Source of the DNA: an uncultured Treponema sp.
GTDB lineage: Bacteria > Spirochaetota > Spirochaetia > Treponematales > Treponemataceae
Assembly: GCA_934718065.1 (NCBI GenBank)
Contig: CAKUZR010000008.1
Coordinates: forward strand, 34,655 to 98,654
DNA length: 64,000 nt
Direction of reading: 5' to 3'
The position numbers and the translations under genes are program-made. A model generated the notes under the pieces. The model was not told where the DNA came from, made no database searches, and saw only the letters and a program-made list of their open reading frames with translations. This document shows, in pieces, positions 1 to 64,000 of this stretch; within the stretch, counting starts at the first letter, position 1; each line of letters begins with the position of its first letter.

Positions 1-925
1 AAATCCGTTTTTTCATTTCTTCGTCGGTGAAATCGCGCAGAATCATTGAAACGACTGATTTTTCAACTGAACCGCTGATTTCAAGAACCGCGTAAAATCC
101 TTCGTAGCCAAAAGTTGTTTCAGGGCGTTCTGCCGCCGGAATTGATTCCACAAAGCGGCTTGCAATATTCACAGCGTTTATCATTCCGCCGGCGCGAGCA
201 TTTCCTGTGTGCGTGGATTTTCCGTAAAAAGTCACCGTTGCGGAATACGCGTTGAAACATTCGGTTTCGAGTTCTGCAATATGTCCGCCGTCAACTGTGT
301 ATGCGAATTTTGACTTTATCAGTTCAAGTGGAACTTCATCCATTCCGTGGCCGGTTTCTTCATCCGGGGAAAAAACTACTTCAATTCTGCCGTGTTTTAT
401 TTCCGGGTGAGAAACAAGATATTCAATGCAAGTCATAATTTCTGAAACACCCGCTTTGTCATCCGCGCCAAGCAAAGTTGTTCCGTCGCTGGTGATTATT
501 GTTTCCCGGTTTGCCGCCGCTTCCGCAAGCGCGCTGTCTTTCGCCGGATCGTGGCAAACTCCGCATTGCAAGTCAATTGGCGTTCCGTCGTAAGCTGGAT
601 AGACAATCGGCTTCACGTTTTTTCCGGAAACTTCATCAACTGTGTCGATATGGGCAAGAAGACAAAAGCCCGGAACATTTTCAAAGCCTTTTGAAGGCGC
701 AAGATACGCGTAAGTGTAGCAGTTTTTTGTTGTCTGAACTTCCTGAAGCCCCATCACCGAAAGCTCCGCGGAAAGCTGTTTTGCAAGCTCGAATTCGCGC
801 TCCTCGCTTGGCATAATTCCCTGCTCGGCTTTTTCAAGATTTGACTCCGTCCAGATTTTCACATATTTTATAAAACGATTTAAAAGTTGCTCCTGAATTT
901 CAGAGTTTTTTTCAACGTAATTCAT
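1..925 (-). CDS. pepT: Peptidase T (tripeptide aminopeptidase), C-terminus cut by window edge
   Basis: Translating the minus strand from the ATG at 925 gives about 308 residues of an M20-family metallopeptidase; the family is about 410 residues, so roughly 100 C-terminal residues lie outside the window. Visible M20 motifs are LLAHIDTVDE (zinc-binding His/Asp), LGADDKAGVSEIMT and SPDEETGHGMDEVP (catalytic Glu pair). These, with the NAYSATVTFYGKSTHTGNAR dimerisation-domain segment, point to PepT rather than PepD or a carboxypeptidase. The enzyme releases the N-terminal residue of tripeptides in the cytoplasm. The start is supported by AGGAGG five bases upstream. The gene lies 17 bp behind rsmE on the same strand and is probably co-transcribed with it. 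Confidence 0.93.
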   Translation of the reverse strand, partial: MNYVEKNSEIQEQLLNRFIKYVKIWTESNLEKAEQGIMPSEEREFELAKQLSAELSVMGLQEVQTTKNCYTYAYLAPSKGFENVPGFCLLAHIDTVDEVSGKNVKPIVYPAYDGTPIDLQCGVCHDPAKDSALAEAAANRETIITSDGTTLLGADDKAGVSEIMTCIEYLVSHPEIKHGRIEVVFSPDEETGHGMDEVPLELIKSKFAYTVDGGHIAELETECFNAYSATVTFYGKSTHTGNARAGGMINAVNIASRFVESIPAAERPETTFGYEGFYAVLEISGSVEKSVVSMILRDFTDEEMKKRI

Positions 926-942
926 AAATCCTCCTGCGCCGA

Positions 943-1692
943 CTATTCCAGCCAGCCCTGAACCGCGCCGATTATGCTCGCGCTCACAGTTGCCGCTGTT
1001 TCAGTCCGCATTATGCGTTTTCCCATTCCGCAACGTATGTAGCCATTTTGTTCAAGCAGATTCCGCTCGTTGTCCGTCCAGCCGCGCTCGCTGCCGATTG
1101 CCGCAATTATTGAATCCGGATTTTTTTTCTGCGCTGAAAGAATTTTCATCAGCGAGCCGGAAGGATTGACGTTGTCAAGGCAGAGCCGCAATTGGTTGGC
1201 CGAGCCGCCAGAAACAGCCGCAAGACAATCATCCAGGTTTTTGTGAAGAAATAACTCCGGCACAAAAGTTCCTCCAGCCTGAACTGTTCCGTCAACCAGC
1301 ATTTTATAAGCTGTTCCGTGCTCAACAAGATTTGACTGCATATACGATTTTTCACCAAGCTCCGTTCCTGTAAGATGAACCTGGCTGACGCCAAGAGCCG
1401 CAACGTCGCGCAGGAGCCGCTTCAGCTGGATTGGCCGCGGAAATCCTATTATCATTTTTAAAGGGTAAAGCGGTTTTCCGTCCGACTTTTCCGCATCAGG
1501 CTTGAAATCAAAAAAAATCTGCTTGCCTTCAATTTTTGTAATAGTCGCGTTTCCAGCCGTTCCGTTTATTACTCCGGCATAAAAAGAATCGCCTTCTTTC
1601 TTGTGCAAAATTTTTATTATATGCTCGCCGCGTTCGTCCGCAAAACTTAGCGGTCGCCCCAGTTCTTCTTCCGTAAAAAGACAAATGTTCAT
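943..1692 (-). CDS. rsmE: 16S rRNA m3U1498 methyltransferase RsmE
   Basis: A 249-residue SPOUT-class methyltransferase of normal family length. An N-terminal PUA-like part precedes the MIIGFPRP segment, and the C-terminal knot carries IGSERGWTDNE and GYIRCGMGKRIMRTETA, the family's SAM-binding signature. It methylates U1498 of 16S rRNA in the small subunit. No Shine-Dalgarno motif precedes the ATG. Instead a TAAAAT box (1699-1704 on the minus strand) sits 6 nt upstream, so the mRNA may be leaderless. It is divergent from purD and followed closely by pepT. Confidence 0.94.
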   Translation of the reverse strand: MNICLFTEEELGRPLSFADERGEHIIKILHKKEGDSFYAGVINGTAGNATITKIEGKQIFFDFKPDAEKSDGKPLYPLKMIIGFPRPIQLKRLLRDVAALGVSQVHLTGTELGEKSYMQSNLVEHGTAYKMLVDGTVQAGGTFVPELFLHKNLDDCLAAVSGGSANQLRLCLDNVNPSGSLMKILSAQKKNPDSIIAAIGSERGWTDNERNLLEQNGYIRCGMGKRIMRTETAATVSASIIGAVQGWLE

Positions 1693-1774
1693 AAACTCAT
1701 TTTAATACATTTCCAAAAACACGTCATCACAAGACACACGCTCAGTCATCACGCATAGCAGCACGCATAAAAAA

Positions 1775-1803
1775 TTGTACTTTTTGCGTAAATTTTGTAA
1801 AAT
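1775..1803 (+). promoter_or_regulatory. Sigma-70-type promoter of purD
   Basis: TTGTAC (1775-1780), a 17 bp spacer and TAAAAT (1798-1803). The -10 box ends only 6 nt before the purD ATG, so the predicted start of transcription falls on or next to the start codon. Confidence 0.6.
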
Positions 1804-1809
1804 AGAAGA

Positions 1810-3135
1810 ATGAATATTATCGTTGTTGGCAATGGCGGTCGTGAGCACACTATTGCCTGGAAAATTGCTCAGAGTTCTAATGTTGAAAAGGTTGTTTGTG
1901 TTCCTGGAAATGGCGGCACGGCAAAAGAATCCAAGTGCTGCAACGTTGAAATAAAAAACTGTGATTATTTAAGCGGCTCGGAAAATCCATATATCCAGAT
2001 TGCAAAGCATGAAAACTGCACAATGGCTGTAATCGGTCCGGAAGATCCTCTTGCGGAAGGCCTGGCGGATGTTTTCTGGAACGCGGGAATTCCTTGTGTA
2101 GGCCCGAAAAAAGCTGCCGCCCAGCTGGAAGCTTCAAAAGATCTTTCAAAAGATTTTATGGAAAAATACGGTGTTGCCTGCGCAAAAAGCAAAACTTTCA
2201 CAGATAAAAAATCTGCGGAAGAATATGTTAAGAAGCACGGCGCGCCAATCGTAATAAAAGCGGACGGTCTTGCCGCAGGAAAAGGCGTTGTTGTTGCCGC
2301 AACTGTTGAAGATGCGCTGGCTGCAATCACGGATTTGATGGAATCTGGAAGAGTTGGCAATGCGGGGCAAAAGCTTGTAATTGAAGATTATTTGCAGGGC
2401 GTTGAAATTTCTGTTCTGTCTGCCGTAAGCGTAGACCCGGCGCACCCGGAAAATGCCTGCATAATTCCGTTCCTGCCGGCGCGCGACCACAAGCGGCTTG
2501 AAGACGGCGCAAAAGGCCCGAACACAGGCGGAATGGGCTCTGTCTGCCCGCTGGACGATGTTACAGCGGAAACCATGGCGGAATTCAATAAAACTTGCCT
2601 GGAGCCAACGCTGAAAGGTCTTGTTGCCGAAGGTTTTGACTACCGCGGTTTTCTGTTTTTCGGCGTAATGCTTACAAGCGAAGGTCCGAAACTTCTGGAA
2701 TACAACGTTCGTCTTGGCGACCCGGAAACTCAGTCTGTTCTGCCGCTCATGGATTTTGATTTTGTTGAAATGTGCAAGGCAATCACTGACGGAACGCTGA
2801 AGAATTTCAAATTCGCTTGGAAAAAAGGTTATCAGGTAAGCCCTGTTGTTGTTTCAGGCGGTTATCCGGGAAGCTATCCAAAAGGAAAAGAAATTTCATT
2901 TGATGAAGAAAAAATTTCCCAGGCTGGCGCAAAAATTTTCATTGCCGGCGCAAAACTGGAAAACGGCAAACTGCTTACAAACGGCGGACGAGTTCTTGCC
3001 TGCTCAACTTTTGGAAAAACGTTCGATGAAGCCTGGAAAAATGCCTACAAAGCAATTGAAGGCGTTCATTTTGAAGGAGCATTCTACAGAAAAGACATCG
3101 GGCTTCCGGGAGCCGCTGTTTCCGGGGAGCTTTAA
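1810..3135 (+). CDS. purD: Phosphoribosylamine-glycine ligase (GAR synthetase)
   Basis: A 441-residue ATP-grasp enzyme catalysing the second step of de novo purine synthesis: phosphoribosylamine plus glycine and ATP to GAR. The N-terminal Rossmann-like domain begins with VVGNGGREHTIAWK. IGPEDPLAEGLADVF and KADGLAAGKGVVV are the PurD and ATP-grasp signatures, and GPNTGGMGS and the YNVRLGDPETQ metal-binding loop follow. It is slightly longer than the usual 420-430 residues. It stands alone here, divergent from rsmE and convergent with amt, with no other pur gene nearby. There is no clear ribosome binding site. Confidence 0.96.
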   Translation: MNIIVVGNGGREHTIAWKIAQSSNVEKVVCVPGNGGTAKESKCCNVEIKNCDYLSGSENPYIQIAKHENCTMAVIGPEDPLAEGLADVFWNAGIPCVGPKKAAAQLEASKDLSKDFMEKYGVACAKSKTFTDKKSAEEYVKKHGAPIVIKADGLAAGKGVVVAATVEDALAAITDLMESGRVGNAGQKLVIEDYLQGVEISVLSAVSVDPAHPENACIIPFLPARDHKRLEDGAKGPNTGGMGSVCPLDDVTAETMAEFNKTCLEPTLKGLVAEGFDYRGFLFFGVMLTSEGPKLLEYNVRLGDPETQSVLPLMDFDFVEMCKAITDGTLKNFKFAWKKGYQVSPVVVSGGYPGSYPKGKEISFDEEKISQAGAKIFIAGAKLENGKLLTNGGRVLACSTFGKTFDEAWKNAYKAIEGVHFEGAFYRKDIGLPGAAVSGEL

Positions 3136-3211
3136 TCCTTCAGTTTTGTTTTAGTTTTTCAAGCTTTGCTTTTTAACTAGAACAAAACAGGACAAAGCCA
3201 GAAAAAAAAAT

Positions 3212-3255
3212 GGTTCATCAAGCCGGGGTTACAAGACTTGATGAACCAAAAAAAA
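3212..3255 (-). terminator. Intrinsic terminator (minus strand) downstream of the amt fusion gene
   Basis: GGTTCATCAAG (3212-3222) pairs perfectly with CTTGATGAACC (3237-3247), loop 14 nt. Read on the minus strand the hairpin is followed by a run of nine T (plus-strand A at 3202-3210). It is a second, distal terminator for the minus-strand gene. Confidence 0.6.
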
Positions 3256-3260
3256 TATCT

Positions 3261-3293
3261 AAAAAGCGGGAACGGAGTCTCCCGCTTTTTTTT
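3261..3293. terminator. Bidirectional terminator between purD and amt
   Basis: AAAAAGCGGGA (3261-3271) pairs with TCCCGCTTTTT (3280-3290), followed by more T on the plus strand and by T on the minus strand. It sits between convergent genes and can serve both. Confidence 0.75.
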
Positions 3294-3320
3294 ACATTTT
3301 CAGCATCGCGCTACACAATT

Positions 3321-5114
3321 TTACTCATCGTCATACTGAAGAGCGGCATAGCCTTCTTCTCCAGTTCTGATTTTTACAACTGTGTCCACAGGGTAAACGA
3401 AGATTTTTCCATCTCCAATGTGTCCTGTGTAAAGCGCTTTCTTCGCAGCATCAATTACAGTTCTGACCGGAACTTTTGAAACTACAATTTCAACCTTGAT
3501 TTTTGGAAGAAGTGTCATTTCAACTGGCGCGCCGCGGTAGAATTCACTTGCGCCTTTCTGCATTCCGCAGCCCATTACATTAACAACAGTCATTCCTGTT
3601 ACGCCAATTGAATTCATCGCCGCCTTAAGCGTATCGAACTTTGTCTGACGGGTAACAATTACAACCTTGCTGAACTTTGCATCCGCCGGAGCAACATTCT
3701 GAACCGGAACAGCCTTTTCAACTGGAACAGGCGAGCCGCCAGGAATTGTAACGCCGGCTTCTTTCGCTTCCTCATACTCTTCATCAGTGTAAGTAAGAGC
3801 AAATCCAGCAAAACTTGAATCCAAACCGTGCTCAAACTTGTCAAGACCAACAATTTCTTCCTCCGGACTAACTCGCAGGCCGATTGTCTTTTTCAAAATC
3901 AGGAAAGAAATTGTGATTGTAACAACTGTCCACGCAATTGTAATTCCCATACCGCCAAACTGTTTTCCAAGCTGAGCAAATCCGCCGCCGTAGAACAAAC
4001 CTTCCTTGATTCCAGCAAGCGCAAATCCAGGAGCAGCGTCTGTTGCGAACAAACCAACAGCAATTGTTCCCCAGATACCGTTCATCATATGAACCGCAAC
4101 CGCACCAACCGGGTCATCAACGTGAAGCTTGTTGTCAAGGAACCAAACACCGAAACATACAAGCAGACCGGCAACAACACCAATAACAGCCGCACCAGCG
4201 CAGTCTGTAACATCACAAGGGGCCGTGATTGCAACCAGACCAGCCAGAGAAGCGTTCAAACACATTGAAACATCAGGTTTTCCGTACTTAATCCAAGTGA
4301 AAAGCATCGCAGTTACAGTAGCAACCGCCGGAGCAACTGTTGTTGTAAGAAGAACAGAAGCCAAAGTTGGAATATCAGTAGCGGCAGCACCGTTGAATCC
4401 GTACCATCCAAACCAAAGAATAAAACAACCAAGCGCGCCGTTCGCAATGTTTGAGCCAGGGAAACCATGAACTTTTGTTACCTTGCCGTTCGCATCGCGG
4501 TCAAATTTTCCGATTCGGGCACCAAGCATAGCCGCGCCAATCAAAGCGCAAATTCCGCCAACCATATGAATACAGTTTGAACCCGCATAATCGTGGAATC
4601 CCCACTGAGCAAGGAATCCGCCGCCCCAAGTCCAGTGCGCTTCAATCGGATAAATAATTCCAGAAATAATCGCCGAATACAAACAATATGTAGAAAACTT
4701 AGTTCTTTCAGCCATCGCACCAGAAACAATTGTCGCAGTTGTAGCGCAGAACATAAGGTTGAACACAAAACCAGAAAAATCAAAGCTGGCATAGCTGCTG
4801 AACACGCTGAAACCAGGTTTTCCAATAACCGACCAAATTCCCTTGCTTACTTCGCCAGTAACCGGATCAGTATAAGAAAGCATCAACGAAGAACCAATCA
4901 AAAACCACATCAGTGTACCAATACAGAAATCCATAAGGTTTTTCATGATGATGTTGCCAGTATTCTTCGCGCGGGTAAAACCAGCCTCAACCATCGCAAA
5001 TCCGGCCTGCATCCAGAATACTAACGCGGCGCCAATAAGAAACCAGACACTAAAAGTTGTGCCGTTCACTTCTGCAATCGCACTCGCAATCGCCTGAGAA
5101 ATTTCCTGAGTCAT
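3321..5114 (-). CDS. amt: Ammonium transporter with fused C-terminal PII (GlnK-type) domain
   Basis: Starting at the ATG at 5114 (GGAGGT just upstream) the protein has 597 residues. An open frame continues further upstream, but that part is repeat-like and lacks a ribosome binding site. Residues about 15-440 are an Amt/MEP transporter with its hydrophobic helices (for example the SVWFLIGAALVFWMQAGFAM helix and HMVGGICALIGA). After a short linker, residues about 478-597 are a complete PII protein: the T-loop reads GASEFYRGAPVEM with Tyr526 at the uridylylation position, and HIGDGKIFVYPVDTVV matches the B-loop/nucleotide-binding segment. PII proteins normally plug Amt as separate trimers; here the sensor is covalently attached. 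The gene lies downstream of type III glutamine synthetase but has its own promoter and leader attenuator. Confidence 0.93.
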   Translation of the reverse strand: MTQEISQAIASAIAEVNGTTFSVWFLIGAALVFWMQAGFAMVEAGFTRAKNTGNIIMKNLMDFCIGTLMWFLIGSSLMLSYTDPVTGEVSKGIWSVIGKPGFSVFSSYASFDFSGFVFNLMFCATTATIVSGAMAERTKFSTYCLYSAIISGIIYPIEAHWTWGGGFLAQWGFHDYAGSNCIHMVGGICALIGAAMLGARIGKFDRDANGKVTKVHGFPGSNIANGALGCFILWFGWYGFNGAAATDIPTLASVLLTTTVAPAVATVTAMLFTWIKYGKPDVSMCLNASLAGLVAITAPCDVTDCAGAAVIGVVAGLLVCFGVWFLDNKLHVDDPVGAVAVHMMNGIWGTIAVGLFATDAAPGFALAGIKEGLFYGGGFAQLGKQFGGMGITIAWTVVTITISFLILKKTIGLRVSPEEEIVGLDKFEHGLDSSFAGFALTYTDEEYEEAKEAGVTIPGGSPVPVEKAVPVQNVAPADAKFSKVVIVTRQTKFDTLKAAMNSIGVTGMTVVNVMGCGMQKGASEFYRGAPVEMTLLPKIKVEIVVSKVPVRTVIDAAKKALYTGHIGDGKIFVYPVDTVVKIRTGEEGYAALQYDDE

Positions 5115-5149
5115 ACGACCTCCTTTTTTTGGGAAAAGCTGGGGAAAGC

Positions 5150-5240
5150 CTTCCCCTCGGCTCAAAGCACGCTTTTCGCCTACCCCTTCCAGCGGGCTCA
5201 AACGCCGCCCGCAACGCCTGCTCGCATCGCGGCCAACATT
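5150..5240. repeat. REP-like GC-rich hairpin repeat, copy 1
   Basis: GCGGGC (5192-5197) pairs with GCCCGC (5207-5212) around the loop TCAAACGCC. The hairpin and the following CAACGCC match copies at 12735 and 28192 (opposite strand). It lies in the amt leader region and has no coding support. Confidence 0.5.
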
Positions 5241-5361
5241 TGTTTCTCTCCGAAAAAAAAGGCGCGCCGGCTGCAAAACACAGAAAATTCAACTCTTCTG
5301 TCTTTTACAACAAGCACGCCCTTGTGCACGTCATATTTTTAATCTTAAGCAAGTTAAAAAC

Positions 5362-5409
5362 AAAAAGGCGGCAAGAATTTGCATTCACAAAATCTTGTCG
5401 CCATTGACA
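5362..5409 (-). ncRNA. amt leader attenuator: AAUGGC hexaloop hairpin overlapping a terminator (putative ANTAR target)
   Basis: On the minus strand TGTC-AATGGC-GACA (5396-5409) forms a 4 bp stem with a hexaloop having A at position 1 and G at position 4. Its 3' arm overlaps a mutually exclusive terminator, GGCGACAAGATTT pairing with AAATTCTTGCCGCC (5367-5402), followed by TTTTTG and more T. It starts about 8 nt after the -10 box. The same loop in the same position precedes glnN. ANTAR proteins are known to stabilise such hexaloop hairpins and so prevent termination. Effector and function here are inferred. Confidence 0.7.
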
Positions 5410-5415
5410 TTTATA

Positions 5416-5444
5416 GTTATATAAAATTTCAAAAAAATATGCAA
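5416..5444 (-). promoter_or_regulatory. Promoter of the amt-PII gene
   Basis: On the minus strand TTGCAT (5439-5444), a 17 bp spacer and TATAAC (5416-5421). The layout matches the glnN promoter at 7985-8013. Confidence 0.65.
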
Positions 5445-5615
5445 GAAAAAAATAACGATTTTTTTTCAATTTTTTTTTCAAAAAAACATTCCCTCGCAAA
5501 AATCGCGGCGAACTTCGTGGTTGAATCAATAAAAGCAACTCTCGGCGACAAAGACCACTGGTACGGCGTAAAATTTGAAAAAGCAATTCCTTGCCTTATA
5601 AAACTGCTTGATAAA

Positions 5616-5658
5616 TAAAAAACAGGCGTTGAACTGGAAAATCCAGCGCAACGCCTGT
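5616..5658 (-). terminator. Intrinsic terminator of glnN
   Basis: Read on the minus strand ACAGGCGTTG pairs with CAACGCCTGT (5649-5658 and 5622-5631), extended by CTGGA/TCCAG inside, and is followed by TTTTTTATT. It lies 57 bp past the glnN stop codon. Confidence 0.8.
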
Positions 5659-5714
5659 CTTCAGATATCTGCAATGATTCCAGAAATCAAACCCCGGAAC
5701 CACCGCAAGCTCGC

Positions 5715-7802
5715 TTAAACTCTGTAAAGCAAATCTTCGTAGCTAGGGAACGGCTTGTAGTTTTCGCCAAGCAGAGGCTCAATTTCATCAGCCACTGCGC
5801 GGGCTTCAGCCATTGCAGGAATAACTTTGTCCGCATAAGCTTTTGCAACAGCCATAACATCGCCGCTGGCTTTTGCCGCAAGATGAATTTTCGCAAGCGA
5901 CTCAGTTTTTTCAGCCAAATCGCCGGTCAAAGCATCCAGTTTTGAAAGCAGCGCGCTTTCAGCAGAAGCCTTCGCAGTCGGAACTACCGCCTTAAGATTT
6001 ACAACAGTTCTTGAAACATCCGCAATGTATTTGTATGCAGCCGGAAGAATGTCCTTGTTTATCATTTCAAGCATTGTTTCAACTTCAATATTTAAAAGCT
6101 GAGCATATTTTTCAAGCTTGATTTCATAGTGGCTTTCCATTTCTTCCTTTGTGTAAACGCCGGCATCCGTGTAAAGCTTAACATTCTTTTCATCAAGATA
6201 ATGCGCAACTGCATCCGGAGTTGTTCTGAGCTCAAGAAGTCCGCGCTTTGCAGCTTCTTTCTTCCAAGACTCATCGTATCCGTTTCCGTTGAATACAATT
6301 CTCCAGTGAGCTTTTACTTCTCTTTCAATAAGAGTGTTCAAAGCCTTTTCAAAATCTTTTGCGCCTTCAAGCTCGTCTGCAAAAACCTTCAGAGTTTCCG
6401 CAACAATCGCGTTCAATGTTGTGTTCGGTCCAGCCAAAGAAACATTTGAGCCGGCAGAACGGAACTCGAACTTGTTTCCAGTGAATGCGAACGGAGAAGT
6501 TCTGTTTCGGTCTGTAGAATCTTTTGGAATCGGCGGAAGAACATCAACACCGATTGTCATCTTTGATTTTTTGTCGGCAGAATATGGTTTTCCTTCAACA
6601 ATAGATTCAAGAACACGGTGAAGCTCATCGCCAAGATATACTGAAATAATTGCCGGAGGCGCTTCGTTCGCTCCAAGACGGTGGTCGTTTCCAGCTGAAG
6701 CCACAGAAATTCTGAGCAAATCCTGGTTTTCGTCAACAGACTTCAAAATCGCTGTAAGGAAAAGAAGGAACTGTGCATTTGACTCCGGAGTTTTTCCCGG
6801 TTCAAGAAGGTTTTCGCCTTCATTTGTAGACATTGACCAGTTGTTGTGCTTTCCAGAGCCGTTGAGTCCAGCGAACGGTTTTTCATGAAGAAGACATTCC
6901 AAACCATGACGCTTAGCAACTTTTTTCATAACTTCCATTGTAAGCTGGTTCTGGTCAACAGCAATATTTGTTGTGCTGAAAATCGGAGCCATTTCGTGCT
7001 GCGCTGGAGCAACTTCGTTATGTTCTGTCTTTGAAAGAATTCCGTACTTCCACAAAGTTTCGTTCAAATCTTCCATATATTTTACAATGCGCGGATTCAA
7101 CGCTGCAAAATACTGGTCGTCCATTTCCTGGCCTTTTGAAGGTTTTGCGCCGAACAAAGTGCGTCCTGTCATGCGCAAATCTTTTCGCTTTGACCACAAA
7201 TCATGGTCAACAATGAAATATTCCTGCTCCGCGCCTACAGTTGTTGCAACGTGGCTTACAGTTTTTCCAAAAAGCTTAAGAATTCGTTTTGCCTGCTTGT
7301 CCAATGCTTCCATAGAACGAAGCAAAGGCGTTTTCTTGTCAAGCGCTTCGCCTGTATAAGAACAGAACGCTGTTGGAATACAGAGTGTATGCTCCTTGAT
7401 AAAAGGATATGAAGTCGGATCCCATACAGTGTAGCCGCGAGCCTCGAAAGTTGCGCGGTGGCCTCCAGAAGGGAAAGAAGATGCATCAGGCTCGCCTTTT
7501 ACAAGCTCTTTTCCGCTGAAAGACATAATTACTGTGCCGTCATCCTGCGGATTGATAAAAGAATCGTGCTTTTCCGCTGTAATTCCAGTCAAAGGCTGGA
7601 ACCAGTGAGCAAAGTGCGTAGCTCCTTTTTCAATCGCCCAGTCTTTCATTGCGTGGGCAACAACGTTAGCTACATCCAGCTCAAGCGGCGCCCCGGAATC
7701 AAGAGTTTTCTTGAGCGCTTTAAAAGTTTCCTTAGGAAGACGATCTTTCATCACTTTCTGATTGAAAACCATGCTTCCAAATAATTCAGGTACGTTTGTC
7801 AT
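5715..7802 (-). CDS. glnN: Type III glutamine synthetase (GlnN family)
   Basis: A 695-residue enzyme making glutamine from glutamate, ammonia and ATP. Length and sequence fit GSIII rather than the 440-470 residue GSI. N-terminal family landmarks are [15 protein letters not shown] and [17 protein letters not shown]; the catalytic core includes [41 protein letters not shown] and the [17 protein letters not shown] segment with the substrate Arg. The start has AGGAG with suitable spacing. A leader of about 170 nt carries a terminator/hexaloop element and two further hairpins (around 7895-7912 and 7855-7894). With the amt-PII fusion next to it, this is an ammonium uptake and assimilation locus. 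Confidence 0.95.
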
Positions 7803-7914
7803 TTTAACTCCTGAGTGAAACCAGCAATGCTGATTTCCTGATATATGTATGGAAAAGCGTTAAGAAAATTGCATTCGGCAATTTTGAGCTTAACCACTCC
7901 TTTCGACGAAAGGT

Positions 7915-7977
7915 AAAAAAAAAGCGATGTGAATTTCAACTAAAAAACTTAGAAAAAATTCACATCGCCATTGATGT
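7915..7977 (-). ncRNA. glnN leader attenuator: AAUGGC hexaloop hairpin overlapping a terminator (putative ANTAR target)
   Basis: On the minus strand ACATC-AATGGC-GATGT (7962-7977) forms a 5 bp stem with hexaloop A1/G4. Its 3' arm is part of a perfect 13 bp terminator stem, GCGATGTGAATTT (7956-7968) with AAATTCACATCGC (7924-7936), followed by nine T. Compared with the amt leader, the loop is identical and the stem is different but still pairs. The terminator might instead end the upstream FemAB-like gene, but a promoter lies between them. Confidence 0.75.
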
Positions 7978-7984
7978 TGATATT

Positions 7985-8013
7985 TTTATATAACTTTACA
8001 AAAAAAAGTGCAA
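7985..8013 (-). promoter_or_regulatory. Promoter of glnN
   Basis: On the minus strand TTGCAC (8008-8013), a 17 bp spacer and TATAAA (7985-7990), ending 10 nt before the conserved TCAATGGCGA. Confidence 0.7.
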
Positions 8014-8063
8014 GTGAATTTTACATTTTTTTCAATTTTTTTAATCTGAACGGCAAATCTTTG

Positions 8064-9254
8064 TCATTTCATCTGAAGTGTTTCTGAAATTCTGCATCTG
8101 CTGTATTCATTCTGCTTGTAAGGAAAATCCCATGTGCCGCCAAAACACGCTTTTCTTCCGCCAAATCCAGTTTTAAAAATGTAAAGCCCCGCCATAAAAT
8201 TCGCGCCGTCGCTGTTCGGCGGAATTCCCATCAAATCATACTGCGTGCAGCCAAGGCTTCTTGCAAAACGAATAACTTCCCACTGCAATCCATAATTCGG
8301 CATACATTCGCGGCCTTCCAGCGAGCTTGCGGCATACATATAATATGCAGTTTTTCCGCATACCGCCAGAATCAAACCGCTTAAAAGACATTCATTTTTG
8401 TGCGCTGTAAAAAGATAGAATTTCGGAGGCGGAACTTGCGCGTCCATCGGCACAAGCGAATTTGCAGAATCTTTTCCCCGGAAAGACGCCCCGTCTCCAG
8501 CCGATTTTTTTCTATTTTTGCGGCAAATTTCCAGCCAGTTTCTGGCAATTTTAAAAATCGTCCTGAAATACTCAATTTCTTCGTAAAAAAAGTTTTTTCT
8601 TTTTGCTGTTGAAACATAAATTTCATGCCAACGCTGAAGTTTTTCCTCCAAATCCGGACTGGCCGCATCAAAAATTGAAAATTCAACTTCCTCGCGGTAA
8701 GCGCGCCGAACAGAATTTCTTGTCTGCTGCCGCATTGAGCCAAGCAGTTTTTCAGGCGGAAAATGCAAATCAATAATAATCGTGTTCGGACACAAATAAT
8801 TTGAAGGCGCTTTTCTAAGATTATGCGTCCGCGTTCCAAAATTCATTGAAAGCTCCAGAAGTTCGGTTCGCAACCCCTGAGTTTTCCTTGAATAGCTCGG
8901 CCACGGCAAGTCAAACCGGATAAAAGCTGTTTCTGGCGGCAAAAATTCAGTCAGATTTTCAGCAATATCCTCCAGGAGAAGCCCTCGGAATTCTTCACTT
9001 ATATTAACCGCCGGAGCACGCTGAGCGTAAGCATACACCGTTCCGCCTTTTGTTCGCCGAAGAATTACAAGCAAAGGAAAATTATACTGGCTTGCAAAAT
9101 TTTCCGCCTCATCAGACTGAAACTGCGCCGTAACCCAAAAATAATACGGAACTTGCCCGCTGCATTCCTCTTTAACTTTTCCCCAGAATGAAGTTTGAAA
9201 CAAAACATCTGTGCAAGGAAAATCCACAGAATCCACTTGAATGATTTTTACCAT
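8064..9254 (-). CDS. FemAB/FemX-like aminoacyl transferase (GNAT fold)
   Basis: A 396-residue protein resembling the peptidoglycan-bridge (FemABX) transferases, which add amino acids from aminoacyl-tRNA to lipid II peptides. Family-like parts are the opening SFWGKVKEECSGQVPYYFWV, the MRQQTRNSVRRA segment and the C-terminal YMYAASSLEGRECMPNYGLQ ... DLMGIPPN stretch, where FemAB proteins have their acyl-transfer core. A low-complexity basic stretch around residues 245-275 (CRKNRKKSAGDGASF) looks like an insertion between the two lobes. The ATG lacks a clear ribosome binding site. It is 56 bp behind nnr. The substrate cannot be assigned. Confidence 0.75.
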   Translation of the reverse strand: MVKIIQVDSVDFPCTDVLFQTSFWGKVKEECSGQVPYYFWVTAQFQSDEAENFASQYNFPLLVILRRTKGGTVYAYAQRAPAVNISEEFRGLLLEDIAENLTEFLPPETAFIRFDLPWPSYSRKTQGLRTELLELSMNFGTRTHNLRKAPSNYLCPNTIIIDLHFPPEKLLGSMRQQTRNSVRRAYREEVEFSIFDAASPDLEEKLQRWHEIYVSTAKRKNFFYEEIEYFRTIFKIARNWLEICRKNRKKSAGDGASFRGKDSANSLVPMDAQVPPPKFYLFTAHKNECLLSGLILAVCGKTAYYMYAASSLEGRECMPNYGLQWEVIRFARSLGCTQYDLMGIPPNSDGANFMAGLYIFKTGFGGRKACFGGTWDFPYKQNEYSRCRISETLQMK

Positions 9255-9310
9255 AAAATGACCGTATCAGTCATATTGAAAAGCCGCAAGATTTACATCT
9301 GTTTGCCGTG

Positions 9311-10930
9311 CTAGTTGTGTACTATACTTATGTTTTCGTCGCTAGTAGTACCGCACGGAAGATTTTCAATAAGTTTCAGCGGGGAACACTCAAAATTGAA
9401 CTGAAATTTCGTGCCTGCCTCCGCATGAAAATAAACGGCGGACAAAGCGGCTTCCCGCGCAGAATAACCTTGAGCCAGCAGAGAAACGCACATTCCGGCA
9501 AGAACGTCTCCGCTTCCAGCCTTTGCAAGCGAATTTGTGCCCTTGTCGCAAATAAAAGTTTCTTTTCCGCAAAAAATATAAGTGTTCGCGCCTTTTGCAG
9601 CCAGCACAATGTTCGGAAATTTTACGGAAAACGCTTTTCCAAACTCAAAACGGAAATTCACAACATCAGAAAGAGAATACTTTCCGCCGGACTTTTCATT
9701 TTTTTCAGTTTCATTTTTTTCAGGCGGAAGATTTTCAATTTCCAGATTCAAAGCGTTCACAAGCGCGCAAAGCTCCTTTGGATGCGGTGTAAGAATCACA
9801 CGCGCGCCCTGGCAGGAATTCAGCTTCTCCAGCTGCGACTTCAAATTTCTGCTGTAAAAAAAATCAGCATCCAGCACAACCGCCGGATTTTTCATCTGCA
9901 AGACAAAATCAAGCGTTTTCTGAACCAAATTTTCAGATTTTTCTGAACGCCCAAGTCCGCTACCAAGCAGAACCGCCGTTGTTTTTTCAGGAAAATTTTC
10001 AGAAACCATAAGTTCCGGCGACATTGCAAAATTCCGCGCGGAAAAATCATTCTGCAAAACCGTAGCAAATCCCGCTCCAAAACGAAGCGCGGCAGTTCCG
10101 GCAATTATTCCGGCTCCAGCTTTTTCCCCCAGAACCACGCAGACGTGCCCAAAATCGCCTTTGTGAACAGATTTTTTTGTTCTGAGCGGAAGTTTCACAT
10201 CATTTTCTTCAATTATATAAGCATCCGGCGCGGCGCAAGATTCAAAAACTTCGGAAGAAATTCCCAGCCCGGCGGTCACAATTTCACCAACAAAATCTTT
10301 TGAGCGGTCCTCGTAAAGAATTTTTTTCAACGCGCCCATTGTCACAGTTTTGTCCGCGGCAAATTTCATTCCGCTCGGAACATCGCACGCAATCCTGAAC
10401 GCCCTCAGCCCGTTGCAAAGCTCCAACGCAGCCTTAACATTTTGCGGAAGCTCACCGTGAAAACCAGTTCCATAAACACAGTCAACAATCACATCACCGT
10501 CAGAAAATTCCAAAATCCGCGCAAAAAATTCATCCAGCTCAGCTTCGGTAAAAATTTTTACGCCAACGGAAAGGCACATTTTGCGCTGAAGAGCCGACTC
10601 CTCAGTCTTAGGCTCGCCAAACGCAGCCACAAAAATATTTTTCGCCTTTCCAAAAAGCCGCCGCGAAAGCGCATATCCGTCGCCGCCGTTGTTTCCAGAG
10701 CCGCAAAGAACAGCCACATTTTCAGGATTTTTCGACAAAACCGCATTTTCAAGCGCAGCCGCCGCATTTTCCATCATAATATTTTCCGGAAAACAAAATC
10801 TTTTTTTCGCCTCTTTCTCAGGAATCCCAGAATTTATGTAAACCGCTTTCAAAAAAACCTCTTTTTCAAAATTATAGCACAGCCGACCGGATTGAAGAAG
10901 AGCATAAAAATCCGCCCGCAAAATAGCCAT
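9311..10930 (-). CDS. nnr: Bifunctional NAD(P)H-hydrate epimerase / ADP-dependent NAD(P)H-hydrate dehydratase
   Basis: A 539-residue fusion of the two metabolite-repair activities that restore damaged NAD(P)H hydrates. Residues about 30-225 are a YjeF-N epimerase domain with CGSGNNGGDGYALSRRL and VDCVYGTGFHGELP. Residues about 255-535 are a ribokinase-like dehydratase domain with KGDFGHVCVVLGEKAGAG, LGSGLGRSE, LTPHPKEL and the catalytic NSLAKAGSGDVLAGM. Domain order matches the bacterial Nnr fusion. It is divergent from the toxin-antitoxin promoter. Confidence 0.94.
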   Translation of the reverse strand: MAILRADFYALLQSGRLCYNFEKEVFLKAVYINSGIPEKEAKKRFCFPENIMMENAAAALENAVLSKNPENVAVLCGSGNNGGDGYALSRRLFGKAKNIFVAAFGEPKTEESALQRKMCLSVGVKIFTEAELDEFFARILEFSDGDVIVDCVYGTGFHGELPQNVKAALELCNGLRAFRIACDVPSGMKFAADKTVTMGALKKILYEDRSKDFVGEIVTAGLGISSEVFESCAAPDAYIIEENDVKLPLRTKKSVHKGDFGHVCVVLGEKAGAGIIAGTAALRFGAGFATVLQNDFSARNFAMSPELMVSENFPEKTTAVLLGSGLGRSEKSENLVQKTLDFVLQMKNPAVVLDADFFYSRNLKSQLEKLNSCQGARVILTPHPKELCALVNALNLEIENLPPEKNETEKNEKSGGKYSLSDVVNFRFEFGKAFSVKFPNIVLAAKGANTYIFCGKETFICDKGTNSLAKAGSGDVLAGMCVSLLAQGYSAREAALSAVYFHAEAGTKFQFNFECSPLKLIENLPCGTTSDENISIVHN

Positions 10931-10934
10931 ATCA

Positions 10935-10963
10935 TTGACACATAGCTATTCATAAGTTATCAT
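10935..10963 (+). promoter_or_regulatory. Promoter facing the toxin-antitoxin pair
   Basis: TTGACA (10935-10940), a 17 bp spacer and TATCAT (10958-10963). It gives a leader of about 180 nt before the antitoxin ATG. Confidence 0.55.
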
Positions 10964-10975
10964 AAAATTATATTT

Positions 10976-11140
10976 TGGGTGGCTTTTGCTTGGTTCGACA
11001 GGCTCACCAACCAAAACCAGGCTTTTCAGGTTTCCGGCTTTCGCCTTCATTTGCGCGCAGCAAAGCTCCGCACAAACTGGCTTCGCCAGACCTTACAATC
11101 CTTGCCACATCAGAAAACGTGCAATTCTGCGCTCAAAATG
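10976..11140 (+). other. GC-rich, repeat-like leader of the toxin-antitoxin operon
   Basis: The leader has a composition unlike its AT-rich flanks and carries small inverted repeats, for example GGTTCGACAGGCTCACCAACC (split as GGTT/AACC ends) and CTGGCTTCGCCAG (11080-11092). Two frames run through it into the antitoxin, but the only ribosome binding site is at 11141. It is probably an inserted intergenic repeat, and no function is evident. Confidence 0.35.
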
Positions 11141-11149
11141 GAGGTGCTT

Positions 11150-11455
11150 ATGTTCGACAAAGTCATTCCAGTTTTTGAAATGAAAAATAAACTCTCATAT
11201 TTTCTGCGAAAGGCAAAAGAAGAAGGTCCAGTTTTTATCAGCAACCGCGGAAAACCCGAATTTGTGCTGCAAACAATAGAAGAATATGAAAATTCAAGGC
11301 GGAAAGAAAAATCGCTGGTTGAACGCATTCAGGAATCGCGCAAAAATTTCGGCATGGAAAATGACGATTTTGATTTTTCCGCATACTATGAAAAAATCAG
11401 GGAAGAAATTCCAATGAACCGCGCCCCGGAAGAACATCTTTTCGACGAGGCGTAG
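11150..11455 (+). CDS. Type II antitoxin, Phd/YefM-like (VapB)
   Basis: A 101-residue protein beginning MFDKVIPVFEMKNKLSYFLR, matching the N-terminal DNA-binding fold of Phd/YefM antitoxins (strand, then helix, then strand with VFISNRGKPEFVLQTIEEYE). The acidic C-terminus (NAPEEHLFDEA-like end) would wrap the toxin. A longer frame begins at 10979, but GGAGG lies just before this ATG and the upstream translation is repeat-derived. It is followed three bases later by a PIN toxin. The complex normally represses its own promoter. Confidence 0.85.
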   Translation: MFDKVIPVFEMKNKLSYFLRKAKEEGPVFISNRGKPEFVLQTIEEYENSRRKEKSLVERIQESRKNFGMENDDFDFSAYYEKIREEIPMNRAPEEHLFDEA

Positions 11456-11458
11456 CCG

Positions 11459-11890
11459 ATGAAACCGATTTATCTTTTAGACACAAACGCCGTTTCTGAA
11501 CTTCTAAAAATTGCGCCGAACTCCAGTTTCCTGCAGCACTTCACTAGATACGAAAAACGCTGCGCAATCGCCTCAACAACATGGAATGAGCTTTTATTCG
11601 GCGTGAATATTATGGAATCCGGAAAAAGGCGGGATTTTCTGTTTTCCAAAATAATTGACGATATTCAGGAAGCATTTCCGGTAATTCAGCTTGACAATCA
11701 CGCGGCATGGATTCAGGCGGATTTACGCGCGCGCCTAAAAGAATCCGGAAAAACCGTTGATTACCCGGACACAGAAATCGCGGCCATTGCAATCGCAAAC
11801 CAGATGATTCTTGTAACCAGAAACACAAAACATTTCGAGCCAATCACCGAAATAAATTCCGTCTTCCATTGCGAAAACTGGTTCAACTAG
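11459..11890 (+). CDS. vapC: PIN-domain ribonuclease toxin (VapC-like)
   Basis: A 143-residue PIN protein. The acidic active-site residues are in place: Asp in YLLDTNAVSE, Glu in TTWNELLFG, and Asp in VDYPDTEIAAIAIA, with the late VTRNTKHFEPI segment typical of VapC. VapC toxins cleave tRNA or rRNA when not held by their antitoxin. The gene is translationally coupled to the antitoxin (3 bp gap), and both genes look intact. Confidence 0.9.
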   Translation: MKPIYLLDTNAVSELLKIAPNSSFLQHFTRYEKRCAIASTTWNELLFGVNIMESGKRRDFLFSKIIDDIQEAFPVIQLDNHAAWIQADLRARLKESGKTVDYPDTEIAAIAIANQMILVTRNTKHFEPITEINSVFHCENWFN

Positions 11891-11967
11891 CGCAAATTCC
11901 ACGCATAATTCATTCCGCCCCTTTTGCAATTGTAAAAAACGCAATAACTCATTAAAATCAAATTGTC

Positions 11968-12164
11968 TGAATGTTCAGTTTTTTGGGAATCGTAAAAAAT
12001 CGCTTTCGGCATATTTCCAATTTGCTCCAGACGGATTGGGCTCGCGCTTCGCTTGTAAAATTTCGGGTGCGTTGCACTTTAATTGGTTCAATCGCCCAAA
12101 GTCTTCACAAATTGAAAATCTGCCTACGCTTTCATTCCTGATTTATAAAAAAACCGAACATTCA
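11968..12164 (+). mobile_element. MITE-like repeat, copy A
   Basis: About 197 bp bounded by inverted repeats TGAATGTTCAGTTTTTT and the complement of AAAAAAACCGAACATTCA. The interior is shared with copies B, C and E (for example TTTGCTCCAGACGGATTGGG and CAAAGTCTTCACAAATTG). It encodes no transposase. It ends 33 bp before the Lrp-type gene. Confidence 0.8.
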
Positions 12165-12197
12165 TACAAAACAACTTTATAAAAACGAGGCCGAATT

Positions 12198-12680
12198 ATG
12201 GAAGAAATTCTTGAATTACTGCGACAGAACGCGCGTCTTTCTGTAAAAGACATTGCAAGCATGACAAAAAAAACTGAAGCCGAAGTCGCCGCAATTATAA
12301 AAAAATTGGAAGATGACGGAATTATTTTGAAATATGCGGCCATCGTAAACCCGGAAAAATCCGGCGAAAGCAAAGACAAAGTCCGCGCGGAAATTCAGCT
12401 CCAGGTAACTCCAGAGCGCGAGCACGGATTCGATGCGCTTGCCGACCGAATCTACCGTTTCCCGCAGGTAAAATCGCTTTTCCTTATGAGCGGCGGCTAC
12501 GATTTCAAAGTAATCATCGAAGGCGATTCCCTTCAGGAAGTTGCATTCTTCGTTTCAAATAAACTTGCAACACTCGAGGGCGTCCGCTCCACAAAAACCT
12601 GCTTCATTTTAAAAACTTACAAAGAAAACGACATCGTATACGTAGAAGACGAGCGTGACAGACGAGAGGCTCAGGCTTAG
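12198..12680 (+). CDS. Lrp/AsnC family transcriptional regulator
   Basis: A 160-residue regulator with an N-terminal helix-turn-helix (LSVKDIASMTKKTEAEVAAI, then IIKKLEDDGIILKYAAIVNP) and a C-terminal RAM/AsnC ligand-binding domain (AEIQLQVTPEREHGFDALAD ... VKSLFLMSGGYDFKVIIEG). Such proteins sense amino acids and often regulate the adjacent gene, here an aminotransferase. The last residues (DERDRREAQA) run to the edge of a REP-like repeat and may have been altered by it. A MITE-like element lies immediately upstream. Confidence 0.9.
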   Translation: MEEILELLRQNARLSVKDIASMTKKTEAEVAAIIKKLEDDGIILKYAAIVNPEKSGESKDKVRAEIQLQVTPEREHGFDALADRIYRFPQVKSLFLMSGGYDFKVIIEGDSLQEVAFFVSNKLATLEGVRSTKTCFILKTYKENDIVYVEDERDRREAQA

Positions 12681-12775
12681 AAAGGCGGACAACCGCCTTA
12701 CGCTCCAAACCTCCGGTTTTACGCTATCCACCGTGCGGGCTTCAAACGCCAGCCCGCAACGCCCGGCTAAAATCT
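12681..12775 (+). repeat. REP-like GC-rich hairpin repeat, copy 2
   Basis: It contains GGCGGACAACCGCC and the hairpin GCGGGCT (12735-12741) / AGCCCGC (12751-12757). Both parts recur inverted at 28172-28268. It separates the Lrp gene from the aminotransferase. Confidence 0.7.
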
Positions 12776-12792
12776 TCTGCAAAAGGAAAAAT

Positions 12793-13971
12793 ATGAACAC
12801 ACGAACAGATAAATTCAGCCGCCTCATGGAATCCATTCCTCCAAGCGGAATCAGAAAATTTTTTGAAATGCTTATCGGCCACGACGATGTTATTTCACTT
12901 TCAGTCGGCGAGCCGGATTTTCCAACTCCGTGGACAATGCGGGAAGAAGCTTTTTATCACCTTGAAAAAGGCCACACTTCCTACACAGGAAACCGCGGAC
13001 TTCTGGAACTTCGCCAGGAAATCTGCAGATACATGGAAAAATACAACATGTACTACAATCCTGAAACAGAAATTCTTGTTACAGTAGGAGCCAGCGAAGG
13101 TGTTGACGCCACTTTGCGCGCAATTCTGAATCCCGGCGACGAAATTATTGTCTGCCAGCCGTGCTACGTAAACTACGAACCGCTTGCCTGCCTTACAGAA
13201 GCAAAAGTTGTTCCGATTGACACAAGCGTGAACGGTTTTTATCCAACCGCCGAACAGATTGAAAAAGTCATCACGCCAAAAACCAAGGCGATTATGATGT
13301 GTACCCCGAACAACCCGACCGGAACAATAATTCCTGCCGATGAGCTTGAAAAAATCGCAAAACTCTGCGTAAAAAACCAGATTTGGTGCATCTCCGACGA
13401 AATTTACTGCGAGCTGATTTACGATGACGCAAAACACGTTTCTATCGGCTCTTTTCCAGGAATGAAAGATTATTCAATTATTCTGAACGGATTTTCAAAA
13501 TCATTCGCAATGACCGGCTGGAGAATCGGTTACGTTGCCGCGCCTGCCGAGCTGATTACGCAAATGACAAAACTTCACGGCTACAATTCAATCTGCGCCC
13601 CGATTTTCAGCCAGTACGCCGCAACAGAAGGCTTGCGAAACGGCTGGAAAGATGTTGAAAAAATGCGCGTAAGCTACCAGCAGCGGCGCAATCTTATGGA
13701 AAAAGAATTCAACAAAATGGGGCTTCCAGTTCCAGAGCCAAAAGGCGCATTCTATATGTTCCCGGATATAACTTCAACAGGAATTTCCAGCGAGGAATTT
13801 GCCACACAGCTTTTCCAGAAGCACAATATCGCCGTAGTTCCAGGAAGCGTTTTCGGACTTGGAGGCGAAGGCCACATCCGCGTCTGCTACGCAACTGCAA
13901 TCGACAAAATTAAAATCGCAATGGAAAGAATCGCCGAATTTGTCGCGGAGTTAAAAAACGCAAAAAAATAA
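12793..13971 (+). CDS. PLP-dependent class I/II aminotransferase
   Basis: 392 residues from the ATG at 12793 (AAAAGGAAAA upstream); an open frame from 12655 crosses the repeat and is not favoured. Fold-type I aspartate-aminotransferase-like landmarks are SVGEPDFPTPWTMREEAF, TSYTGNRGLLELRQEI, CTPNNPTGTI, the Asp/Tyr of ISDEIYCELIYDD, and the Schiff-base lysine in NGFSKSFAMTGWRIGY, ending with a substrate Arg in GHIRVCYAT. It resembles PatA/AspC-type broad-specificity aminotransferases; the substrate cannot be fixed from sequence. It is probably co-transcribed with the Lrp gene and the TPR gene (14 bp downstream). Confidence 0.9.
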   Translation: MNTRTDKFSRLMESIPPSGIRKFFEMLIGHDDVISLSVGEPDFPTPWTMREEAFYHLEKGHTSYTGNRGLLELRQEICRYMEKYNMYYNPETEILVTVGASEGVDATLRAILNPGDEIIVCQPCYVNYEPLACLTEAKVVPIDTSVNGFYPTAEQIEKVITPKTKAIMMCTPNNPTGTIIPADELEKIAKLCVKNQIWCISDEIYCELIYDDAKHVSIGSFPGMKDYSIILNGFSKSFAMTGWRIGYVAAPAELITQMTKLHGYNSICAPIFSQYAATEGLRNGWKDVEKMRVSYQQRRNLMEKEFNKMGLPVPEPKGAFYMFPDITSTGISSEEFATQLFQKHNIAVVPGSVFGLGGEGHIRVCYATAIDKIKIAMERIAEFVAELKNAKK

Positions 13972-13985
13972 CTGGAGAATGCTGA

Positions 13986-15350
13986 ATGATTTTATCAATT
14001 TTGATTGCTGTGATTGCGGCCGCATCTTTATTCATAATTTTAACATTGATTACCAGCAAATCGAACGGAAACGATGCTAAAAGCAAGAAAAAAGGAAAAC
14101 CGAAAAACAATTCAGCAATTATAAAAGAAGCCACAAAAAAACTGACTCATGATCCGAACAACATTTCCGCGCTGACTTCATTGGGCGAAGTTTATTACGG
14201 AACCCAGAACTACGAAAAAGCGCTTCCGATTTATCAGCGTCTGATGGGCCTGCAGAAAATGCATCCTTCAATCGACGAAAAACAGACTTCAATAAGATAC
14301 GGAATTTGCTGCTTCCACGAAAACCAGCTCGACAACGCGCTAAAAGCCCTTGCAATCACATTGCGGAACGACCCTCAGAATTTTGATGCCAACAACTACA
14401 TGGGAAAAGTTCTTATGCAGAAAAAAGAATATGAAAAGGCAATCATAATTTTCAGGCGAGCGCTTCAGATAAACCCGGAAAAAGTGGAAGTCATTCAGAA
14501 TTTGGCGTATGCGCTGTATTTTTCAAAAAAATACCGTGAAAGTCTTGTCTACCTGAAAAAAACTGTTGAACTCAACCCAGAAAACAAGGAAGCGCTGTTT
14601 TATTTTGCTTCCGCAATGAACGAAGCCGGCTACAACGACAAGGCGCTGAAATTATTCCTTCACCTAAGGCTGAATCCTGTTTTTGGAGCAAAGGCTTGTC
14701 TTGCGGCGGGAACAATCCATGACAAGCAGAACGCGCCGGACAAAGCCATCCAGGACTACGAAATCGCCCTGAAACTTGAAAATATCGACCAGGAAACAAA
14801 GCTCACAATTTACTACAGGCTTGCCCACACACTTATTTCTCAGAAAAATATCGGCAAGGCTCTAGGCTATCTGCGCCAGATTCAGACAATTGCGCCCGGC
14901 TACCGTGATGTTCAGGTTTTAATCAACCGCTACCAGGAATTGAACCAGAATTCAAATCTTCAGGCTTACCTTATGTCAGGAACAAGCGATTTTGTGGCCT
15001 TGTGCAGAAAATTTGTCGCCGGATATTATCCGGATGCATTCATAAAAATTGAAGATATTTCGGTTGCTGCGGAATGTGTAGAAGTTCTCTGCGAAGTCCA
15101 GGCTTCAAAATGGACGGACACAGAGCTGTTCAGATTTTACAGAAGCACCGGTGCAATCGGAGAATTGTACATCCGCGACCTTCATTCAAAAGTCCGCGAT
15201 ATAAAATGCGACAAAGCGTTCTGCGTAACAGCCGGCTCTTTTACAGAAGAAGCAAAAAAATACGTTGAAGGCCGCCCGATTGATTTGATTGAAAAAGCAA
15301 AATTGACCCAGGTTTTAAAGAAACTTGACGTTACAGTGCGCTCTTTTTAA
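13986..15350 (+). CDS. Membrane-anchored TPR protein with C-terminal Mrr-like (degenerate nuclease) domain
   Basis: 454 residues. Residues 1-24 form one transmembrane helix, followed by a basic Lys/Asn-rich linker. About seven TPR units occupy residues 45-320 (for example ALTSLGEVYYGTQNYEKALP and ANNYMGKVLMQKKEYEKAII). Residues about 335-453 (FVAGYYPDAFIKIEDIS ... VLCEVQASKWTDTELFRFY ... CVTAGSFTEEAKKYVEGRPI) follow the order of Mrr-type restriction endonuclease domains. In Mrr the core reads Q-x-K; here QASKW appears to place Ser at the Lys position and the preceding GxD is not recognisable, so I infer loss of catalysis. Its stop overlaps rsmG by 20 bp, tail to tail. Confidence 0.75.
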   Translation: MILSILIAVIAAASLFIILTLITSKSNGNDAKSKKKGKPKNNSAIIKEATKKLTHDPNNISALTSLGEVYYGTQNYEKALPIYQRLMGLQKMHPSIDEKQTSIRYGICCFHENQLDNALKALAITLRNDPQNFDANNYMGKVLMQKKEYEKAIIIFRRALQINPEKVEVIQNLAYALYFSKKYRESLVYLKKTVELNPENKEALFYFASAMNEAGYNDKALKLFLHLRLNPVFGAKACLAAGTIHDKQNAPDKAIQDYEIALKLENIDQETKLTIYYRLAHTLISQKNIGKALGYLRQIQTIAPGYRDVQVLINRYQELNQNSNLQAYLMSGTSDFVALCRKFVAGYYPDAFIKIEDISVAAECVEVLCEVQASKWTDTELFRFYRSTGAIGELYIRDLHSKVRDIKCDKAFCVTAGSFTEEAKKYVEGRPIDLIEKAKLTQVLKKLDVTVRSF

Positions 15351-16023
15351 TTATCACAAGATTTCGCTCGCGCTCTTCCCTGCCTTCCGAATTTTCTGTA
15401 AGAAACGGAACAAAAAGTTTTTCCACGGAAAATTCAAGACCGAGCGATTTTATTTCTTCCATTTCTTTTGCAATGCTTTCAGCCTTCGCTTTGTAAGCCG
15501 CAAGAATTCCGCCTTTTTTCGCAAGCGCAAGAAGAGTTTTCGTCATTTTTTCATCCAAAGGACGGAACGCCCGGAAAGTCGCAATGTCAAAACTTTCAGG
15601 AGGAACTTTTTCAGCTTCTTTTTTCAGCACAGAAACATTTTTTAATCCGCATATTGCCGCGCAGTTTTCAAGAAAAGCGCATCTTTTGTCCATCCGCTCA
15701 ACAAGAGTAAAATTATATTCCGGAAAAACTATTGCCAGCGGAATCCCTGGAAGCCCGCCGCCAGAACCAATGTCCGCAATTTTAAAGTTTTCCGCAGAAT
15801 ATTTTTGTGCAAGACCTTTAAGAATTTTGTACGGAGCAAGACTGTCCAGAATGTGGTTCACAACAATTTCATCGTAAACGCTTGTGTTCGTAAGATTGTA
15901 CGCAGAATTGAAAAGAATTATTTCATTTATGTATTTATCAAGTTTTGCAGAAAATTCTTCAATTTTTTCAGCAGAAATTCCAACTTGAACCAAACCTTTC
16001 AGCAATTTTTCCGACGCCGCCAT
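15331..16023 (-). CDS. rsmG: 16S rRNA m7G527 methyltransferase RsmG (GidB)
   Basis: A 230-residue Rossmann-fold methyltransferase. Signatures are YNLTNTSVYDEIVVNHILDS, the SAM-binding IADIGSGGGLPGIPLAI, LVERMDKRCAFLEN and TFRAFRPLDE. It methylates G527 of 16S rRNA. In many bacteria it lies beside gidA/parA genes; here it is the last gene of a minus-strand run of unknown genes, 9 bp after the secreted protein, and overlaps the TPR gene tail to tail. Confidence 0.94.
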   Translation of the reverse strand: MAASEKLLKGLVQVGISAEKIEEFSAKLDKYINEIILFNSAYNLTNTSVYDEIVVNHILDSLAPYKILKGLAQKYSAENFKIADIGSGGGLPGIPLAIVFPEYNFTLVERMDKRCAFLENCAAICGLKNVSVLKKEAEKVPPESFDIATFRAFRPLDEKMTKTLLALAKKGGILAAYKAKAESIAKEMEEIKSLGLEFSVEKLFVPFLTENSEGREERERNLVIIKKSAL

Positions 16024-16032
16024 TGATTTTCC

Positions 16033-16956
16033 TTATTTGTCGCCAATATCAAGCAAAAAATCCATATTCCAGCCGTTTTCAACATATTTCAGCGAAACAA
16101 GATTTCCAGTTTTTTCAGCCTTCAGCTTTGGTTTTTGCGAAAGCTGGTAAAGAAACGATTTTTCATTTTTAGAGTCTTGAATTACCTGGGGCTCCACAAA
16201 ATATCCGGCAGAGGCTCCGCAATTTCCATCAGCCTTGAACAGAAAATAAAAAGTTTCGTCGCGGGATTTTCCGCCGCTCGTATATTTCCGGTCGCCCGTA
16301 AGCAAAAACGAACCGTCATTTTCCTTCCTGCTGAAATAAACCGTCCGAATTGTGTCCTTGATATTCTGCCCGTTCACAAAAAATCTTAAAATTTTCGGGT
16401 TGAATTCGGAATTTTCATTTTCCGCCCCGGAAGCCGTAACCGGCAGACTGACTTTTTTCAACGCTTCGGAATTTTTTTCTGTTTTTTCTTTTAACGCCGA
16501 AAGCTCCTCCATAACAGAATTCAAAAGCACATCGTTTGCGTTGTTTTTTGCAAATTCATTTGAAACAGCCACGTCGTTTCCAAGCAGACCGTAAATTCCG
16601 CTAAAAAATCCGTTCTGCCCCAAATACGAAACATCGTCCGCGGAAAGATAATCCAGCGCCCTTTTTACCGATTCAGCCTTCGCCGAATTTTTGTCCGCAG
16701 AAGAAATTTTCTGGCTTTCGCTTTTTTCAGCACCGGAAGATGTTTTATTTTCCCGGTTTGAAATATTTGTGCCAACAGTTCCCGGCGCATAAAATCTTGC
16801 GCCAAAAGTTGGAGCCGTAATTCTTGGCATAGCCGGTCCTTCCGAGGAAGAAATTTTCGGCATTGAAACGGAAGGCATTTCCATCTGGCAAAACGCGCCT
16901 GCGCAAAAAACTGAAAGAACCGCGAATTTCAGAAGATTTTTTTTACATATTCGCAA
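16033..16956 (-). CDS. Secreted or periplasmic protein of unknown function
   Basis: The best start is TTG at 16956: it gives a clean signal peptide (MRICKKNLLKFAVLSVFCAG, then AFCQ) and GGAGG lies 6 nt upstream, while the longer ATG frame from 17031 has neither. The product is 307 residues. After the signal comes a Ser/Pro-rich region, then a Glu/Lys-rich possibly helical part (VMEELSALKEKTEKNSEALK), then a beta-rich C-terminal domain (ILRFFVNGQNIKDTIRTVYF ... NGWNMDFLLDIGD). No family is recognised. The start overlaps the end of the HExxH gene by 14 bp, which suggests translational coupling. Confidence 0.75.
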   Translation of the reverse strand: MRICKKNLLKFAVLSVFCAGAFCQMEMPSVSMPKISSSEGPAMPRITAPTFGARFYAPGTVGTNISNRENKTSSGAEKSESQKISSADKNSAKAESVKRALDYLSADDVSYLGQNGFFSGIYGLLGNDVAVSNEFAKNNANDVLLNSVMEELSALKEKTEKNSEALKKVSLPVTASGAENENSEFNPKILRFFVNGQNIKDTIRTVYFSRKENDGSFLLTGDRKYTSGGKSRDETFYFLFKADGNCGASAGYFVEPQVIQDSKNEKSFLYQLSQKPKLKAEKTGNLVSLKYVENGWNMDFLLDIGDK

Positions 16957-17758
16957 GGCTTTCCTCCACGAATTCAAGCCGCTGAGTAAGCTGGGCGATT
17001 GTTTTTTCCAGCCGGTTCTTTTCTTTTTCAAGTTTTCCGCGCGCGTCCATTTTTGTGGCGGAACAAGCTTTCTGCTTCATCATTTCGCGGACTGAAGCAG
17101 GACTTTTTCCGTCAAGAAATTCTTTTTCAACTTCCTGGCGGTCATCCTTTTTGCGCACAGAAGCAACAACTTTCATATTTTCAAAACCGATTGCCGGATT
17201 CACGTCAACGCGCGCAACTTTCTGAATATCTTTCGCCGTGTTCCGCGGAAGGCACAAAACGCGGTCAATATAATCTTCGTAGCGGATGTTCGCCTGCTCG
17301 CAAAGCTCATGCGCTTTTATCAAAAGCTTTCCGAATTCCTGCATCATTTTTCCGTTCGCTTCCAGATATTCCTTTTTGATTTTTTCTGTAAGCTCAAGCA
17401 ATTCCGGATTCGATTCCCATTCAAGCTTGTAATAGCCTTTCTGCTCAGCAACAAGAAGAAGCTCGTTGAATTTTGCCCAGAAATGCTGGTTGTGAACCTT
17501 TGCGTTGTAAACCGTTCCAGCTTTTCCAGTTGTGGCAAGAAGCTCCTCCGTCTGAAGATGATGAGTGTATTCGTGAACCGCCGTATAAATCAGCTGGTTG
17601 TCGTTTTTGAAATTCTTGTTGTGCAGAAAAATTTCATGCGTGTCCGGCATATAAAAACCGTTCACACGCTTGCTTTCTTTTCCTGTCTGCGTAACTGAAA
17701 AATCCAGTTCCGTAGGCGCAATGTCAATCAGAATTTCCTTTATTTTTGCGTTGTCCAT
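16943..17758 (-). CDS. Putative zinc metallopeptidase-like protein (HEYTHH motif)
   Basis: A 271-residue protein. An N-terminal domain with HEIFLHNKNFKNDNQLIYTA precedes VHEYTHHLQTEE, a HExxH zincin-type motif. A downstream HNQHFWAKFNELL segment could supply the third ligand, as in WLM/SprT-like folds. The C-terminal third is charged and helical, ending in a predicted coiled coil (GKLEKEKNRLEKTIAQLTQR). I infer a metal-binding fold, possibly a peptidase, but cannot name a family. It sits in the run of five minus-strand genes. Confidence 0.65.
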   Translation of the reverse strand: MDNAKIKEILIDIAPTELDFSVTQTGKESKRVNGFYMPDTHEIFLHNKNFKNDNQLIYTAVHEYTHHLQTEELLATTGKAGTVYNAKVHNQHFWAKFNELLLVAEQKGYYKLEWESNPELLELTEKIKKEYLEANGKMMQEFGKLLIKAHELCEQANIRYEDYIDRVLCLPRNTAKDIQKVARVDVNPAIGFENMKVVASVRKKDDRQEVEKEFLDGKSPASVREMMKQKACSATKMDARGKLEKEKNRLEKTIAQLTQRLEFVEESLANM

Positions 17759-17785
17759 TTTTTCCTGCTTGTTATATTAAAAACA

Positions 17786-19762
17786 TTATGCCTTTTTTGT
17801 CAAAGCCGCACGAATCTGCGCCGCGAAAAGTTTATTCTGGTCGCTGCGCTCCGGAACAGAAAATTTCGGTTTTCCGTCCTCTTCTGAAATACGGTAAATT
17901 CGCCGCGGATTTGTTGTATACGCTGGACTTTCAGGATTGTTTATCCACCAGTCAAGAACGGAAAGAATGCAGAGCGTATATTTCAAAAGATTTGCGTTGT
18001 TCGCATTTGTGTTCGCCGTTGTGTTGTTTGCGCCGAGCAGCGTGTCGAGCCGCTTTGAAATCTCATTTGAAATATCAAATTTGTAGTGCGCCCAAGGATT
18101 TTCTATCATGGAAACATCGCCGTGCATTGAAGCAACTTTGTCGCAAAGAGAAACTGCTTCTGTAAAATAATTTCTTGCAAAATCAGTGCGCAAAAAAAGC
18201 GGGCGGTATTTGCTTTCATCCTGGGGACGTTCAAGAATCAGCTGGTCAAATTTAAAATGCGGAAGGAAATGCCACTGTGTCTGCCACAAAAGCGACGTAA
18301 TCAGTTTTTTTCCGAACTGGGAATCCTCGTAATCGTCCTGCGAATAAATCTGGTTCACAAGATCGTTCAGCGGATCGCAATAGAGTTTTTCAAAAACATT
18401 CTCGCGGTACGCCGACCAGTCATCCATAACAGAAGCGATTGTGTCTTTTTCCTTTGAAGAAGCCGAGGCGTTTGAAATCGGCGTGAATTTGATATTTCTG
18501 CAGCCAACAAAACAATCCTCCAGAATCCGAAGAAGAACAACCGTAACCTGCAAAGGATTTTCCGGGCTCAGCACGTTGAATCCATCGGCAAAATTGTAAA
18601 GCGGCTGAAAATACGGATACATATCCGGGTGCTTTTCAAGCTGCGCAAATCCCGCCTGCGGAAAAAGCTGGTCAAGAAGTTTTATTCCCGTTGCAACAAT
18701 TTGGTCTTTTTTGCCTTTTTCAGGCTTGACCGCGGTGTCAGGCTTTTTTTCTTCCTCAACTTTAACAGTTTTCGCCTTTTCCGGAAGAAGCAAATCGTAT
18801 TTGTGCAAACCCACGAATTTCAAAATATCCGCAACTTTCACCTTGAAGAAATCAGGATATTCCTCGTAAGTATCGGAGCACATTCTCATCAAAAGCGGAT
18901 AGCACTTTTTCACAATTTCATTCTGAATATAAAGCCAGTCTGTAATCGCTTCCTTTGCAAGCGATGAAAGTTTTTCCTGCGGAGAATCTGGATATGAAAC
19001 TTCATCCGTGTAAATTTCCTTTATAAGCTTCGGAATTTTGTTTTCGCCGTAATAATAAACCTGAATCAAAAGTTTATAAACCGCGCGGATGTACGGAATC
19101 AAATCCTGAACAACGTAAGGCTGCGGCAAATCCAGAATTTCAATGTGCGCAAGCTTTACGGTCTGCATTGTCCAGCCGGCAATCATTCTTAGGAATTTGA
19201 ATTTTGTTTCAGTTCCGCTTGCAATTTTCGCCTTGTATGAAGCCGGAGCAATCTGAATCAAAGTTTTAATCACCGTAATAAATCCGGAAAGATTTTCAAC
19301 ATGATGCTTTAAAGTTACTGTGCAGAATTCAGAGACAACCTGCTCGTGACCGTTCTGCTGAAAATATTTTATAAAATTGAAAAGACCGTAGTTCGGCTTG
19401 ATTCCATATTCGTCGCGCATCATAAGCTTGTCGAAAAGAGAATTAAGTTTTGCTGTTACCGGCGCAAGCTCTTCCTGCCGCTTCCTTGTTCCGCTGCCAT
19501 TATGTTCATTCTGCGCCCCGCCAGAACCCGCGGAATTTTCTGAGCTTCCAGAAGAAGTCTGACGCATAAGCCGCCCCGTTCCTTTTGTGGATTTTCCCGA
19601 TGATTTTGAACTGTCCGAACGTTCGTACATAACTTCTCCCCCAAGTTTTTTTGACATAAGTTCAGCTTCTTCAGGATTCAAATGACCAATTGCCTTTCTT
19701 GTTCTATCAAGCGTTCCAGGAGCCCAGTCAGCTTCCCTGGCTCTTTTTCCATCTTCCTGCAT
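17786..19762 (-). CDS. Large cytoplasmic protein of unknown function
   Basis: A 658-residue protein with no signal peptide or membrane span. Residues 1-100 are Ser/Gly/Lys-rich and look disordered (for example SDSSKSSGKSTKGTGRL). The rest is mainly alpha-helical, with an acidic/Lys linker around residue 335 (VKVEEEKKPDTAVKPEKGKK). A run of four Asn/Thr residues near the C-terminus (NNTTANTNANNANL) suggests a loop. The ATG is preceded by AAGGGGG. I do not recognise a family; its place between a DUF2804-like gene and an HExxH gene, all closely spaced, suggests one transcript. Confidence 0.75.
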   Translation of the reverse strand: MQEDGKRAREADWAPGTLDRTRKAIGHLNPEEAELMSKKLGGEVMYERSDSSKSSGKSTKGTGRLMRQTSSGSSENSAGSGGAQNEHNGSGTRKRQEELAPVTAKLNSLFDKLMMRDEYGIKPNYGLFNFIKYFQQNGHEQVVSEFCTVTLKHHVENLSGFITVIKTLIQIAPASYKAKIASGTETKFKFLRMIAGWTMQTVKLAHIEILDLPQPYVVQDLIPYIRAVYKLLIQVYYYGENKIPKLIKEIYTDEVSYPDSPQEKLSSLAKEAITDWLYIQNEIVKKCYPLLMRMCSDTYEEYPDFFKVKVADILKFVGLHKYDLLLPEKAKTVKVEEEKKPDTAVKPEKGKKDQIVATGIKLLDQLFPQAGFAQLEKHPDMYPYFQPLYNFADGFNVLSPENPLQVTVVLLRILEDCFVGCRNIKFTPISNASASSKEKDTIASVMDDWSAYRENVFEKLYCDPLNDLVNQIYSQDDYEDSQFGKKLITSLLWQTQWHFLPHFKFDQLILERPQDESKYRPLFLRTDFARNYFTEAVSLCDKVASMHGDVSMIENPWAHYKFDISNEISKRLDTLLGANNTTANTNANNANLLKYTLCILSVLDWWINNPESPAYTTNPRRIYRISEEDGKPKFSVPERSDQNKLFAAQIRAALTKKA

Positions 19763-19778
19763 AAAATTTTCCCCCTTG

Positions 19779-20843
19779 CTACAAACGAATGTGACTTTTT
19801 TTCACGATTCCAGGGCAATTTTTTAGAATGATTTTTTCTCCGCTTTTTGAAACCAGCACGCCGTCGAAAGTGCCGTAAATTGTTGTGTAAACATTGCGCA
19901 TCACAATTATATTCAATGTTCTGTTGCTTACCGAAGAAGGATTGAACGACAAGTCGACCATTCCTTCAGTGTCCTGCGCAACCCACTTTTTCGCAATTCC
20001 AAAAGGATGAGTAATCTGCACAGGAGGCATAGCGGTAATTTCACCGTCAACAGAAAGCATATCGTTGTTGTACAAATCTTCATCCAGTGCCATATAGCTT
20101 GTGTTTCCAAATGAAAAAACAATGTCTTTCCCGTTGATATTCGCCATTCCGTACATAATTTCGCTGGAAGAGCGCGGCTTTAAATATGTTCTGTTCAGCA
20201 TAAAAAGGCCGAGCCCCTTGCTTTGCGGGATTTCCTTTATGTGGTGGCGATGTTTTCCCGTGTTCAAGCCGCCTTCAAGGCTCAACGGAACAAACCAGCT
20301 TGCCGAGCAACGCTGCATTGTGGGAGCCGGATTCACAAAAAGGACTTCACTTGAATTTTTATTGAAATGCGCAAAATATTTCGCTTTTACCGCCGGCCTG
20401 AATTTATCGCCGCGAACAGTAAACGACAGTGCAATCCTGTCTCTTTTCCGGCTCCAGCTGATTTTTATATATCTTGTGCTTGAAAAAGTATTGCAGGCCG
20501 CCTCAAATGTATTCACCGGAACAAAACGCCTTCTTGGCCCCATGAAAGAATGATACGCAAGTTTCTGTCCGTTCTCCTTGTTCCAGAAAATCACTTCCGC
20601 AAGCCCGAAAGCCTTGTCGTCAAAAAATTCCGCAAGCCCGATATAATTTTCCACAGCAAAAATAAAGCAAACCCGGCTCTTTATTCTGAAATTTGAAAAA
20701 AATGTGGAAGTCGGAATTCCCGCGAAAGGAGCTTTTACTCCGCGAATATCAACAGCATCTGAAACTCCAGAAAACGAACCGAAATTAATTTTTCCGTTCT
20801 GAACAATATTTTCAGGAGCTTTCACAAGAGGTCTAGAATACAC
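19779..20843 (-). CDS. DUF2804-like protein
   Basis: 354 residues starting at a GTG preceded by TGAGGA. The overall pattern resembles DUF2804 proteins: an opening SRPLVKAPENIVQNGKINFG, a central SLEGGLNTGKHRHHIKE, and the late GFGNTSYMALDE-like and EGMVDLSFNPSSVSNRTLN segments followed by YGTFDGVLVSKSGEKI, where DUF2804 members have a YGxFxG motif. The function of that family is not established. It is the first gene of the minus-strand run and has the best promoter in it. Confidence 0.7.
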   Translation of the reverse strand: MYSRPLVKAPENIVQNGKINFGSFSGVSDAVDIRGVKAPFAGIPTSTFFSNFRIKSRVCFIFAVENYIGLAEFFDDKAFGLAEVIFWNKENGQKLAYHSFMGPRRRFVPVNTFEAACNTFSSTRYIKISWSRKRDRIALSFTVRGDKFRPAVKAKYFAHFNKNSSEVLFVNPAPTMQRCSASWFVPLSLEGGLNTGKHRHHIKEIPQSKGLGLFMLNRTYLKPRSSSEIMYGMANINGKDIVFSFGNTSYMALDEDLYNNDMLSVDGEITAMPPVQITHPFGIAKKWVAQDTEGMVDLSFNPSSVSNRTLNIIVMRNVYTTIYGTFDGVLVSKSGEKIILKNCPGIVKKSHIRL

Positions 20844-20878
20844 AAAAAATCCTCAGCTAAATAAAGCAATTTCTGTAT

Positions 20879-20907
20879 ATTATATAAGAATATATTGTAG
20901 TTATCAA
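20879..20907 (-). promoter_or_regulatory. Promoter of the five-gene minus-strand run
   Basis: On the minus strand TTGATA (20902-20907), a 17 bp spacer and TATAAT (20879-20884), 35 nt before the GTG start. Confidence 0.7.
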
Positions 20908-20950
20908 ATAATTTTCTTGTTAATTAAAAACACCGTGATAAAATTAATGA

Positions 20951-21154
20951 TAGCCTGAATGTCGAGTTTTTTGTTGAAAGAATAAAAGCGTAGGCAGATT
21001 TGCAATTTGTGAAGATTTTTGGCGATTGAATTCATTAAAGTGCGGAGCACCCGAATTAATACAAGCGCAGCGCGAGCCAAATCCATCTGAGCAAATTGGA
21101 AATATGCCGAAAGCGTTCTTTCAGAATTTGCAAAAAAAATCGACATTAAAGCCA
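20951..21154 (-). mobile_element. MITE-like repeat, copy B
   Basis: About 204 bp with inverted ends TAGCCTGAATGTCGAGTTTT and the complement of AAAATCGACATTAAAGCCA. It is inverted relative to copy A and ends 27 bp before the metallo-hydrolase ATG. Confidence 0.8.
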
Positions 21155-21181
21155 AATAAACTTTGCAACAGGAGATGCTTT

Positions 21182-22633
21182 ATGGGAATAAAATTGTATT
21201 CACTCGGTGCGGCACAGGAAGTTACCGGCTCAAAACATATTCTGGAAATTGACGGCCGTCAGATAATGATTGACTGCGGTGCATTCCAGGGAAAACGAAA
21301 AGAATCCGACGACAAAAACAGAAATTTCGATTTTGCACACGAGCAGCTTGAAGCTGTGATTCTTACCCACGGACACTACGACCACTGCGGACTTTTGCCG
21401 GTTCTTACAAAAAAAGGCTACGACGGAAACATTTACGCAACTCCGGCAACCCGCGACATTGCAAATCTTGTTATGATGGACAGCGCGCGGATTCAGGCAA
21501 GGGATGCTGAATTCCTTGCAAAGCAGGCAAGAAAAAAAGGCGAAAAATTCAGCTGGCGGCCAATTTTCGACGAAGATGATGTTGTAAAATGCGCCAACCA
21601 GATTATCTGCCTTTCATACAATAGAAAAATGTACATCGCCCCTGATGTTCAGCTGGAATTTTTCGATGCTGGACATATTCTTGGCTCATCGTTCGCAAAT
21701 CTTACAATCCGGGGCTGGCATTCAGGCTTGAGCACGCCGTATGTTCATTCAACCGGCGAAAACGAAACCAGAATTCTTTTTACAGGCGACATTGGTCGCA
21801 AGGAAAAACCGATTATCCGGCCGCCGGCAACAAATATTCCTGCGCCAGACTACATTGTTCTTGAATCAACCTACGGAAACCGCAAGCATGAAAACCGCGA
21901 ATTCGCGCTGAAAGAGCTTGAACGCGTTGTGCGCGACACCTGCGCAAAAAAAGGAAAAATCATAATTCCTTCATTCGCGATAGAAAGGGTTCAGGAGCTC
22001 GTTTACTATCTGCATCTTCTTACCGACCAGAAAAAAATTCCGGTTGTGCCGATTTACGTTGACTCCCCGATGGCGGCGAATGCAACAAGCGTTTTCCGCG
22101 TTCATCCGGAATGTTACGACGAAAGCGTGAACGAAGCATTCCTGAAGCACCACAAAAATCCGTTCGGTTTTGGCTCGCTGACTTTCACAACAAGCGTGGA
22201 AGAATCAAAAGCCCTGAACAAAAAAGAAGGTCCGATGATTATTATTTCCGCGGATGGAATGTGCGAAGCCGGACGCGTTCTTTATCATCTTGCAAATGAA
22301 ATAAACAACGAAAGAAATACAGTCCTCATCGTTGGCTACATGGCGGAAAACACTTTGGGCCGAAGAATCCGGGACGGAGCAAAAGAAGTGAAAATTCTGG
22401 GCGATTTGTACCAGGTCAAAGCGAAAGTTGAGCAAATCAACGCATTCAGCGCGCATGCAGACTACGAAGAAATGACCGACTGGCTCGACAGCCTTGACAA
22501 AAGCCGCCTCAAAAACATCTTCATGGTTCACGGCGAAAAAGACGCCCAGGAGTTCTTCACAAACTACCTGCACGACCACGGCTATAAAAATGTAACCGTA
22601 GTAAAATATGATGAAACCTATGAATTAGGCTAA
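21182..22633 (+). CDS. MBL-fold / beta-CASP metallo-hydrolase with RMMBL motif
   Basis: 483 residues from the ATG at 21182 (CAGGAG upstream); an open frame further upstream runs through the MITE and is rejected. The metallo-beta-lactamase motif 2 THGHYDHCG, motif 3 DAGHILGSS, motif 4 FTGDIGRKEKP and the beta-CASP blocks (LESTYGNR, VDSPMA, GMCEAGRVLYHL, INAFSAHADYEEM, MVHGEKDAQ) are all present. This matches the YsxB/CPSF-like RNA-processing or exonuclease branch. It probably acts as a Zn-dependent nuclease on RNA, but the substrate is not identifiable. Confidence 0.9.
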   Translation: MGIKLYSLGAAQEVTGSKHILEIDGRQIMIDCGAFQGKRKESDDKNRNFDFAHEQLEAVILTHGHYDHCGLLPVLTKKGYDGNIYATPATRDIANLVMMDSARIQARDAEFLAKQARKKGEKFSWRPIFDEDDVVKCANQIICLSYNRKMYIAPDVQLEFFDAGHILGSSFANLTIRGWHSGLSTPYVHSTGENETRILFTGDIGRKEKPIIRPPATNIPAPDYIVLESTYGNRKHENREFALKELERVVRDTCAKKGKIIIPSFAIERVQELVYYLHLLTDQKKIPVVPIYVDSPMAANATSVFRVHPECYDESVNEAFLKHHKNPFGFGSLTFTTSVEESKALNKKEGPMIIISADGMCEAGRVLYHLANEINNERNTVLIVGYMAENTLGRRIRDGAKEVKILGDLYQVKAKVEQINAFSAHADYEEMTDWLDSLDKSRLKNIFMVHGEKDAQEFFTNYLHDHGYKNVTVVKYDETYELG

Positions 22634-22660
22634 AATAAAAAAAAACGAAAGGAGTTTTTT

Positions 22661-23704
22661 ATGAAAAAAGCAACAAAATTATTTACACGCTGTATCTGCC
22701 TTTGCGCAATCGCAAGCCTTATCGGGGGGGGGTGTAACAGCAGCAGCTCAGATGATGAAATAAAGGCAACTGTAAGCAAAACAACTTCTTCACTAGTAAC
22801 TGTTGAAGAAGATTCTTACAGCAGCATTGTTTCAGAAAGCGACAAAACAACCGTAAATGCCGCGCTTGACTCTGCAGGAATTGATAAAATCATCAAATCC
22901 GCATCAGACTATTCCGGATTTGCAAAAAACGCCGAAAATTCATCATACGATGAAAGCCGCTCAACAAGCGCAAACGATTTAGGAACAAAAATTTATTCAG
23001 AGCTTTCAGAAAAATACACGACTTTTGCAGAAAGCCTTGAAAATTCAGGAAAAGCCTCGCTGTCTTACACAATAACTCCGGGCGAAATAACAGGACTTCC
23101 TGAAGGAACAAAAATGACAGTTCCGCTGTTCTCTATTTCTCACACAGTTTCCTCCTCAAACAGAGGCTCAGCGACAAGCCAGGCATTCTCGCAAAGCATT
23201 TCTTCAACTTTATTCAAAGATATGAAAACTTCTGAAGAGAACAGTATTTTCAAACAGATTGCCGCAAATTCCGCTCAAAATTTCAGTTATGCTGCCGCAA
23301 CAACAATCGACATAGAAAAAGCACAGAGCGGAAATTACCAAAATCTTTCTGACATCATGAAAATCACAGGAAGCGGAAAACTTGATTTTTACACAAGCAG
23401 CTTTATTTCATTTGTAACTGATGAAAAAATCGCCGGAAAATTTTCTGTTGAATTAAAAATCAATGCAAGAACAACAGATTTCAGCAACATAGTAAAAAAT
23501 ATTGAAGAATCTGACTCTCCAGAAACAATTCCGCCTGAAAATTTGCTTGATCCAGAAAACACAGAAGCCTCTCTTGTGATTGACGTATGCGACCTGAACG
23601 GAAATTTCATCTACAATTACAAAAATCTTACAGCCATCTCTGAAATTGAAAAATATGCAACTCTGTTCAATCTTAACGATATGATTTCCTGCGGGAATGA
23701 ATAA
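22661..23704 (+). CDS. Lipoprotein of unknown function with G9 tract in the signal peptide
   Basis: 347 residues. The signal sequence MKKATKLFTRCICLCAIASL ends IGGGC, a lipobox-like site, so the mature protein would be lipid-anchored at the cysteine. The three Gly codons are a run of nine G (22724-22732). Mature residues are Ser-rich and then mixed alpha/beta, with SLSYTITPGEITGLPEGTKM-type segments and no recognised domain. GGAGTT precedes the ATG. It is 27 bp downstream of the metallo-hydrolase and ends at a bidirectional terminator. Confidence 0.8.
   Translation: MKKATKLFTRCICLCAIASLIGGGCNSSSSDDEIKATVSKTTSSLVTVEEDSYSSIVSESDKTTVNAALDSAGIDKIIKSASDYSGFAKNAENSSYDESRSTSANDLGTKIYSELSEKYTTFAESLENSGKASLSYTITPGEITGLPEGTKMTVPLFSISHTVSSSNRGSATSQAFSQSISSTLFKDMKTSEENSIFKQIAANSAQNFSYAAATTIDIEKAQSGNYQNLSDIMKITGSGKLDFYTSSFISFVTDEKIAGKFSVELKINARTTDFSNIVKNIEESDSPETIPPENLLDPENTEASLVIDVCDLNGNFIYNYKNLTAISEIEKYATLFNLNDMISCGNE
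22724..22732 (+). repeat. Homopolymeric G9 tract in coding sequence
   Basis: Nine consecutive G lie inside the lipobox codons. A one-base change would shift the frame before the acylated cysteine. Confidence 0.95.
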
Positions 23705-23718
23705 TCCACAAAAAAAAA

Positions 23719-23760
23719 TGCTCCGAAAGCCTTAAAACTTTTGGAGCAGTTTTATTTTTT
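23719..23760. terminator. Bidirectional terminator between the lipoprotein gene and hisB
   Basis: TGCTCCGAAAG (23719-23729) pairs with CTTTTGGAGCA (23738-23748) and is flanked by A-rich and T-rich tracts on both strands. Confidence 0.8.
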
Positions 23761-24382
23761 ACGAGCCAATTGTTCCTTTGGTTGAAGGGATTGCTCCGTT
23801 TCGGCGGGGATCTATTTCAACGGCGGCGCGGATTGCCCTGGCCGCGGCTTTGAACAAGCCTTCCATTTTGTGGTGGTCGCTGCGGCCGCGTAATGTGTCA
23901 AGGTGAAGATTGCACTGCGCGCTATTAACGAACGCCTGCCAGAAATCTTCAAAACAGTCAGTTTGAAAACTTGCTTCAACGCCATTTGAATTCAAGCTGA
24001 CCAGCGGAATTCCGGTAAGCTCGGCATTGCACACAAGAAACGGACGGCCGCCAAAATCAACTGCCGCACGGAGCAACGCCTCGTCCATCGGGTACAAAAA
24101 CGAGCCTGTTCTATAAATTCCAGCGCAATTGCCCAGCGCTTTTGCAAAACAAGAGCCGAGCACAATTCCTGTGTCTTCAATCAGATGGTGCTGATCAACA
24201 TTCAAGTCGCCTTTAAGCGAGCCGCTCAAATCAAAAAGTCCATGCTTGCAAAAAGAACGAAGCATATGATCAAAAAATCCGATTGGATTTTCCATTTCAC
24301 ATTTGCCGGTTCCGTCCAAATTCAATGTAAGAGAAATTTGAGTTTCTCTAGTAGTTCGTTCAACAGTTGCTATGCGCGCCAT
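23759..24382 (-). CDS. hisB: Imidazoleglycerol-phosphate dehydratase
   Basis: 207 residues from the ATG at 24382 (AAGGA eight bases upstream); a TTG two codons earlier is less likely. It carries the Mn-binding HisB motifs FFDHMLRSF, DQHHLIEDTGIVLG and DHHKMEGLFKAAARA. It converts IGP to imidazole-acetol phosphate in histidine synthesis. It is the stand-alone dehydratase form, without the HisB-N phosphatase. It lies 26 bp behind hisG and is presumably co-transcribed. Confidence 0.95.
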   Translation of the reverse strand: MARIATVERTTRETQISLTLNLDGTGKCEMENPIGFFDHMLRSFCKHGLFDLSGSLKGDLNVDQHHLIEDTGIVLGSCFAKALGNCAGIYRTGSFLYPMDEALLRAAVDFGGRPFLVCNAELTGIPLVSLNSNGVEASFQTDCFEDFWQAFVNSAQCNLHLDTLRGRSDHHKMEGLFKAAARAIRAAVEIDPRRNGAIPSTKGTIGS

Positions 24383-24408
24383 TTTCAATCCTTCAGTTTT
24401 AAAGCAGA

Positions 24409-25281
24409 CTACAAAATAACCTTGCGAAGCTCATATTCCAGAATGTCAGTTGCGCCCAGGCTCTGCAGTTTTGGAAGCAACGTTGGAACTTCACTTTTTT
24501 TAACCGCGATTTTTACAGCATATCCGTCATCGCCAAACAGCGGCGAAACAGTCGGGCTTTTCATTGAAGGAATTCCCTTGATAAGCTTTTCAAAATCAGA
24601 TTTCGCGACATTCATTTCAAGCATAACACGAGAGCGGGCCGCCAAAACCGCCTCAAAAAGCATTTTCAGCTCAAGGATTTTCTGTTTTTTCGCCGGATTC
24701 TGCATCGCTTCCTTTGAAGCATACATCCTTGTGGAAGATTCCATCAGCGTGTCCACGATTTTTAAGCGGTTTGCACGCAAAGATGAGCCAGTTGAAGTGT
24801 TGTCTATAAGAATCTGAGCAAGCGCATCATCGTTGTCCTGAACAAAGCCTTCGGAAGTTCCCCAAGTGCGGAAAATTGTTCCGTTGATTTTTTTTGAGGC
24901 AATATATTTTTTTGTAAGATTCTGATACTCAGTCGCAATTGTAACGTTTCCTTTTAGAAGCTCGTCAAAATCTTTTGTTTCCGGAATCGCGGCAACAATG
25001 CGGACAGGATCAAAACCCAAATCCATAATTTCTTCAACATCGTTTTCAACACCGTTTTCGTAAACCCAGTCTTTTCCGCTGAATCCAACATCGGCGCAAT
25101 TCTGCGAAAGCAACGCGCTCGTAATCTGCGGCTTTACAACCTGAAACGCCAAATCTTCCTGGTTTGTAACTGGAAAATAAGTTCTATCCGGCAAATGAAT
25201 TGAAATTCCTACATCATTTAAAAGTTCATAAACCGACTCATAAATTCGGCCCTTTGCCAAAAGAATCTTCAATTTTTCCAT
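24409..25281 (-). CDS. hisG: ATP phosphoribosyltransferase, long form
   Basis: 290 residues, the length of the HisG-L form, with its C-terminal ACT-like regulatory domain (VSPLFGDDGYAVKIAVKKSE ... LPKLQSLGATDILEYELRK). The catalytic part begins LKILLAKGRIYESVYELL and has NCADVGFSGKDWVYENG. The PRPP-binding DNTSTGSSLRANRLK segment is present. It catalyses the committed step of histidine synthesis and in this form is feedback-inhibited by histidine. No hisZ is needed. Start with AGGAG. The rest of the his genes are not in the window. Confidence 0.95.
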   Translation of the reverse strand: MEKLKILLAKGRIYESVYELLNDVGISIHLPDRTYFPVTNQEDLAFQVVKPQITSALLSQNCADVGFSGKDWVYENGVENDVEEIMDLGFDPVRIVAAIPETKDFDELLKGNVTIATEYQNLTKKYIASKKINGTIFRTWGTSEGFVQDNDDALAQILIDNTSTGSSLRANRLKIVDTLMESSTRMYASKEAMQNPAKKQKILELKMLFEAVLAARSRVMLEMNVAKSDFEKLIKGIPSMKSPTVSPLFGDDGYAVKIAVKKSEVPTLLPKLQSLGATDILEYELRKVIL

Positions 25282-25356
25282 TTCTGCGCTCCTACGCTTT
25301 TAATTTTTCTACATTATAATAGAAGAAAGGCAAGAAATTCAATGTTGCAAACAAGA

Positions 25357-25385
25357 TTGTTAAAAACAACCATTTTCCGTAAAAT
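25357..25385 (+). promoter_or_regulatory. Promoter of earP
   Basis: TTGTTA (25357-25362), a 17 bp spacer and TAAAAT (25380-25385), ending 6 nt before the ATG. The geometry equals that of purD. Confidence 0.6.
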
Positions 25386-25391
25386 ATTTTT

Positions 25392-26600
25392 ATGACAAAA
25401 AATCAGGCGGAAACAGAAAAAACAACGGAAGAAACAAACCAGACAGAAACCGAGCAAAATCTGGACATAACAATTCTTTGCAAAGTTGTGGACAATTTTG
25501 GCGACATCGGATTTGTCTACAGGCTTGCACGGGCAATTTCGGATTTGGAGAAAAAGGCAAAAATCAGAATTGTCGCGGACAATTTAAAATCATTCAGTCT
25601 TTTGTGTCCAGAAATCGACCCTTCAAAAGATGAGCAGGCTGCAAACGGCTGGAAAATTTTCAGCTGGAACGCGGAAAAAACTTGCCTTGAACATTTCCGC
25701 AAAAATCCGCCGAAAATAATTCTTGAATGTTTTCAGTGCGGCCGCCCGGAATGGCTGGAAAATTTGCTTTTTGCAGAAAAAATTCCGAACATTGCCCACA
25801 TAATTATGATTGATTATCTTACCGCAGAACCTTACGCGGAAACTTTCCACAAACTAAAAAGCCTTACCCGAAGCGCAAGAGTTCAAAAAGCGAATTTTAT
25901 GCCAGGATTCACAGGAAAAACCGGAGGCCTTGTGCTGGACAAGCCGTTCATTTCCGCACTGAAAAACAGAACTGCCGAAAACACTGAAAATCCAGGTGAA
26001 CCTTTTTCTTTCAACGTTTTGTTTTTTGGCTATCCGCGCGACTATTCGCCGGTGATTGCAGCGTTTCAAAAATTCAGCAGGGAAAACAAAAAAAATCTGA
26101 ATGTGCTTTTAGCAAAAGGCGCAGGATTTGAAAGCTTTTGCTCTGCGTACAAAAATGCGGCGCAAAATGAAAAAGATTTGTTTGCGCTGAAGGAGCTGCC
26201 GTTTCTTTCCCAGATTGAATGGGACGCCCTTCTTGCAAAAACGCCGCTTCTGTTCATCCGCGGAGAAGACAGCCTTAGCCGCGCGTGTCTTTGCGGAGTT
26301 CCGTTCATATGGCACGCATATCCGCAAAGCGAAGAATACCAGCTTGTGAAAGTCAATGCGCTTCTGGAAAGGATGAGCGTTCATTTTTCCCCGGAAGATT
26401 TTAAAGCCGTGGAAGACTGCTGGAGGCTCTACAACACAACCGGGGCTCCCCAAAAATCCGTAGAAAATGCGCTGAACAATTTTTTGCAAAGCTACGAAAA
26501 ACTGCGCGGCGGGTTCAAGGATTTTTCAAATTCACTTTTGGAAAACGGCGACCTTGCGGAACATCTTTTGGAATTCATAGAAACACAAAGTTTTGAATAG
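25392..26600 (+). CDS. earP: Protein-arginine rhamnosyltransferase EarP
   Basis: 402 residues. After a Glu/Thr-rich N-terminal extension of about 24 residues come the EarP landmarks: ILCKVVDNFGDIGFVYRLAR (with the conserved Asp of the DNFGDIG motif), ILECFQCGRPEWLE, IDYLTAEPYAETF and FMPGFTGKTGGLVLDKP; the C-terminal dTDP-rhamnose-binding lobe has FIRGEDSLSRACLCGVPFIW. EarP transfers rhamnose from dTDP-rhamnose to Arg32 of EF-P, easing polyproline translation. The substrate gene efp is next (72 bp), and its loop residue is Arg32. No ribosome binding site is seen before the ATG. Confidence 0.92.
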   Translation: MTKNQAETEKTTEETNQTETEQNLDITILCKVVDNFGDIGFVYRLARAISDLEKKAKIRIVADNLKSFSLLCPEIDPSKDEQAANGWKIFSWNAEKTCLEHFRKNPPKIILECFQCGRPEWLENLLFAEKIPNIAHIIMIDYLTAEPYAETFHKLKSLTRSARVQKANFMPGFTGKTGGLVLDKPFISALKNRTAENTENPGEPFSFNVLFFGYPRDYSPVIAAFQKFSRENKKNLNVLLAKGAGFESFCSAYKNAAQNEKDLFALKELPFLSQIEWDALLAKTPLLFIRGEDSLSRACLCGVPFIWHAYPQSEEYQLVKVNALLERMSVHFSPEDFKAVEDCWRLYNTTGAPQKSVENALNNFLQSYEKLRGGFKDFSNSLLENGDLAEHLLEFIETQSFE

Positions 26601-26629
26601 TGTACAATATCAAAAAAAAATTGTATAAT
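26601..26629 (+). promoter_or_regulatory. Probable promoter of efp
   Basis: TGTACA (26601-26606), a 17 bp spacer and a consensus TATAAT (26624-26629). The -35 element is weak. Confidence 0.5.
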
Positions 26630-26672
26630 TAGTAATTATTTAGAAAAAACTTTATTTTTGAGGTTATATTTT

Positions 26673-27242
26673 ATGTTAATGACATCACAGTTAAAAGTTG
26701 GAACAGCTTTTATGTACGAAGGCAATCCGCTCATCGTTCAGAAAATGCTTGGCCAGCGTTCAGGCCGCGCCGGAATGGTTACAAATCTCCGCGTTCAGAA
26801 TCTTGTTACAAAATCAACAATGGATCTTGGAATTGATGCCGGCGAAAAATTTGACGAAGTAGATCTTGACGCCCACACAACAAAACTTTCTTACATTGAC
26901 GGCGACACTTACGTTTTCATGGACCAGGAAACTTACGAGCAGTTCGAGCTTCCAAAAGAAAATCTTGGCGACTACGCTGGATACATCACTCCGGAAGATG
27001 ATCTTGAAGTAAAACTTACTTTCTACGAAGGAAAGCCAGTCGGAATCGAAATGCCTGTTCAGGTTACAAGAACAATCACTTACACAGAACCTGGCGTAAA
27101 AGGCGATACTTCTGGAAAATCTTTGAAGCCTGCAACTCTTGACACAGGAATCGAAGTTCGTGTTCCATTGTTCATCAATGACGGCGAAAGAATCGTAATC
27201 GACACACGAGACGGTTCATTCGTAGAACGCGCAAAGAACTAG
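26673..27242 (+). CDS. efp: Elongation factor P, Arg32 type
   Basis: 189 residues from the ATG at 26673, where GAGG lies 9 nt upstream. The three beta-barrel domains are intact. The modification loop reads GQRSGRAGM and, with this start, places Arg exactly at position 32, the residue rhamnosylated by EarP (lysine in EpmA-type bacteria). GDTSGKSLKPATLDTG is the conserved C-terminal signature. EF-P relieves ribosome stalling at consecutive prolines. Confidence 0.97.
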   Translation: MLMTSQLKVGTAFMYEGNPLIVQKMLGQRSGRAGMVTNLRVQNLVTKSTMDLGIDAGEKFDEVDLDAHTTKLSYIDGDTYVFMDQETYEQFELPKENLGDYAGYITPEDDLEVKLTFYEGKPVGIEMPVQVTRTITYTEPGVKGDTSGKSLKPATLDTGIEVRVPLFINDGERIVIDTRDGSFVERAKN

Positions 27243-27255
27243 ATTTTTACAAAAG

Positions 27256-27280
27256 CCGGCTGCAGAAGCCGGTTTTTTTT
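27256..27280 (+). terminator. Intrinsic terminator of efp
   Basis: CCGGCT (27256-27261) pairs with AGCCGG (27267-27272), followed by eight T, 14 bp past the efp stop. Confidence 0.75.
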
Positions 27281-27328
27281 CGTCCTCAGGATTGAACAAC
27301 TTTGCACATTCAGATAACATATATTCAA

Positions 27329-27465
27329 CTTCAGGGCGAGGTGAAATTCCTCACCGGCTGTGTGCATTTTACGCAAGTCAGCGAGCAGATGCGAAAGCAA
27401 TATTTTTCGTCTGCAAGATACGGTGTGATTCCGTAACCGACAGTAAAGTCTGGATGAAAGAAGTA
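27329..27465 (+). ncRNA. FMN riboswitch (RFN element)
   Basis: The conserved RFN blocks occur in order: AGGGCGAGGTGAAATTCCTC, ACCGGC, GTCAGCGAGC, GGTGTGATTCCGTAACCGAC, and AGTAAAGTCTGGATGAAAGA. It lies upstream of the riboflavin genes and should lower their expression when FMN is abundant. Confidence 0.97.
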
Positions 27466-27506
27466 AATTGAATGCAATTGTTTTTTTTGCAGAATTTATT
27501 CTTATT

Positions 27507-27530
27507 AAAGCCCTGAAAAGGGTTTTTTTT
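27507..27530 (+). terminator. Expression-platform hairpin of the FMN riboswitch
   Basis: AAAGCCCT-GAAA-AGGGTTTT with eight T directly before the ribE ATG. It may act as a terminator and also hides the AAAAGGG ribosome binding site, so control could be at either level. Confidence 0.55.
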
Positions 27531-28163
27531 ATGTTCACTGGAATTATTGAGGAAACGGGCAGAATTCAGTCTGCCGGGAACGGAAAAATCTGCATTGCGG
27601 CGCAAAAAGTTCTTGCCGGGACAAAAATCGGCGACAGCATTGCGGTGAACGGCGTTTGCCTTACCGTTACAAACATTGATTCTTTAAATAATTTTACCGC
27701 GGATGTTATGAACGAAACTTTGAGCCGCTCAAATCTTGGCGCGCTGAAAAAAGGAAGCCGCGTAAACCTGGAGCGTGCAATGGCGGCGGACGGACGGTTC
27801 GGCGGGCATTTTGTTTCCGGGCACATTGACGGAACCGGAACGATTTTAAAAATGCTGAACGACGGAAATGCTGTGTGGATTTATATTTCCGCGCCGGCGG
27901 CGATTTTGAATTTGATTATTGAAAAAGGCTCGGTGGCAATTGACGGAGTAAGCCTGACGGTTGCAAAAGTTGGTGAAAAAGAATTTGCCGTGAGCGTAAT
28001 TCCTCACACTGGGGAAGAAACAACCTTGCTTGAAAAAAAATCCGGCGACATTGTAAATCTTGAAAACGACATAATCGGAAAGTACGTTCAGAAGCTTATG
28101 GTTTGCGGAAACAGCGCGCAGAGCCAAAAAGACAAAAAACTTTTGGACTGGCTGAATGAATGA
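27531..28163 (+). CDS. ribE: Riboflavin synthase, alpha chain
   Basis: 210 residues from the ATG at 27531. Two lumazine-binding repeats are evident: MFTGIIEETGRIQSAGNG ... GDSIAVNGVCLTV and FVSGHIDGTGTIL ... KGSVAIDGVSLTVAKV, each with its FxSGHVDG-type motif. It dismutates two molecules of 6,7-dimethyl-8-ribityllumazine to riboflavin. It is the first gene after the FMN riboswitch. Confidence 0.96.
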   Translation: MFTGIIEETGRIQSAGNGKICIAAQKVLAGTKIGDSIAVNGVCLTVTNIDSLNNFTADVMNETLSRSNLGALKKGSRVNLERAMAADGRFGGHFVSGHIDGTGTILKMLNDGNAVWIYISAPAAILNLIIEKGSVAIDGVSLTVAKVGEKEFAVSVIPHTGEETTLLEKKSGDIVNLENDIIGKYVQKLMVCGNSAQSQKDKKLLDWLNE

Positions 28164-28171
28164 ACGTCGCC

Positions 28172-28268
28172 GCAAAAAAAAGCCAGGCGTTGTGGGCTGG
28201 CGATTGAAGCCCGCACGGTGGGTAGGACGCAACGAAGTGCGGCCGTAGGGCGGTTGTCCGCCCTTCAT
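28172..28268 (-). repeat. REP-like GC-rich hairpin repeat, copy 3
   Basis: On the minus strand it matches copy 2: GGGCGGACAACCGCCC, then CCACCGTGCGGGCTTCAA and hairpin AGCCCGC (28208-28214) / GTGGGCT (28192-28198). It sits inside the rib operon between two genes. Confidence 0.7.
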
Positions 28269-28298
28269 TAAAATTATGTGGAATTTTTTGAGGTTTTT

Positions 28299-29507
28299 AT
28301 GGAATACAAATACAACACAATCGATGAGGCTTTGGAAGAGCTTCGCAACGGAAAAATTATTTTGGTTACGGATGATCCTGACCGGGAAAATGAAGGCGAT
28401 ATGATTTGCGCCGCAACTTTTGCGACTCAGGCGAACGTAAATATGATGGCAACGCACGCGAAAGGGCTGATTTGCACTCCGATGAGCAACGACATTGCAA
28501 AAAAGCTGAATCTTTTTCCGATGGTTGCAGAAAATACAGACAATCACGAAACGGCTTTTACGGTTTCAATTGACCACAAATCAACTACGACTGGAATTTC
28601 TGCGGCGGAACGTTCGATAACTGCACAGGCTTGCGTTTCCCCTGATTCAAAGCCGGAAGATTTCCGACGGCCTGGCCACATGTTTCCGTTGATTGCGCGG
28701 AAAGGCGGAGTTCTTGTTCGCAACGGACACACGGAAGCGACTGTTGACTTGTGCCGGCTCGCGGGACTTCCTGAATGCGGTTTGTGCTGCGAAATCATGG
28801 ATGATGACGGAACAATGATGCGTACGCCGAAACTTTGGGAGCTTGCGAAAAAATTCAATCTTAAGTTCATAACAATCAAGGAGCTTCAGGATTATCTTAG
28901 GCTTCACGAAAAGCACGTTGTTCAGGAAGCAAAGGCAAAGCTTCCTACGGACTGGGGCGATTTTGACATTTACGGCTACATAAACGATATTACGGGCGAG
29001 CATCACGTTGCGCTGGTCCGCGGAGAAATCGGCGACGGCGAGAATGTTCTTTGCCGGGTTCATTCGGAATGTCTGACCGGAGATGTGTTCGGTTCACAAC
29101 GGTGCGACTGCGGTCCTCAGCTGCATGCGGCAATGAGCAAAATTGCGGAGGAAGGACGCGGCGTTATTTTGTATATGCGGCAGGAAGGGCGCGGAATCGG
29201 GCTTATAAACAAACTGAAAGCGTACAAGCTTCAGGAAGAAGGACTGGACACAGTTGAAGCAAATGTGAAGCTCGGATTCAAGCCGGATTTGCGTGAATAT
29301 TGGATTGGCGCGCAAATTTTAAGGGATTTAGGCTGCAAGTCGCTCCGGCTTCTTACAAACAATCCGGAAAAAATTTACGGACTTGACGGGTTCGGGCTGA
29401 AAGTTGCAAAACGCGAGCCGCTCGAAATTGCGCCGCAGGAATACGACAGATTTTATTTAAAGACAAAAAGAGATAAAATGGGTCATATTTTCAAGGAAAG
29501 CTTGTAA
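28299..29507 (+). CDS. ribBA: Bifunctional DHBP synthase / GTP cyclohydrolase II
   Basis: 402 residues; the ATG at 28299 follows TTGAGG, so a GTG seven codons upstream is not used. Residues about 1-205 are Rib[19 protein letters not shown] and [20 protein letters not shown]. Residues about 206-402 are Rib[21 protein letters not shown] (zinc cysteines) and [12 protein letters not shown]. The two parts supply the two precursors of lumazine. No ribD is present in this cluster. Confidence 0.97.
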
Positions 29508-29543
29508 AAAAATACTGCGGAAAAACCGCAAAGAGGAAATTAT

Positions 29544-30017
29544 ATGAATGAAATCAATCTTGTTGAAGGAAAACTTGTTGCTCCAGAAGGCATGAAAGTT
29601 GGAATCGTGGCGTCGCGGTTTAATGAAATTATTGTGAACAAGCTGCTCGGAGGCGCGGTGGACGGGCTTGTGCGTCACGGCGTTGAAGAAAAAAATATCA
29701 CAGCGGTGTGGGTTCCTGGCGCTTTTGAAATTCCAGTGGTTGCGGACAAAATGGCTTCAAGCGGCAAATACGACGCGGTGATTGCGGTTGGCGCTGTTAT
29801 CCGCGGTTCAACAAGCCACTACGACTACGTTTGCGCTGAAGTTTCAAAGGGAATTGCCCAGGCAAGCTTCAAAAACGGAGTTCCAGTTATGTTCGGCGTA
29901 ATCACAACTGAAAACATTGAGCAGGCAATTGAACGCGCCGGCTCAAAAGCCGGAAACAAAGGCTATGACTGCGCTCTTGGAGCAATAGAAATGGTCAACG
30001 TTTTCAAGCAGCTGTAG
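29544..30017 (+). CDS. ribH: 6,7-dimethyl-8-ribityllumazine synthase
   Basis: 157 residues of normal length. Motifs: [51 protein letters not shown] with the catalytic His, and [17 protein letters not shown]. It condenses DHBP with the pyrimidine intermediate into lumazine, the substrate of RibE. RBS AGAGGA. Confidence 0.96.
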
Positions 30018-30038
30018 CAATTTTTTTACGCTGTTTAA

Positions 30039-31406
30039 ATGAAGAATTTCGATCTTTCGCAACTACTGAAAAACTCCTCGTCAATTCCGTTTAAGCAGCA
30101 GATAAAATTTGTTCTGCAGCTCAGCGTGCCTGGAATGCTTGCGCAAATTTCTTCAATTCTTATGCAGTACATTGATGCGGCGATGGTTGGAGCAATGGGC
30201 GCGCAGGCTTCCGCGGCAATCGGGCTGGTCGCCTCTTCCACCTGGGTGATTGGAAGCCTGGCTCATGCGATGTGCGTTGGTTTTTATGTTCAGGTTGCTC
30301 ATCTTGTGGGCGCAGGCGAAAAAGAAAAAGCGAAAAACGTTTTTTTTCAGTCAATTATTGTATGTCTGGTTTATTCGCTTGTTCTGGCCGGAATTTCTTT
30401 TTCAATTTGCTTCGAGCTTCCAAAATGGCTAGGCGCGCCGGAAAATCTTGCGCACGACTCTTCAATGTATTTTCTGGTTTTCGGGCTTTCAACGCCGTTT
30501 TTTGAAATTGTCTATCTTATGAGCGGAATGCTCCAGTCAACAGGAAATATGAAATTTCCTGCCGCAATGAACGCGGTTATGTGCCTGCTAGATATTGCGT
30601 TCAACTGGCTTTTTATTTTCGTCCTGAAACTTGGCGTAAAAGGAGCTGCTTTCGGTTCTGCCGCAGCGGCTTTTGTTACAGCCTTGATTATGATGGTCTA
30701 CACTTTGTTTTTTTCCGGCTACCTTAATTTAAGAAATTTCAAGAATTTTTCAATGAGCAGAAACTGCGTTTTCAAGGCAATAAAAATCGCTGCTCCAGTC
30801 GGCCTTGAAAGCTCGGCGTTTTCAGGCGCGCTCGTAATCGTTGCAAAAATAATTGCTCCTTTGGGCGCGGTTGCAATCGCCGCAAATTCGTTCGCCACAA
30901 CAGCGGAATCTTTGTGCTATATGCCGGGCTACGGAGTTCAGGAAGCGGCAAGCACTTTGGTTGGACAAAGCTACGGCGCAAAACGCAATGACCTTTCAAA
31001 ATCGTTTTCGGCAATCACAATCACTGCCGGAATTTTAATAATGAGCCTTGCCGGTGTCGCAATGTATTTTTTGTGTCCGGTCGTTTTTCAATTCTTAACG
31101 CCGGACAAAGAAATTCAAAATCTTTCAGCAAAAATTCTGCGGATTGAGCTTTTCGCCGAGCCTTTTTTCGCCGCCTCAATCGTTTCAACAGGAATTCTGC
31201 GCGGAAAAGGAGACACGCTTGTTCCGAGCATTTTAAATCTTTTCAGCCTGTGGATTGTGCGCCTTGGACTTTCAATTTTGCTCGTAAAACCGTTTGGACT
31301 GCCCGGAATTTGGTTTGCAATGGCAATCGAACTTTGCTTCCGGGGAATTATTATGCTTCTCCGCGTGTTTTTCAGCATGAATAAGAAAATCACGCCGGTC
31401 AAATAA
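30039..31406 (+). CDS. MATE family efflux transporter
   Basis: 455 residues with about twelve predicted membrane helices in two related halves, each opening with an LQLSVPGMLAQISSILMQYI-type or IKIAAPVGLESSAFSGALV helix. PGYGVQEAASTLVGQSYGA is the MATE signature. MATE proteins export cationic compounds in exchange for Na+ or H+. It starts 21 bp after ribH without a clear terminator and may be read through from the rib operon. The substrate is unknown. Confidence 0.9.
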   Translation: MKNFDLSQLLKNSSSIPFKQQIKFVLQLSVPGMLAQISSILMQYIDAAMVGAMGAQASAAIGLVASSTWVIGSLAHAMCVGFYVQVAHLVGAGEKEKAKNVFFQSIIVCLVYSLVLAGISFSICFELPKWLGAPENLAHDSSMYFLVFGLSTPFFEIVYLMSGMLQSTGNMKFPAAMNAVMCLLDIAFNWLFIFVLKLGVKGAAFGSAAAAFVTALIMMVYTLFFSGYLNLRNFKNFSMSRNCVFKAIKIAAPVGLESSAFSGALVIVAKIIAPLGAVAIAANSFATTAESLCYMPGYGVQEAASTLVGQSYGAKRNDLSKSFSAITITAGILIMSLAGVAMYFLCPVVFQFLTPDKEIQNLSAKILRIELFAEPFFAASIVSTGILRGKGDTLVPSILNLFSLWIVRLGLSILLVKPFGLPGIWFAMAIELCFRGIIMLLRVFFSMNKKITPVK

Positions 31407-31442
31407 CTTCCCCTTCCGCACAAATAAATCCTGAAAAAAATT

Positions 31443-32684
31443 CTAAGACCGAAGAAGATTTCTTAATGCTTCCGCGAACAAAGTTTTCTGTCCTTTTGTT
31501 GCAAAAAGCCAGTCGGACAATGCTGGAAGCGGTTCACTTGAAGCCGCAACCCAATAGCGGACATCATCGGACTGAACATCCGGAACTGAGCAAGTTGCCT
31601 GAACCGGCGCAAGCCCTGTTGAAAAGCAAAGCTGGCTCTGAAATTCATCCGCGAGCTTTTCAATTGCATTCCGCGCAATTTTATCTTTTGAAAGAGAAAT
31701 CCCGAATATAACCGGCGAAACAAACGAGCGCTCAAGATTTTCGGCGGCGGCTGGAATATAAACCGATGTGTACTTTGAAATAACCGGCCGCTCAAAAGTT
31801 CTGTGTTCAGAAAGCGTCTGGAACGCCGCGGCGACAATTTCCGACTGCATAAAAATTTTCATATCGCGGACGCTGATTTGATAAATATTTCTGGGAAGAA
31901 TTTCCTTTTGCGTCCAGTTTTTCAAAAGCTTGCAGGTTTCAGCGTAAGCGTTTCCTTCTGCGGAAAGCTCCTTCAGCGTTTCCAGGTACGAATTATAGTT
32001 CGCCCTGCCAGAATTAATCAGCCGGGCAATTTTTTCTTTTCCTTCGATATATGCGGATTTTCCGGAAACCGCCTCAACAAGCGCGCCAAAAATATTTATA
32101 AGAAAATCATCGTCGCCACCCGGAAAAACAATCGGCGCAGGCGTAGACGATTTTGTAATCCACGCAAGTTTTTCCAAGTCTTCAAGCGTTGAAAGATTTT
32201 TTATGCCGCTCGCCTGAAATTTTTCAGAATGAACGTCAAGCTCGTAATTGTCAATAAGAATTGGAACAGCCGCAACTTTTCCGTTTGAAACAAAAGCAGT
32301 TTGTTTTACAGAAGTTGTCATTCCTTCAAGAATTTCCGCCCCGAAAACCGTGCGTTTCTTTTCCGCGAGTTTTGCGGCAAAATCAGAATTTTTTCCCCGG
32401 CGAACAAAAACTATATCAGCCTTTTGTTTTTTCAGCGCATTTTCAAGTGAAACAGAAGTGTCGAGCGTAACAATATTAAATGGCAAAAAACGGCCTTTCT
32501 TCTTTGCTGATGTTGCCTGGAGAACTTTTTCAATTTTTTCCTGGTCAGTTCCGCTTATTCCGTAAAATGCGGCGGTCGGCCTGTGGCTGGAAATTCCAAT
32601 CACAATAATCAGAATCGCAATCAGAAACACAACCAGCGCGGCAACAGAAACAATGATTTTTTTAAAACTCAATTTTATCTTCAT
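31443..32684 (-). CDS. Membrane-anchored solute-binding-like protein
   Basis: 413 residues. Residues 1-32 form an uncleaved-looking signal anchor (IIVSVAALVVFLIAILIIVI) without a lipobox cysteine. The rest has the alternating alpha/beta pattern and hinge-like segments of extracellular solute-binding proteins (for example KADIVFVRRGKNSDFAAKLA and KVAAVPILIDNYELDVHSE). No permease or ATPase gene is adjacent, so an orphan binding or sensing role is possible. The ATG lacks a ribosome binding site. It is divergent from the second glutamine synthetase. Confidence 0.65.
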   Translation of the reverse strand: MKIKLSFKKIIVSVAALVVFLIAILIIVIGISSHRPTAAFYGISGTDQEKIEKVLQATSAKKKGRFLPFNIVTLDTSVSLENALKKQKADIVFVRRGKNSDFAAKLAEKKRTVFGAEILEGMTTSVKQTAFVSNGKVAAVPILIDNYELDVHSEKFQASGIKNLSTLEDLEKLAWITKSSTPAPIVFPGGDDDFLINIFGALVEAVSGKSAYIEGKEKIARLINSGRANYNSYLETLKELSAEGNAYAETCKLLKNWTQKEILPRNIYQISVRDMKIFMQSEIVAAAFQTLSEHRTFERPVISKYTSVYIPAAAENLERSFVSPVIFGISLSKDKIARNAIEKLADEFQSQLCFSTGLAPVQATCSVPDVQSDDVRYWVAASSEPLPALSDWLFATKGQKTLFAEALRNLLRS

Positions 32685-32759
32685 ATATATTTATTTTAGT
32701 CGATAGTGTTTTTTTTTTAAAGATAAAGTATAATTTTATCACCTTTTGGAGGTTTTTTA

Positions 32760-34001
32760 ATGGAATACACAGAAAAAGAAGTTCTAACCTACATTGCTGA
32801 AAATGATGTGAAATTCATCAAGCTATTTTTTACAGACATTTTTGGAACGATAAAAAGCATTTCAATTCAGCCGAGCGAGCTTGAACGTGCTTTTAAAACT
32901 GGAATTTCTTTTGATGCAAGCGCAGTGAAAGGTTTTTTGGGCGTTGACAAAAGCGATTTGTATCTTGTGCCGGACGCTTCCACTCTTTCAGTTTTGCCAT
33001 GGCGGCCTCAGCATGGAAGAGTTGTTCGTTTTTACTGCAATATTAAATATCCAGATGGAACTCCGTTTGAAGGCGATATACGAAATATCCTTGAGGAAGT
33101 TGTTGAAAAAGCTGAAAAGAAAGGCTACAAAATAAATGTTGGAACTGAATGTGAATTTTATCTTTTCCAGCTGGATGAAAAAGGAAATGTAACAAATATT
33201 CCGCACGACAACGCCGGCTACTGCGATCTTGCGCCGTTCGACAAAGGCGAAAATATCCGCCGCGACATTTGTCTTACGCTGGAGCAAATGGGAATCAAGC
33301 CGGAAGTAAGCCACCACGAAACCGGGCCAGGCCAGCACGAAGTTGATTTTGTTTACGCTTCGCCGCTGAAAGCCGCCGACAATCTTTCGACTTTTAAAAC
33401 TGTTGTGCGCACGGTTGCCGCAAGAAACGGACTTGACGCGAATTTTTCCGGAAAACCGATTTCTGGAAAACCAGGAAACGGACTTCACATAAATATTTCA
33501 ATTGAAAAAGAACGAAAAAATCTGTTCGCTGATTTTGAAGATGAAGCGCAGTATTTCATTGCAGGAATTCTTGACAAAATCCGGGAAATAACCGCATTTC
33601 TGAACCCTGACGAAAATTCGTACAAAAGATTCGGGCATTTTGAGGCGCCGCTTTATATTGGTTGGAGCCGCGCGAACCGAAGCCAGCTGATTAGAATTCC
33701 AGCAGCCTCGGACAAAAGCCGCAGCCGAATGGAAATCCGTTCCCCGGATCCAAGCTGCAACCAGTACGCCGCGCTTGCCCTTTTGCTTGCCGCAGGATTT
33801 GAAGGAATCGAAAAGAAACTTCCTCTTCCGCCGGAGCTGGATTTGAACATTTTCAAAGCTTCCCCGGATGATTTGAAAAATTTGAAGACGTTGCCGCAGT
33901 CGCTTTCAGAGGCAGTTCAACTGGCTTTTCAAAGTGAATTTGTAAAAAATATTTTGCCGGAAGTTACGCTGAACGCATTTGTTGATGCTGAAAAAGAGTA
34001 A
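32760..34001 (+). CDS. glnA: Type I-like glutamine synthetase
   Basis: 413 residues, about 30 shorter than common GSI-alpha enzymes. The beta-grasp N-terminus (VKFIKLFFTDIFGTIKSISI) and catalytic motifs are present: ECEFYLFQ, ETGPGQHEVDF, SGKPGNGLHIN, the NSYKRFGHFEAPLYIGWSRA block (with one residue fewer than the usual LVPGYEAP) and EIRSPDPSCNQY. A second, unrelated glutamine synthetase (type III) lies at 5715-7802. The gene has GGAGG and a TATAAT box at 32729-32734, and is followed 30 bp later by the ANTAR regulator. It might instead be a GS-like ligase for another amine. Confidence 0.88.
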   Translation: MEYTEKEVLTYIAENDVKFIKLFFTDIFGTIKSISIQPSELERAFKTGISFDASAVKGFLGVDKSDLYLVPDASTLSVLPWRPQHGRVVRFYCNIKYPDGTPFEGDIRNILEEVVEKAEKKGYKINVGTECEFYLFQLDEKGNVTNIPHDNAGYCDLAPFDKGENIRRDICLTLEQMGIKPEVSHHETGPGQHEVDFVYASPLKAADNLSTFKTVVRTVAARNGLDANFSGKPISGKPGNGLHINISIEKERKNLFADFEDEAQYFIAGILDKIREITAFLNPDENSYKRFGHFEAPLYIGWSRANRSQLIRIPAASDKSRSRMEIRSPDPSCNQYAALALLLAAGFEGIEKKLPLPPELDLNIFKASPDDLKNLKTLPQSLSEAVQLAFQSEFVKNILPEVTLNAFVDAEKE

Positions 34002-34031
34002 CTTGATTTATCTGGATGAAAACAAAAGCAA

Positions 34032-34601
34032 ATGGATTCTGTTTTAATTGTTTCTAACACAAACACAACCCTTGGAATTATTTCCGACTTGCTGAATTCG
34101 CAGCCGTTCAGCCGGATTGTTACGGCTCAAAACTGCGCTGAAGCCCGGCGGGATTTAATCACTGACGAATTTGACTTGATAATCGTGGATTCGCCGCTTC
34201 CAGATGAATTCGGGGATGATTTTTCATTGTATGCCGCGGAACAAACGGATGCCGGAATAATTCTGATTGTTGACAACGACAAAGTTTACGACACAAGCCC
34301 GGATATTGAGGACGCTGGTGTTTTTGTGCTTCCAAAGCCTGTCAGCCCGGAATTTTTCTACCAGGCTGTAAAACTTCTGATTGCAAGCCGAAAACGCGTT
34401 CAAGTCCTTGAAAACGAAAACGTCAAGCTTCAGAAAAAAATTGATGAAATCCGCCTGATTGACCGCGCAAAATGCATCTTGATTCAATATTTGCAAATGA
34501 CCGAGCCGCAAGCCCACAAATACATTGAAAAACAAGCCATGAACCTGCGCCAAAGCCGCCTTCAGACCGCCGAATCAATCTTGAAAACCTACGAAAGATA
34601 A
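34032..34601 (+). CDS. ANTAR-domain RNA-binding antiterminator with pseudo-receiver
   Basis: 189 residues in three parts. Residues 1-118 are a receiver-like domain that keeps the phospho-acceptor position (IIVDSPLP) and the Lys of FVLPKPVS, but has SNTN where receivers have an acidic pair, so phosphorylation is doubtful. A helical linker follows (RVQVLENENVKLQKKI). Residues 137-187 are an ANTAR domain: IDRAKCILIQYLQMTEPQAH, then YIEKQAMNLRQSRLQTAESI. ANTAR domains bind paired hexaloop RNA hairpins and prevent transcription termination (NasR, AmiR, EutV). Coupling to a glutamine synthetase gene suggests nitrogen control. The leaders at 5362 and 7915 are candidate targets. Confidence 0.93.
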   Translation: MDSVLIVSNTNTTLGIISDLLNSQPFSRIVTAQNCAEARRDLITDEFDLIIVDSPLPDEFGDDFSLYAAEQTDAGIILIVDNDKVYDTSPDIEDAGVFVLPKPVSPEFFYQAVKLLIASRKRVQVLENENVKLQKKIDEIRLIDRAKCILIQYLQMTEPQAHKYIEKQAMNLRQSRLQTAESILKTYER

Positions 34602-34634
34602 GCAGTGCAGCAGGAAAATCTTTGAATAAAAATC

Positions 34635-34675
34635 ATGGGACTTGCCTAAAAAAAATCAGGCAGTCCCATTTTATT
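34635..34675. terminator. Bidirectional terminator after the glnA-ANTAR operon
   Basis: ATGGGACTTGCCT (34635-34647) pairs with AGGCAGTCCCAT (34658-34669), with one mismatch, followed by TTTTATTTTT. It lies between convergent genes. Confidence 0.8.
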
Positions 34676-34676
34676 T

Positions 34677-37409
34677 TTACTGATTTCCTCTATTTCCTCT
34701 TAATTCATAAATTAAGAAATTTGGGTCTCCATTATTCGGAAGATAATAATCCCTCGGCAATGTTTTCCGATATTTATATCCATCACTTGGACCTGGCCCT
34801 AACCATTTATGTCCATTTACAACAAATTTAAATCCTGGCCACATACGGGAAAGTTTATTTCCACTGTATTCTATGCGGAATAAATTGTCTTCTCCACGAT
34901 TCATTTTAGGCCCGTTTGCACTAAAGCCTGTATAAGCACAAGCCGCAGTGACATAATTTACGGAATCAGGAGAAAGTCCAAAATCTTCAGGGTTAAATGT
35001 AATTTCAAGATGCGGAATTTCTTCATCATCAAACCAGTATTTGTATGGCAATTCAACATAGTGTGCGTAAACTGTAATATCACTTGTTACAAAAGGCACT
35101 TCATTTCCGTCTTCTGCAGAATCAAACCAGCCAGCCAAGAATAAATCATCTTTTCTGATTGAATCAGTATCCAAGACATCAAGAATATCATCAGAGCTCA
35201 TAACTTCACGAGAAATCGACACTTCTTCAGAACCAGAAAGTTTTCCGCCATTCAAATTGAAAGTAACATTGTATTTTTTCGGCTCGCAAAAAGCCTTCAC
35301 AGTTTTTGACTTAGCTTTGAAGAAGTTCGTTGTTTCATCACCAGAAAGCAATTTGTATTTTCCTATGTTGGAACACCAAGAAGCAACATCATCAATAATT
35401 TCAGACGATGTATCTGAATAAGTCAAATCTTTACTGTTTATAAAACCTTGAACCAACGACTGCAATCTTGCAATTTCCTCTTGGCTTCCATTCACAAATG
35501 AAGATTCATCAGAAAGCTCCAAAAGATATTTTGCATATTTTTCTTTGTATTCAGGAACAGAAAGAAGTTTTTCAACAAGCGGTGTGTCATATCCCTTCTC
35601 ATTCCAATCAAGAGGATTTCTTGTAGCTGTATCTGAAAAACAGTTCGTGCCTAAAATATTGTCATAATCATAAGGAATAAAATAACATTTTCCTTTTTTA
35701 TCAAAATAGAAATAGTAATTGTTTTTGTTGCACCAATAATCATCGTCCATTCCCAACACAACGTTGCAGGCGTAAGTTTTCAGGAACAAATCCACATCCA
35801 TTTTCTTTTCATAGAATTCTTTGATTTTATCTTCGGTAGAAAGTTCATTCAACTCTTTTATAAATCCAATCAGTTCATCACGTGCAGAATAAAAATCATC
35901 TTTATTTGTCTTTAAATCGTAGTCGTAACGCATGCTTTGGCTTTCGTCAAGATAAATTTCTTCAACGCCGAACGAACGATATATATCATAATCAGTTGCC
36001 ATAGACGGACCGTTTGACGACGACCAGCAGCATTTCCACAGATTGCCTTTATTTCCGTTGAATTTTGTGCCGATTTCTGTAGAAATTTCAGAACGTTCCT
36101 TCAAAAACTGCTTGTTTATTTCCTCAATCATTGCATAAACACCGTAGTCCAATTCTTTTTCTGTTCCGTCTTCTTCAAGAATTGTTATAAAAAGATGTGT
36201 ATAACCTGCGCGAGGAGCAGTCCAAATTCCATTTTTACGGAAAAAATTATATCCAAAAACTTCACGGACGTAGGATGGATCTTCTTTAAAACGCTTCAGA
36301 TTAAGACCTTTCATACAGCCGGCAAGTTTTCGTTCTTCGCCGGAATCATCGCACCATTCTTCAAAATCAAGCTTAAAATGCGCCTGATAATAATTTTCAC
36401 CCTCCTGAGGTTTCCTTCGGCTTGTGTTGCCACGCAAACGCATTCCAATATCATTGATTTTCCAAGTGTTGCCGCCTTTTTTCATTTCAAAATCAGCATG
36501 AATACAATTTTCATTTTTTGGATTTGTGTCGTAGTTTGCACAGAGAGCATCCCATTCTGAACGTTTAATTGTCAATGTTATTTCAGCCACTGAATCTGTT
36601 CCGAAAATATAATCAAGGCTTTCCGTTCGTGAAGACGCAGCAGGTCCGACAATGTCACTGATTGAGATTTCCTTTGTTGCTCCATTGCTTTCAATTCCTG
36701 TAACACCAACAGTTTTCACCGTAAATGTATATGAATTTCCAGCCTTTACATCCATTGAATATTCTTTAAAATCCGGACTAACAAATACCGTATTTTTTGG
36801 CATTGCCTCCGTCAATACTGAACGAGCTGTATTCAACGAGCCAATTTCTATTTCTTTTTTTTCGTAAGAAATAAAATAGCCAAATATATTTTCAGAAGAA
36901 GACTTTTTCCATGAAAGAGTTGCAACCAAATCTTCAACTTTTACTTTAAAATCTGAAACATCGTCCGGAGGATTTTCAGGTGATTCTGGAGATTCTGATG
37001 CTTCAGAAACTGCTGTTGTTATTGAAATTGTTGTTATTTTATCTGTATCCTTAGAATTTGAGTCCAAAGATATAAAAGAAAACTTATAATTAGTGCCGGA
37101 TTTTAATCCAGTTGCTGTAAAAGTATTTGAATCTTTTTGACAAGTTTTTGGTTCTGCCAGATTGCCTTCCGCTGGCTCCATTACAATTTTTACACCAAAA
37201 TAATTATTTTCAGGATTTTGCCATGCTAATACAATGCGCTCGTTATTCGCCGCAGCTCTTACATTGCTTACAGAACTATAAATTTTTGATTCCGAACCGC
37301 CCCCCCCCGACTCAGAATCATCTGAACTGTCTGCTGCACAACCAAAAAACGTCATTCCGATAAAAAGAAATGATACCGCCGCAAATATGCTTAAAACTTT
37401 CCTTTTCAT
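34677..37409 (-). CDS. CotH-family surface lipoprotein with FN3-like and InlB-like repeats
   Basis: 910 residues from the ATG at 37409, preceded by GGAGG; a frame extending 75 codons further upstream is MITE-derived and rejected. The signal ends LFIGMTFFGC, a lipobox, followed by an acidic/Gly linker encoded partly by a G9 tract. Residues about 55-255 hold two FN3-like modules. Residues about 260-640 are a CotH kinase-like domain (EMKKGGNTWKIND-type start, GMRLRGNTSRRKPQEG, GLNLKRFKEDPSYVREVFGY, ACNVVLGMDDDYWCNKNNYY, YFIPYDYDNILGTN). About 706-786 is an InlB B-type beta-grasp repeat. A C-terminal beta domain follows. CotH proteins can phosphorylate spore-coat or cell-surface proteins; here the target is unknown. 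Confidence 0.88.
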   Translation of the reverse strand: MKRKVLSIFAAVSFLFIGMTFFGCAADSSDDSESGGGGSESKIYSSVSNVRAAANNERIVLAWQNPENNYFGVKIVMEPAEGNLAEPKTCQKDSNTFTATGLKSGTNYKFSFISLDSNSKDTDKITTISITTAVSEASESPESPENPPDDVSDFKVKVEDLVATLSWKKSSSENIFGYFISYEKKEIEIGSLNTARSVLTEAMPKNTVFVSPDFKEYSMDVKAGNSYTFTVKTVGVTGIESNGATKEISISDIVGPAASSRTESLDYIFGTDSVAEITLTIKRSEWDALCANYDTNPKNENCIHADFEMKKGGNTWKINDIGMRLRGNTSRRKPQEGENYYQAHFKLDFEEWCDDSGEERKLAGCMKGLNLKRFKEDPSYVREVFGYNFFRKNGIWTAPRAGYTHLFITILEEDGTEKELDYGVYAMIEEINKQFLKERSEISTEIGTKFNGNKGNLWKCCWSSSNGPSMATDYDIYRSFGVEEIYLDESQSMRYDYDLKTNKDDFYSARDELIGFIKELNELSTEDKIKEFYEKKMDVDLFLKTYACNVVLGMDDDYWCNKNNYYFYFDKKGKCYFIPYDYDNILGTNCFSDTATRNPLDWNEKGYDTPLVEKLLSVPEYKEKYAKYLLELSDESSFVNGSQEEIARLQSLVQGFINSKDLTYSDTSSEIIDDVASWCSNIGKYKLLSGDETTNFFKAKSKTVKAFCEPKKYNVTFNLNGGKLSGSEEVSISREVMSSDDILDVLDTDSIRKDDLFLAGWFDSAEDGNEVPFVTSDITVYAHYVELPYKYWFDDEEIPHLEITFNPEDFGLSPDSVNYVTAACAYTGFSANGPKMNRGEDNLFRIEYSGNKLSRMWPGFKFVVNGHKWLGPGPSDGYKYRKTLPRDYYLPNNGDPNFLIYELRGNRGNQ
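37300..37308 (-). repeat. Homopolymeric G9 tract in coding sequence (minus strand)
   Basis: Nine consecutive G on the coding strand lie in the Gly linker just behind the lipobox of the CotH lipoprotein. Confidence 0.95.
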
Positions 37410-37432
37410 AAAGCCTCCAAAAAGAATTTTAA

Positions 37433-37638
37433 TAGCCTTAATTTCGAGTTTTTTGTAAAAAAAATAAAAGCGCAGGCAGATTTGCAATTTGTGAAGATTT
37501 TTGGCGATTAAATTAATTAAAGTGCAGAGCACCCGAATTAACACAAGCGAAGCGCGAGCCAAATCCATCTGGAGCAAATTGAAAATATGCCGAAAGCGTT
37601 CTTTCAGAATTTTGCAAAAAAAATCGACATTCAAGCTA
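37433..37638 (-). mobile_element. MITE-like repeat, copy C
   Basis: About 206 bp with ends TAGCCTTAATTTCGAGTTTT and the complement of AAATCGACATTCAAGCTA. It is oriented like copy B, 23 bp upstream of the CotH start codon. Confidence 0.8.
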
Positions 37639-37706
37639 ATAGAATTTCAGTCTACAGCACATTCTGCGTTATATCAACTAAATCATCTTTCAGTGTACAG
37701 GTTTTC

Positions 37707-40700
37707 CTAGCTTGGCACGTGGATTATTTCGCGGGGTTTTGAGCCGTTGGCTGGGCCGACGATTCCGCGGGCTTCCATTTCTTCAACAAGGCGGGCGGCA
37801 CGGTTGTAGCCAACTTTCAGGCGGCGCTGAATGTAGCTTGCGCTGGCTTTTCCAGACTGAATAACAATGTCCAGAGCCTGCTCATACAAAGGATCTGCGT
37901 CATCGCCGTAGAAATTCTGCTGGCCGTCGTCATCTTCGTCGTCATCAACAAAAATTTCATCATCAATGTAATCCGGTTCGCCCAAAGTTTTTACGTAATC
38001 AACAACGTGCTCAACATCGGAATCGCTTTCAAAAGTGCCCTGAATTCTTACAGGATATGGACTTACCGCCGAAGCATAAAGCATATCGCCTTTTCCAAGA
38101 AGTTTTTCCGCGCCAACCGCATCAATAATGATATTTGAATCTGTTCGGCTGGCAACCATGAACGCAATTCGGCTTGGAATATTCGCCTTTATCAATCCAG
38201 TGATAACATTTACTGAAGGACGCTGCGTAGCCAAAACAAGATGAATTCCAACCGCGCGCGACATTGCCGCAAGCCGGGCAACATTCGATTCAAGTTCTTT
38301 TCCGCTGGTCGCCATCAAATCCGCAAACTCATCAATTATAATCACAATGTAAGGAAGCTTTTCTGTTGCGATTTTTCGTTCTTCAACGCGCTTGTTGTAG
38401 CTTGAAATATCGCGGACTCCCATCTGGTCAAGCAGAGCGTAACGGCGTTCCATTTCGCACAAGCACCACTGCAAACCTTGCAACGCTTTTTTCGGTTCAG
38501 TAATAACCGGCGTAAGAAGATGCGGAATGTCGTTGTAAAGTTTAAGCTCAACAACTTTCGGGTCAACAAGAATCATTTTCACTTGCTGAGGCGAACGTTT
38601 GTACAAAATCGAAAGAATTATTGAATTCACACAGACTGATTTTCCGGCGCCGGTAGCACCAGCAATCAGAAGATGAGGCGTTTTTGCAATATCAATAATC
38701 TGGGATTTTCCAAGAATGTCTTTTCCAAGAATCACAGGAATCGCCATTTTCTGGAATTCAGGTAAATCCTGCTCAATCATTTCGCGGAAACTTACAATCG
38801 AGCGTTTTTTGTTTGGAACTTCAATTCCAACTGCGGCTTTCCCTGGAATCGGAGCAACTATGCGGACGCTTGAAGCCGCCAGACTAAGCGCAATGTTATC
38901 CTGAAGAGCAACAATTTTGCTAAGTTTTACGCCTGGAGCCGGAGCAATTTCAAACATCGTTACAACCGGACCTTTTTTTATTCCTACAACTTCCGCGCTT
39001 ATTCCAAAATCAGAGAAAGTTTTCTTCAATTTTAACGCGCTTTCTTTTGTTTCATTGTCAATAAGCCAGTACTGATCGTCCTCGTACTGCTCAAGCAAAT
39101 CAGTTGGAACAACGTACGGCTTTTTTGGGCGAGCCACGTGGGTTAGCGGAGCCGCTTCCGTCGCGATGGTTTTTCGTTCAGGAACAGGAGCGGTTTCGAT
39201 TATGCGGCCTTCAACAGTCGGCTCAGTTGATTCAGTCGGTTCTTGCGACTGCTCGGAGATTTCAATTTCCGAAGAGCCGGCGGGTTCATTTTCAATTCGG
39301 GATTCGTCCTCATTTTCAATTTCTGGATGAAATTCATTTTCCGGGTGATTTTCAAATTCGTTCCCTGGATTTTCAAAGTTTTCAGGATTTCCGGAATTTT
39401 CGTCAGAAATTTCGTCCTGCACAAAAGGCTCGTCTTGAACTTCGTTCTCCGCATTTTTTTCATCATCAAAGAATGAATCGTTTTCGCCGCCTTCAAGCTG
39501 CTTCCGGGCATCATTTTCCATGTCCGCAAAAACATCAGAACCAAAAGAAATTGTTGAATTTTCATCGTCCGCGGATTTTGCCGGTGTTTCTTCCTCAATA
39601 TTTTCAGTTTTTTCAGAAGCCGGCTCATCATAATGATTTTCATCATCGTTTTCGTCTTCAATTGATTCTTCCGAATTCATATCGATATCAAAAAAATCAG
39701 GAGAAAGCGTTTCTTTTGAATTTTCCGGGCCGGACGCCTGGTTTTCAGAATCCTCATCATCAAAATCATCTTCCGAATTGATTTCGTCATTGTATTTTTC
39801 AAAATCGTTCAGCGAATCTTCCAGCTCGTCAAAATCTGAACCGTTTTCCGCATTTTCCGAAAGCCGCGGCTCGTCTGAATCAACGCGGCTCCGCAAATTC
39901 TCAGATTCTTCATCGTTTTCGTCATCCGTTTTATCGGATTTTTCATCGGATTTTTCATCAGCGGAAACGCGCTCAGCCACAAAATCATCGTCTTCAACTT
40001 CAACAGGAATTTCCACAGCTCCAGCCTGAGCCTTTATTTCCTCGGAATCCGGCCACTCCAAATCATCAGCTGGCTCAGCGGAATCAAAAATTTCGTCTTC
40101 GCCAGGTTCTTCCTCGGCAGAAATTCCATTCAGCGCGGCGAATTCTTCCTGCGTAATCATTGAATTTGTATTCTGTGTTTCATCTTCATCAAAAAGATTC
40201 GCGAAAGGATCATCGTGCTGAACAACTGGCTCGGCCACCTCAGTTGGCTCCGAAGCCCCGCGCGCCTCCCCGATTCCGCTCCGCTCATTTTCGTTCTTCG
40301 CGCCGACATTCTGCGCGGAATTTTGCGGCTGCTCCACGGATTCAGTTTCCAGCCCGGAATTCTGATTTTCCTGAACCGGAGATTCGGCATTTTCTTTCTG
40401 AAAAATATTTTCCGGCCTGGATTTAAAAATTTTCCCGGAATTTTTAGTTTCTTCAGCGTCTGATTTTTCAGATTCACCAAAAGACAGTTTATGTTTTTCC
40501 GCGAGTTTCTGCTCTTTTTCAGCAAGAAATTTTTCACGGTGAAAAATCATATCGTTTATTCGTTCCGCAACAAGCCCGGCGATAATTATTTCCATCACAA
40601 CAAGCATCACGCCGATAATTATTGCCAGAATTATTTTTATTGTGGAAAAATCGTCCGTGTAATCTTTTGCAAAATAGCGGCAAAGTTTTTCAATAAAAAC

Positions 40701-41000
40701 AGAAGTGAAAAAAGGAACAACCGCCGTCAAAAGCCGCATTGATTTTTTTGAAGTCCACTTTGAGGCAAAACACGAAAGCCCCGCAACCAGAAGAAAAACC
40801 GGAATCAAAATGCTTGAAAATCCATAGACTGAAAAAAGCATATCGCCCAAAGTAAATGCAACTATATATAGAAGATTATTTTGCGCCGGACCAAAATTTC
40901 CAAAATTAAGAGGAAGAAGCGCCAGAGAAATTGAAAAAAAAGCTGCCATCAAAAGCAAAATTGCGCCAGCCAAAATATTCGGTTTATTAGAAATTTTCAT
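37707..41000 (-). CDS. ftsK: FtsK/SpoIIIE-type DNA translocase
   Basis: 1097 residues. Four or five membrane helices occupy residues 8-155. A very long acidic linker (about 160-620), rich in Glu, Asp, Asn and Ser, follows. The motor (about 640-1010) has PGVKLSKIVALQDNIALSLA, the Walker A IAGATGAGKSVCVNSIIL, Walker B VIIIDEFADLM, and ATQRPSVNVITGLIKANIPS. The C-terminal winged-helix gamma domain (about 1035-1090: YEQALDIVIQSGKASASYIQ) reads KOPS-like DNA. FtsK pumps chromosome ends to the division septum and activates XerCD. Confidence 0.96.
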   Translation of the reverse strand: MKISNKPNILAGAILLLMAAFFSISLALLPLNFGNFGPAQNNLLYIVAFTLGDMLFSVYGFSSILIPVFLLVAGLSCFASKWTSKKSMRLLTAVVPFFTSVFIEKLCRYFAKDYTDDFSTIKIILAIIIGVMLVVMEIIIAGLVAERINDMIFHREKFLAEKEQKLAEKHKLSFGESEKSDAEETKNSGKIFKSRPENIFQKENAESPVQENQNSGLETESVEQPQNSAQNVGAKNENERSGIGEARGASEPTEVAEPVVQHDDPFANLFDEDETQNTNSMITQEEFAALNGISAEEEPGEDEIFDSAEPADDLEWPDSEEIKAQAGAVEIPVEVEDDDFVAERVSADEKSDEKSDKTDDENDEESENLRSRVDSDEPRLSENAENGSDFDELEDSLNDFEKYNDEINSEDDFDDEDSENQASGPENSKETLSPDFFDIDMNSEESIEDENDDENHYDEPASEKTENIEEETPAKSADDENSTISFGSDVFADMENDARKQLEGGENDSFFDDEKNAENEVQDEPFVQDEISDENSGNPENFENPGNEFENHPENEFHPEIENEDESRIENEPAGSSEIEISEQSQEPTESTEPTVEGRIIETAPVPERKTIATEAAPLTHVARPKKPYVVPTDLLEQYEDDQYWLIDNETKESALKLKKTFSDFGISAEVVGIKKGPVVTMFEIAPAPGVKLSKIVALQDNIALSLAASSVRIVAPIPGKAAVGIEVPNKKRSIVSFREMIEQDLPEFQKMAIPVILGKDILGKSQIIDIAKTPHLLIAGATGAGKSVCVNSIILSILYKRSPQQVKMILVDPKVVELKLYNDIPHLLTPVITEPKKALQGLQWCLCEMERRYALLDQMGVRDISSYNKRVEERKIATEKLPYIVIIIDEFADLMATSGKELESNVARLAAMSRAVGIHLVLATQRPSVNVITGLIKANIPSRIAFMVASRTDSNIIIDAVGAEKLLGKGDMLYASAVSPYPVRIQGTFESDSDVEHVVDYVKTLGEPDYIDDEIFVDDDEDDDGQQNFYGDDADPLYEQALDIVIQSGKASASYIQRRLKVGYNRAARLVEEMEARGIVGPANGSKPREIIHVPS

Positions 41001-41033
41001 ACTTTTATTGTCGGAAGAATAAAAAACATTTTT

Positions 41034-41129
41034 TACCTTAATTTCGAGTTTTTTTGCAAATTCTGAAAGAGTGCTTTCATTCGCGCTACGCTTTTATTTT
41101 TTTTCCACAAAAAACTCGATATTCAGGCT
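41034..41129 (+). mobile_element. MITE-like repeat, copy D (internally deleted)
   Basis: About 96 bp. The ends (CCTTAATTTCGAGTTTTTTT and the complement of AAAAAACTCGATATTCAGGC) and the sub-terminal segments GCAAATTCTGAAAGAG and CTACGCTTTTATTTT are retained, while the central 100 bp is missing. It lies between ftsK and the OmpA-type gene. Confidence 0.75.
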
Positions 41130-41172
41130 TTTTAGAATTTTTTGCAGAGAAAACCAAAAAAATCCAAAACAA

Positions 41173-41181
41173 TGATATAAT
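41173..41181 (+). promoter_or_regulatory. Extended -10 promoter of the OmpA-type gene
   Basis: TGATATAAT (TG at 41173, TATAAT at 41176-41181). No good -35 is seen. The box ends 8 nt before the ATG and no ribosome binding site is present. Confidence 0.55.
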
Positions 41182-41189
41182 ACTACAAA

Positions 41190-42464
41190 ATGAAGAAGAT
41201 TTTTTTACAAGCGGTTTTATTTTGTTTTCTCTTCGGGGCGGTCGCTCAGCAAGAGGCTCCAGTTCAAATAACGTATTGCGGCGGAAGGAACTACAGCCTT
41301 GTTGAACGCACGGATTTGCGCAGATACGACAACAACAAATACGTCGGTCTTGTAAGCCGGGAAGTCCGCTCTTTTATTGTGAACGACGGAAATTTATACG
41401 ACGGAAGCTTTTACGTTGACGAAGGAACAAAACATCAGAACGTTTCTGTTGCGCAGGAAATTCACGAGTCAATTCCTTCAACATTCAGAATCACATCAGA
41501 CGGAAATCTTGTTATGATTGAAGACAACGGATTTCCGACTTTCAGAAGTTTTCCAGCCTTTCCAAAAACAAAAATCAAAAAAGGCGACAGCTGGACCGGG
41601 CGCGCAGTTCGTTCAGTCGATCCTTTGAACAAAGGCGTTTTTACAAAAATTCCGATGGAAGTTTTGTACACTTACATTGGCGATGAAACAGTCCGCGGCG
41701 AGGAAGTTTTTGTTTTCAGCGCAAAATGGGCAACCCGCTACGGAATTTCGTATTTTGACTTTGGCGGCGACCAGAATTTAAAAAGCGCAAACGGAAGCCA
41801 CAACGCAACCATGTACGTCAGCAAGGCGACCGGCTACGCTATTGTTGTCCGGGATTCAGTGAACGAAAATTTTATTTACAAGGACGGAAATTCAGTCAGT
41901 TTCCGGGGAACGATTTCTTTGTTCACTGAATATCCGCCGGCAGTTGACCGCGCAAAAATCATTGAGTCGCTGCAACGCGTTGCGCTTGTTTCAAACGACA
42001 AAGATGAAGCGGATTCTCTTGCAAAACCAGTGAACGAATCCCGCCCGCTCGTTGCGTCAAAACCGAAAAATCCTGATTCCTCGGCAAAAAATTCAAATAT
42101 CAAGGTTGAAAACACTCCGGCAGGAATCCGTCTCACAATCCAGAACCTGAAATTCAAGGCGGACAGCGCGGAACTTCTTCCAGGCGAAGAAAAGCGGCTT
42201 GACCAAATTGCAAGCGTCTTAAAAGAAGCGCAGAACAGCCAGTTTTTAGTTGAAGGGCACACAGCCGCCACAGGAAACGAAAAAGGCGAAATGAAACTTT
42301 CCGCAGAACGAGCACGCGCAATTGCGGAGGCGCTTTCAAAAAAAGGCATTTCCGCGTCAAAATTCATAACGAAAGGAAGCGGCGCGCGCAAACCGGTAGC
42401 GGACAACGCAACTCCGGAAGGAAAAGCGATGAACCGCCGCGTAGAAATCACAATTCTTGAATAA
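41190..42464 (+). CDS. OmpA-family envelope protein
   Basis: 424 residues with signal peptide MKKIFLQAVLFCFLFGAVAQ. The middle region (residues 25-250) is beta-rich and unassigned. Residues about 313-424 are an OmpA C-terminal peptidoglycan-binding domain (LTIQNLKFKADSAELLPGEE, FLVEGHTAATGNEKGEMKLS, ERARAIAEALSKKGI, RRVEITIL). It presumably bridges the outer membrane or periplasm to the cell wall. Confidence 0.92.
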   Translation: MKKIFLQAVLFCFLFGAVAQQEAPVQITYCGGRNYSLVERTDLRRYDNNKYVGLVSREVRSFIVNDGNLYDGSFYVDEGTKHQNVSVAQEIHESIPSTFRITSDGNLVMIEDNGFPTFRSFPAFPKTKIKKGDSWTGRAVRSVDPLNKGVFTKIPMEVLYTYIGDETVRGEEVFVFSAKWATRYGISYFDFGGDQNLKSANGSHNATMYVSKATGYAIVVRDSVNENFIYKDGNSVSFRGTISLFTEYPPAVDRAKIIESLQRVALVSNDKDEADSLAKPVNESRPLVASKPKNPDSSAKNSNIKVENTPAGIRLTIQNLKFKADSAELLPGEEKRLDQIASVLKEAQNSQFLVEGHTAATGNEKGEMKLSAERARAIAEALSKKGISASKFITKGSGARKPVADNATPEGKAMNRRVEITILE

Positions 42465-42563
42465 ACGAAAATTTCCGCAAAGCGTCGGGGAATGAACTTT
42501 TCACCGGGATAAATTCTCCACAAAGATAAATTTTCCGCGCGAATAAATCTGGTGAAGTCAGCG

Positions 42564-43292
42564 CTAACCAAAAATTTCGTTTTTATGCAAAGTCCCAAGC
42601 TGAAAAAGCGATTCTTCCAGCGAAAAATCCTTGTGTTTTTCCATAAATTCTTTCAAATCAATTGAAAATCTGTTCATCGAAAAATGCTGGAACACAAAAA
42701 GTTTTTCCCAGTCGGCGCATTTTTTCAGCTCACCGCGGTATTTTGTAAAAATTCCCTTCGGCTTAAGCTCGCTGTAGCCAACAAGCCAAATTTCCGCATT
42801 CAGTTTTTTCGCAAGAAAAGCCGTCTGCTCCGCCATCCAAAGCTGGCTTTCTTCTATTAATTCCGCGGCATTTGTTCCGCCGTTCTTTACAATATATTTC
42901 AACTGGGAAGTTTTTGCCGAATGAACCGGCGTCTTGTTCAAAATAATCACGTTTTTTCTAAAATCAATTCCAAGCTCCAGATGTTTCTTAAAAAATCCTT
43001 CGCCAAGTTTTCCGGCCTGCCCCACAAGATATCTGTTGTTTTTCAGAAGCTGCTCGTCTTTTCCGGGATTGTCGCCAACCACAATCAGCTTTATTTCATC
43101 ATTTTCTGAAATTTCGTCCAGCGCGCGGTTGTAAACAATCGGAGTTTCAAAAGAATATTCCGGCGTTTTCGCCTCTTTTGCCGCGTTTTTCTGAAGCTCC
43201 ATAAGATTTGGAACTTTTTTATTCCATTGCTGAATTTTCGCCTTGAAATTCCGCCTGAATTCTTCGAGCGAAAGAAACTGTTCCTGTGTCAT
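42564..43292 (-). CDS. Uracil-DNA glycosylase superfamily-like protein
   Basis: 242 residues. IKLIVVGDNPGKDEQLLKNN followed by RYLVGQAGKLGEGFFKKHL matches the motif-A region of family 4-like uracil-DNA glycosylases, where Gly-x-x-Pro-Gly and VGxAG occur. KNVIILNKTPVHSAKTSQLK follows as in the fold. No four-cysteine Fe-S pattern is visible. The C-terminal FQHFSMNRFSID could be motif B. Activity on uracil is inferred. RBS AAAGGAA. It is 18 bp behind the LysR gene and probably co-transcribed with it. Confidence 0.6.
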   Translation of the reverse strand: MTQEQFLSLEEFRRNFKAKIQQWNKKVPNLMELQKNAAKEAKTPEYSFETPIVYNRALDEISENDEIKLIVVGDNPGKDEQLLKNNRYLVGQAGKLGEGFFKKHLELGIDFRKNVIILNKTPVHSAKTSQLKYIVKNGGTNAAELIEESQLWMAEQTAFLAKKLNAEIWLVGYSELKPKGIFTKYRGELKKCADWEKLFVFQHFSMNRFSIDLKEFMEKHKDFSLEESLFQLGTLHKNEIFG

Positions 43293-43310
43293 AAATTTCC
43301 TTTCAATTTT

Positions 43311-44228
43311 TTATTTTTGACTGAAGCAATTCTGCCAGTCCGTTGAATGCAGAATATCGCTAACAGCCTGCTGAATCCGGCGGCTGCTCTGGGTTCCGTA
43401 AATTTCACTCCGGCGGATAAAACCAATGTCGTAATAGCCAAGAATATTTCCCGCTGAATGGGTCGTGAAACTGTCCGCGTAACGCCCGTTCTGCAGAACA
43501 ATCTCCGGCACAAGCCCCATTCCTATTCCAAGCTGAGCAAGCGCAAGAATCGCCTCGTTTCCTTCGGTTTCGGCGGCAATAACCGGCTTTACATTGCGGC
43601 TTTTCGTCCATTCGTCAAAACGGCGGCGCGCCAAACCAGTTTTTGGAAGAATCAGCGGAACAGAAGAAATAAAATCCTGCGGCGAACGGTTTTCTGAGTC
43701 AAAGATGAATTCATTGCTCGCGGCAAAAATCAGAGGCGAACGGCGGACACTTATTGTTTCCATATACGAAAGTCCGTCTTCCGGAATTGCGGCAACCGCC
43801 AAATTTGCGCGGCCTTCCCTTACCGCAGGAATTGCGCCGGCAGGGTCTCCGGTTTCCAGAACAAGCTGAATTCCCGGATAATTTTCCGAAAGTTTTTTTA
43901 TAAAAATCGGAAGAATCACGTAGCAGGCCGTAACAGAAGCATAAACGTGGAGCGTTCCGGTAATCTTGTTTTTATCGCCGTTAAAAGTTGAAAAAAGATC
44001 CGCCTGTTTTTCCAAAGTTTCATACGCAAATTCGGCAAAAAGCTTTCCGTTCGGGGTAAGCTCAACTTTCCGGTTTGAACGGTCTATCAAGTCAGTGCCA
44101 GTTTCTTCTTCAAGACGTGTAATTATACGGCTCAACGCGGAAGGGCTTATGTTGATTTCCTCCGCGGTTTTTGCAAAATGCAGCTGCTTGCTAAGAACAA
44201 CAAATGCTTTCAATTCATAAAAATTCAT
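43311..44228 (-). CDS. LysR-family transcriptional regulator, IlvY-like
   Basis: 305 residues. The N-terminal winged HTH (FVVLSKQLHFAKTAEEINIS, then PSALSRIITRLEEETGTDLI) is followed by a substrate-binding domain beginning GTLHVYASVTACYVILPIFI. This region resembles IlvY, which regulates ketol-acid reductoisomerase. The usual target ilvC is not adjacent; the divergent gene encodes a secreted repeat protein, so the regulon is uncertain. Confidence 0.85.
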   Translation of the reverse strand: MNFYELKAFVVLSKQLHFAKTAEEINISPSALSRIITRLEEETGTDLIDRSNRKVELTPNGKLFAEFAYETLEKQADLFSTFNGDKNKITGTLHVYASVTACYVILPIFIKKLSENYPGIQLVLETGDPAGAIPAVREGRANLAVAAIPEDGLSYMETISVRRSPLIFAASNEFIFDSENRSPQDFISSVPLILPKTGLARRRFDEWTKSRNVKPVIAAETEGNEAILALAQLGIGMGLVPEIVLQNGRYADSFTTHSAGNILGYYDIGFIRRSEIYGTQSSRRIQQAVSDILHSTDWQNCFSQK

Positions 44229-44257
44229 TTTAAATTATTCTATCATACAATAGAATT

Positions 44258-44287
44258 TTGACAAATATTGAATCCACAGTTTATAAT
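44258..44287 (+). promoter_or_regulatory. Strong sigma-70-type promoter
   Basis: TTGACA (44258-44263), an 18 bp spacer and TATAAT (44282-44287), 19 nt before the ATG of the downstream gene and close to the divergent LysR gene. Confidence 0.75.
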
Positions 44288-44306
44288 ATTGTTATTTGGA
44301 GGCTTT

Positions 44307-45173
44307 ATGAAAAAAATTATTTCCTCTTTGTGCGTTGCACTGGCAGGCTCGATGCTGTTCGCCTATGACATTGCATCTGAAGCACAAATAAAAGACGGCG
44401 CAAAAAGTGTTACAAGAACTGATTTTTCAATCGTTTCAAAATTCGGAGAATATTTTCGCACGCCAAGCACAAAATACGCATACATTCTTGATTCAGCAGG
44501 AAGAACCGTTGAATCAGCGGAACTTACCGCGCGCGACGCTGTTATAAACAAAATTTCAAATGTTTACGACGCGAACGGCAACCTGAAGGAACAAATCTGC
44601 ACGGATTCAGACGGAATTCAGATTTGGAAATCCGTTGTTACTTACAAGGACGGAAAGAAATCCGATGTTTCAGAATTTGGAAAAGACGGCTCGCTGAAAA
44701 CAAAAACAATCTATCTCTACGAAAATTCAAAGCTTGCGGATGAAACTGTCTACAATTCAGAAGGCGCGCTTATGGAAAAAACAATCTATAAGTACGACGA
44801 AAAAGGCCGGCTTTCAACACAGGATATTTACTTCAACGACGGAACGCTTGCACAGGAAAGCCAGATTTCCTACACAGAAAACGGCAAGAAGGATTCAGTT
44901 TCTTACTACGACCAGCACGGAAAACTCACATCAAAATGTATTTTCAGATATGCGGCGAACGGAACTTTGTCTGAAGTTACAACTTACGGCGCAGACAACC
45001 AGACAACAACCCGTCAGCTTGTAAAATACGACAGCGACGGAAACATTTCAAGAATCACAACTTACAATGTTGCAAAGAAATTTGGAACAACTGTAAACGA
45101 AATGTCTGATATGCAGGAATTTTCATACAACTACGATTCTGCGGAATTAGTTTCAACTGAAAACGCAAAATAA
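44307..45173 (+). CDS. Secreted protein with RHS/YD-like repeats
   Basis: 288 residues from the ATG at 44307 (GGAGG upstream); signal peptide MKKIISSLCVALAGSMLFAY. From residue about 90 it consists of short repeats of the form YxxDGxxxxExxYxxxG (for example TIYKYDEKGRLSTQDIYFND and VSYYDQHGKLTSKCIFRYAA), like the wall-surface YD repeats of RHS proteins or MORN-like antitoxins. It has no toxin-like C-terminus. The role is unknown; exported with a strong promoter. Confidence 0.8.
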   Translation: MKKIISSLCVALAGSMLFAYDIASEAQIKDGAKSVTRTDFSIVSKFGEYFRTPSTKYAYILDSAGRTVESAELTARDAVINKISNVYDANGNLKEQICTDSDGIQIWKSVVTYKDGKKSDVSEFGKDGSLKTKTIYLYENSKLADETVYNSEGALMEKTIYKYDEKGRLSTQDIYFNDGTLAQESQISYTENGKKDSVSYYDQHGKLTSKCIFRYAANGTLSEVTTYGADNQTTTRQLVKYDSDGNISRITTYNVAKKFGTTVNEMSDMQEFSYNYDSAELVSTENAK

Positions 45174-45221
45174 TTTTCAAAAATCTAGTTTGGCGCGCAA
45201 AAACAGCGCGTCCAGCTAGAA

Positions 45222-46805
45222 CTAAAGCAAAGGCGCAAAAACCTTGAAAATCCATCCCGTTATTCTTACGAACAGCGGGATTTTTTTATACTCTGCGGGA
45301 GTCAGTTCCTTGCAGAATTTCAGCGTTTCCTGGAAATCCATTTCGATTTCTGAAACAGTTTCATTCTGGTAAAGGTAAACGCCGCACTCAAAATGATGAA
45401 AAAGGCTTCTGTAATCCAAATTTATCGAGCCAACGGTCGCCCTTTTGTCATCTGAAACAAAAAGCTTTGAATGAACGAATCCTTTTTTATACGCGAAAAC
45501 CCGGACACCGTTTTTAATCAGCTGTTTTATAAATTTCCTGCCGACACAAAAAGTCAGAAAATGGTCGTATTTTTCCGGAACAATAATGCTAACTTCAACA
45601 CCGCGGCGCGCTGCAAAAATCATTGAATTCATCAGCGTGTTGTCAATTATAAAATACGGCGTAACAATATGAACATAATCATGCGATTTTGAAAGAATAT
45701 AGTTGTAAACGTCTTCCGCTATGTCAGAGTCAGAATAAGCGTCGTTTCCGTAAGGAATTACAATTCCGCCAGTTTCACGGGGATTTTTCGGAATATTCAC
45801 AAAACGGTCAAAATCAAGAAAATTCAGCTCGGATTTTTTTGTCTGAAGATACCAAAGCTGCAAGAATGTAACCGTAAAAGTTTTCACGGCCGGCCCTTCA
45901 ATTCTGATTGCCGCGTCTTTCCAGTACGCAAAACGCCTGTGGTTCAAATTTATGTATTCATCAGAAATGTTAAGTCCGCCCGTATAGGCAATTTTTCCGT
46001 CAATATCAATCAGCTTGCGGTGGTCGCGGTTGTTCAGCGCAGTGTCATAAACCGGAATGAACGGAGAAAAAATCTTCGCGTTAAGACCGTTTTTTCTAAG
46101 AAATCTTTCGTAGCGGTGGGTCGCCAAAGTCACCGAGCCAAGACTGTCGTAAAGCACAAAAACTTCAACGCCGTGCCTAGCCTTTTCAACAAGAATTTCA
46201 AAAATCTTGCTCCACATAAAACTTTCTTCAATTACAAAATATTCAACAAAAATGAATTTTTCCGCCTTCTGCAAATCTTCCAGCATCGCAGGAAAAAAAT
46301 CCTCGCCACAGCTGAAATATTTTGTGTCAGTGTTTGTAAACGTTGAAAAACCCGCGCTGTTCTTCAAATAAGTTGAAATATCGCGCACCTTTGGATAAAT
46401 TTCCAGCGCTTTTTTTTCAGTTTCAAGGTCGGAAAGAAAAGGCATTGAATAATTTTTTATTTTTTTCAGCCGCCGCGAAAAACGCTTTCCAAGAAAATTC
46501 TTCTTAAAAAGAAAAAACAGAACAATTCCAAAAAAAGGCAAAATCAGAACCGGAATCAGCCAGGCGATTTTGAATTCATTTCTTCCCGGACTGTTCACTA
46601 GATAAAAGCAGAACAAAAGACTCACAACAATACTGAACTGAAACAAATGCCGCGCGTTCGGAAGATAAATAAAAAGCGGAAGCATAAAAAGACCAATCTG
46701 AACAAGCAGCAGAAGAACAACGATAAGAATTCTGCTGAAAACAAGAGTCTTTAAAGTTTTAAAGCGGCGGTGCGGCGCGCGTGAATTTTGAGAATTTTTA
46801 TTCAT
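45222..46805 (-). CDS. cls: Cardiolipin synthase
   Basis: 527 residues. Two N-terminal membrane helices (IVVLLLLVQIGLFMLPLFIY and NEFKIAWLIPVLILPFFGIV) precede two phospholipase-D domains. Their HKD motifs are RDHRKLIDIDGKIAYTGG and VHSKLFVSDDKRATVGSINL. It makes cardiolipin from phosphatidylglycerol at the inner membrane. The start lacks a clear ribosome binding site. It is convergent with the YD-repeat gene; a GC-rich imperfect hairpin between them (CTAGTTTGGCGCGC / GCGCGTCCAGCTAG) may end both. Confidence 0.94.
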   Translation of the reverse strand: MNKNSQNSRAPHRRFKTLKTLVFSRILIVVLLLLVQIGLFMLPLFIYLPNARHLFQFSIVVSLLFCFYLVNSPGRNEFKIAWLIPVLILPFFGIVLFFLFKKNFLGKRFSRRLKKIKNYSMPFLSDLETEKKALEIYPKVRDISTYLKNSAGFSTFTNTDTKYFSCGEDFFPAMLEDLQKAEKFIFVEYFVIEESFMWSKIFEILVEKARHGVEVFVLYDSLGSVTLATHRYERFLRKNGLNAKIFSPFIPVYDTALNNRDHRKLIDIDGKIAYTGGLNISDEYINLNHRRFAYWKDAAIRIEGPAVKTFTVTFLQLWYLQTKKSELNFLDFDRFVNIPKNPRETGGIVIPYGNDAYSDSDIAEDVYNYILSKSHDYVHIVTPYFIIDNTLMNSMIFAARRGVEVSIIVPEKYDHFLTFCVGRKFIKQLIKNGVRVFAYKKGFVHSKLFVSDDKRATVGSINLDYRSLFHHFECGVYLYQNETVSEIEMDFQETLKFCKELTPAEYKKIPLFVRITGWIFKVFAPLL

Positions 46806-46907
46806 ACTTTGCCAAATTTACCTTTTACAAGTATAATTAAATATAATCAAATTTTCTATTTTTACCGATAATAAATCAATAAAAAAGTCGAAGAGCGAGG
46901 TACAGAA

Positions 46908-48947
46908 ATGAAACAGATTGGAATAAAACTTGCAGACGGAACTTTCTATCCGATTATGGAAGATGGAAAACCCGTAAAAAAAACTTTGGGACTTACAACT
47001 GTAAACGACAACCAGACTCGTGTAATTGTTGATGTGTACCGCTCGCAGACAGGAACAATGGAAGACGCTGAATACATTGACAGCCTGCAAATCGACAACC
47101 TGGTTGCGCATCCGAACGGAACCGCCGACATAAAGCTGAATATCGGACTTGATGAAAACAACAAGCTTCACGCAGAAATGATTGACCCGGAAACTGGAGC
47201 AACATCAAATGCGAACGTAACTCTTGTTTCCAGAACTTTGGAAGAACGCCTTGAGCCAACAAACTACGATGTTAAGCTGGACGAACAGAAATCAGACAAT
47301 TTTGAAGAGCTTCCGGAATTTGACGAAAATATTGAAGATTTTGACCTTCCTGATTTTGAAGCCAACGATGACACAATCGTGGAAAACCCTATTTCCGAGG
47401 AAACTTTTTCAGAAGACAAAAATGGAAATATAATAGAAGATTCTGAGCAAACAGAACCGGAAACAACAGAAGAACTGGATTTGCCTGAAATTCCCGACGC
47501 GGAAGAAAACGAAGAACTCCCAGAAGAACCAGAAACTGCTTCGGAAGAAGCACCAGAACAGCCTGCCGAAACAGAAGAAGAAAAATCGAACGGCGGAGCG
47601 GTTGCAGCCGCAGCGGCGGGAGGCGCAGCCCTTGGTTTGCTGGGAGCCGCTAGCCTTCTGAAGAAAAAAGAAGAGGAAAAAGCAAAAGCCCAGACTGAAC
47701 CAGCGGAACAGCCTGCCGAAACAAACTCCGACCCAACCGAAGAAAGCACTTTGGAAGAACCGCCGGCCGAGCTGGAAGAACCAGTTTTTGATGAAACTCC
47801 AGAAACTCCTGCCGCAGATGAAACTGTTGCCGCGAAAACCAACGATTCAGCAGATTTCTCAGACGATGATTTCGACTTGCCAGATTTCAACGAGGATGAC
47901 GGCGCGGATGAGACAATTGCTTCTGAAAAAAACAATGATTCAACCGTTTCCTCAGACGATGATTTCGACTTGCCGGACTTCAATGCGGATGACGGAGCGG
48001 ACGAAACAATCGCCGCAACAGAAAATTCCGCTGAAAATGCGCCGGCCGAGGATAAAACAATCTCCAGCGACGCAACAATTTCTTCAGAAAACGCAGACGG
48101 CGCAAAAGATTCTCCGTTTGACGATTTCGACCTTCCGGATTTCAACGAAGACGACGGCGCGGGCGAAACAATCGCTTCTGAAAAAAATAATGATTCAACC
48201 GTTTCCTCAGACGATGATTTCGACTTGCCAGACTTCAACGCGGATGACGGCGCGGACGAAACAATTGCCGCTGAACCGGAAAATGATGAAAAATCTGTTC
48301 TGGACGACGACGCATTCTTTGACTCGCTTTCTTCGGATGACGAAGATTCAAAAGAAACTTCAACGCTTGTAAACGACAACACGCCTTCAAACGGAATCAA
48401 TTTCGACGGACTTTACGACAAGGAAACAGTCGCCGGCAATTCATCAGATTCAGCTTACGAAGACGATTCCGATGAAATAACAAAAAAAACAAAAGCGCCG
48501 GTTATTATCTGCATAATTTGCGCGATAATTTGTATTTTGGCAACAATTTTGATTCTGTTCGTTGTTCCTTCAAAATATAATCTGCTGAACAAAACTGAAA
48601 AAACACAGATTGAATCTGCAGAAGAAATTCAGGAAACTGAGCCGGAAGAAGAAATTGCGGAGCTTCCGACGGAAGAACCAGAGCAGAAACCGGTTGTAAT
48701 CGAGCCGAAGGAAGAAGAAATTGTTGTTGCGCCAGAACCGGAGCAAGTTGTTCCAGAAACTCCAAAAGAACCGGAAAACAAGCCGGCCGACATCACATAC
48801 AAAATCAAATGGGGCGACACGCTTTGGGACATTGCGGATTCTTACTACAAAAATCCATGGAACTACAAAAAGATTGCGCGCTACAACAATATCAAAAATC
48901 CGGACTACATTATTTCCGGAACAACAATTACAATTCCTGCGAAATAG
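46908..48947 (+). CDS. Membrane protein with internal acidic repeats and C-terminal LysM
   Basis: 679 residues. Residues 1-110 form an N-terminal folded domain (MKQIGIKLADGTFYPIMEDG). An acidic stretch with Ala/Gly-rich SNGGAVAAAAAGGAALGLLG (about 227-245) follows. Four copies of DFDLPDFNxDDGADETIA occur between about residues 315 and 455. A membrane helix (about 527-552: APVIICIICAIICILATILI) then a Glu/Pro spacer and a C-terminal LysM (about 628-679: IKWGDTLWDIADSYYKNPWN) put the cell-wall-binding part outside. The arrangement suggests an envelope anchor with a long charged cytoplasmic domain. GAGG precedes the ATG. Confidence 0.85.
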   Translation: MKQIGIKLADGTFYPIMEDGKPVKKTLGLTTVNDNQTRVIVDVYRSQTGTMEDAEYIDSLQIDNLVAHPNGTADIKLNIGLDENNKLHAEMIDPETGATSNANVTLVSRTLEERLEPTNYDVKLDEQKSDNFEELPEFDENIEDFDLPDFEANDDTIVENPISEETFSEDKNGNIIEDSEQTEPETTEELDLPEIPDAEENEELPEEPETASEEAPEQPAETEEEKSNGGAVAAAAAGGAALGLLGAASLLKKKEEEKAKAQTEPAEQPAETNSDPTEESTLEEPPAELEEPVFDETPETPAADETVAAKTNDSADFSDDDFDLPDFNEDDGADETIASEKNNDSTVSSDDDFDLPDFNADDGADETIAATENSAENAPAEDKTISSDATISSENADGAKDSPFDDFDLPDFNEDDGAGETIASEKNNDSTVSSDDDFDLPDFNADDGADETIAAEPENDEKSVLDDDAFFDSLSSDDEDSKETSTLVNDNTPSNGINFDGLYDKETVAGNSSDSAYEDDSDEITKKTKAPVIICIICAIICILATILILFVVPSKYNLLNKTEKTQIESAEEIQETEPEEEIAELPTEEPEQKPVVIEPKEEEIVVAPEPEQVVPETPKEPENKPADITYKIKWGDTLWDIADSYYKNPWNYKKIARYNNIKNPDYIISGTTITIPAK

Positions 48948-48975
48948 TTTGAGATAAACACTTCAATTATGCTAA

Positions 48976-49011
48976 AATAAGTCATCGTTTTTTCGATGGC
49001 TTATTTTTTTT
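48976..49011 (+). terminator. Intrinsic terminator after the LysM gene
   Basis: AATAAGTCATCG (48976-48987) pairs with CGATGGCTTATT (48994-49005), loop of six T, followed by six T. A 29 bp space separates it from the LysM stop. Confidence 0.85.
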
Positions 49012-49033
49012 ACGGAACTTTTTAAATCTCAAT

Positions 49034-51118
49034 ATGAAAAATTCAAAATTCTGCATACTAACATTGCTCATTGTGTTTTCCGCAATTTTTTCCAGCTGCG
49101 GACAGCCTGCAAATTCAGACTGGCAAAGCATTTCTGCAAAAGATAAATATTATTTTCTGGCGTTGCGCAAACAAAAAGACGGAAATCTTTCAGACGCAAA
49201 ACGATTTTTTTCAATTTCGGCAAAAAAGGGCTCGCCTTACATCGCGAGGCTCAGCGCGGAAAAACTCACGGAAATCGGGAACATCCAGGAACGGCTGGAA
49301 GCCTGCGAAAATCTTGTGAAAAAATACAACGACGAGGACGCGACTCTGATTGCGGCGAAACAGCTTTTTGACGCGGAAGAATTCACCAAACTTGTTGTGC
49401 TTACAAACAACATCAATTACGAAACAAGCCCGAACGCGCTGATTTACCTAAGATTTTCCGCAATGCTGAAAAACAACAGCGCGCGTCTTTTCAACGATGT
49501 TTTTGAATGGTTCACAAAACGTCCGGTTTCTTCCGAGCATTACAAATTTTTCTGCGAAATTTCAAAAAACGAGGAATTTCTGAAAAACCAGGAGCAGGCC
49601 GGAATAATTGACTTGCGTTCAGAAGTTTACAAGCGGAACTACAAAGTTGCGTTCGGGAAATTTCAATCTCAAAAGGAAAATTTGCCTTTGGTTCCGCAAA
49701 TAATTTCGGATGCGGGAAAAATCTGTCTTTACGGAAGCGACGAATTTCTTCAGAACGCAAAATTCTTTGACAGCATTACAGAAAAAATTTCCGGAACAGA
49801 CGCGGAATTTTATTCAAACTTCTACGCAGGCAGGCTTTACGAAAAAATCGACTATTTAACTTACGCAACGAACAGATACAAATCCGCAATGCAATGCGCC
49901 AAAACGGACGAACTTTACGACAACGCGCTTTGGTATCTTATCAGCCTGAATTTAAAAAAATCAACCAGCCAGGGAATAAAAATGATAAAGCAATACTGCT
50001 CAACCTGGCACAATCCGGAATATTTTGACGACATTTTTGATATGCTGAGCCCGCTTATGCTTTCGGAAGGCCGCTGGAATGAATTCAGCGATTTGTACAA
50101 AGTGATAGACGGATTTGCCTCCGACGGAATGACCGCAAAATTCGCATATATTTTCGGAAGACTTGTACAGGAAAAACTCGCGCTACCTTCAGTTGATGAC
50201 ACGCACAAAAGCGAGGACGACGCGGCTTTTACACGGGCGCTTACAAGTGGAAACGAAATTTACTATAAATCGCTTGCAATTTCAAAGCTCGGGCTGGGCG
50301 GTGAAAACGCGGAAGAAGTTGTATGCACAATGAACGGCGGCTCAGAAATTCCGGCAGACATTGAAGCTGAAAATCTTTTGCTGGGCTACGTTTATTTTGG
50401 CTTTCCTGAAAAAATTTACCCAGAATGGCTTTCGCAAACCAAACGCGGCCTCAAAATCAGCTACGAAGCAGGAATCAAAATAGCAAAATTCCTTGAAAAC
50501 TGCGGAAACAACAAAAACGAATATTATCCGCAGGCGCTTAGAATCGCCTCGAAAGTTATAAATTCAGCAGGAAAAACCGTTTCAAAAGAAGATTTAAAGC
50601 TGCTTTACCCAAGAAACTACAGCAAAATCGTGAGCGAAAAATGCAAAAAATACAATGTTCCGGAAGAAATTATGTACGCGCTTGTAAGAAGCGAAAGTTT
50701 TTTCGACCACCAGATTGAAAGCTCAGCGGGCGCAGTCGGGCTGACACAGCTTATGACATTCACTGGAAACGACATTGCGCACCGGCTGAAATACAACGAA
50801 TACAACCTGAAAAATCCAGACGACAATCTGGAATTCGGAACCTGGTACTTGGCAAATCTTTCCGGACGGCTTGAAAACAAATGGCTTTCCGCATTTTTTG
50901 CATACAACGCAGGAATCACAAGAGTCAGACGCTGGACGAACAGCTCAAAAATTGAGTTCAACAACATAAAAAAACTTCCGGACGATTTGTTCCTGGAAAC
51001 AATTCCCTACGAAGAAACGCGCGAATACGGAAGAAAATTAGTTGGAGCGGCGGCAATGTACGCATGGCTTTACTACGACAAGGAAATTTCAGAAGAAATT
51101 TCAGAAATTGTCAAATAG
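49034..51118 (+). CDS. Lytic transglycosylase lipoprotein (Slt70-like)
   Basis: 694 residues. The signal ends LIVFSAIFSSC, a lipobox. Residues about 35-500 are a helical superhelix of TPR-like repeats, as in Slt70. The C-terminal catalytic domain has YALVRSESFFDHQIESSAGA with the catalytic Glu, VGLTQLMTFTG, YLANLSGRLENKWLSAFFAY and AGITRVRRW. It cleaves peptidoglycan glycan strands to 1,6-anhydromuropeptides. Here it is lipid-anchored. It ends 12 bp before the MocR gene. Confidence 0.93.
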   Translation: MKNSKFCILTLLIVFSAIFSSCGQPANSDWQSISAKDKYYFLALRKQKDGNLSDAKRFFSISAKKGSPYIARLSAEKLTEIGNIQERLEACENLVKKYNDEDATLIAAKQLFDAEEFTKLVVLTNNINYETSPNALIYLRFSAMLKNNSARLFNDVFEWFTKRPVSSEHYKFFCEISKNEEFLKNQEQAGIIDLRSEVYKRNYKVAFGKFQSQKENLPLVPQIISDAGKICLYGSDEFLQNAKFFDSITEKISGTDAEFYSNFYAGRLYEKIDYLTYATNRYKSAMQCAKTDELYDNALWYLISLNLKKSTSQGIKMIKQYCSTWHNPEYFDDIFDMLSPLMLSEGRWNEFSDLYKVIDGFASDGMTAKFAYIFGRLVQEKLALPSVDDTHKSEDDAAFTRALTSGNEIYYKSLAISKLGLGGENAEEVVCTMNGGSEIPADIEAENLLLGYVYFGFPEKIYPEWLSQTKRGLKISYEAGIKIAKFLENCGNNKNEYYPQALRIASKVINSAGKTVSKEDLKLLYPRNYSKIVSEKCKKYNVPEEIMYALVRSESFFDHQIESSAGAVGLTQLMTFTGNDIAHRLKYNEYNLKNPDDNLEFGTWYLANLSGRLENKWLSAFFAYNAGITRVRRWTNSSKIEFNNIKKLPDDLFLETIPYEETREYGRKLVGAAAMYAWLYYDKEISEEISEIVK

Positions 51119-51130
51119 CAGAACGACAGA

Positions 51131-52558
51131 ATGATTACAATTTCTTTTGAAAACCGCGGAAAATGCGGACTTTGCGAATATCTGTACAATTCAATCAAAA
51201 AGCAGATTATGGAAGGAACTTTAAAAGCCGAAGAAAAACTTCCTTCAAAACGGACGCTCGCGGAAAACCTTGGAATAAGCGTGATTACCGTTCAAAACGC
51301 GTATGCCCAGCTAATCAGCGAAGGCTATATTTATTCAATTGAAAAAAAAGGATTTTTTGTAACAGAACTGAAACCATTTGAAAATCAAGACGAAAACGAA
51401 ACTGAAAACCGCAAAAACAGCCGGAAAACAGAAAACGAAAATTCCGCCGAATGTGAATGGTTTGCAAATTTCGGAAGCAATTCAACAAGCTACGAAAAAT
51501 TTCCATTCAGCCTGTGGTCGCACAAAATGCGGCAGGTTTTAAATTCCGGCGACGAAAAACTTCTTTCCCGCGTCGGCGTAAAAGGAATTTTTGAGCTTCG
51601 GGCGGCAATTTCAAAATATTTAAAAGAATTCCGGAATATGAACGTTTCTCCGGAGCAAATCGTAATCGGAGCAGGAACAGAAAATCTTTACACAATGGTC
51701 GTCCAGCTCCTTGGGCGGGAAAATATTTTCGCCGTAGAAAATCCCGGCTACCAGAAAATTCTTTACGTCTGCCAGCTGAACGGCGCAAAAGCAATTCCGG
51801 TAAAAATTGACTCGCAGGGAATCAACATCGCCGAGCTGGAAAACTTGAAAATCAACATTGCGCACGTTTCACCAAGCCACCATTTTCCAACAGGAATTGT
51901 AATGCCAATCCGCCGCCGCCAGGAACTTCTGGAATGGGCGCAAAAATCAGAAAACCGCTGCATAATCGAAGACGACTACGACAGCGAATTCCGGTTCAGC
52001 GGAAAACCATTGCCAACACTTCAAAGCGCCGACAAAAACGGAAAAGTGATTTACATAAACACATTTTCAAAAACATTAGCGCCATCAATCCGAATCAGCT
52101 ACATGGTTCTGCCGCAAAAATTACTGCCAGCCTTTGAACAGAAAATCGGCTTTTATTCGTGTCCGGTAAGCTCGTTTGAACAGCTCACGCTCGCAAAATT
52201 CATAGAAGACGGAAGCTACGGAAAACACCTAATCCGCATGAAAAATTTCTACAGAAACCTGCGGAACACATTGATTTCAGCAATAGAAACAAGTGCGTTC
52301 GCAAAATTCTGCAAAATCCAGGAAGAAGAATCCGGGCTGCACTTCCTTTTGACACTCGAAACCGCCTTTTCGCCCCAAGAATTAATCCGCCGCCTGAACG
52401 CGCAAAAAATCAACCTTCCGCCCCTGACCGACTTTTACTACAGCAAAAATTCCCCATCCGCCAAAAACACATTCGTTGTAAATTACAGCGGCCTAAAAAA
52501 AGAGCGCATTCCCGAAATCGTAAGCCGCATGGAAAAAATCCTCCTTCCGCACGGCTAA
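51131..52558 (+). CDS. MocR/PdxR-type regulator (GntR HTH fused to aminotransferase domain)
   Basis: 475 residues. Residues about 10-80 are a GntR winged HTH (LYNSIKKQIMEGTLKAEEKL, SKRTLAENLGISVITVQNAY). A Glu/Asn-rich linker follows. Residues about 115-475 form a fold-type I aminotransferase-like domain with the PLP-binding lysine in NTFSKTLAPSIRISYM. These regulators use PLP as a ligand, often to control vitamin B6 synthesis or amino-acid genes. No pdxST gene is adjacent. It follows the transglycosylase by 12 bp. Confidence 0.93.
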   Translation: MITISFENRGKCGLCEYLYNSIKKQIMEGTLKAEEKLPSKRTLAENLGISVITVQNAYAQLISEGYIYSIEKKGFFVTELKPFENQDENETENRKNSRKTENENSAECEWFANFGSNSTSYEKFPFSLWSHKMRQVLNSGDEKLLSRVGVKGIFELRAAISKYLKEFRNMNVSPEQIVIGAGTENLYTMVVQLLGRENIFAVENPGYQKILYVCQLNGAKAIPVKIDSQGINIAELENLKINIAHVSPSHHFPTGIVMPIRRRQELLEWAQKSENRCIIEDDYDSEFRFSGKPLPTLQSADKNGKVIYINTFSKTLAPSIRISYMVLPQKLLPAFEQKIGFYSCPVSSFEQLTLAKFIEDGSYGKHLIRMKNFYRNLRNTLISAIETSAFAKFCKIQEEESGLHFLLTLETAFSPQELIRRLNAQKINLPPLTDFYYSKNSPSAKNTFVVNYSGLKKERIPEIVSRMEKILLPHG

Positions 52559-53134
52559 AAAACAAAAAAAACGAATGACGCACACAAAATATTCCCCCTC
52601 CGCCGAACACAAAAACGCGCCCAGATGACAGAAAATTCCGGCGGGCCGGCAAAAACCGCGCACGCGCGCCCCTTGCCGTCGCTATGTCCGCCCTTCGCTC
52701 GCGCTCATTGCTCCGCTCCGTTCCACTCCGCTCCCCAACTCCGGGGCTCCCAGCGCTCCCGCTCCGCAAACCGCCATTTTTTCCTGAAAATTTTCCGAGG
52801 CTCGGCAGCAAACTCGCGGCTCCACCTCCAGCAGCGCAAGGACATTTTTTCACAGGAAACAAATTTCCACAGAAAACTGCAATTGTTTTTTTTTGTGTGT
52901 AGAGGGGAGCCGTTCGCGAGAAAACAATTTTTTGAGGAAAACGGCTGTTTCAAAAAAAAACACGATATTTTGCGCTGGAAAAAGCTCGCAAAGGTTGCGA
53001 TTTTTTTCCGCCGTCCAAAGCCGTCGCCAAAATCAACATTCACCATCGTTTTTCAAAAAACAAAAGTTTTTCACAATATTCAATCTGAACAGGCACAAAC
53101 CGAACAAAATGTTCACCACAGCAAGATTTTGCCA
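52559..53134. other. Gene-free region: GC-rich repeat-like block then AT-rich DNA
   Basis: About 52640-52830 is GC-rich with many CGCTC/GCTCC runs and resembles, loosely and inverted, the block at 60590-60735. 52830-53134 is AT-rich. No coding region is supported: the open frames are short, overlapping and low in coding character. Confidence 0.5.
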
Positions 53135-53407
53135 CACGGTCATTATAGTTCCACTTGAACGACCGTTACAGCTCTAATCAAACGACTGTTACTGCACTAA
53201 TCGGCCGACCACTACAGCACTAATTGAACGACCATTACTGCACTAATCAAACGACCGTTATAACACCCGCAAACGTACGTTCGAGAACCAGCGAACGCTC
53301 GTTATAACACCCGCGAATGTACGTTCGCAGTACACGCAAACGAGCGTTATAGTACCATGCAAACGTACGTTCGCAATACTCGCAAACGTACGCCGGATTT
53401 TTTTTCC
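53135..53407 (+). repeat. Tandem array of twelve 22-23 bp units with AACGNNCGTT palindromes
   Basis: Units begin at 53135, 53158, 53181, 53204, 53227, 53250, 53272, 53294, 53316, 53339, 53362 and 53385. The first ten bases of each follow AACGNNCGTT (perfect palindrome AACGTACGTT at 53272 and 53362; mutated in the first and fourth). The last six units also alternate in a two-unit, 44-46 bp pattern. The spacing is about two helical turns. It lies about 180 bp before an outer-membrane protein gene. Confidence 0.85.
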
Positions 53408-53588
53408 AACGCACCTGATCGCATCTTCCTTTTTCCATGCAAAACCGTTCATTTCTCCACCGCTCACATTTTCCTCCACTCCCTCACCCGAATACATTTG
53501 TATCACCTTTACATCCTATAAGGGCGATTCTGTCTAGCAAAAAGCAGGGTTTTTCAGTCTTACGTTCAATACAATATTGGAGGATAAG

Positions 53589-55952
53589 ATGAAAAAATTA
53601 TTCGCTTTCATCTCAATCTTGGCAGTTTCCTTGGCGGGCTTGTTCGCCGATGTTTCTGCGAAGAAAAACGCCGACGGGACTGTGGATGTAACGTTCTTCT
53701 ACGGAAACCCTCGTGCGACGGAAGTACTTCTTGCCGGCGACTTCACAAGCTGGCAGGACGGGGCGCTTCCTATGACAAAGGGAGACAAAGGATTCTCTAT
53801 TACCCGCACATTCAAGATGGGCGAGGAGGCCCGCTACAAGTTCATCAGCGACGGCAACTGGACAACAGACCTCCGCGCTCCTGACTTCGTTGACGACGGC
53901 TTCGGCGGAAAGAACAGCCACATCGTGATCGCTGACCTTGTTGGCGGCGCGGACGACGACGCTGGCGCTTCAAAGGCGAAGATTAACTTTGTAAGCTGGA
54001 CTATGCTCGGTGTTCAGGCGAAATTTAATACACAGAACAAGCTTGACAAGTCAAGCAAAGGTTTTGACCTTGACAATGCTACTGTAGGCTTGAAGTCTTA
54101 TGATAAATTCACAGGAACATTCCTTCCGAACGCTCCTTTCTATATCGAGATTGCTTTGGCTGAAAAAGAAATGGATGACTACGATGGAAACACAGCTGAA
54201 AAACTGAATTATCTTTATAGAGCTAATGATTATGGTGATGACCTTGTTTCATGGGAAGACGGATTCAAAAACCTTGTAAACGGAATTTTCGCAAATCCTG
54301 TCGCTTACCTTTCTGGAACAGACGACAACACAGCTGCTGGAGCTGGTCCAGGATCAAATCCGTTCCTTGGACACCTCAAATTCGGCTGGAACACACCTTA
54401 TATCAATTTCTTGACAGGCTTTAACTATGCCAAGCCGGAAATCAGACAAGCGATTACATGGAAGACAATTGATGGAAACTGGGATGCTGGCTACAACCAT
54501 GTAGGCGGTTTCAATGTATTCAGCCTTGGCTCAAAGGCGGTTGCAGCTCTTGAAGAGGCTACAGGCGTTACATTCGACATTGGTTTCGCTCCGAACAAGA
54601 CAGCTGACCGAAAAGGTAGAAAGTACGGCTACTGGGCATGGGCTGACGCAAAAATCAATGACCTTGTAATCGACTTCCAGACAAACGGTATGTACGACAA
54701 TCTTCTTTTTGATGATCCTGTTGAACATGACTTCATCCTTGGTGCAAAAAATGTATTTGAAGTTGGCGGCGGAAAACTTTCTGTTGCGGCTCAGGGCTTG
54801 ATTGCAACACATCAGAAATCTTCAAAGGATATTCTTGCAGACAATCCTTCTTCAACAAATACAACTGACTACTTTGGATATTCAACAGATGTTTGGTACA
54901 GAACAGGTGATTTCGACGGAATCAAGAACATGGCTGCAAACGTTCAGGTTGGCTTCAAAGGCGACACATTCGGTGTAAATGCTGAATACCGATTCCGCGG
55001 TGCCCAGGCTTCTATGCTTTATCTCCGTGAAAACCATGATGACGGAACATTCGACCTTTCTAACACACTCGGTGTTTTGAACAGCCAGGCTGTTTCATTA
55101 AACGCTTCAAAGAGCCTTATGGAAGGCGGAATCGGACTTAATCTTGGAGTTACAGCAGAAATGCCTCTTGAACAGATTAAGCCTACAAACGAATTTGCGA
55201 AGGCTTATCTTACAGATACAGAAGGCCGCCAGTCATGGTACAAGTCTCGCTACAGCGGAGACAATGATCCTTTGTATGAAATTGAAAGCGGCGCGGAATT
55301 CACTTTCAAGCCGGAAGTAACTTTCGATCTTAATGAGCTGGCTTATGTTCCTGTAAAACTCGGTGTTTATGGCGACATGAACTACAATGCGTACAGCTAT
55401 TATGAAGACATCAAGTATGATTCAGACCACATTCGCTATGATGACAACAAAGATGAGAACAAATACAGCTGCTCTGACTCACAGTTCAGACTTAAGAAAG
55501 CTGGTCTTTACGCAAACATCAAGCCGGAAAGCGATATTTTCAAGGGTGTGAACATCTACTACGGATTCGACCTTTCAAACAAGACACGCTGGTTCAACAC
55601 ATTGGTTGGACAGGTAATGTTCCCATGCGATGTAACAGCTAATGTTGCGGTAGGTATTAAGACAGAAAACATGCTTTCTGACAACAGCTTTGACAGCGAC
55701 ACAAACAATCCGTTTGCATTTGCAGTAGGCGTTTCAAAGCAGTTCAAGGCAATGAAGAAACCTACAGTATACGCTCAGTTTGTATACAACATGGATCCGT
55801 TCAAACACTTCGGTGACGGCCAGGACGGCTTGAACATTGACCGTGCGAATGTCAAGGGCTCTTTGGAAAAAGAAGGAGCTGGCGACATCGACGCTGTTGA
55901 CTGGTACGACGGACAGGCTGCTGTACGTGTAGGTATCCGCTGGGATATATAA
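53589..55952 (+). CDS. Outer-membrane protein with N-terminal glycogen-binding-like domain
   Basis: 787 residues from the ATG at 53589 (GGAGG upstream; the TTG at 53577 overlaps the ribosome binding site). Signal peptide MKKLFAFISILAVSLAGLFA. Residues about 22-120 match an AMPK/CBM48-type carbohydrate-binding domain (ATEVLLAGDFTSWQDGALPM ... YKFISDGNWTTDLRAPDF). The rest is a long sequence of alternating polar/aromatic beta strands ending in GQAAVRVGIRWDI, a typical outer-membrane beta-barrel C-terminus. I infer starch- or glycogen-related binding or uptake at the cell surface, fitting the lipoprotein and pullulanase that follow. Confidence 0.8.
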   Translation: MKKLFAFISILAVSLAGLFADVSAKKNADGTVDVTFFYGNPRATEVLLAGDFTSWQDGALPMTKGDKGFSITRTFKMGEEARYKFISDGNWTTDLRAPDFVDDGFGGKNSHIVIADLVGGADDDAGASKAKINFVSWTMLGVQAKFNTQNKLDKSSKGFDLDNATVGLKSYDKFTGTFLPNAPFYIEIALAEKEMDDYDGNTAEKLNYLYRANDYGDDLVSWEDGFKNLVNGIFANPVAYLSGTDDNTAAGAGPGSNPFLGHLKFGWNTPYINFLTGFNYAKPEIRQAITWKTIDGNWDAGYNHVGGFNVFSLGSKAVAALEEATGVTFDIGFAPNKTADRKGRKYGYWAWADAKINDLVIDFQTNGMYDNLLFDDPVEHDFILGAKNVFEVGGGKLSVAAQGLIATHQKSSKDILADNPSSTNTTDYFGYSTDVWYRTGDFDGIKNMAANVQVGFKGDTFGVNAEYRFRGAQASMLYLRENHDDGTFDLSNTLGVLNSQAVSLNASKSLMEGGIGLNLGVTAEMPLEQIKPTNEFAKAYLTDTEGRQSWYKSRYSGDNDPLYEIESGAEFTFKPEVTFDLNELAYVPVKLGVYGDMNYNAYSYYEDIKYDSDHIRYDDNKDENKYSCSDSQFRLKKAGLYANIKPESDIFKGVNIYYGFDLSNKTRWFNTLVGQVMFPCDVTANVAVGIKTENMLSDNSFDSDTNNPFAFAVGVSKQFKAMKKPTVYAQFVYNMDPFKHFGDGQDGLNIDRANVKGSLEKEGAGDIDAVDWYDGQAAVRVGIRWDI

Positions 55953-56086
55953 GTCAAATTACCTTCTGTAATTTGACTACCGGCAGGTTCTTGTCTGCCG
56001 ATGGGTGCAAGACAGAAATGGCTTGCTTAGAAAAAAGGTGAAAGCGAATTGAAATAAAGCCGTCTGGCAACAGACGGCAACTTTCA
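55953..56086 (+). other. Structured intergenic RNA region between the barrel and lipoprotein genes
   Basis: Successive hairpins: GTCAAATTAC/GTAATTTGAC (55953-55977), CGGCAG/CTGCCG (55981-56000), and TGAAAG/CTTTCA (56039-56086) enclosing a perfect GCCGTCTG-GCAA-CAGACGGC (56059-56078). None is followed by a T tract, so none is a standard terminator. Possible roles are mRNA processing or stabilisation. Confidence 0.5.
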
Positions 56087-56129
56087 GGCGTTTTTGCGGA
56101 CTAAAGAATTATAGCTTTAGGAGATAAAA

Positions 56130-57662
56130 ATGAAAAAATTAATAACAGGTGCTGTTGCTTCCCTTGCTCTTCTTTTTGGATTTGCAAGCTGCTCTGGCGA
56201 TTTGCACGATAATGACGTTCAGCCATTAGGAATTGTAGGACTTACAAATGATGCTGGAAATCATGTTGTTCCTATGACACTGGATAATGCTGATGGCTCT
56301 GAACAATCTTTGAAAATTACATTTAAAGATGGGTTTGAATTAATTGGAGCAGATGGAAAAACATATAAACTGACTGATGATTTTGCAAACTCATGGCGTT
56401 CTGGAAACGGTAATGGACCTTTGACAGCATCTAGATTTAAAGTTATTCCTCCGTCTGCAATCAGCTCAGATGGTTCTCCGACATGGTCAGATGACTACGG
56501 TTCTCTTAACGGAGATGAGCCACAGTATCTTACAGCGGGTGCTGATTATTCAAAAATTGGAAGACGTGGTGACAAAGGTGTTTCTGGAAATCCTAAACAT
56601 ATTGTGTTTGATGGTGTAATAGCAGGTGAAACTTATACACTTCGTGCAAAATACAACGCAGTAAGCGGTTCTCTTGAACTGAAACTTGATGGAAAGTCAA
56701 GTGACCCTGCTGAAGTTAGGTTGACAGCTGGAGACAACAGCAAGAACTTCCCTGCAAAAGATAAAGATGGAAAAGATGTAACATACAAAATGGAAAAAGC
56801 TGGTTCAGCATACACCTATACTTTCATTGCTAAAGCAGATGAAGCACTAAATCTCTCTTTTGAAAATGATTTGGCTGGAACTCTATTAAAAGATCAGCCT
56901 CTGACAACGGTAAAGAATGTTGAATACAAGATTACTGTTGATGTAAGCAAAGGTATTTCTAATCCGACTGTTAAATCAGAAGTTGTAGATATGCTTAAAG
57001 ACGCAACTGTAAATGCAAACTGGAAATATGCGGATGCTGCTTTTGCTGAAAAAATCACAAATGACTCATATCAGTTCTTTGCAGGAAGAGAAGAGATTGA
57101 TTTTACAGTTCTTCGCCATGATGGGGGTGTATGGGGTAAATATAATGTAGGTACTTTCAATATTGATTCTGATGCTGTTGAACTTGCATACTCTACCGCA
57201 AAAGATGCTGCCAAAGCTACAACTGTAAAAGTAAAAGGGCTTAATGTAGGAACTTGGTATAAAGTTGTTCTTGAAAAAAATAATGATGATTTTACTTTGA
57301 AGGCAAAGGTCGTTACAGTTCCTCTTGCTGACCTTACTGGAAAAAAGTTTAAAGGTGCATTTGACGGTTGGGATGAGGCAAATGACTATAAAGGATTTGA
57401 TTTGACAAAACAATCTGATGGAACATGGACTGTTGATTTTACTGTAACCAAGGCACAAGAAGATTCGTATGATTTTGGTATCTATGGTGACGGTGATGAT
57501 AAATGGTGTTATGGGGAAGAAATCAAAGTCGACGGCGAATACCATGAAATTGGATATGCTGGAAATAATTGCAAAATGGTTGGTGTAACATCTGGAAAAA
57601 CTTATACTTTCATTGTTAAGCCTGGATATGGAAAAATTGAAGCAAAAATCGTTGAAAAATAG
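56130..57662 (+). CDS. Lipoprotein with repeated beta domains, putative starch-binding
   Basis: 510 residues. Signal peptide and lipobox LLFGFASC; RBS AGGAG. The mature protein is beta-rich with Asp/Gly-rich strands. The final part (FKGAFDGWDEANDYKGFDLT ... DGTWTVDFTVTKAQEDSYDF) resembles CBM-like starch-binding modules of Sus-type lipoproteins; the assignment is weak. Codon use is more AT-rich than in the pullulanase. It sits between the barrel protein and the pullulanase. Confidence 0.75.
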   Translation: MKKLITGAVASLALLFGFASCSGDLHDNDVQPLGIVGLTNDAGNHVVPMTLDNADGSEQSLKITFKDGFELIGADGKTYKLTDDFANSWRSGNGNGPLTASRFKVIPPSAISSDGSPTWSDDYGSLNGDEPQYLTAGADYSKIGRRGDKGVSGNPKHIVFDGVIAGETYTLRAKYNAVSGSLELKLDGKSSDPAEVRLTAGDNSKNFPAKDKDGKDVTYKMEKAGSAYTYTFIAKADEALNLSFENDLAGTLLKDQPLTTVKNVEYKITVDVSKGISNPTVKSEVVDMLKDATVNANWKYADAAFAEKITNDSYQFFAGREEIDFTVLRHDGGVWGKYNVGTFNIDSDAVELAYSTAKDAAKATTVKVKGLNVGTWYKVVLEKNNDDFTLKAKVVTVPLADLTGKKFKGAFDGWDEANDYKGFDLTKQSDGTWTVDFTVTKAQEDSYDFGIYGDGDDKWCYGEEIKVDGEYHEIGYAGNNCKMVGVTSGKTYTFIVKPGYGKIEAKIVEK

Positions 57663-57681
57663 TAATTAACATTTTTGTGAT

Positions 57682-57722
57682 AAAAAGCGGACAAAGCTAG
57701 AAATAGCTGTGTCCGCTTTTTT
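57682..57722. terminator. Bidirectional terminator after the starch lipoprotein gene
   Basis: GCGGACA-AAGCT (57687-57698) pairs with AGCT-GTGTCCGC (57703-57716) with small mismatches, flanked by AAAAA and TTTTTT. Confidence 0.8.
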
Positions 57723-57750
57723 GTAGAAAATAAAAATTAATAAACAGAGA

Positions 57751-58200
57751 ATGAATATGACTATTGATAAAAACTTAAAAGAAGAATTTGTTAAATTTTG
57801 TGAAACAAAAAATGGTGGCAAGGTATTTGTATCAAACCTTATGAAAAAAGAGCGCAAATGGTTCTATGTACAAGTCGGAAAGGTTTTTGATGATTATCTT
57901 CATATTGAATATACAGATTTAGATAATAAACAGAGACTCCAGTTTCATATTGAATTCGATACAATTGAAGAAAGTCAAGGCTTTTTTGATTTTTTGGAAA
58001 AACTAGAACCTAGTATTAACCAATATTTAACTCCAGTTCAAAATATGAAAAAATATACAAACTATTCGAATTATCTATGGTTTGATATTGATAATACTAC
58101 AAATATAGCTACAGCAAATGATTTATTCAAAGAATTTACCACATATATAGGTAAGTTGGATTCTGCAATAAGCAAGATTGAGAATCTTTACCATAAATAA
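57751..58200 (+). CDS. Small protein of unknown function
   Basis: 149 residues (a start two codons later is also possible; the ribosome binding site AGAGA is weak). It is AT-rich, with a mixed alpha/beta pattern (KKERKWFYVQVGKVFDDYLH, LQFHIEFDTIEESQGFFDFL). No domain is recognised. The low GC relative to neighbours suggests acquisition. It lies between the lipoprotein terminator and an Rpn gene. Confidence 0.65.
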   Translation: MNMTIDKNLKEEFVKFCETKNGGKVFVSNLMKKERKWFYVQVGKVFDDYLHIEYTDLDNKQRLQFHIEFDTIEESQGFFDFLEKLEPSINQYLTPVQNMKKYTNYSNYLWFDIDNTTNIATANDLFKEFTTYIGKLDSAISKIENLYHK

Positions 58201-58311
58201 TTAGCAAAATTAATAATACTATAGGTTCTTTGACAACAAAATAAAATTTATCTGTCAGCTGATTTAATACTTGGCAAAATTAGCTTATGGGAAAGAGCAC
58301 TGACTGAATAA

Positions 58312-59121
58312 CTATTCCTTTAGGCTGTTCACTTCTTCCAAAGAAAGTCCTGTGCATTTTATAATTAAATCCATAGGGATTTTATTTTCTATCATCTTTC
58401 TGGCGGTTTCAATGGTCTTGTTCTTGGCGCCTTCTGCAAGTCCTTCTTCCCGTGCCTCGTCTTTCCATTCGCGGATCTGGTCTTTCCAAAGCATATATTC
58501 TGCCCTCCATTTCTGGTGATTCTTGCATGAGTCTACGGCAGACTGAATCTCCTTTGTCAGCGGGTCGGTCGCAGTGCGGCTCCTTAGGAATTCAAGGAAC
58601 GCCCGGACATCCGGATTTTCAGCCTTCTCAAAGCTGCTTGCATTATAGATTACTTTGTGGATTCTGTCATTCAGAATCCGTCCGCCGCTGACTTCTTTTG
58701 TCGCAAAGTTGTAGACCGGCTTTTCATCCCCGAACGGGTCATCAAGGCAGATGAACACGACATAGGACTCCTTGAGTTCCTTGAAACTTTCGCCGCGGTT
58801 CAGGTGGTCAATGTCCATCATGCTCTGGTAATAGCGCATACGAAGGCCTTCATCTTTCTTTATGACGGTCTGCATTTCTATGTCGATGATTTTATCTTCA
58901 TCCTCAAGATATGCGTCCAGGCGGATGCCCTTGCCGTTGTAAAGCTCGTCGATTGAATATTGAGATGTAACAAACTCAATCTTTCTGACCTTGATTCCTA
59001 AAAGGTTCTGAACGACGCCCTTTGCGATTTCAGGATTTCTCATAATCTTGGAAAAAAGGAAGTCGTCCGTGAAAAACAGGTCGTCGTAGGATTTCATAGT
59101 GTATTTAGATTCTTTCTGCAT
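58312..59121 (-). CDS. Rpn-family PD-(D/E)XK nuclease / transposase-like protein, copy 1
   Basis: 269 residues from the ATG at 59121, which has AGGAG six bases upstream; an ATG five codons earlier lacks spacing. FTDDFLFSKIMRNPEIAKGV opens the domain. The active-site pattern Asp ... Glu-x-Gln appears in GIRLDAYLEDEDKIIDIEMQ. Later segments are YYQSMMDIDHL, VVFICLDDPFG and a C-terminal charged helical tail (WKDQIREWKDEAREEGLAEG) ending in a CTGLSLEEV motif. Members promote RecA-independent recombination in E. coli. A close paralogue is at 59708. Confidence 0.9.
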   Translation of the reverse strand: MQKESKYTMKSYDDLFFTDDFLFSKIMRNPEIAKGVVQNLLGIKVRKIEFVTSQYSIDELYNGKGIRLDAYLEDEDKIIDIEMQTVIKKDEGLRMRYYQSMMDIDHLNRGESFKELKESYVVFICLDDPFGDEKPVYNFATKEVSGGRILNDRIHKVIYNASSFEKAENPDVRAFLEFLRSRTATDPLTKEIQSAVDSCKNHQKWRAEYMLWKDQIREWKDEAREEGLAEGAKNKTIETARKMIENKIPMDLIIKCTGLSLEEVNSLKE

Positions 59122-59426
59122 TTTTTGCTCCTGCATAGTTAACGCAAAAAAAATTGCATAAACGGAAATGTTTTACAAAGAATTTTGTAAGTTTTTTGAA
59201 AAAAAACTTTCTAGCAGGTTGTAAGGACTTGTTTGTAAAGAAATTACAGCCTGCGCAAATTACAGATAAAACCTATGTTTTTTTCAATATTCTGTTGATT
59301 CAGGTTTTGTATCCAGATTTGCATTGCAAGACAGGTCTTTGGGATTTAGAAAAAATAGCTGGAGATTTCTTTTTCCGTTCTTTGACAATTGGTTTTTCTG
59401 CAAGTTTTTACCATTGGAGGTCTTGT

Positions 59427-59678
59427 ATGATTCCAAGAATAAAATCTGTGCAGCCAAGGGAAAATTTTGTGCTTGATGTTGTTTTTGAGGATGGCGCAAG
59501 AGTTTTTTATGATCTGCACGACGATATGAATACACTCCCGGACTATGACAGCCTGAAAAATACCGAGGGGCTGTACAGGAACGTCAGGCTTGACGAGAGC
59601 CGCACCTGCGTGTACTGGAACGACCGGATAGACCTTCCCAGCGACACAATCTATGAGTACGGAAAGCGGCTGGCATAA
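59427..59678 (+). CDS. DUF2442 domain protein
   Basis: 83 residues from the ATG at 59427 (TTGGAGG upstream; a longer frame from 59154 has no ribosome binding site). MIPRIKSVQPRENFVLDVVF, LKNTEGLYRNVRLDESRTCV and YWNDRIDLPSDTIYEYGK match the DUF2442 pattern (the small proteins often found next to toxin-antitoxin or DUF4160 genes). No partner is evident; it lies between two Rpn genes on the opposite strand. Confidence 0.8.
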   Translation: MIPRIKSVQPRENFVLDVVFEDGARVFYDLHDDMNTLPDYDSLKNTEGLYRNVRLDESRTCVYWNDRIDLPSDTIYEYGKRLA

Positions 59679-59707
59679 ATCCGCGCTGTTTGAATTTTTC
59701 CCTTCCC

Positions 59708-60499
59708 TTACAGCGACTTTATCTGCTCCGGTGAAAGACCGGTGCATTCGGCGATTATTTTTTCAGGGATGTTGTTTTTCAGGAGTTTTTTAGCGGTCTC
59801 AACCGCCTTGTTCATCGCGCCCTGAGCGATTCCTTCTTTCCTGCCTTCGTGCTTCCACTCCTCTATCTGGTCTTCCCACAGCATATAGTCAGTCCTCCAT
59901 CTTTCAGCCTTCTTGTTGAGAGCAACTTCGGCCTGGATTCTTTGCGTCAGCGGGTCGGAGGCGGCGCGCATGTTCAGGAACTTAAGGAACGCGCGGACTT
60001 TGGGGTCGCCGGCCTTCTCGAACGCACTTGCATTATAAAATATCTTGTGGGTTCTGTCATTCAGAATGTGGTTGTCCTCCAGGTCTTTTGTGACGAAGTG
60101 GTAGACGGCCTTTCCGCGGCCAAGCGGGTCGCTCAGGCAGATGAACATGATGAAGGTTTCCTTGAGCGTGCTGTACATCCTTCCGCGCGGCGTTTTTTCG
60201 GTGTCGATTATCCCCTGGTAGTAGCGCATGCGCAGCCCCTCGTCCGCCTTAAGCACGGTCTGAATCTCAATGTCGAAAATCCGGTTTTCATCCTCCAGGT
60301 AGGCGTCAAGGCGGACTCCTTTTCCGGTGTAGGCGGCATCGATTGTGTGCTGGGACGTGAGAAACTCAATCCTGCTGATTTTTACGCCGAGCAGGTTTTC
60401 AACGACGCCCCGGGCGATTTCCGGGTCGCGCATAATCTTGCTGAACATGAAGTCGTCGCTGAAGGTGAGCTCCTCGTATGGTTTGAATCTGTGTTCCAT
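59708..60499 (-). CDS. Rpn-family PD-(D/E)XK nuclease / transposase-like protein, copy 2
   Basis: 263 residues. It aligns along its length with copy 1: FSDDFMFSKIMRDPEIARGV, VRLDAYLEDENRIFDIEIQ (Asp ... Glu-x-Gln active site), MRYYQGIIDTEKTPRG, MFICLSDPLGRGKAVYHFVT, and the same C-terminal tail (EWKHEGRKEGIAQGAMNKAV). GC content is higher than in copy 1. Catalytic residues are kept. Confidence 0.9.
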   Translation of the reverse strand: MEHRFKPYEELTFSDDFMFSKIMRDPEIARGVVENLLGVKISRIEFLTSQHTIDAAYTGKGVRLDAYLEDENRIFDIEIQTVLKADEGLRMRYYQGIIDTEKTPRGRMYSTLKETFIMFICLSDPLGRGKAVYHFVTKDLEDNHILNDRTHKIFYNASAFEKAGDPKVRAFLKFLNMRAASDPLTQRIQAEVALNKKAERWRTDYMLWEDQIEEWKHEGRKEGIAQGAMNKAVETAKKLLKNNIPEKIIAECTGLSPEQIKSL

Positions 60500-60842
60500 G
60501 GCATTTTCCTGAATTGTGTTTTCCTTTTATATATGAAAAAAACTGCGGAAACTGAAATGAATCACAAGAAAAAGTGGAAAACTTGCGTATGCGGGCACGC
60601 GCTGGAAGCCCGCGCGCCGCGGCGGAAGGGTGGCGGAGCCAGGGGAGCGGAGCGACACCGAGCGTAAGCGGGCCCTGGAGGCGCGGTTCCGGGGAGGAGC
60701 GGAAGCGTGCGGGGGAATATGACGCGAGGAGGGGTCTTCGCGCCATGAAAAAAATAACAATGGATATTTTCAGGGCAATGGCTCTGTTGATATAGACGAG
60801 ATTTGAGAGTTGTAAATTGCATAAGTCTTTTCTGGAGGTTTT
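60500..60842. other. Intergenic region with REP-like GC-rich block
   Basis: GCGGGC (60591-60596) pairs with GCCCGC (60608-60613), like the REP-like copies. The block to about 60735 is highly GC-rich and has no coding support. The segment before the pullulanase ATG (GGAGG at 60834) is AT-rich. Confidence 0.5.
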
Positions 60843-63614
60843 ATGAAAAGAATGAGGACTGCGCTGGGCTGCGCGCTTGCGGCTCTGGCGCTTTTTGCGG
60901 CTGGCACTTTTGCGGGGTGCAGCTCGGACGGGGGAAACGACGAGACAACGGTTGATAAAAACAAAATCGACGAGACCCTTCCTGCTCCGGAGGCCGGGTA
61001 TCTGCGAATAAACACGCTTGCAACGGATGCTGACAACCTGTGGATATGGAACGACTTCGATCCTTCCGCCACGGCCGAGTGCAAAACCTGGGATGACACG
61101 ACCGGGGGCTACCGCTCGAATAAAGGAGCGAACGGCGACTTTGTGTATTTTGACGTGAAGCTTCTGGACGCGCCGCAGCAGGTCGGGTTCATTGTCAGGA
61201 AAGGAAGCTCGAAGCTTAGCGGAGAGGCCGACATAATCTATATGTTTCCTGCGAAATACAACCAGGTGTTCCTGAAAAAAGGCTCGGGCACGGTGTATAT
61301 TGACAAGGACTTCACGGAGGAGCCGAAAGGACTTGCGGGCGCGGAAATCACCGGGGAAAATTCGGTCTCGCCGAAAAGCCAGGGCGTAACGCTTTCAAAG
61401 GACAATGTCAAGGTGTTCGGCTCTGACGGAACAACGGAATTCACTGTTGAGTCGGTCAGCAATTCAAAAATCACTGTCGCCGAGAACCTGAAGGAAAAAG
61501 GAACTGTTTATGTACAGTACACTGACTGGGCCGGAACAGACAGAAGAATCGCGAATTTCGCCTCAAAGCTTATTGACGAGTGGTTTGATGTGGACGAGAA
61601 AGTGATTGCGAAATTCGGCTACAAGAACGGTGTATTCACAACCTGGGCGCCGCTTGCCACAACTGCGAAAGTCCTTCTGTTCGCGGACAGCTCGGCAGTT
61701 TCCGGAGACGGATACAAGGTTGCCGCGGAGATTCCGATGGCAAGAAACGCCGACGGAACATGGCAGACGGATGATGTTTCAGCGCAGGCAGACGCAAACA
61801 AATACTACAAGTACTCGTTCATGAACAACGGCGTGCAGTACGATGTGTGCGACATCTGGGCAAAATCCGCAAGCAAGGATTCCGCCGCGTCCGCGATTGA
61901 GCAGGTCTCTCCTGATTCCGGTTCTCCTGTGAATCCATTCGGCGAAAGCGGAAGCAAGACGATGAAATATTCAGACGCAGTCATCTACGAGATGCACATA
62001 ACAGACTGGTCGCAGGCGTTCCGCAGCACTGTCCAGGAGGACAAGCCTGGAACTTTCAGGGAAATCGCAGAAGCTCTTGGCTCAAATGGAAACGGTCCGT
62101 TCGGCCAGCACCTGAAGGACCTTGGAGTCACCCACGTGCAGATTCTTCCGATGTTCGAGTACGCCGTGACAACAAAAAGGTCGGAAAGCGGAGAAACTCC
62201 GGAAAACGACAAGGCGTACAACTGGGGCTACAATCCGTACAACTGGAACACACCGGAAAGCCGCTATGTCCAGGACATGAACGACGGCTCCGACGCGGTG
62301 AATCAGATGAAGGAGATGGTCGACGCCTTCCATGACGCGGGAATTGCGGTGATAATGGATGTTGTGTACAACCACACAAACGGAACAGGAAGCGGCTCAA
62401 TCTACGACATGACTGTGCCTAAGTATTTCTACAGGATGGATTCCAACGGCAACTATGCGAACGGCTCCGGCTGCGGAAACGAGACGGCGAGCGACCACAA
62501 GATGGTCAGAAAGTTCATGGTCGACTCGCTGAAGCACTGGGTGAAGGACTACGGCATCAACGGATTCCGCTTTGACCTTATGGGGCTTCACGACAAGGAA
62601 ACCATGGCTGAAATATACAGTGAGCTTTATGCTCTGGACAAAAACATTCTGGTCTACGGCGAGCCTTGGAACGGCGGAGACAGCTCTCTTGCAGAAAATA
62701 AACGGGCAACATCCGCAGGAGAAGGCATGGCCGGCTATGGCTACGGCGCCTTCGACGATGACTTCCGCGACGCAATAAAAGGCGCGGAGTTCGGCGGATT
62801 CAATGTAGGACAGGTTCAGGGCGCAAATTCCGACAGTGGAATAACAGCCGGACTTGTTGGAGGTAGCGGAAAGAACAATCGCAATACAACGGGAATTCCA
62901 GGCCTTGCGTTGCACTACGCTGAATGCCACGACAACTTCACTCTGTACGACAAGCTGGTCTACTCGCTTAAAGATAACCTGGCAAAAGTCCAGGCGGCGG
63001 ATAAAGACGGAAAAATCGCGACAGCATGGCCGGCAGTTGTTTCAGAAGAGCAGCTTGAGCTCATCAAAAAGCAGAACAAGCTCGCGGCGGCGTGCGTATT
63101 GCTAAGCCAGGGAACACCGTTCATCAACGGCGGACAGGAATTCCTTCGCACCAAGAAAGGAAACCCGGACAGCTACGCCGCGGACACAAAAGGCGGAGTT
63201 TTCTGGAAAAACATTGATAAAGTCAACGCGATAGATTTGGGCTTCAAGACGACTTATTCCGACGTTTACAACACATACAAAGGCCTGATTGCGCTCAGAA
63301 AGTCATCTGCGGCGTTCACGGACGGCTCTGAGTCAACCGCGGAAAAACTTGCGGCTGGAGTAACGCTTTACAGGGCAAAGTCCGGCTCGGAAGAGTTCGA
63401 TGTCTATTTCAACGCAAGCGACGCTGAGTTTACAATTCCGGGCGCGCAGGCTGACGGTCTTCTGGGGCTTGGCGTAAGCTCGGCTGAAACCTTGTTCGGA
63501 GCGAAAGGAAAGCTGGTTGAAATTGACGAAACAAGCGGAGAAGTGAAAACCGCCGACGCGGAAACCACAGTAACCTCAGTTCCGGCGAAATCGTTCGTGA
63601 TTCTGAAGAAATAA
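60843..63614 (+). CDS. Type I pullulanase-like GH13 lipoprotein
   Basis: 923 residues. The signal ends FAAGTFAGC, a lipobox. Residues about 55-155 form a CBM41-like starch-binding module (LRINTLATDADNLWIWNDFD). Later N2/CBM48-like beta modules (about 195-340) precede a GH13_14 catalytic barrel with the pullulanase signature YNWGYNPYNW (about 459), the nucleophile Asp in FRFDLMGLHD (about 577), the acid/base Glu in VYGEPWNGG (about 606) and the third Asp in AECHDNF (about 695). It should cleave alpha-1,6 branches of pullulan or amylopectin at the cell surface. GC content is high. Confidence 0.94.
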   Translation: MKRMRTALGCALAALALFAAGTFAGCSSDGGNDETTVDKNKIDETLPAPEAGYLRINTLATDADNLWIWNDFDPSATAECKTWDDTTGGYRSNKGANGDFVYFDVKLLDAPQQVGFIVRKGSSKLSGEADIIYMFPAKYNQVFLKKGSGTVYIDKDFTEEPKGLAGAEITGENSVSPKSQGVTLSKDNVKVFGSDGTTEFTVESVSNSKITVAENLKEKGTVYVQYTDWAGTDRRIANFASKLIDEWFDVDEKVIAKFGYKNGVFTTWAPLATTAKVLLFADSSAVSGDGYKVAAEIPMARNADGTWQTDDVSAQADANKYYKYSFMNNGVQYDVCDIWAKSASKDSAASAIEQVSPDSGSPVNPFGESGSKTMKYSDAVIYEMHITDWSQAFRSTVQEDKPGTFREIAEALGSNGNGPFGQHLKDLGVTHVQILPMFEYAVTTKRSESGETPENDKAYNWGYNPYNWNTPESRYVQDMNDGSDAVNQMKEMVDAFHDAGIAVIMDVVYNHTNGTGSGSIYDMTVPKYFYRMDSNGNYANGSGCGNETASDHKMVRKFMVDSLKHWVKDYGINGFRFDLMGLHDKETMAEIYSELYALDKNILVYGEPWNGGDSSLAENKRATSAGEGMAGYGYGAFDDDFRDAIKGAEFGGFNVGQVQGANSDSGITAGLVGGSGKNNRNTTGIPGLALHYAECHDNFTLYDKLVYSLKDNLAKVQAADKDGKIATAWPAVVSEEQLELIKKQNKLAAACVLLSQGTPFINGGQEFLRTKKGNPDSYAADTKGGVFWKNIDKVNAIDLGFKTTYSDVYNTYKGLIALRKSSAAFTDGSESTAEKLAAGVTLYRAKSGSEEFDVYFNASDAEFTIPGAQADGLLGLGVSSAETLFGAKGKLVEIDETSGEVKTADAETTVTSVPAKSFVILKK

Positions 63615-63640
63615 ATACAGAAGATTTCTGAAAATCCAGA

Positions 63641-63680
63641 GAGGAGCGTCCTGAAAACATGGGGCGCTCCTCTTTTTTTT
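63641..63680 (+). terminator. Intrinsic terminator of the pullulanase gene
   Basis: GAGGAGCG (63641-63648) pairs with CGCTCCTC (63665-63672), followed by eight T. Confidence 0.85.
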
Positions 63681-63744
63681 AAGGATTCAGAATATTTTTT
63701 TGTGATTCATTTCTGTTTTCGTAATATTTTCGCGATAAGTAATA

Positions 63745-63936
63745 TGAATGTTTGATTCTTGCAAATCGTGAAAGATCGCTTCCGGCATATTTCCAGTTTG
63801 CTCCAGACGGATTGGGCTAGCGCTCCGCTTGTGCGGATTCGGGCGCATTGCGCTTTAATTTCTTCAATCGCCCAAAGTCTTCACAAACTGTAAATCTGCC
63901 TGCGCTTCTATCTCTTTTGTAAAAAAATCAACATTC
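63745..63936 (+). mobile_element. MITE-like repeat, copy E
   Basis: About 192 bp with ends TGAATGTTTGATTCTTG and the complement of AAAAAAATCAACATTCA. The interior matches copy A (GCTCCAGACGGATTGGGCTA, CAATCGCCCAAAGTCTTCAC). It ends 22 bp before the next Rpn gene. Confidence 0.8.
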
Positions 63937-63958
63937 ACGCAAAATATCCGGAGGCAAA

Positions 63959-64000
63959 ATGGGCTATAAATCAAAAAAATACGAGGAGCTGTTCTTCACG
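63959..64000 (+). CDS. Start of a third Rpn-family gene (truncated by window edge)
   Basis: GGAGG then an ATG at 63959 opens MGYKSKKYEELFFT. This matches the beginning of the other two Rpn proteins (SYDDLFFT and PYEELTFS), so a third paralogue is inferred. Only 14 codons are visible. Confidence 0.65.
   Translation, partial: MGYKSKKYEELFFT

Follow-up and report, generated by a model that had tools for sequence, protein, structure and literature searches.

The leader of glnN in 64,000 nucleotides of DNA from an uncultured Treponema (the whole stretch analysed, hereafter the window) is very probably an ANTAR-controlled attenuator of a single-hexaloop kind. Judged from its sequence and those of its relatives, the probability that an ANTAR protein opens it through one hexaloop hairpin is about 0.8. 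Since the described RNA family has two hairpins and the leader only one, it is best called a variant working like that family. The evidence comes from the anatomy of the leader and its conservation, its co-occurrence with an ANTAR gene, the lack of the first hairpin (P1), the target genes of relatives and a conserved glutamine synthetase-ANTAR pair (Table 1). In the proposed mechanism, RNA polymerase would start at the hairpin or a few nucleotides upstream. If no active ANTAR protein is present, the hairpin would give up its 3' arm to the terminator, and transcription would stop after about 60 nt. Active ANTAR protein would instead bind the AATGGC loop as it emerges and keep the hairpin closed, and the closed hairpin would withhold the 5' arm of the terminator so that glnN is transcribed. 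The tandem pair of units ahead of amt-PII would work likewise. Binding, antitermination and nitrogen shortage as the inducer are presumed in this scheme.

Table 1. Features of the glnN and amt-PII leaders and of the glutamine synthetase-ANTAR locus in the window
Feature	Position	Strand	Remarks
glnN -35 box TTGCAC	8008..8013	-	coordinates by script
glnN -10 box TATAAA	7985..7990	-	17-nt spacer to -35
Hexaloop hairpin ACATC-AATGGC-GATGT, candidate antiterminator, P2-like	7962..7977	-	-3.4 kcal/mol
glnN intrinsic terminator hairpin, perfect 13-bp stem	7924..7968	-	arms 7968-7956 and 7936-7924, -21.2 kcal/mol
T tract (nine T) of glnN terminator	7915..7923	-	
glnN, type III glutamine synthetase, 695 aa, putative regulated gene	5715..7802	-	PF12437, PF18318, PF00120
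amt promoter TTGCAT-17-TATAAC	5416..5444	-	
First amt hexaloop hairpin TGTC-AATGGC-GACA	5396..5409	-	R1 23.3 bits; R1 trained on this hairpin
First amt terminator, T5	5362..5402	-	arms 5402-5393 and 5376-5367
Second amt hexaloop hairpin GCAC-AAGGGC-GTGC	5314..5327	-	
Second amt terminator, T8	5253..5320	-	arms 5320-5314 and 5267-5261
amt-PII fusion (ammonium transporter and P-II domain)	3321..5114	-	PF00909, PF00543
Short glutamine synthetase of type I (413 aa), encoded ahead of ANTAR gene	32760..34001	+	
Response-regulator-like ANTAR protein, 189 aa, degenerate receiver, candidate antiterminator	34032..34601	+	

At the level of anatomy, scripted coordinates bear out most of what an earlier note on this DNA had described, namely the hexaloop hairpin (7977-7962) and the perfect 13-bp terminator with its nine T. 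The small hairpin and the terminator both need the seven bases 7968-7962 and are thus mutually exclusive, as the note had held. It had also placed the promoter TTGCAC-N17-TATAAA correctly, but this promoter is not near consensus, as was claimed, because its -35 box matches TTGACA at only three of six positions; relatives carry TTGACA-17-TATAAT at this site. The distance from the -10 box to the hairpin, given as ten nucleotides, is in fact 7. Transcription usually starts about 7 nt behind the -10 box, and from this spacing the glnN start is expected near 7978-7977. GlnN of the window shares 78% identity (best segment) with that of Treponema sp. Tb.RUG.193, which fits a Treponema-like spirochaete. 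A covariance model of promoter and hairpin built on 39 sequences (R1) gives the window glnN hairpin 39.6 bits, the hairpin being one of its training members. With Rfam 15 at gathering scores, neither the glnN nor the amt leader matched a family, the only match in the window being an FMN riboswitch elsewhere; over 11 relative loci the same search returned two tRNAs and left the leaders unmatched. A generic promoter and terminator scan of the window listed neither the glnN promoter nor its terminator, which is uninformative because the promoter fails the 9-of-12 rule of that scan and the terminator loop lies outside its 3-8 nt rule.

The next gene after glnN on the minus strand is amt-PII, whose start was taken by eye as the ATG of MTQEIS (the listed open reading frame begins at 5276). 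A scan of both window strands for hexaloops coupled to terminators gave seven hits, three of which are the glnN and amt leader units; the other four (46425 +, 62837 -, 18736 -, 16864 -) are taken for chance.

The conservation of the unit was followed in the best 80 of at least 591 loci from a glnN protein scan, seven of them from treponemes or other spirochaetes and the rest mostly bearing the names of clostridia. Locus L027 was excluded from every ANTAR count, leaving 79 relatives (66 with and 13 without an ANTAR gene). A fixed criterion required an ANNGNN loop, a C-G closing pair, a stem of at least 4 bp and a terminator that overlaps the hairpin and ends in a T-run, all no farther than 300 nt from glnN. 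It picked out 42/66 loci from genomes with an ANTAR gene against 1/13 from genomes without (Fisher p = 2.1e-4), and 63 of 5757 equal-length segments elsewhere in the same loci, both strands counted. When a promoter replaced the terminator and the reach was extended to 1.6 kb upstream, the counts were 45/66 and 1/13 (p = 6.4e-5); both p-values are too small, because related genomes were treated as independent. In 24 of the 66 ANTAR-bearing loci no unit was found by the 300-nt criterion, and the promoter-coupled scan found 45 further hexaloops at other places in the loci, including one in the ANTAR-less L048. Assembly gaps may explain the two ANTAR-less loci with a unit, L060 and L048: the glutamine synthetase gene usually found ahead of the ANTAR gene is incomplete in both genomes (G060 and G049), a contig edge cutting the copy in G049 and one of two fragments in G060. 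Among the seven spirochaete genomes, the two that lack an ANTAR gene (L003, L004) have no hexaloop at glnN and all five that carry one have it, the hexaloop of L001 failing the fixed criterion through a T-A closing pair and two G-T pairs. Tandem arrangements also recur in leaders of relatives, under the fixed criterion in L011, L019, L032, L037 and L056 and by eye in L042, L044, L050 and L053. Repeated twice before amt and present in these 42 ANTAR-bearing loci, the layout of the glnN leader is more than chance. In L028, 54 nt upstream of glnN, the terminator loop on a 20-bp stem is itself an A1/G4 hexaloop (AACGGA), either by chance or as a second site.

Conservation of the hexaloop in related glnN leaders had been named beforehand by the earlier note as a test that could refute its proposal, and the hexaloop is conserved. 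The glnN hairpins of relatives include CATC-AATGGC-GATG, CGAC-AAAGAG-GTCG, ACAGC-AAAGGC-GCTGT, AAGGC-AATGGC-GTCTT and GCAAC-AAAGGC-GTTGC. Their stems vary in sequence while retaining pairing in an alignment of two window units with 37 of 45 hand-picked ones, a set selected for pairing because eight units (L017, L021, L039, L043, L046, L047, L060, L075) were omitted from it. Among the 45 first units are L009, L034, L074 and L077, none of which passes the terminator part of the fixed criterion; L022, L080 and two loci with a hairpin but no terminator found (L005, L008) are not included. Over 48 loops (three from the window, 45 hand-picked) the second position is A in 47, the fifth G in 42 and the sixth C in 39; A1 and G4 were fixed by the search itself. 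The conservation of A2 points to recognition of the loop, since in the three window units this base lies outside the terminator arm. The tracking of the ANTAR gene by the unit, together with stems that vary and still pair in the selected set, supports the note's proposal that the leader could be an ANTAR attenuator, possibly one with a single hairpin.

The main alternative is that the leader is a canonical dual-hexaloop attenuator whose transcript starts farther upstream and whose P1 was overlooked, a reading that we consider improbable. In Enterococcus faecalis, deletion of P1 abolished induction of eutP (PMC3369931) and a lengthened linker abolished antitermination (PMC8934654), so that one hexaloop need not suffice, and the promoters on which the position of the start depends are predictions only. 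However, in 43 of 45 hand-picked units only 6-21 nt (10 being the commonest distance) lie between the stem and the end of a promoter scoring at least 8/12. If transcription is assumed to start about 7 nt behind the -10 box, no more than 7 nt would separate start and stem in 39 of the 43, and a P1 requires at least 12 nt plus a linker; promoters that end so close to the hairpin leave it little room. P1-like hairpins within 40 nt upstream were found in 2 of 47 leaders, against 3.1 in shuffled sequences, and none of the 47 has a C-G closed one in that interval. One of the two matches is the window glnN leader itself, which lends the alternative some weight, but this weak match, TGTAAAGTTATA, has only 3 bp and a T-A closing pair; placed 11 nt ahead of the stem, it overlaps the -10 box and so precedes the predicted transcription start. 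Between the window glnN promoter and the hairpin no second (P1) hexaloop was found. As a control, the same scan over 12 eutA loci of Clostridia recovered three leader elements, of which L229 and L233 show the classic dual hexaloop, P1 lying 4 and 3 nt ahead of P2, respectively, and L238 is a single hexaloop. The absence of P1, which the earlier note had remarked at glnN, is thus general across the leader set rather than local. Single-hexaloop units with a nearby promoter were also seen in genome G246, namely L238, near eut genes and 677 nt upstream of the eutA match, and L263, which precedes what resembles by eye an amt gene.

Two further explanations retain the terminator but dispense with the ANTAR protein. 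It is unlikely that the leader is a real attenuator in which another protein, a metabolite or co-transcriptional folding alone decides: competition between a hairpin and a terminator is a common design and ANTAR binding is here a prediction, but the unit tracks the ANTAR gene, the loop retains A1, A2 and G4 (A2 in 47/48) and no Rfam family matches. Less likely still is an ordinary terminator, for example that of the FemAB-like gene which ends upstream at 8064 on the same strand, next to a hexaloop arisen by chance. Although 4-bp ANNGNN hairpins do occur by chance, the promoter sits between the FemAB-like gene and the terminator, and the layout repeats before amt and in relatives and follows the presence of the ANTAR gene. 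Moreover, the ANTAR-less L003 keeps GCGATGT and a terminator-like stem but lacks the 5' arm of the hairpin, and with it the competing structure, as judged by eye. A single hexaloop opened by an ANTAR protein stays the preferred reading.

The R1 model revealed the genes that such units precede in relatives, among them glnA-ANTAR, gltB, amt, asnA, asnB, pyrG, purF and nadE. The training set of R1 included glnN leaders from several of the genomes later searched with it, and whole-genome counts are lower bounds because 150 first-look candidates were scored per genome. In treponeme contigs, chosen for R1 hits or ANTAR genes, 12 of 19 scripted candidates lie directly before nitrogen-related genes: gltB, glnA-ANTAR and glnN in G001; asnB, glnN (two units), amt and gltB in G002; glnN and pyrG in G006; amt in G005; and glnN in G007. 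Among the remaining candidates, one is at a contig edge, one sits probably inside the amt terminator and five are without a good promoter or such a gene. For six clostridial genomes, flanking DNA was examined for 30 of 43 R1 hits. A recognisable hexaloop is present in 16 of them, preceding asnA (2), glnN (3), pyrG (2), amt (2), glnA (2), nadE, purF, a GATase gene, a circularly permuted ATP-grasp gene and an unidentified frame (L166); for one hexaloop, L169, the script found no terminator. The other 14 have no hexaloop and are probably background. Target names were verified by Pfam or NCBIfam for 14 proteins and given by eye for the others.

This search also bears on the ANTAR-bearing loci without a unit at glnN. 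Of the 24 such loci, 13 entered the comparison, and R1 reached at least 34 bits in 11 of these 13 genomes and, among 13 ANTAR-less genomes, in G060 only, the 34-bit line having been chosen after the data were seen. In some of these ANTAR-bearing genomes the element precedes asnA, itself located before glnN. Base composition was considered as a cause of R1 hits and set aside; the ANTAR-less G040 reaches 33.1 bits. In eight loci (L007, L012, L013, L022, L025, L045, L053, L080) the divergent gene upstream of glnN has its own unit on the minus strand, 270-1385 nt upstream of glnN, the gene encoding a GATase in the sole case checked (L165). The stems there are of the type (T/A)GA(A/G)C-loop-GTTCA, unlike those of glnN, and unit stems may be gene-specific. 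The window's own glnA-ANTAR leader, 32690-32760 (+), shows no hexaloop unit by eye or in the scan; the pair has one in G001, and glnA in two clostridial genomes.

The ANTAR protein of the window scores 56.2 bits with PF03861 (gathering cut-off 27.3), and the short glutamine synthetase encoded ahead of it 393 bits against a GlnA cut-off of 429. This pair is conserved: a glutamine synthetase gene lies within 1.5 kb of the ANTAR gene in 29 of 34 loci with DNA, one of the other five being at a contig edge. A long match to the window enzyme (42-60% identity) occurs in all 13 ANTAR-bearing genomes tested; among the ANTAR-less genomes, 10 of 13 match only more distant glutamine synthetases and G049, G058 and G060 hold partial copies. 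The window receiver retains the Asp and the Lys and lacks the acidic pair and the Thr/Ser site. In an alignment of 35 ANTAR proteins that includes the one from the window, 20 have Asn and 7 Asp at the phospho-Asp site, and 25 have Lys or Arg at the Thr/Ser site. With such degenerate sites, ANTAR activity is probably controlled by a partner protein and not by a kinase, and the adjoining glutamine synthetase is the obvious candidate, for which Bacillus TnrA, held by glutamine synthetase, offers a precedent in kind (PMC6316151). Of the residues by which EutV contacts RNA, Met172 is retained in 35/35, a basic residue stands at K143 in 32 and at K147 in 32, the Y164 site is His in 34/35 and the R142 site Ile in 23/35; at R142, K143, K147, Y164 and M172 the window protein has I, R, R, H and M, so that M172 is kept and K143 and K147 are changed conservatively. 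The His at Y164 was tried as a mark of the class and rejected, since other glutamine synthetase-linked ANTAR proteins have Phe (L259) or Tyr (L261), and L104 has Phe too. G246 combines the linked L259 with a single-hexaloop unit (38.7 bits). The dual-hexaloop eut genome G304 encodes an EutV-like ANTAR protein (L262) besides the linked L261 and, despite the latter, gave no R1 match at E <= 0.01, and G267, with an EutV-like protein only (L260), has no R1 match either. Together, these genomes indicate that neither His nor glutamine synthetase linkage alone predicts the single-hexaloop class.

In relation to known systems, Ramesh 2012 defined ANTAR targets as two hexaloop hairpins and located such dual elements before nitrogen genes in many bacteria (PMC3369931); the terms Treponema, spirochaete and glutamine synthetase are absent from the main text of that paper. 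Of the features it describes, the window has an A1/G4 hexaloop overlapping an intrinsic terminator and an encoded ANTAR gene. Walshe 2022 observed that the EutV dimer contacts one hexaloop at a time and redefined the minimal motif as a single hexaloop, with P1 retained as a recruitment hairpin and single sites expected where polymerase timing is irrelevant (PMC8934654). Dual-stem models were used by Mehta et al. (PMC8164766). The window leader, one hexaloop hairpin with A1 and G4, agrees with this minimal site. It resembles the eut attenuators of EutV/EutW in that the 3' side of an A1/G4 hexaloop overlaps a terminator, a receiver-ANTAR protein is at hand and the genes are nitrogen-related (PMC3369931, PMC8934654), but a single hexaloop where the transcript begins replaces P1 and P2, and its ANTAR protein differs from EutV in the degenerate receiver, the His at Y164, the Ile at R142 and the lack of any adjoining kinase seen. 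AmiR-AmiC offers a likeness in its receiver without the usual phosphorylation residues (PMC8934654), and both it and the partner-controlled NasT-NasS have a conserved neighbour as possible sensor; unlike in these systems, the window neighbour is a glutamine synthetase and a candidate partner only. The dual hexaloops before nitrogen genes, for example in Desulfotomaculum, likewise serve glutamate, glutamine and ammonium genes with several elements per genome; they were found by models demanding two hairpins (PMC3369931). Finally, NitR, an ANTAR protein from a different organism, Clostridium saccharobutylicum, reportedly uses antitermination to induce GS/GOGAT genes under nitrogen limitation (PMC6316151, PMC4676874), and the window system may be of the NitR kind.

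That ANTAR proteins control nitrogen genes is already known. A literature search, with most subscription papers and supplementary tables outside its scope, met single-hexaloop attenuators only in the remark of PMC8934654, and what seems new is a large class in which a lone hexaloop sits where the transcript starts. The accepted model calls for two hexaloops in antitermination, yet in the EutV structure a dimer holds one. The authors of that structure asked what single-hexaloop sites do (PMC8934654), and dozens of natural one-hexaloop leaders, all in an attenuation setting, make the question directly testable by assays that already exist. If the reading is true, searches for two hairpins missed part of the ANTAR regulons in gut clostridia and spirochaetes, and for nitrogen control there a regulator, a sensor and a set of targets can be proposed. 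More tentatively, and with the odds somewhat against it in this full form, there might be a whole class of ANTAR attenuators without recruitment hairpin, in which a lone hexaloop built from the 5' end of the transcript is enough. Pseudo-receiver ANTAR proteins would run it with the adjoining short glutamine synthetase as sensor, and this enzyme would thereby control termination at genes that assimilate ammonium or use glutamine (glnN, amt, gltB, asnA, asnB, pyrG, purF and nadE).

Elsewhere in the window, the FMN riboswitch (107 bits) occupies 27323-27469 (+), ahead of a frame that by eye is riboflavin synthase-like. Also by eye, two adjoining frames at 11300-11890 (+) resemble an antitoxin-toxin pair of PhD/VapC type, and two similar tandem frames at 58312-59136 and 59708-60499 (-) are like PD-(D/E)XK nuclease-family transposases.
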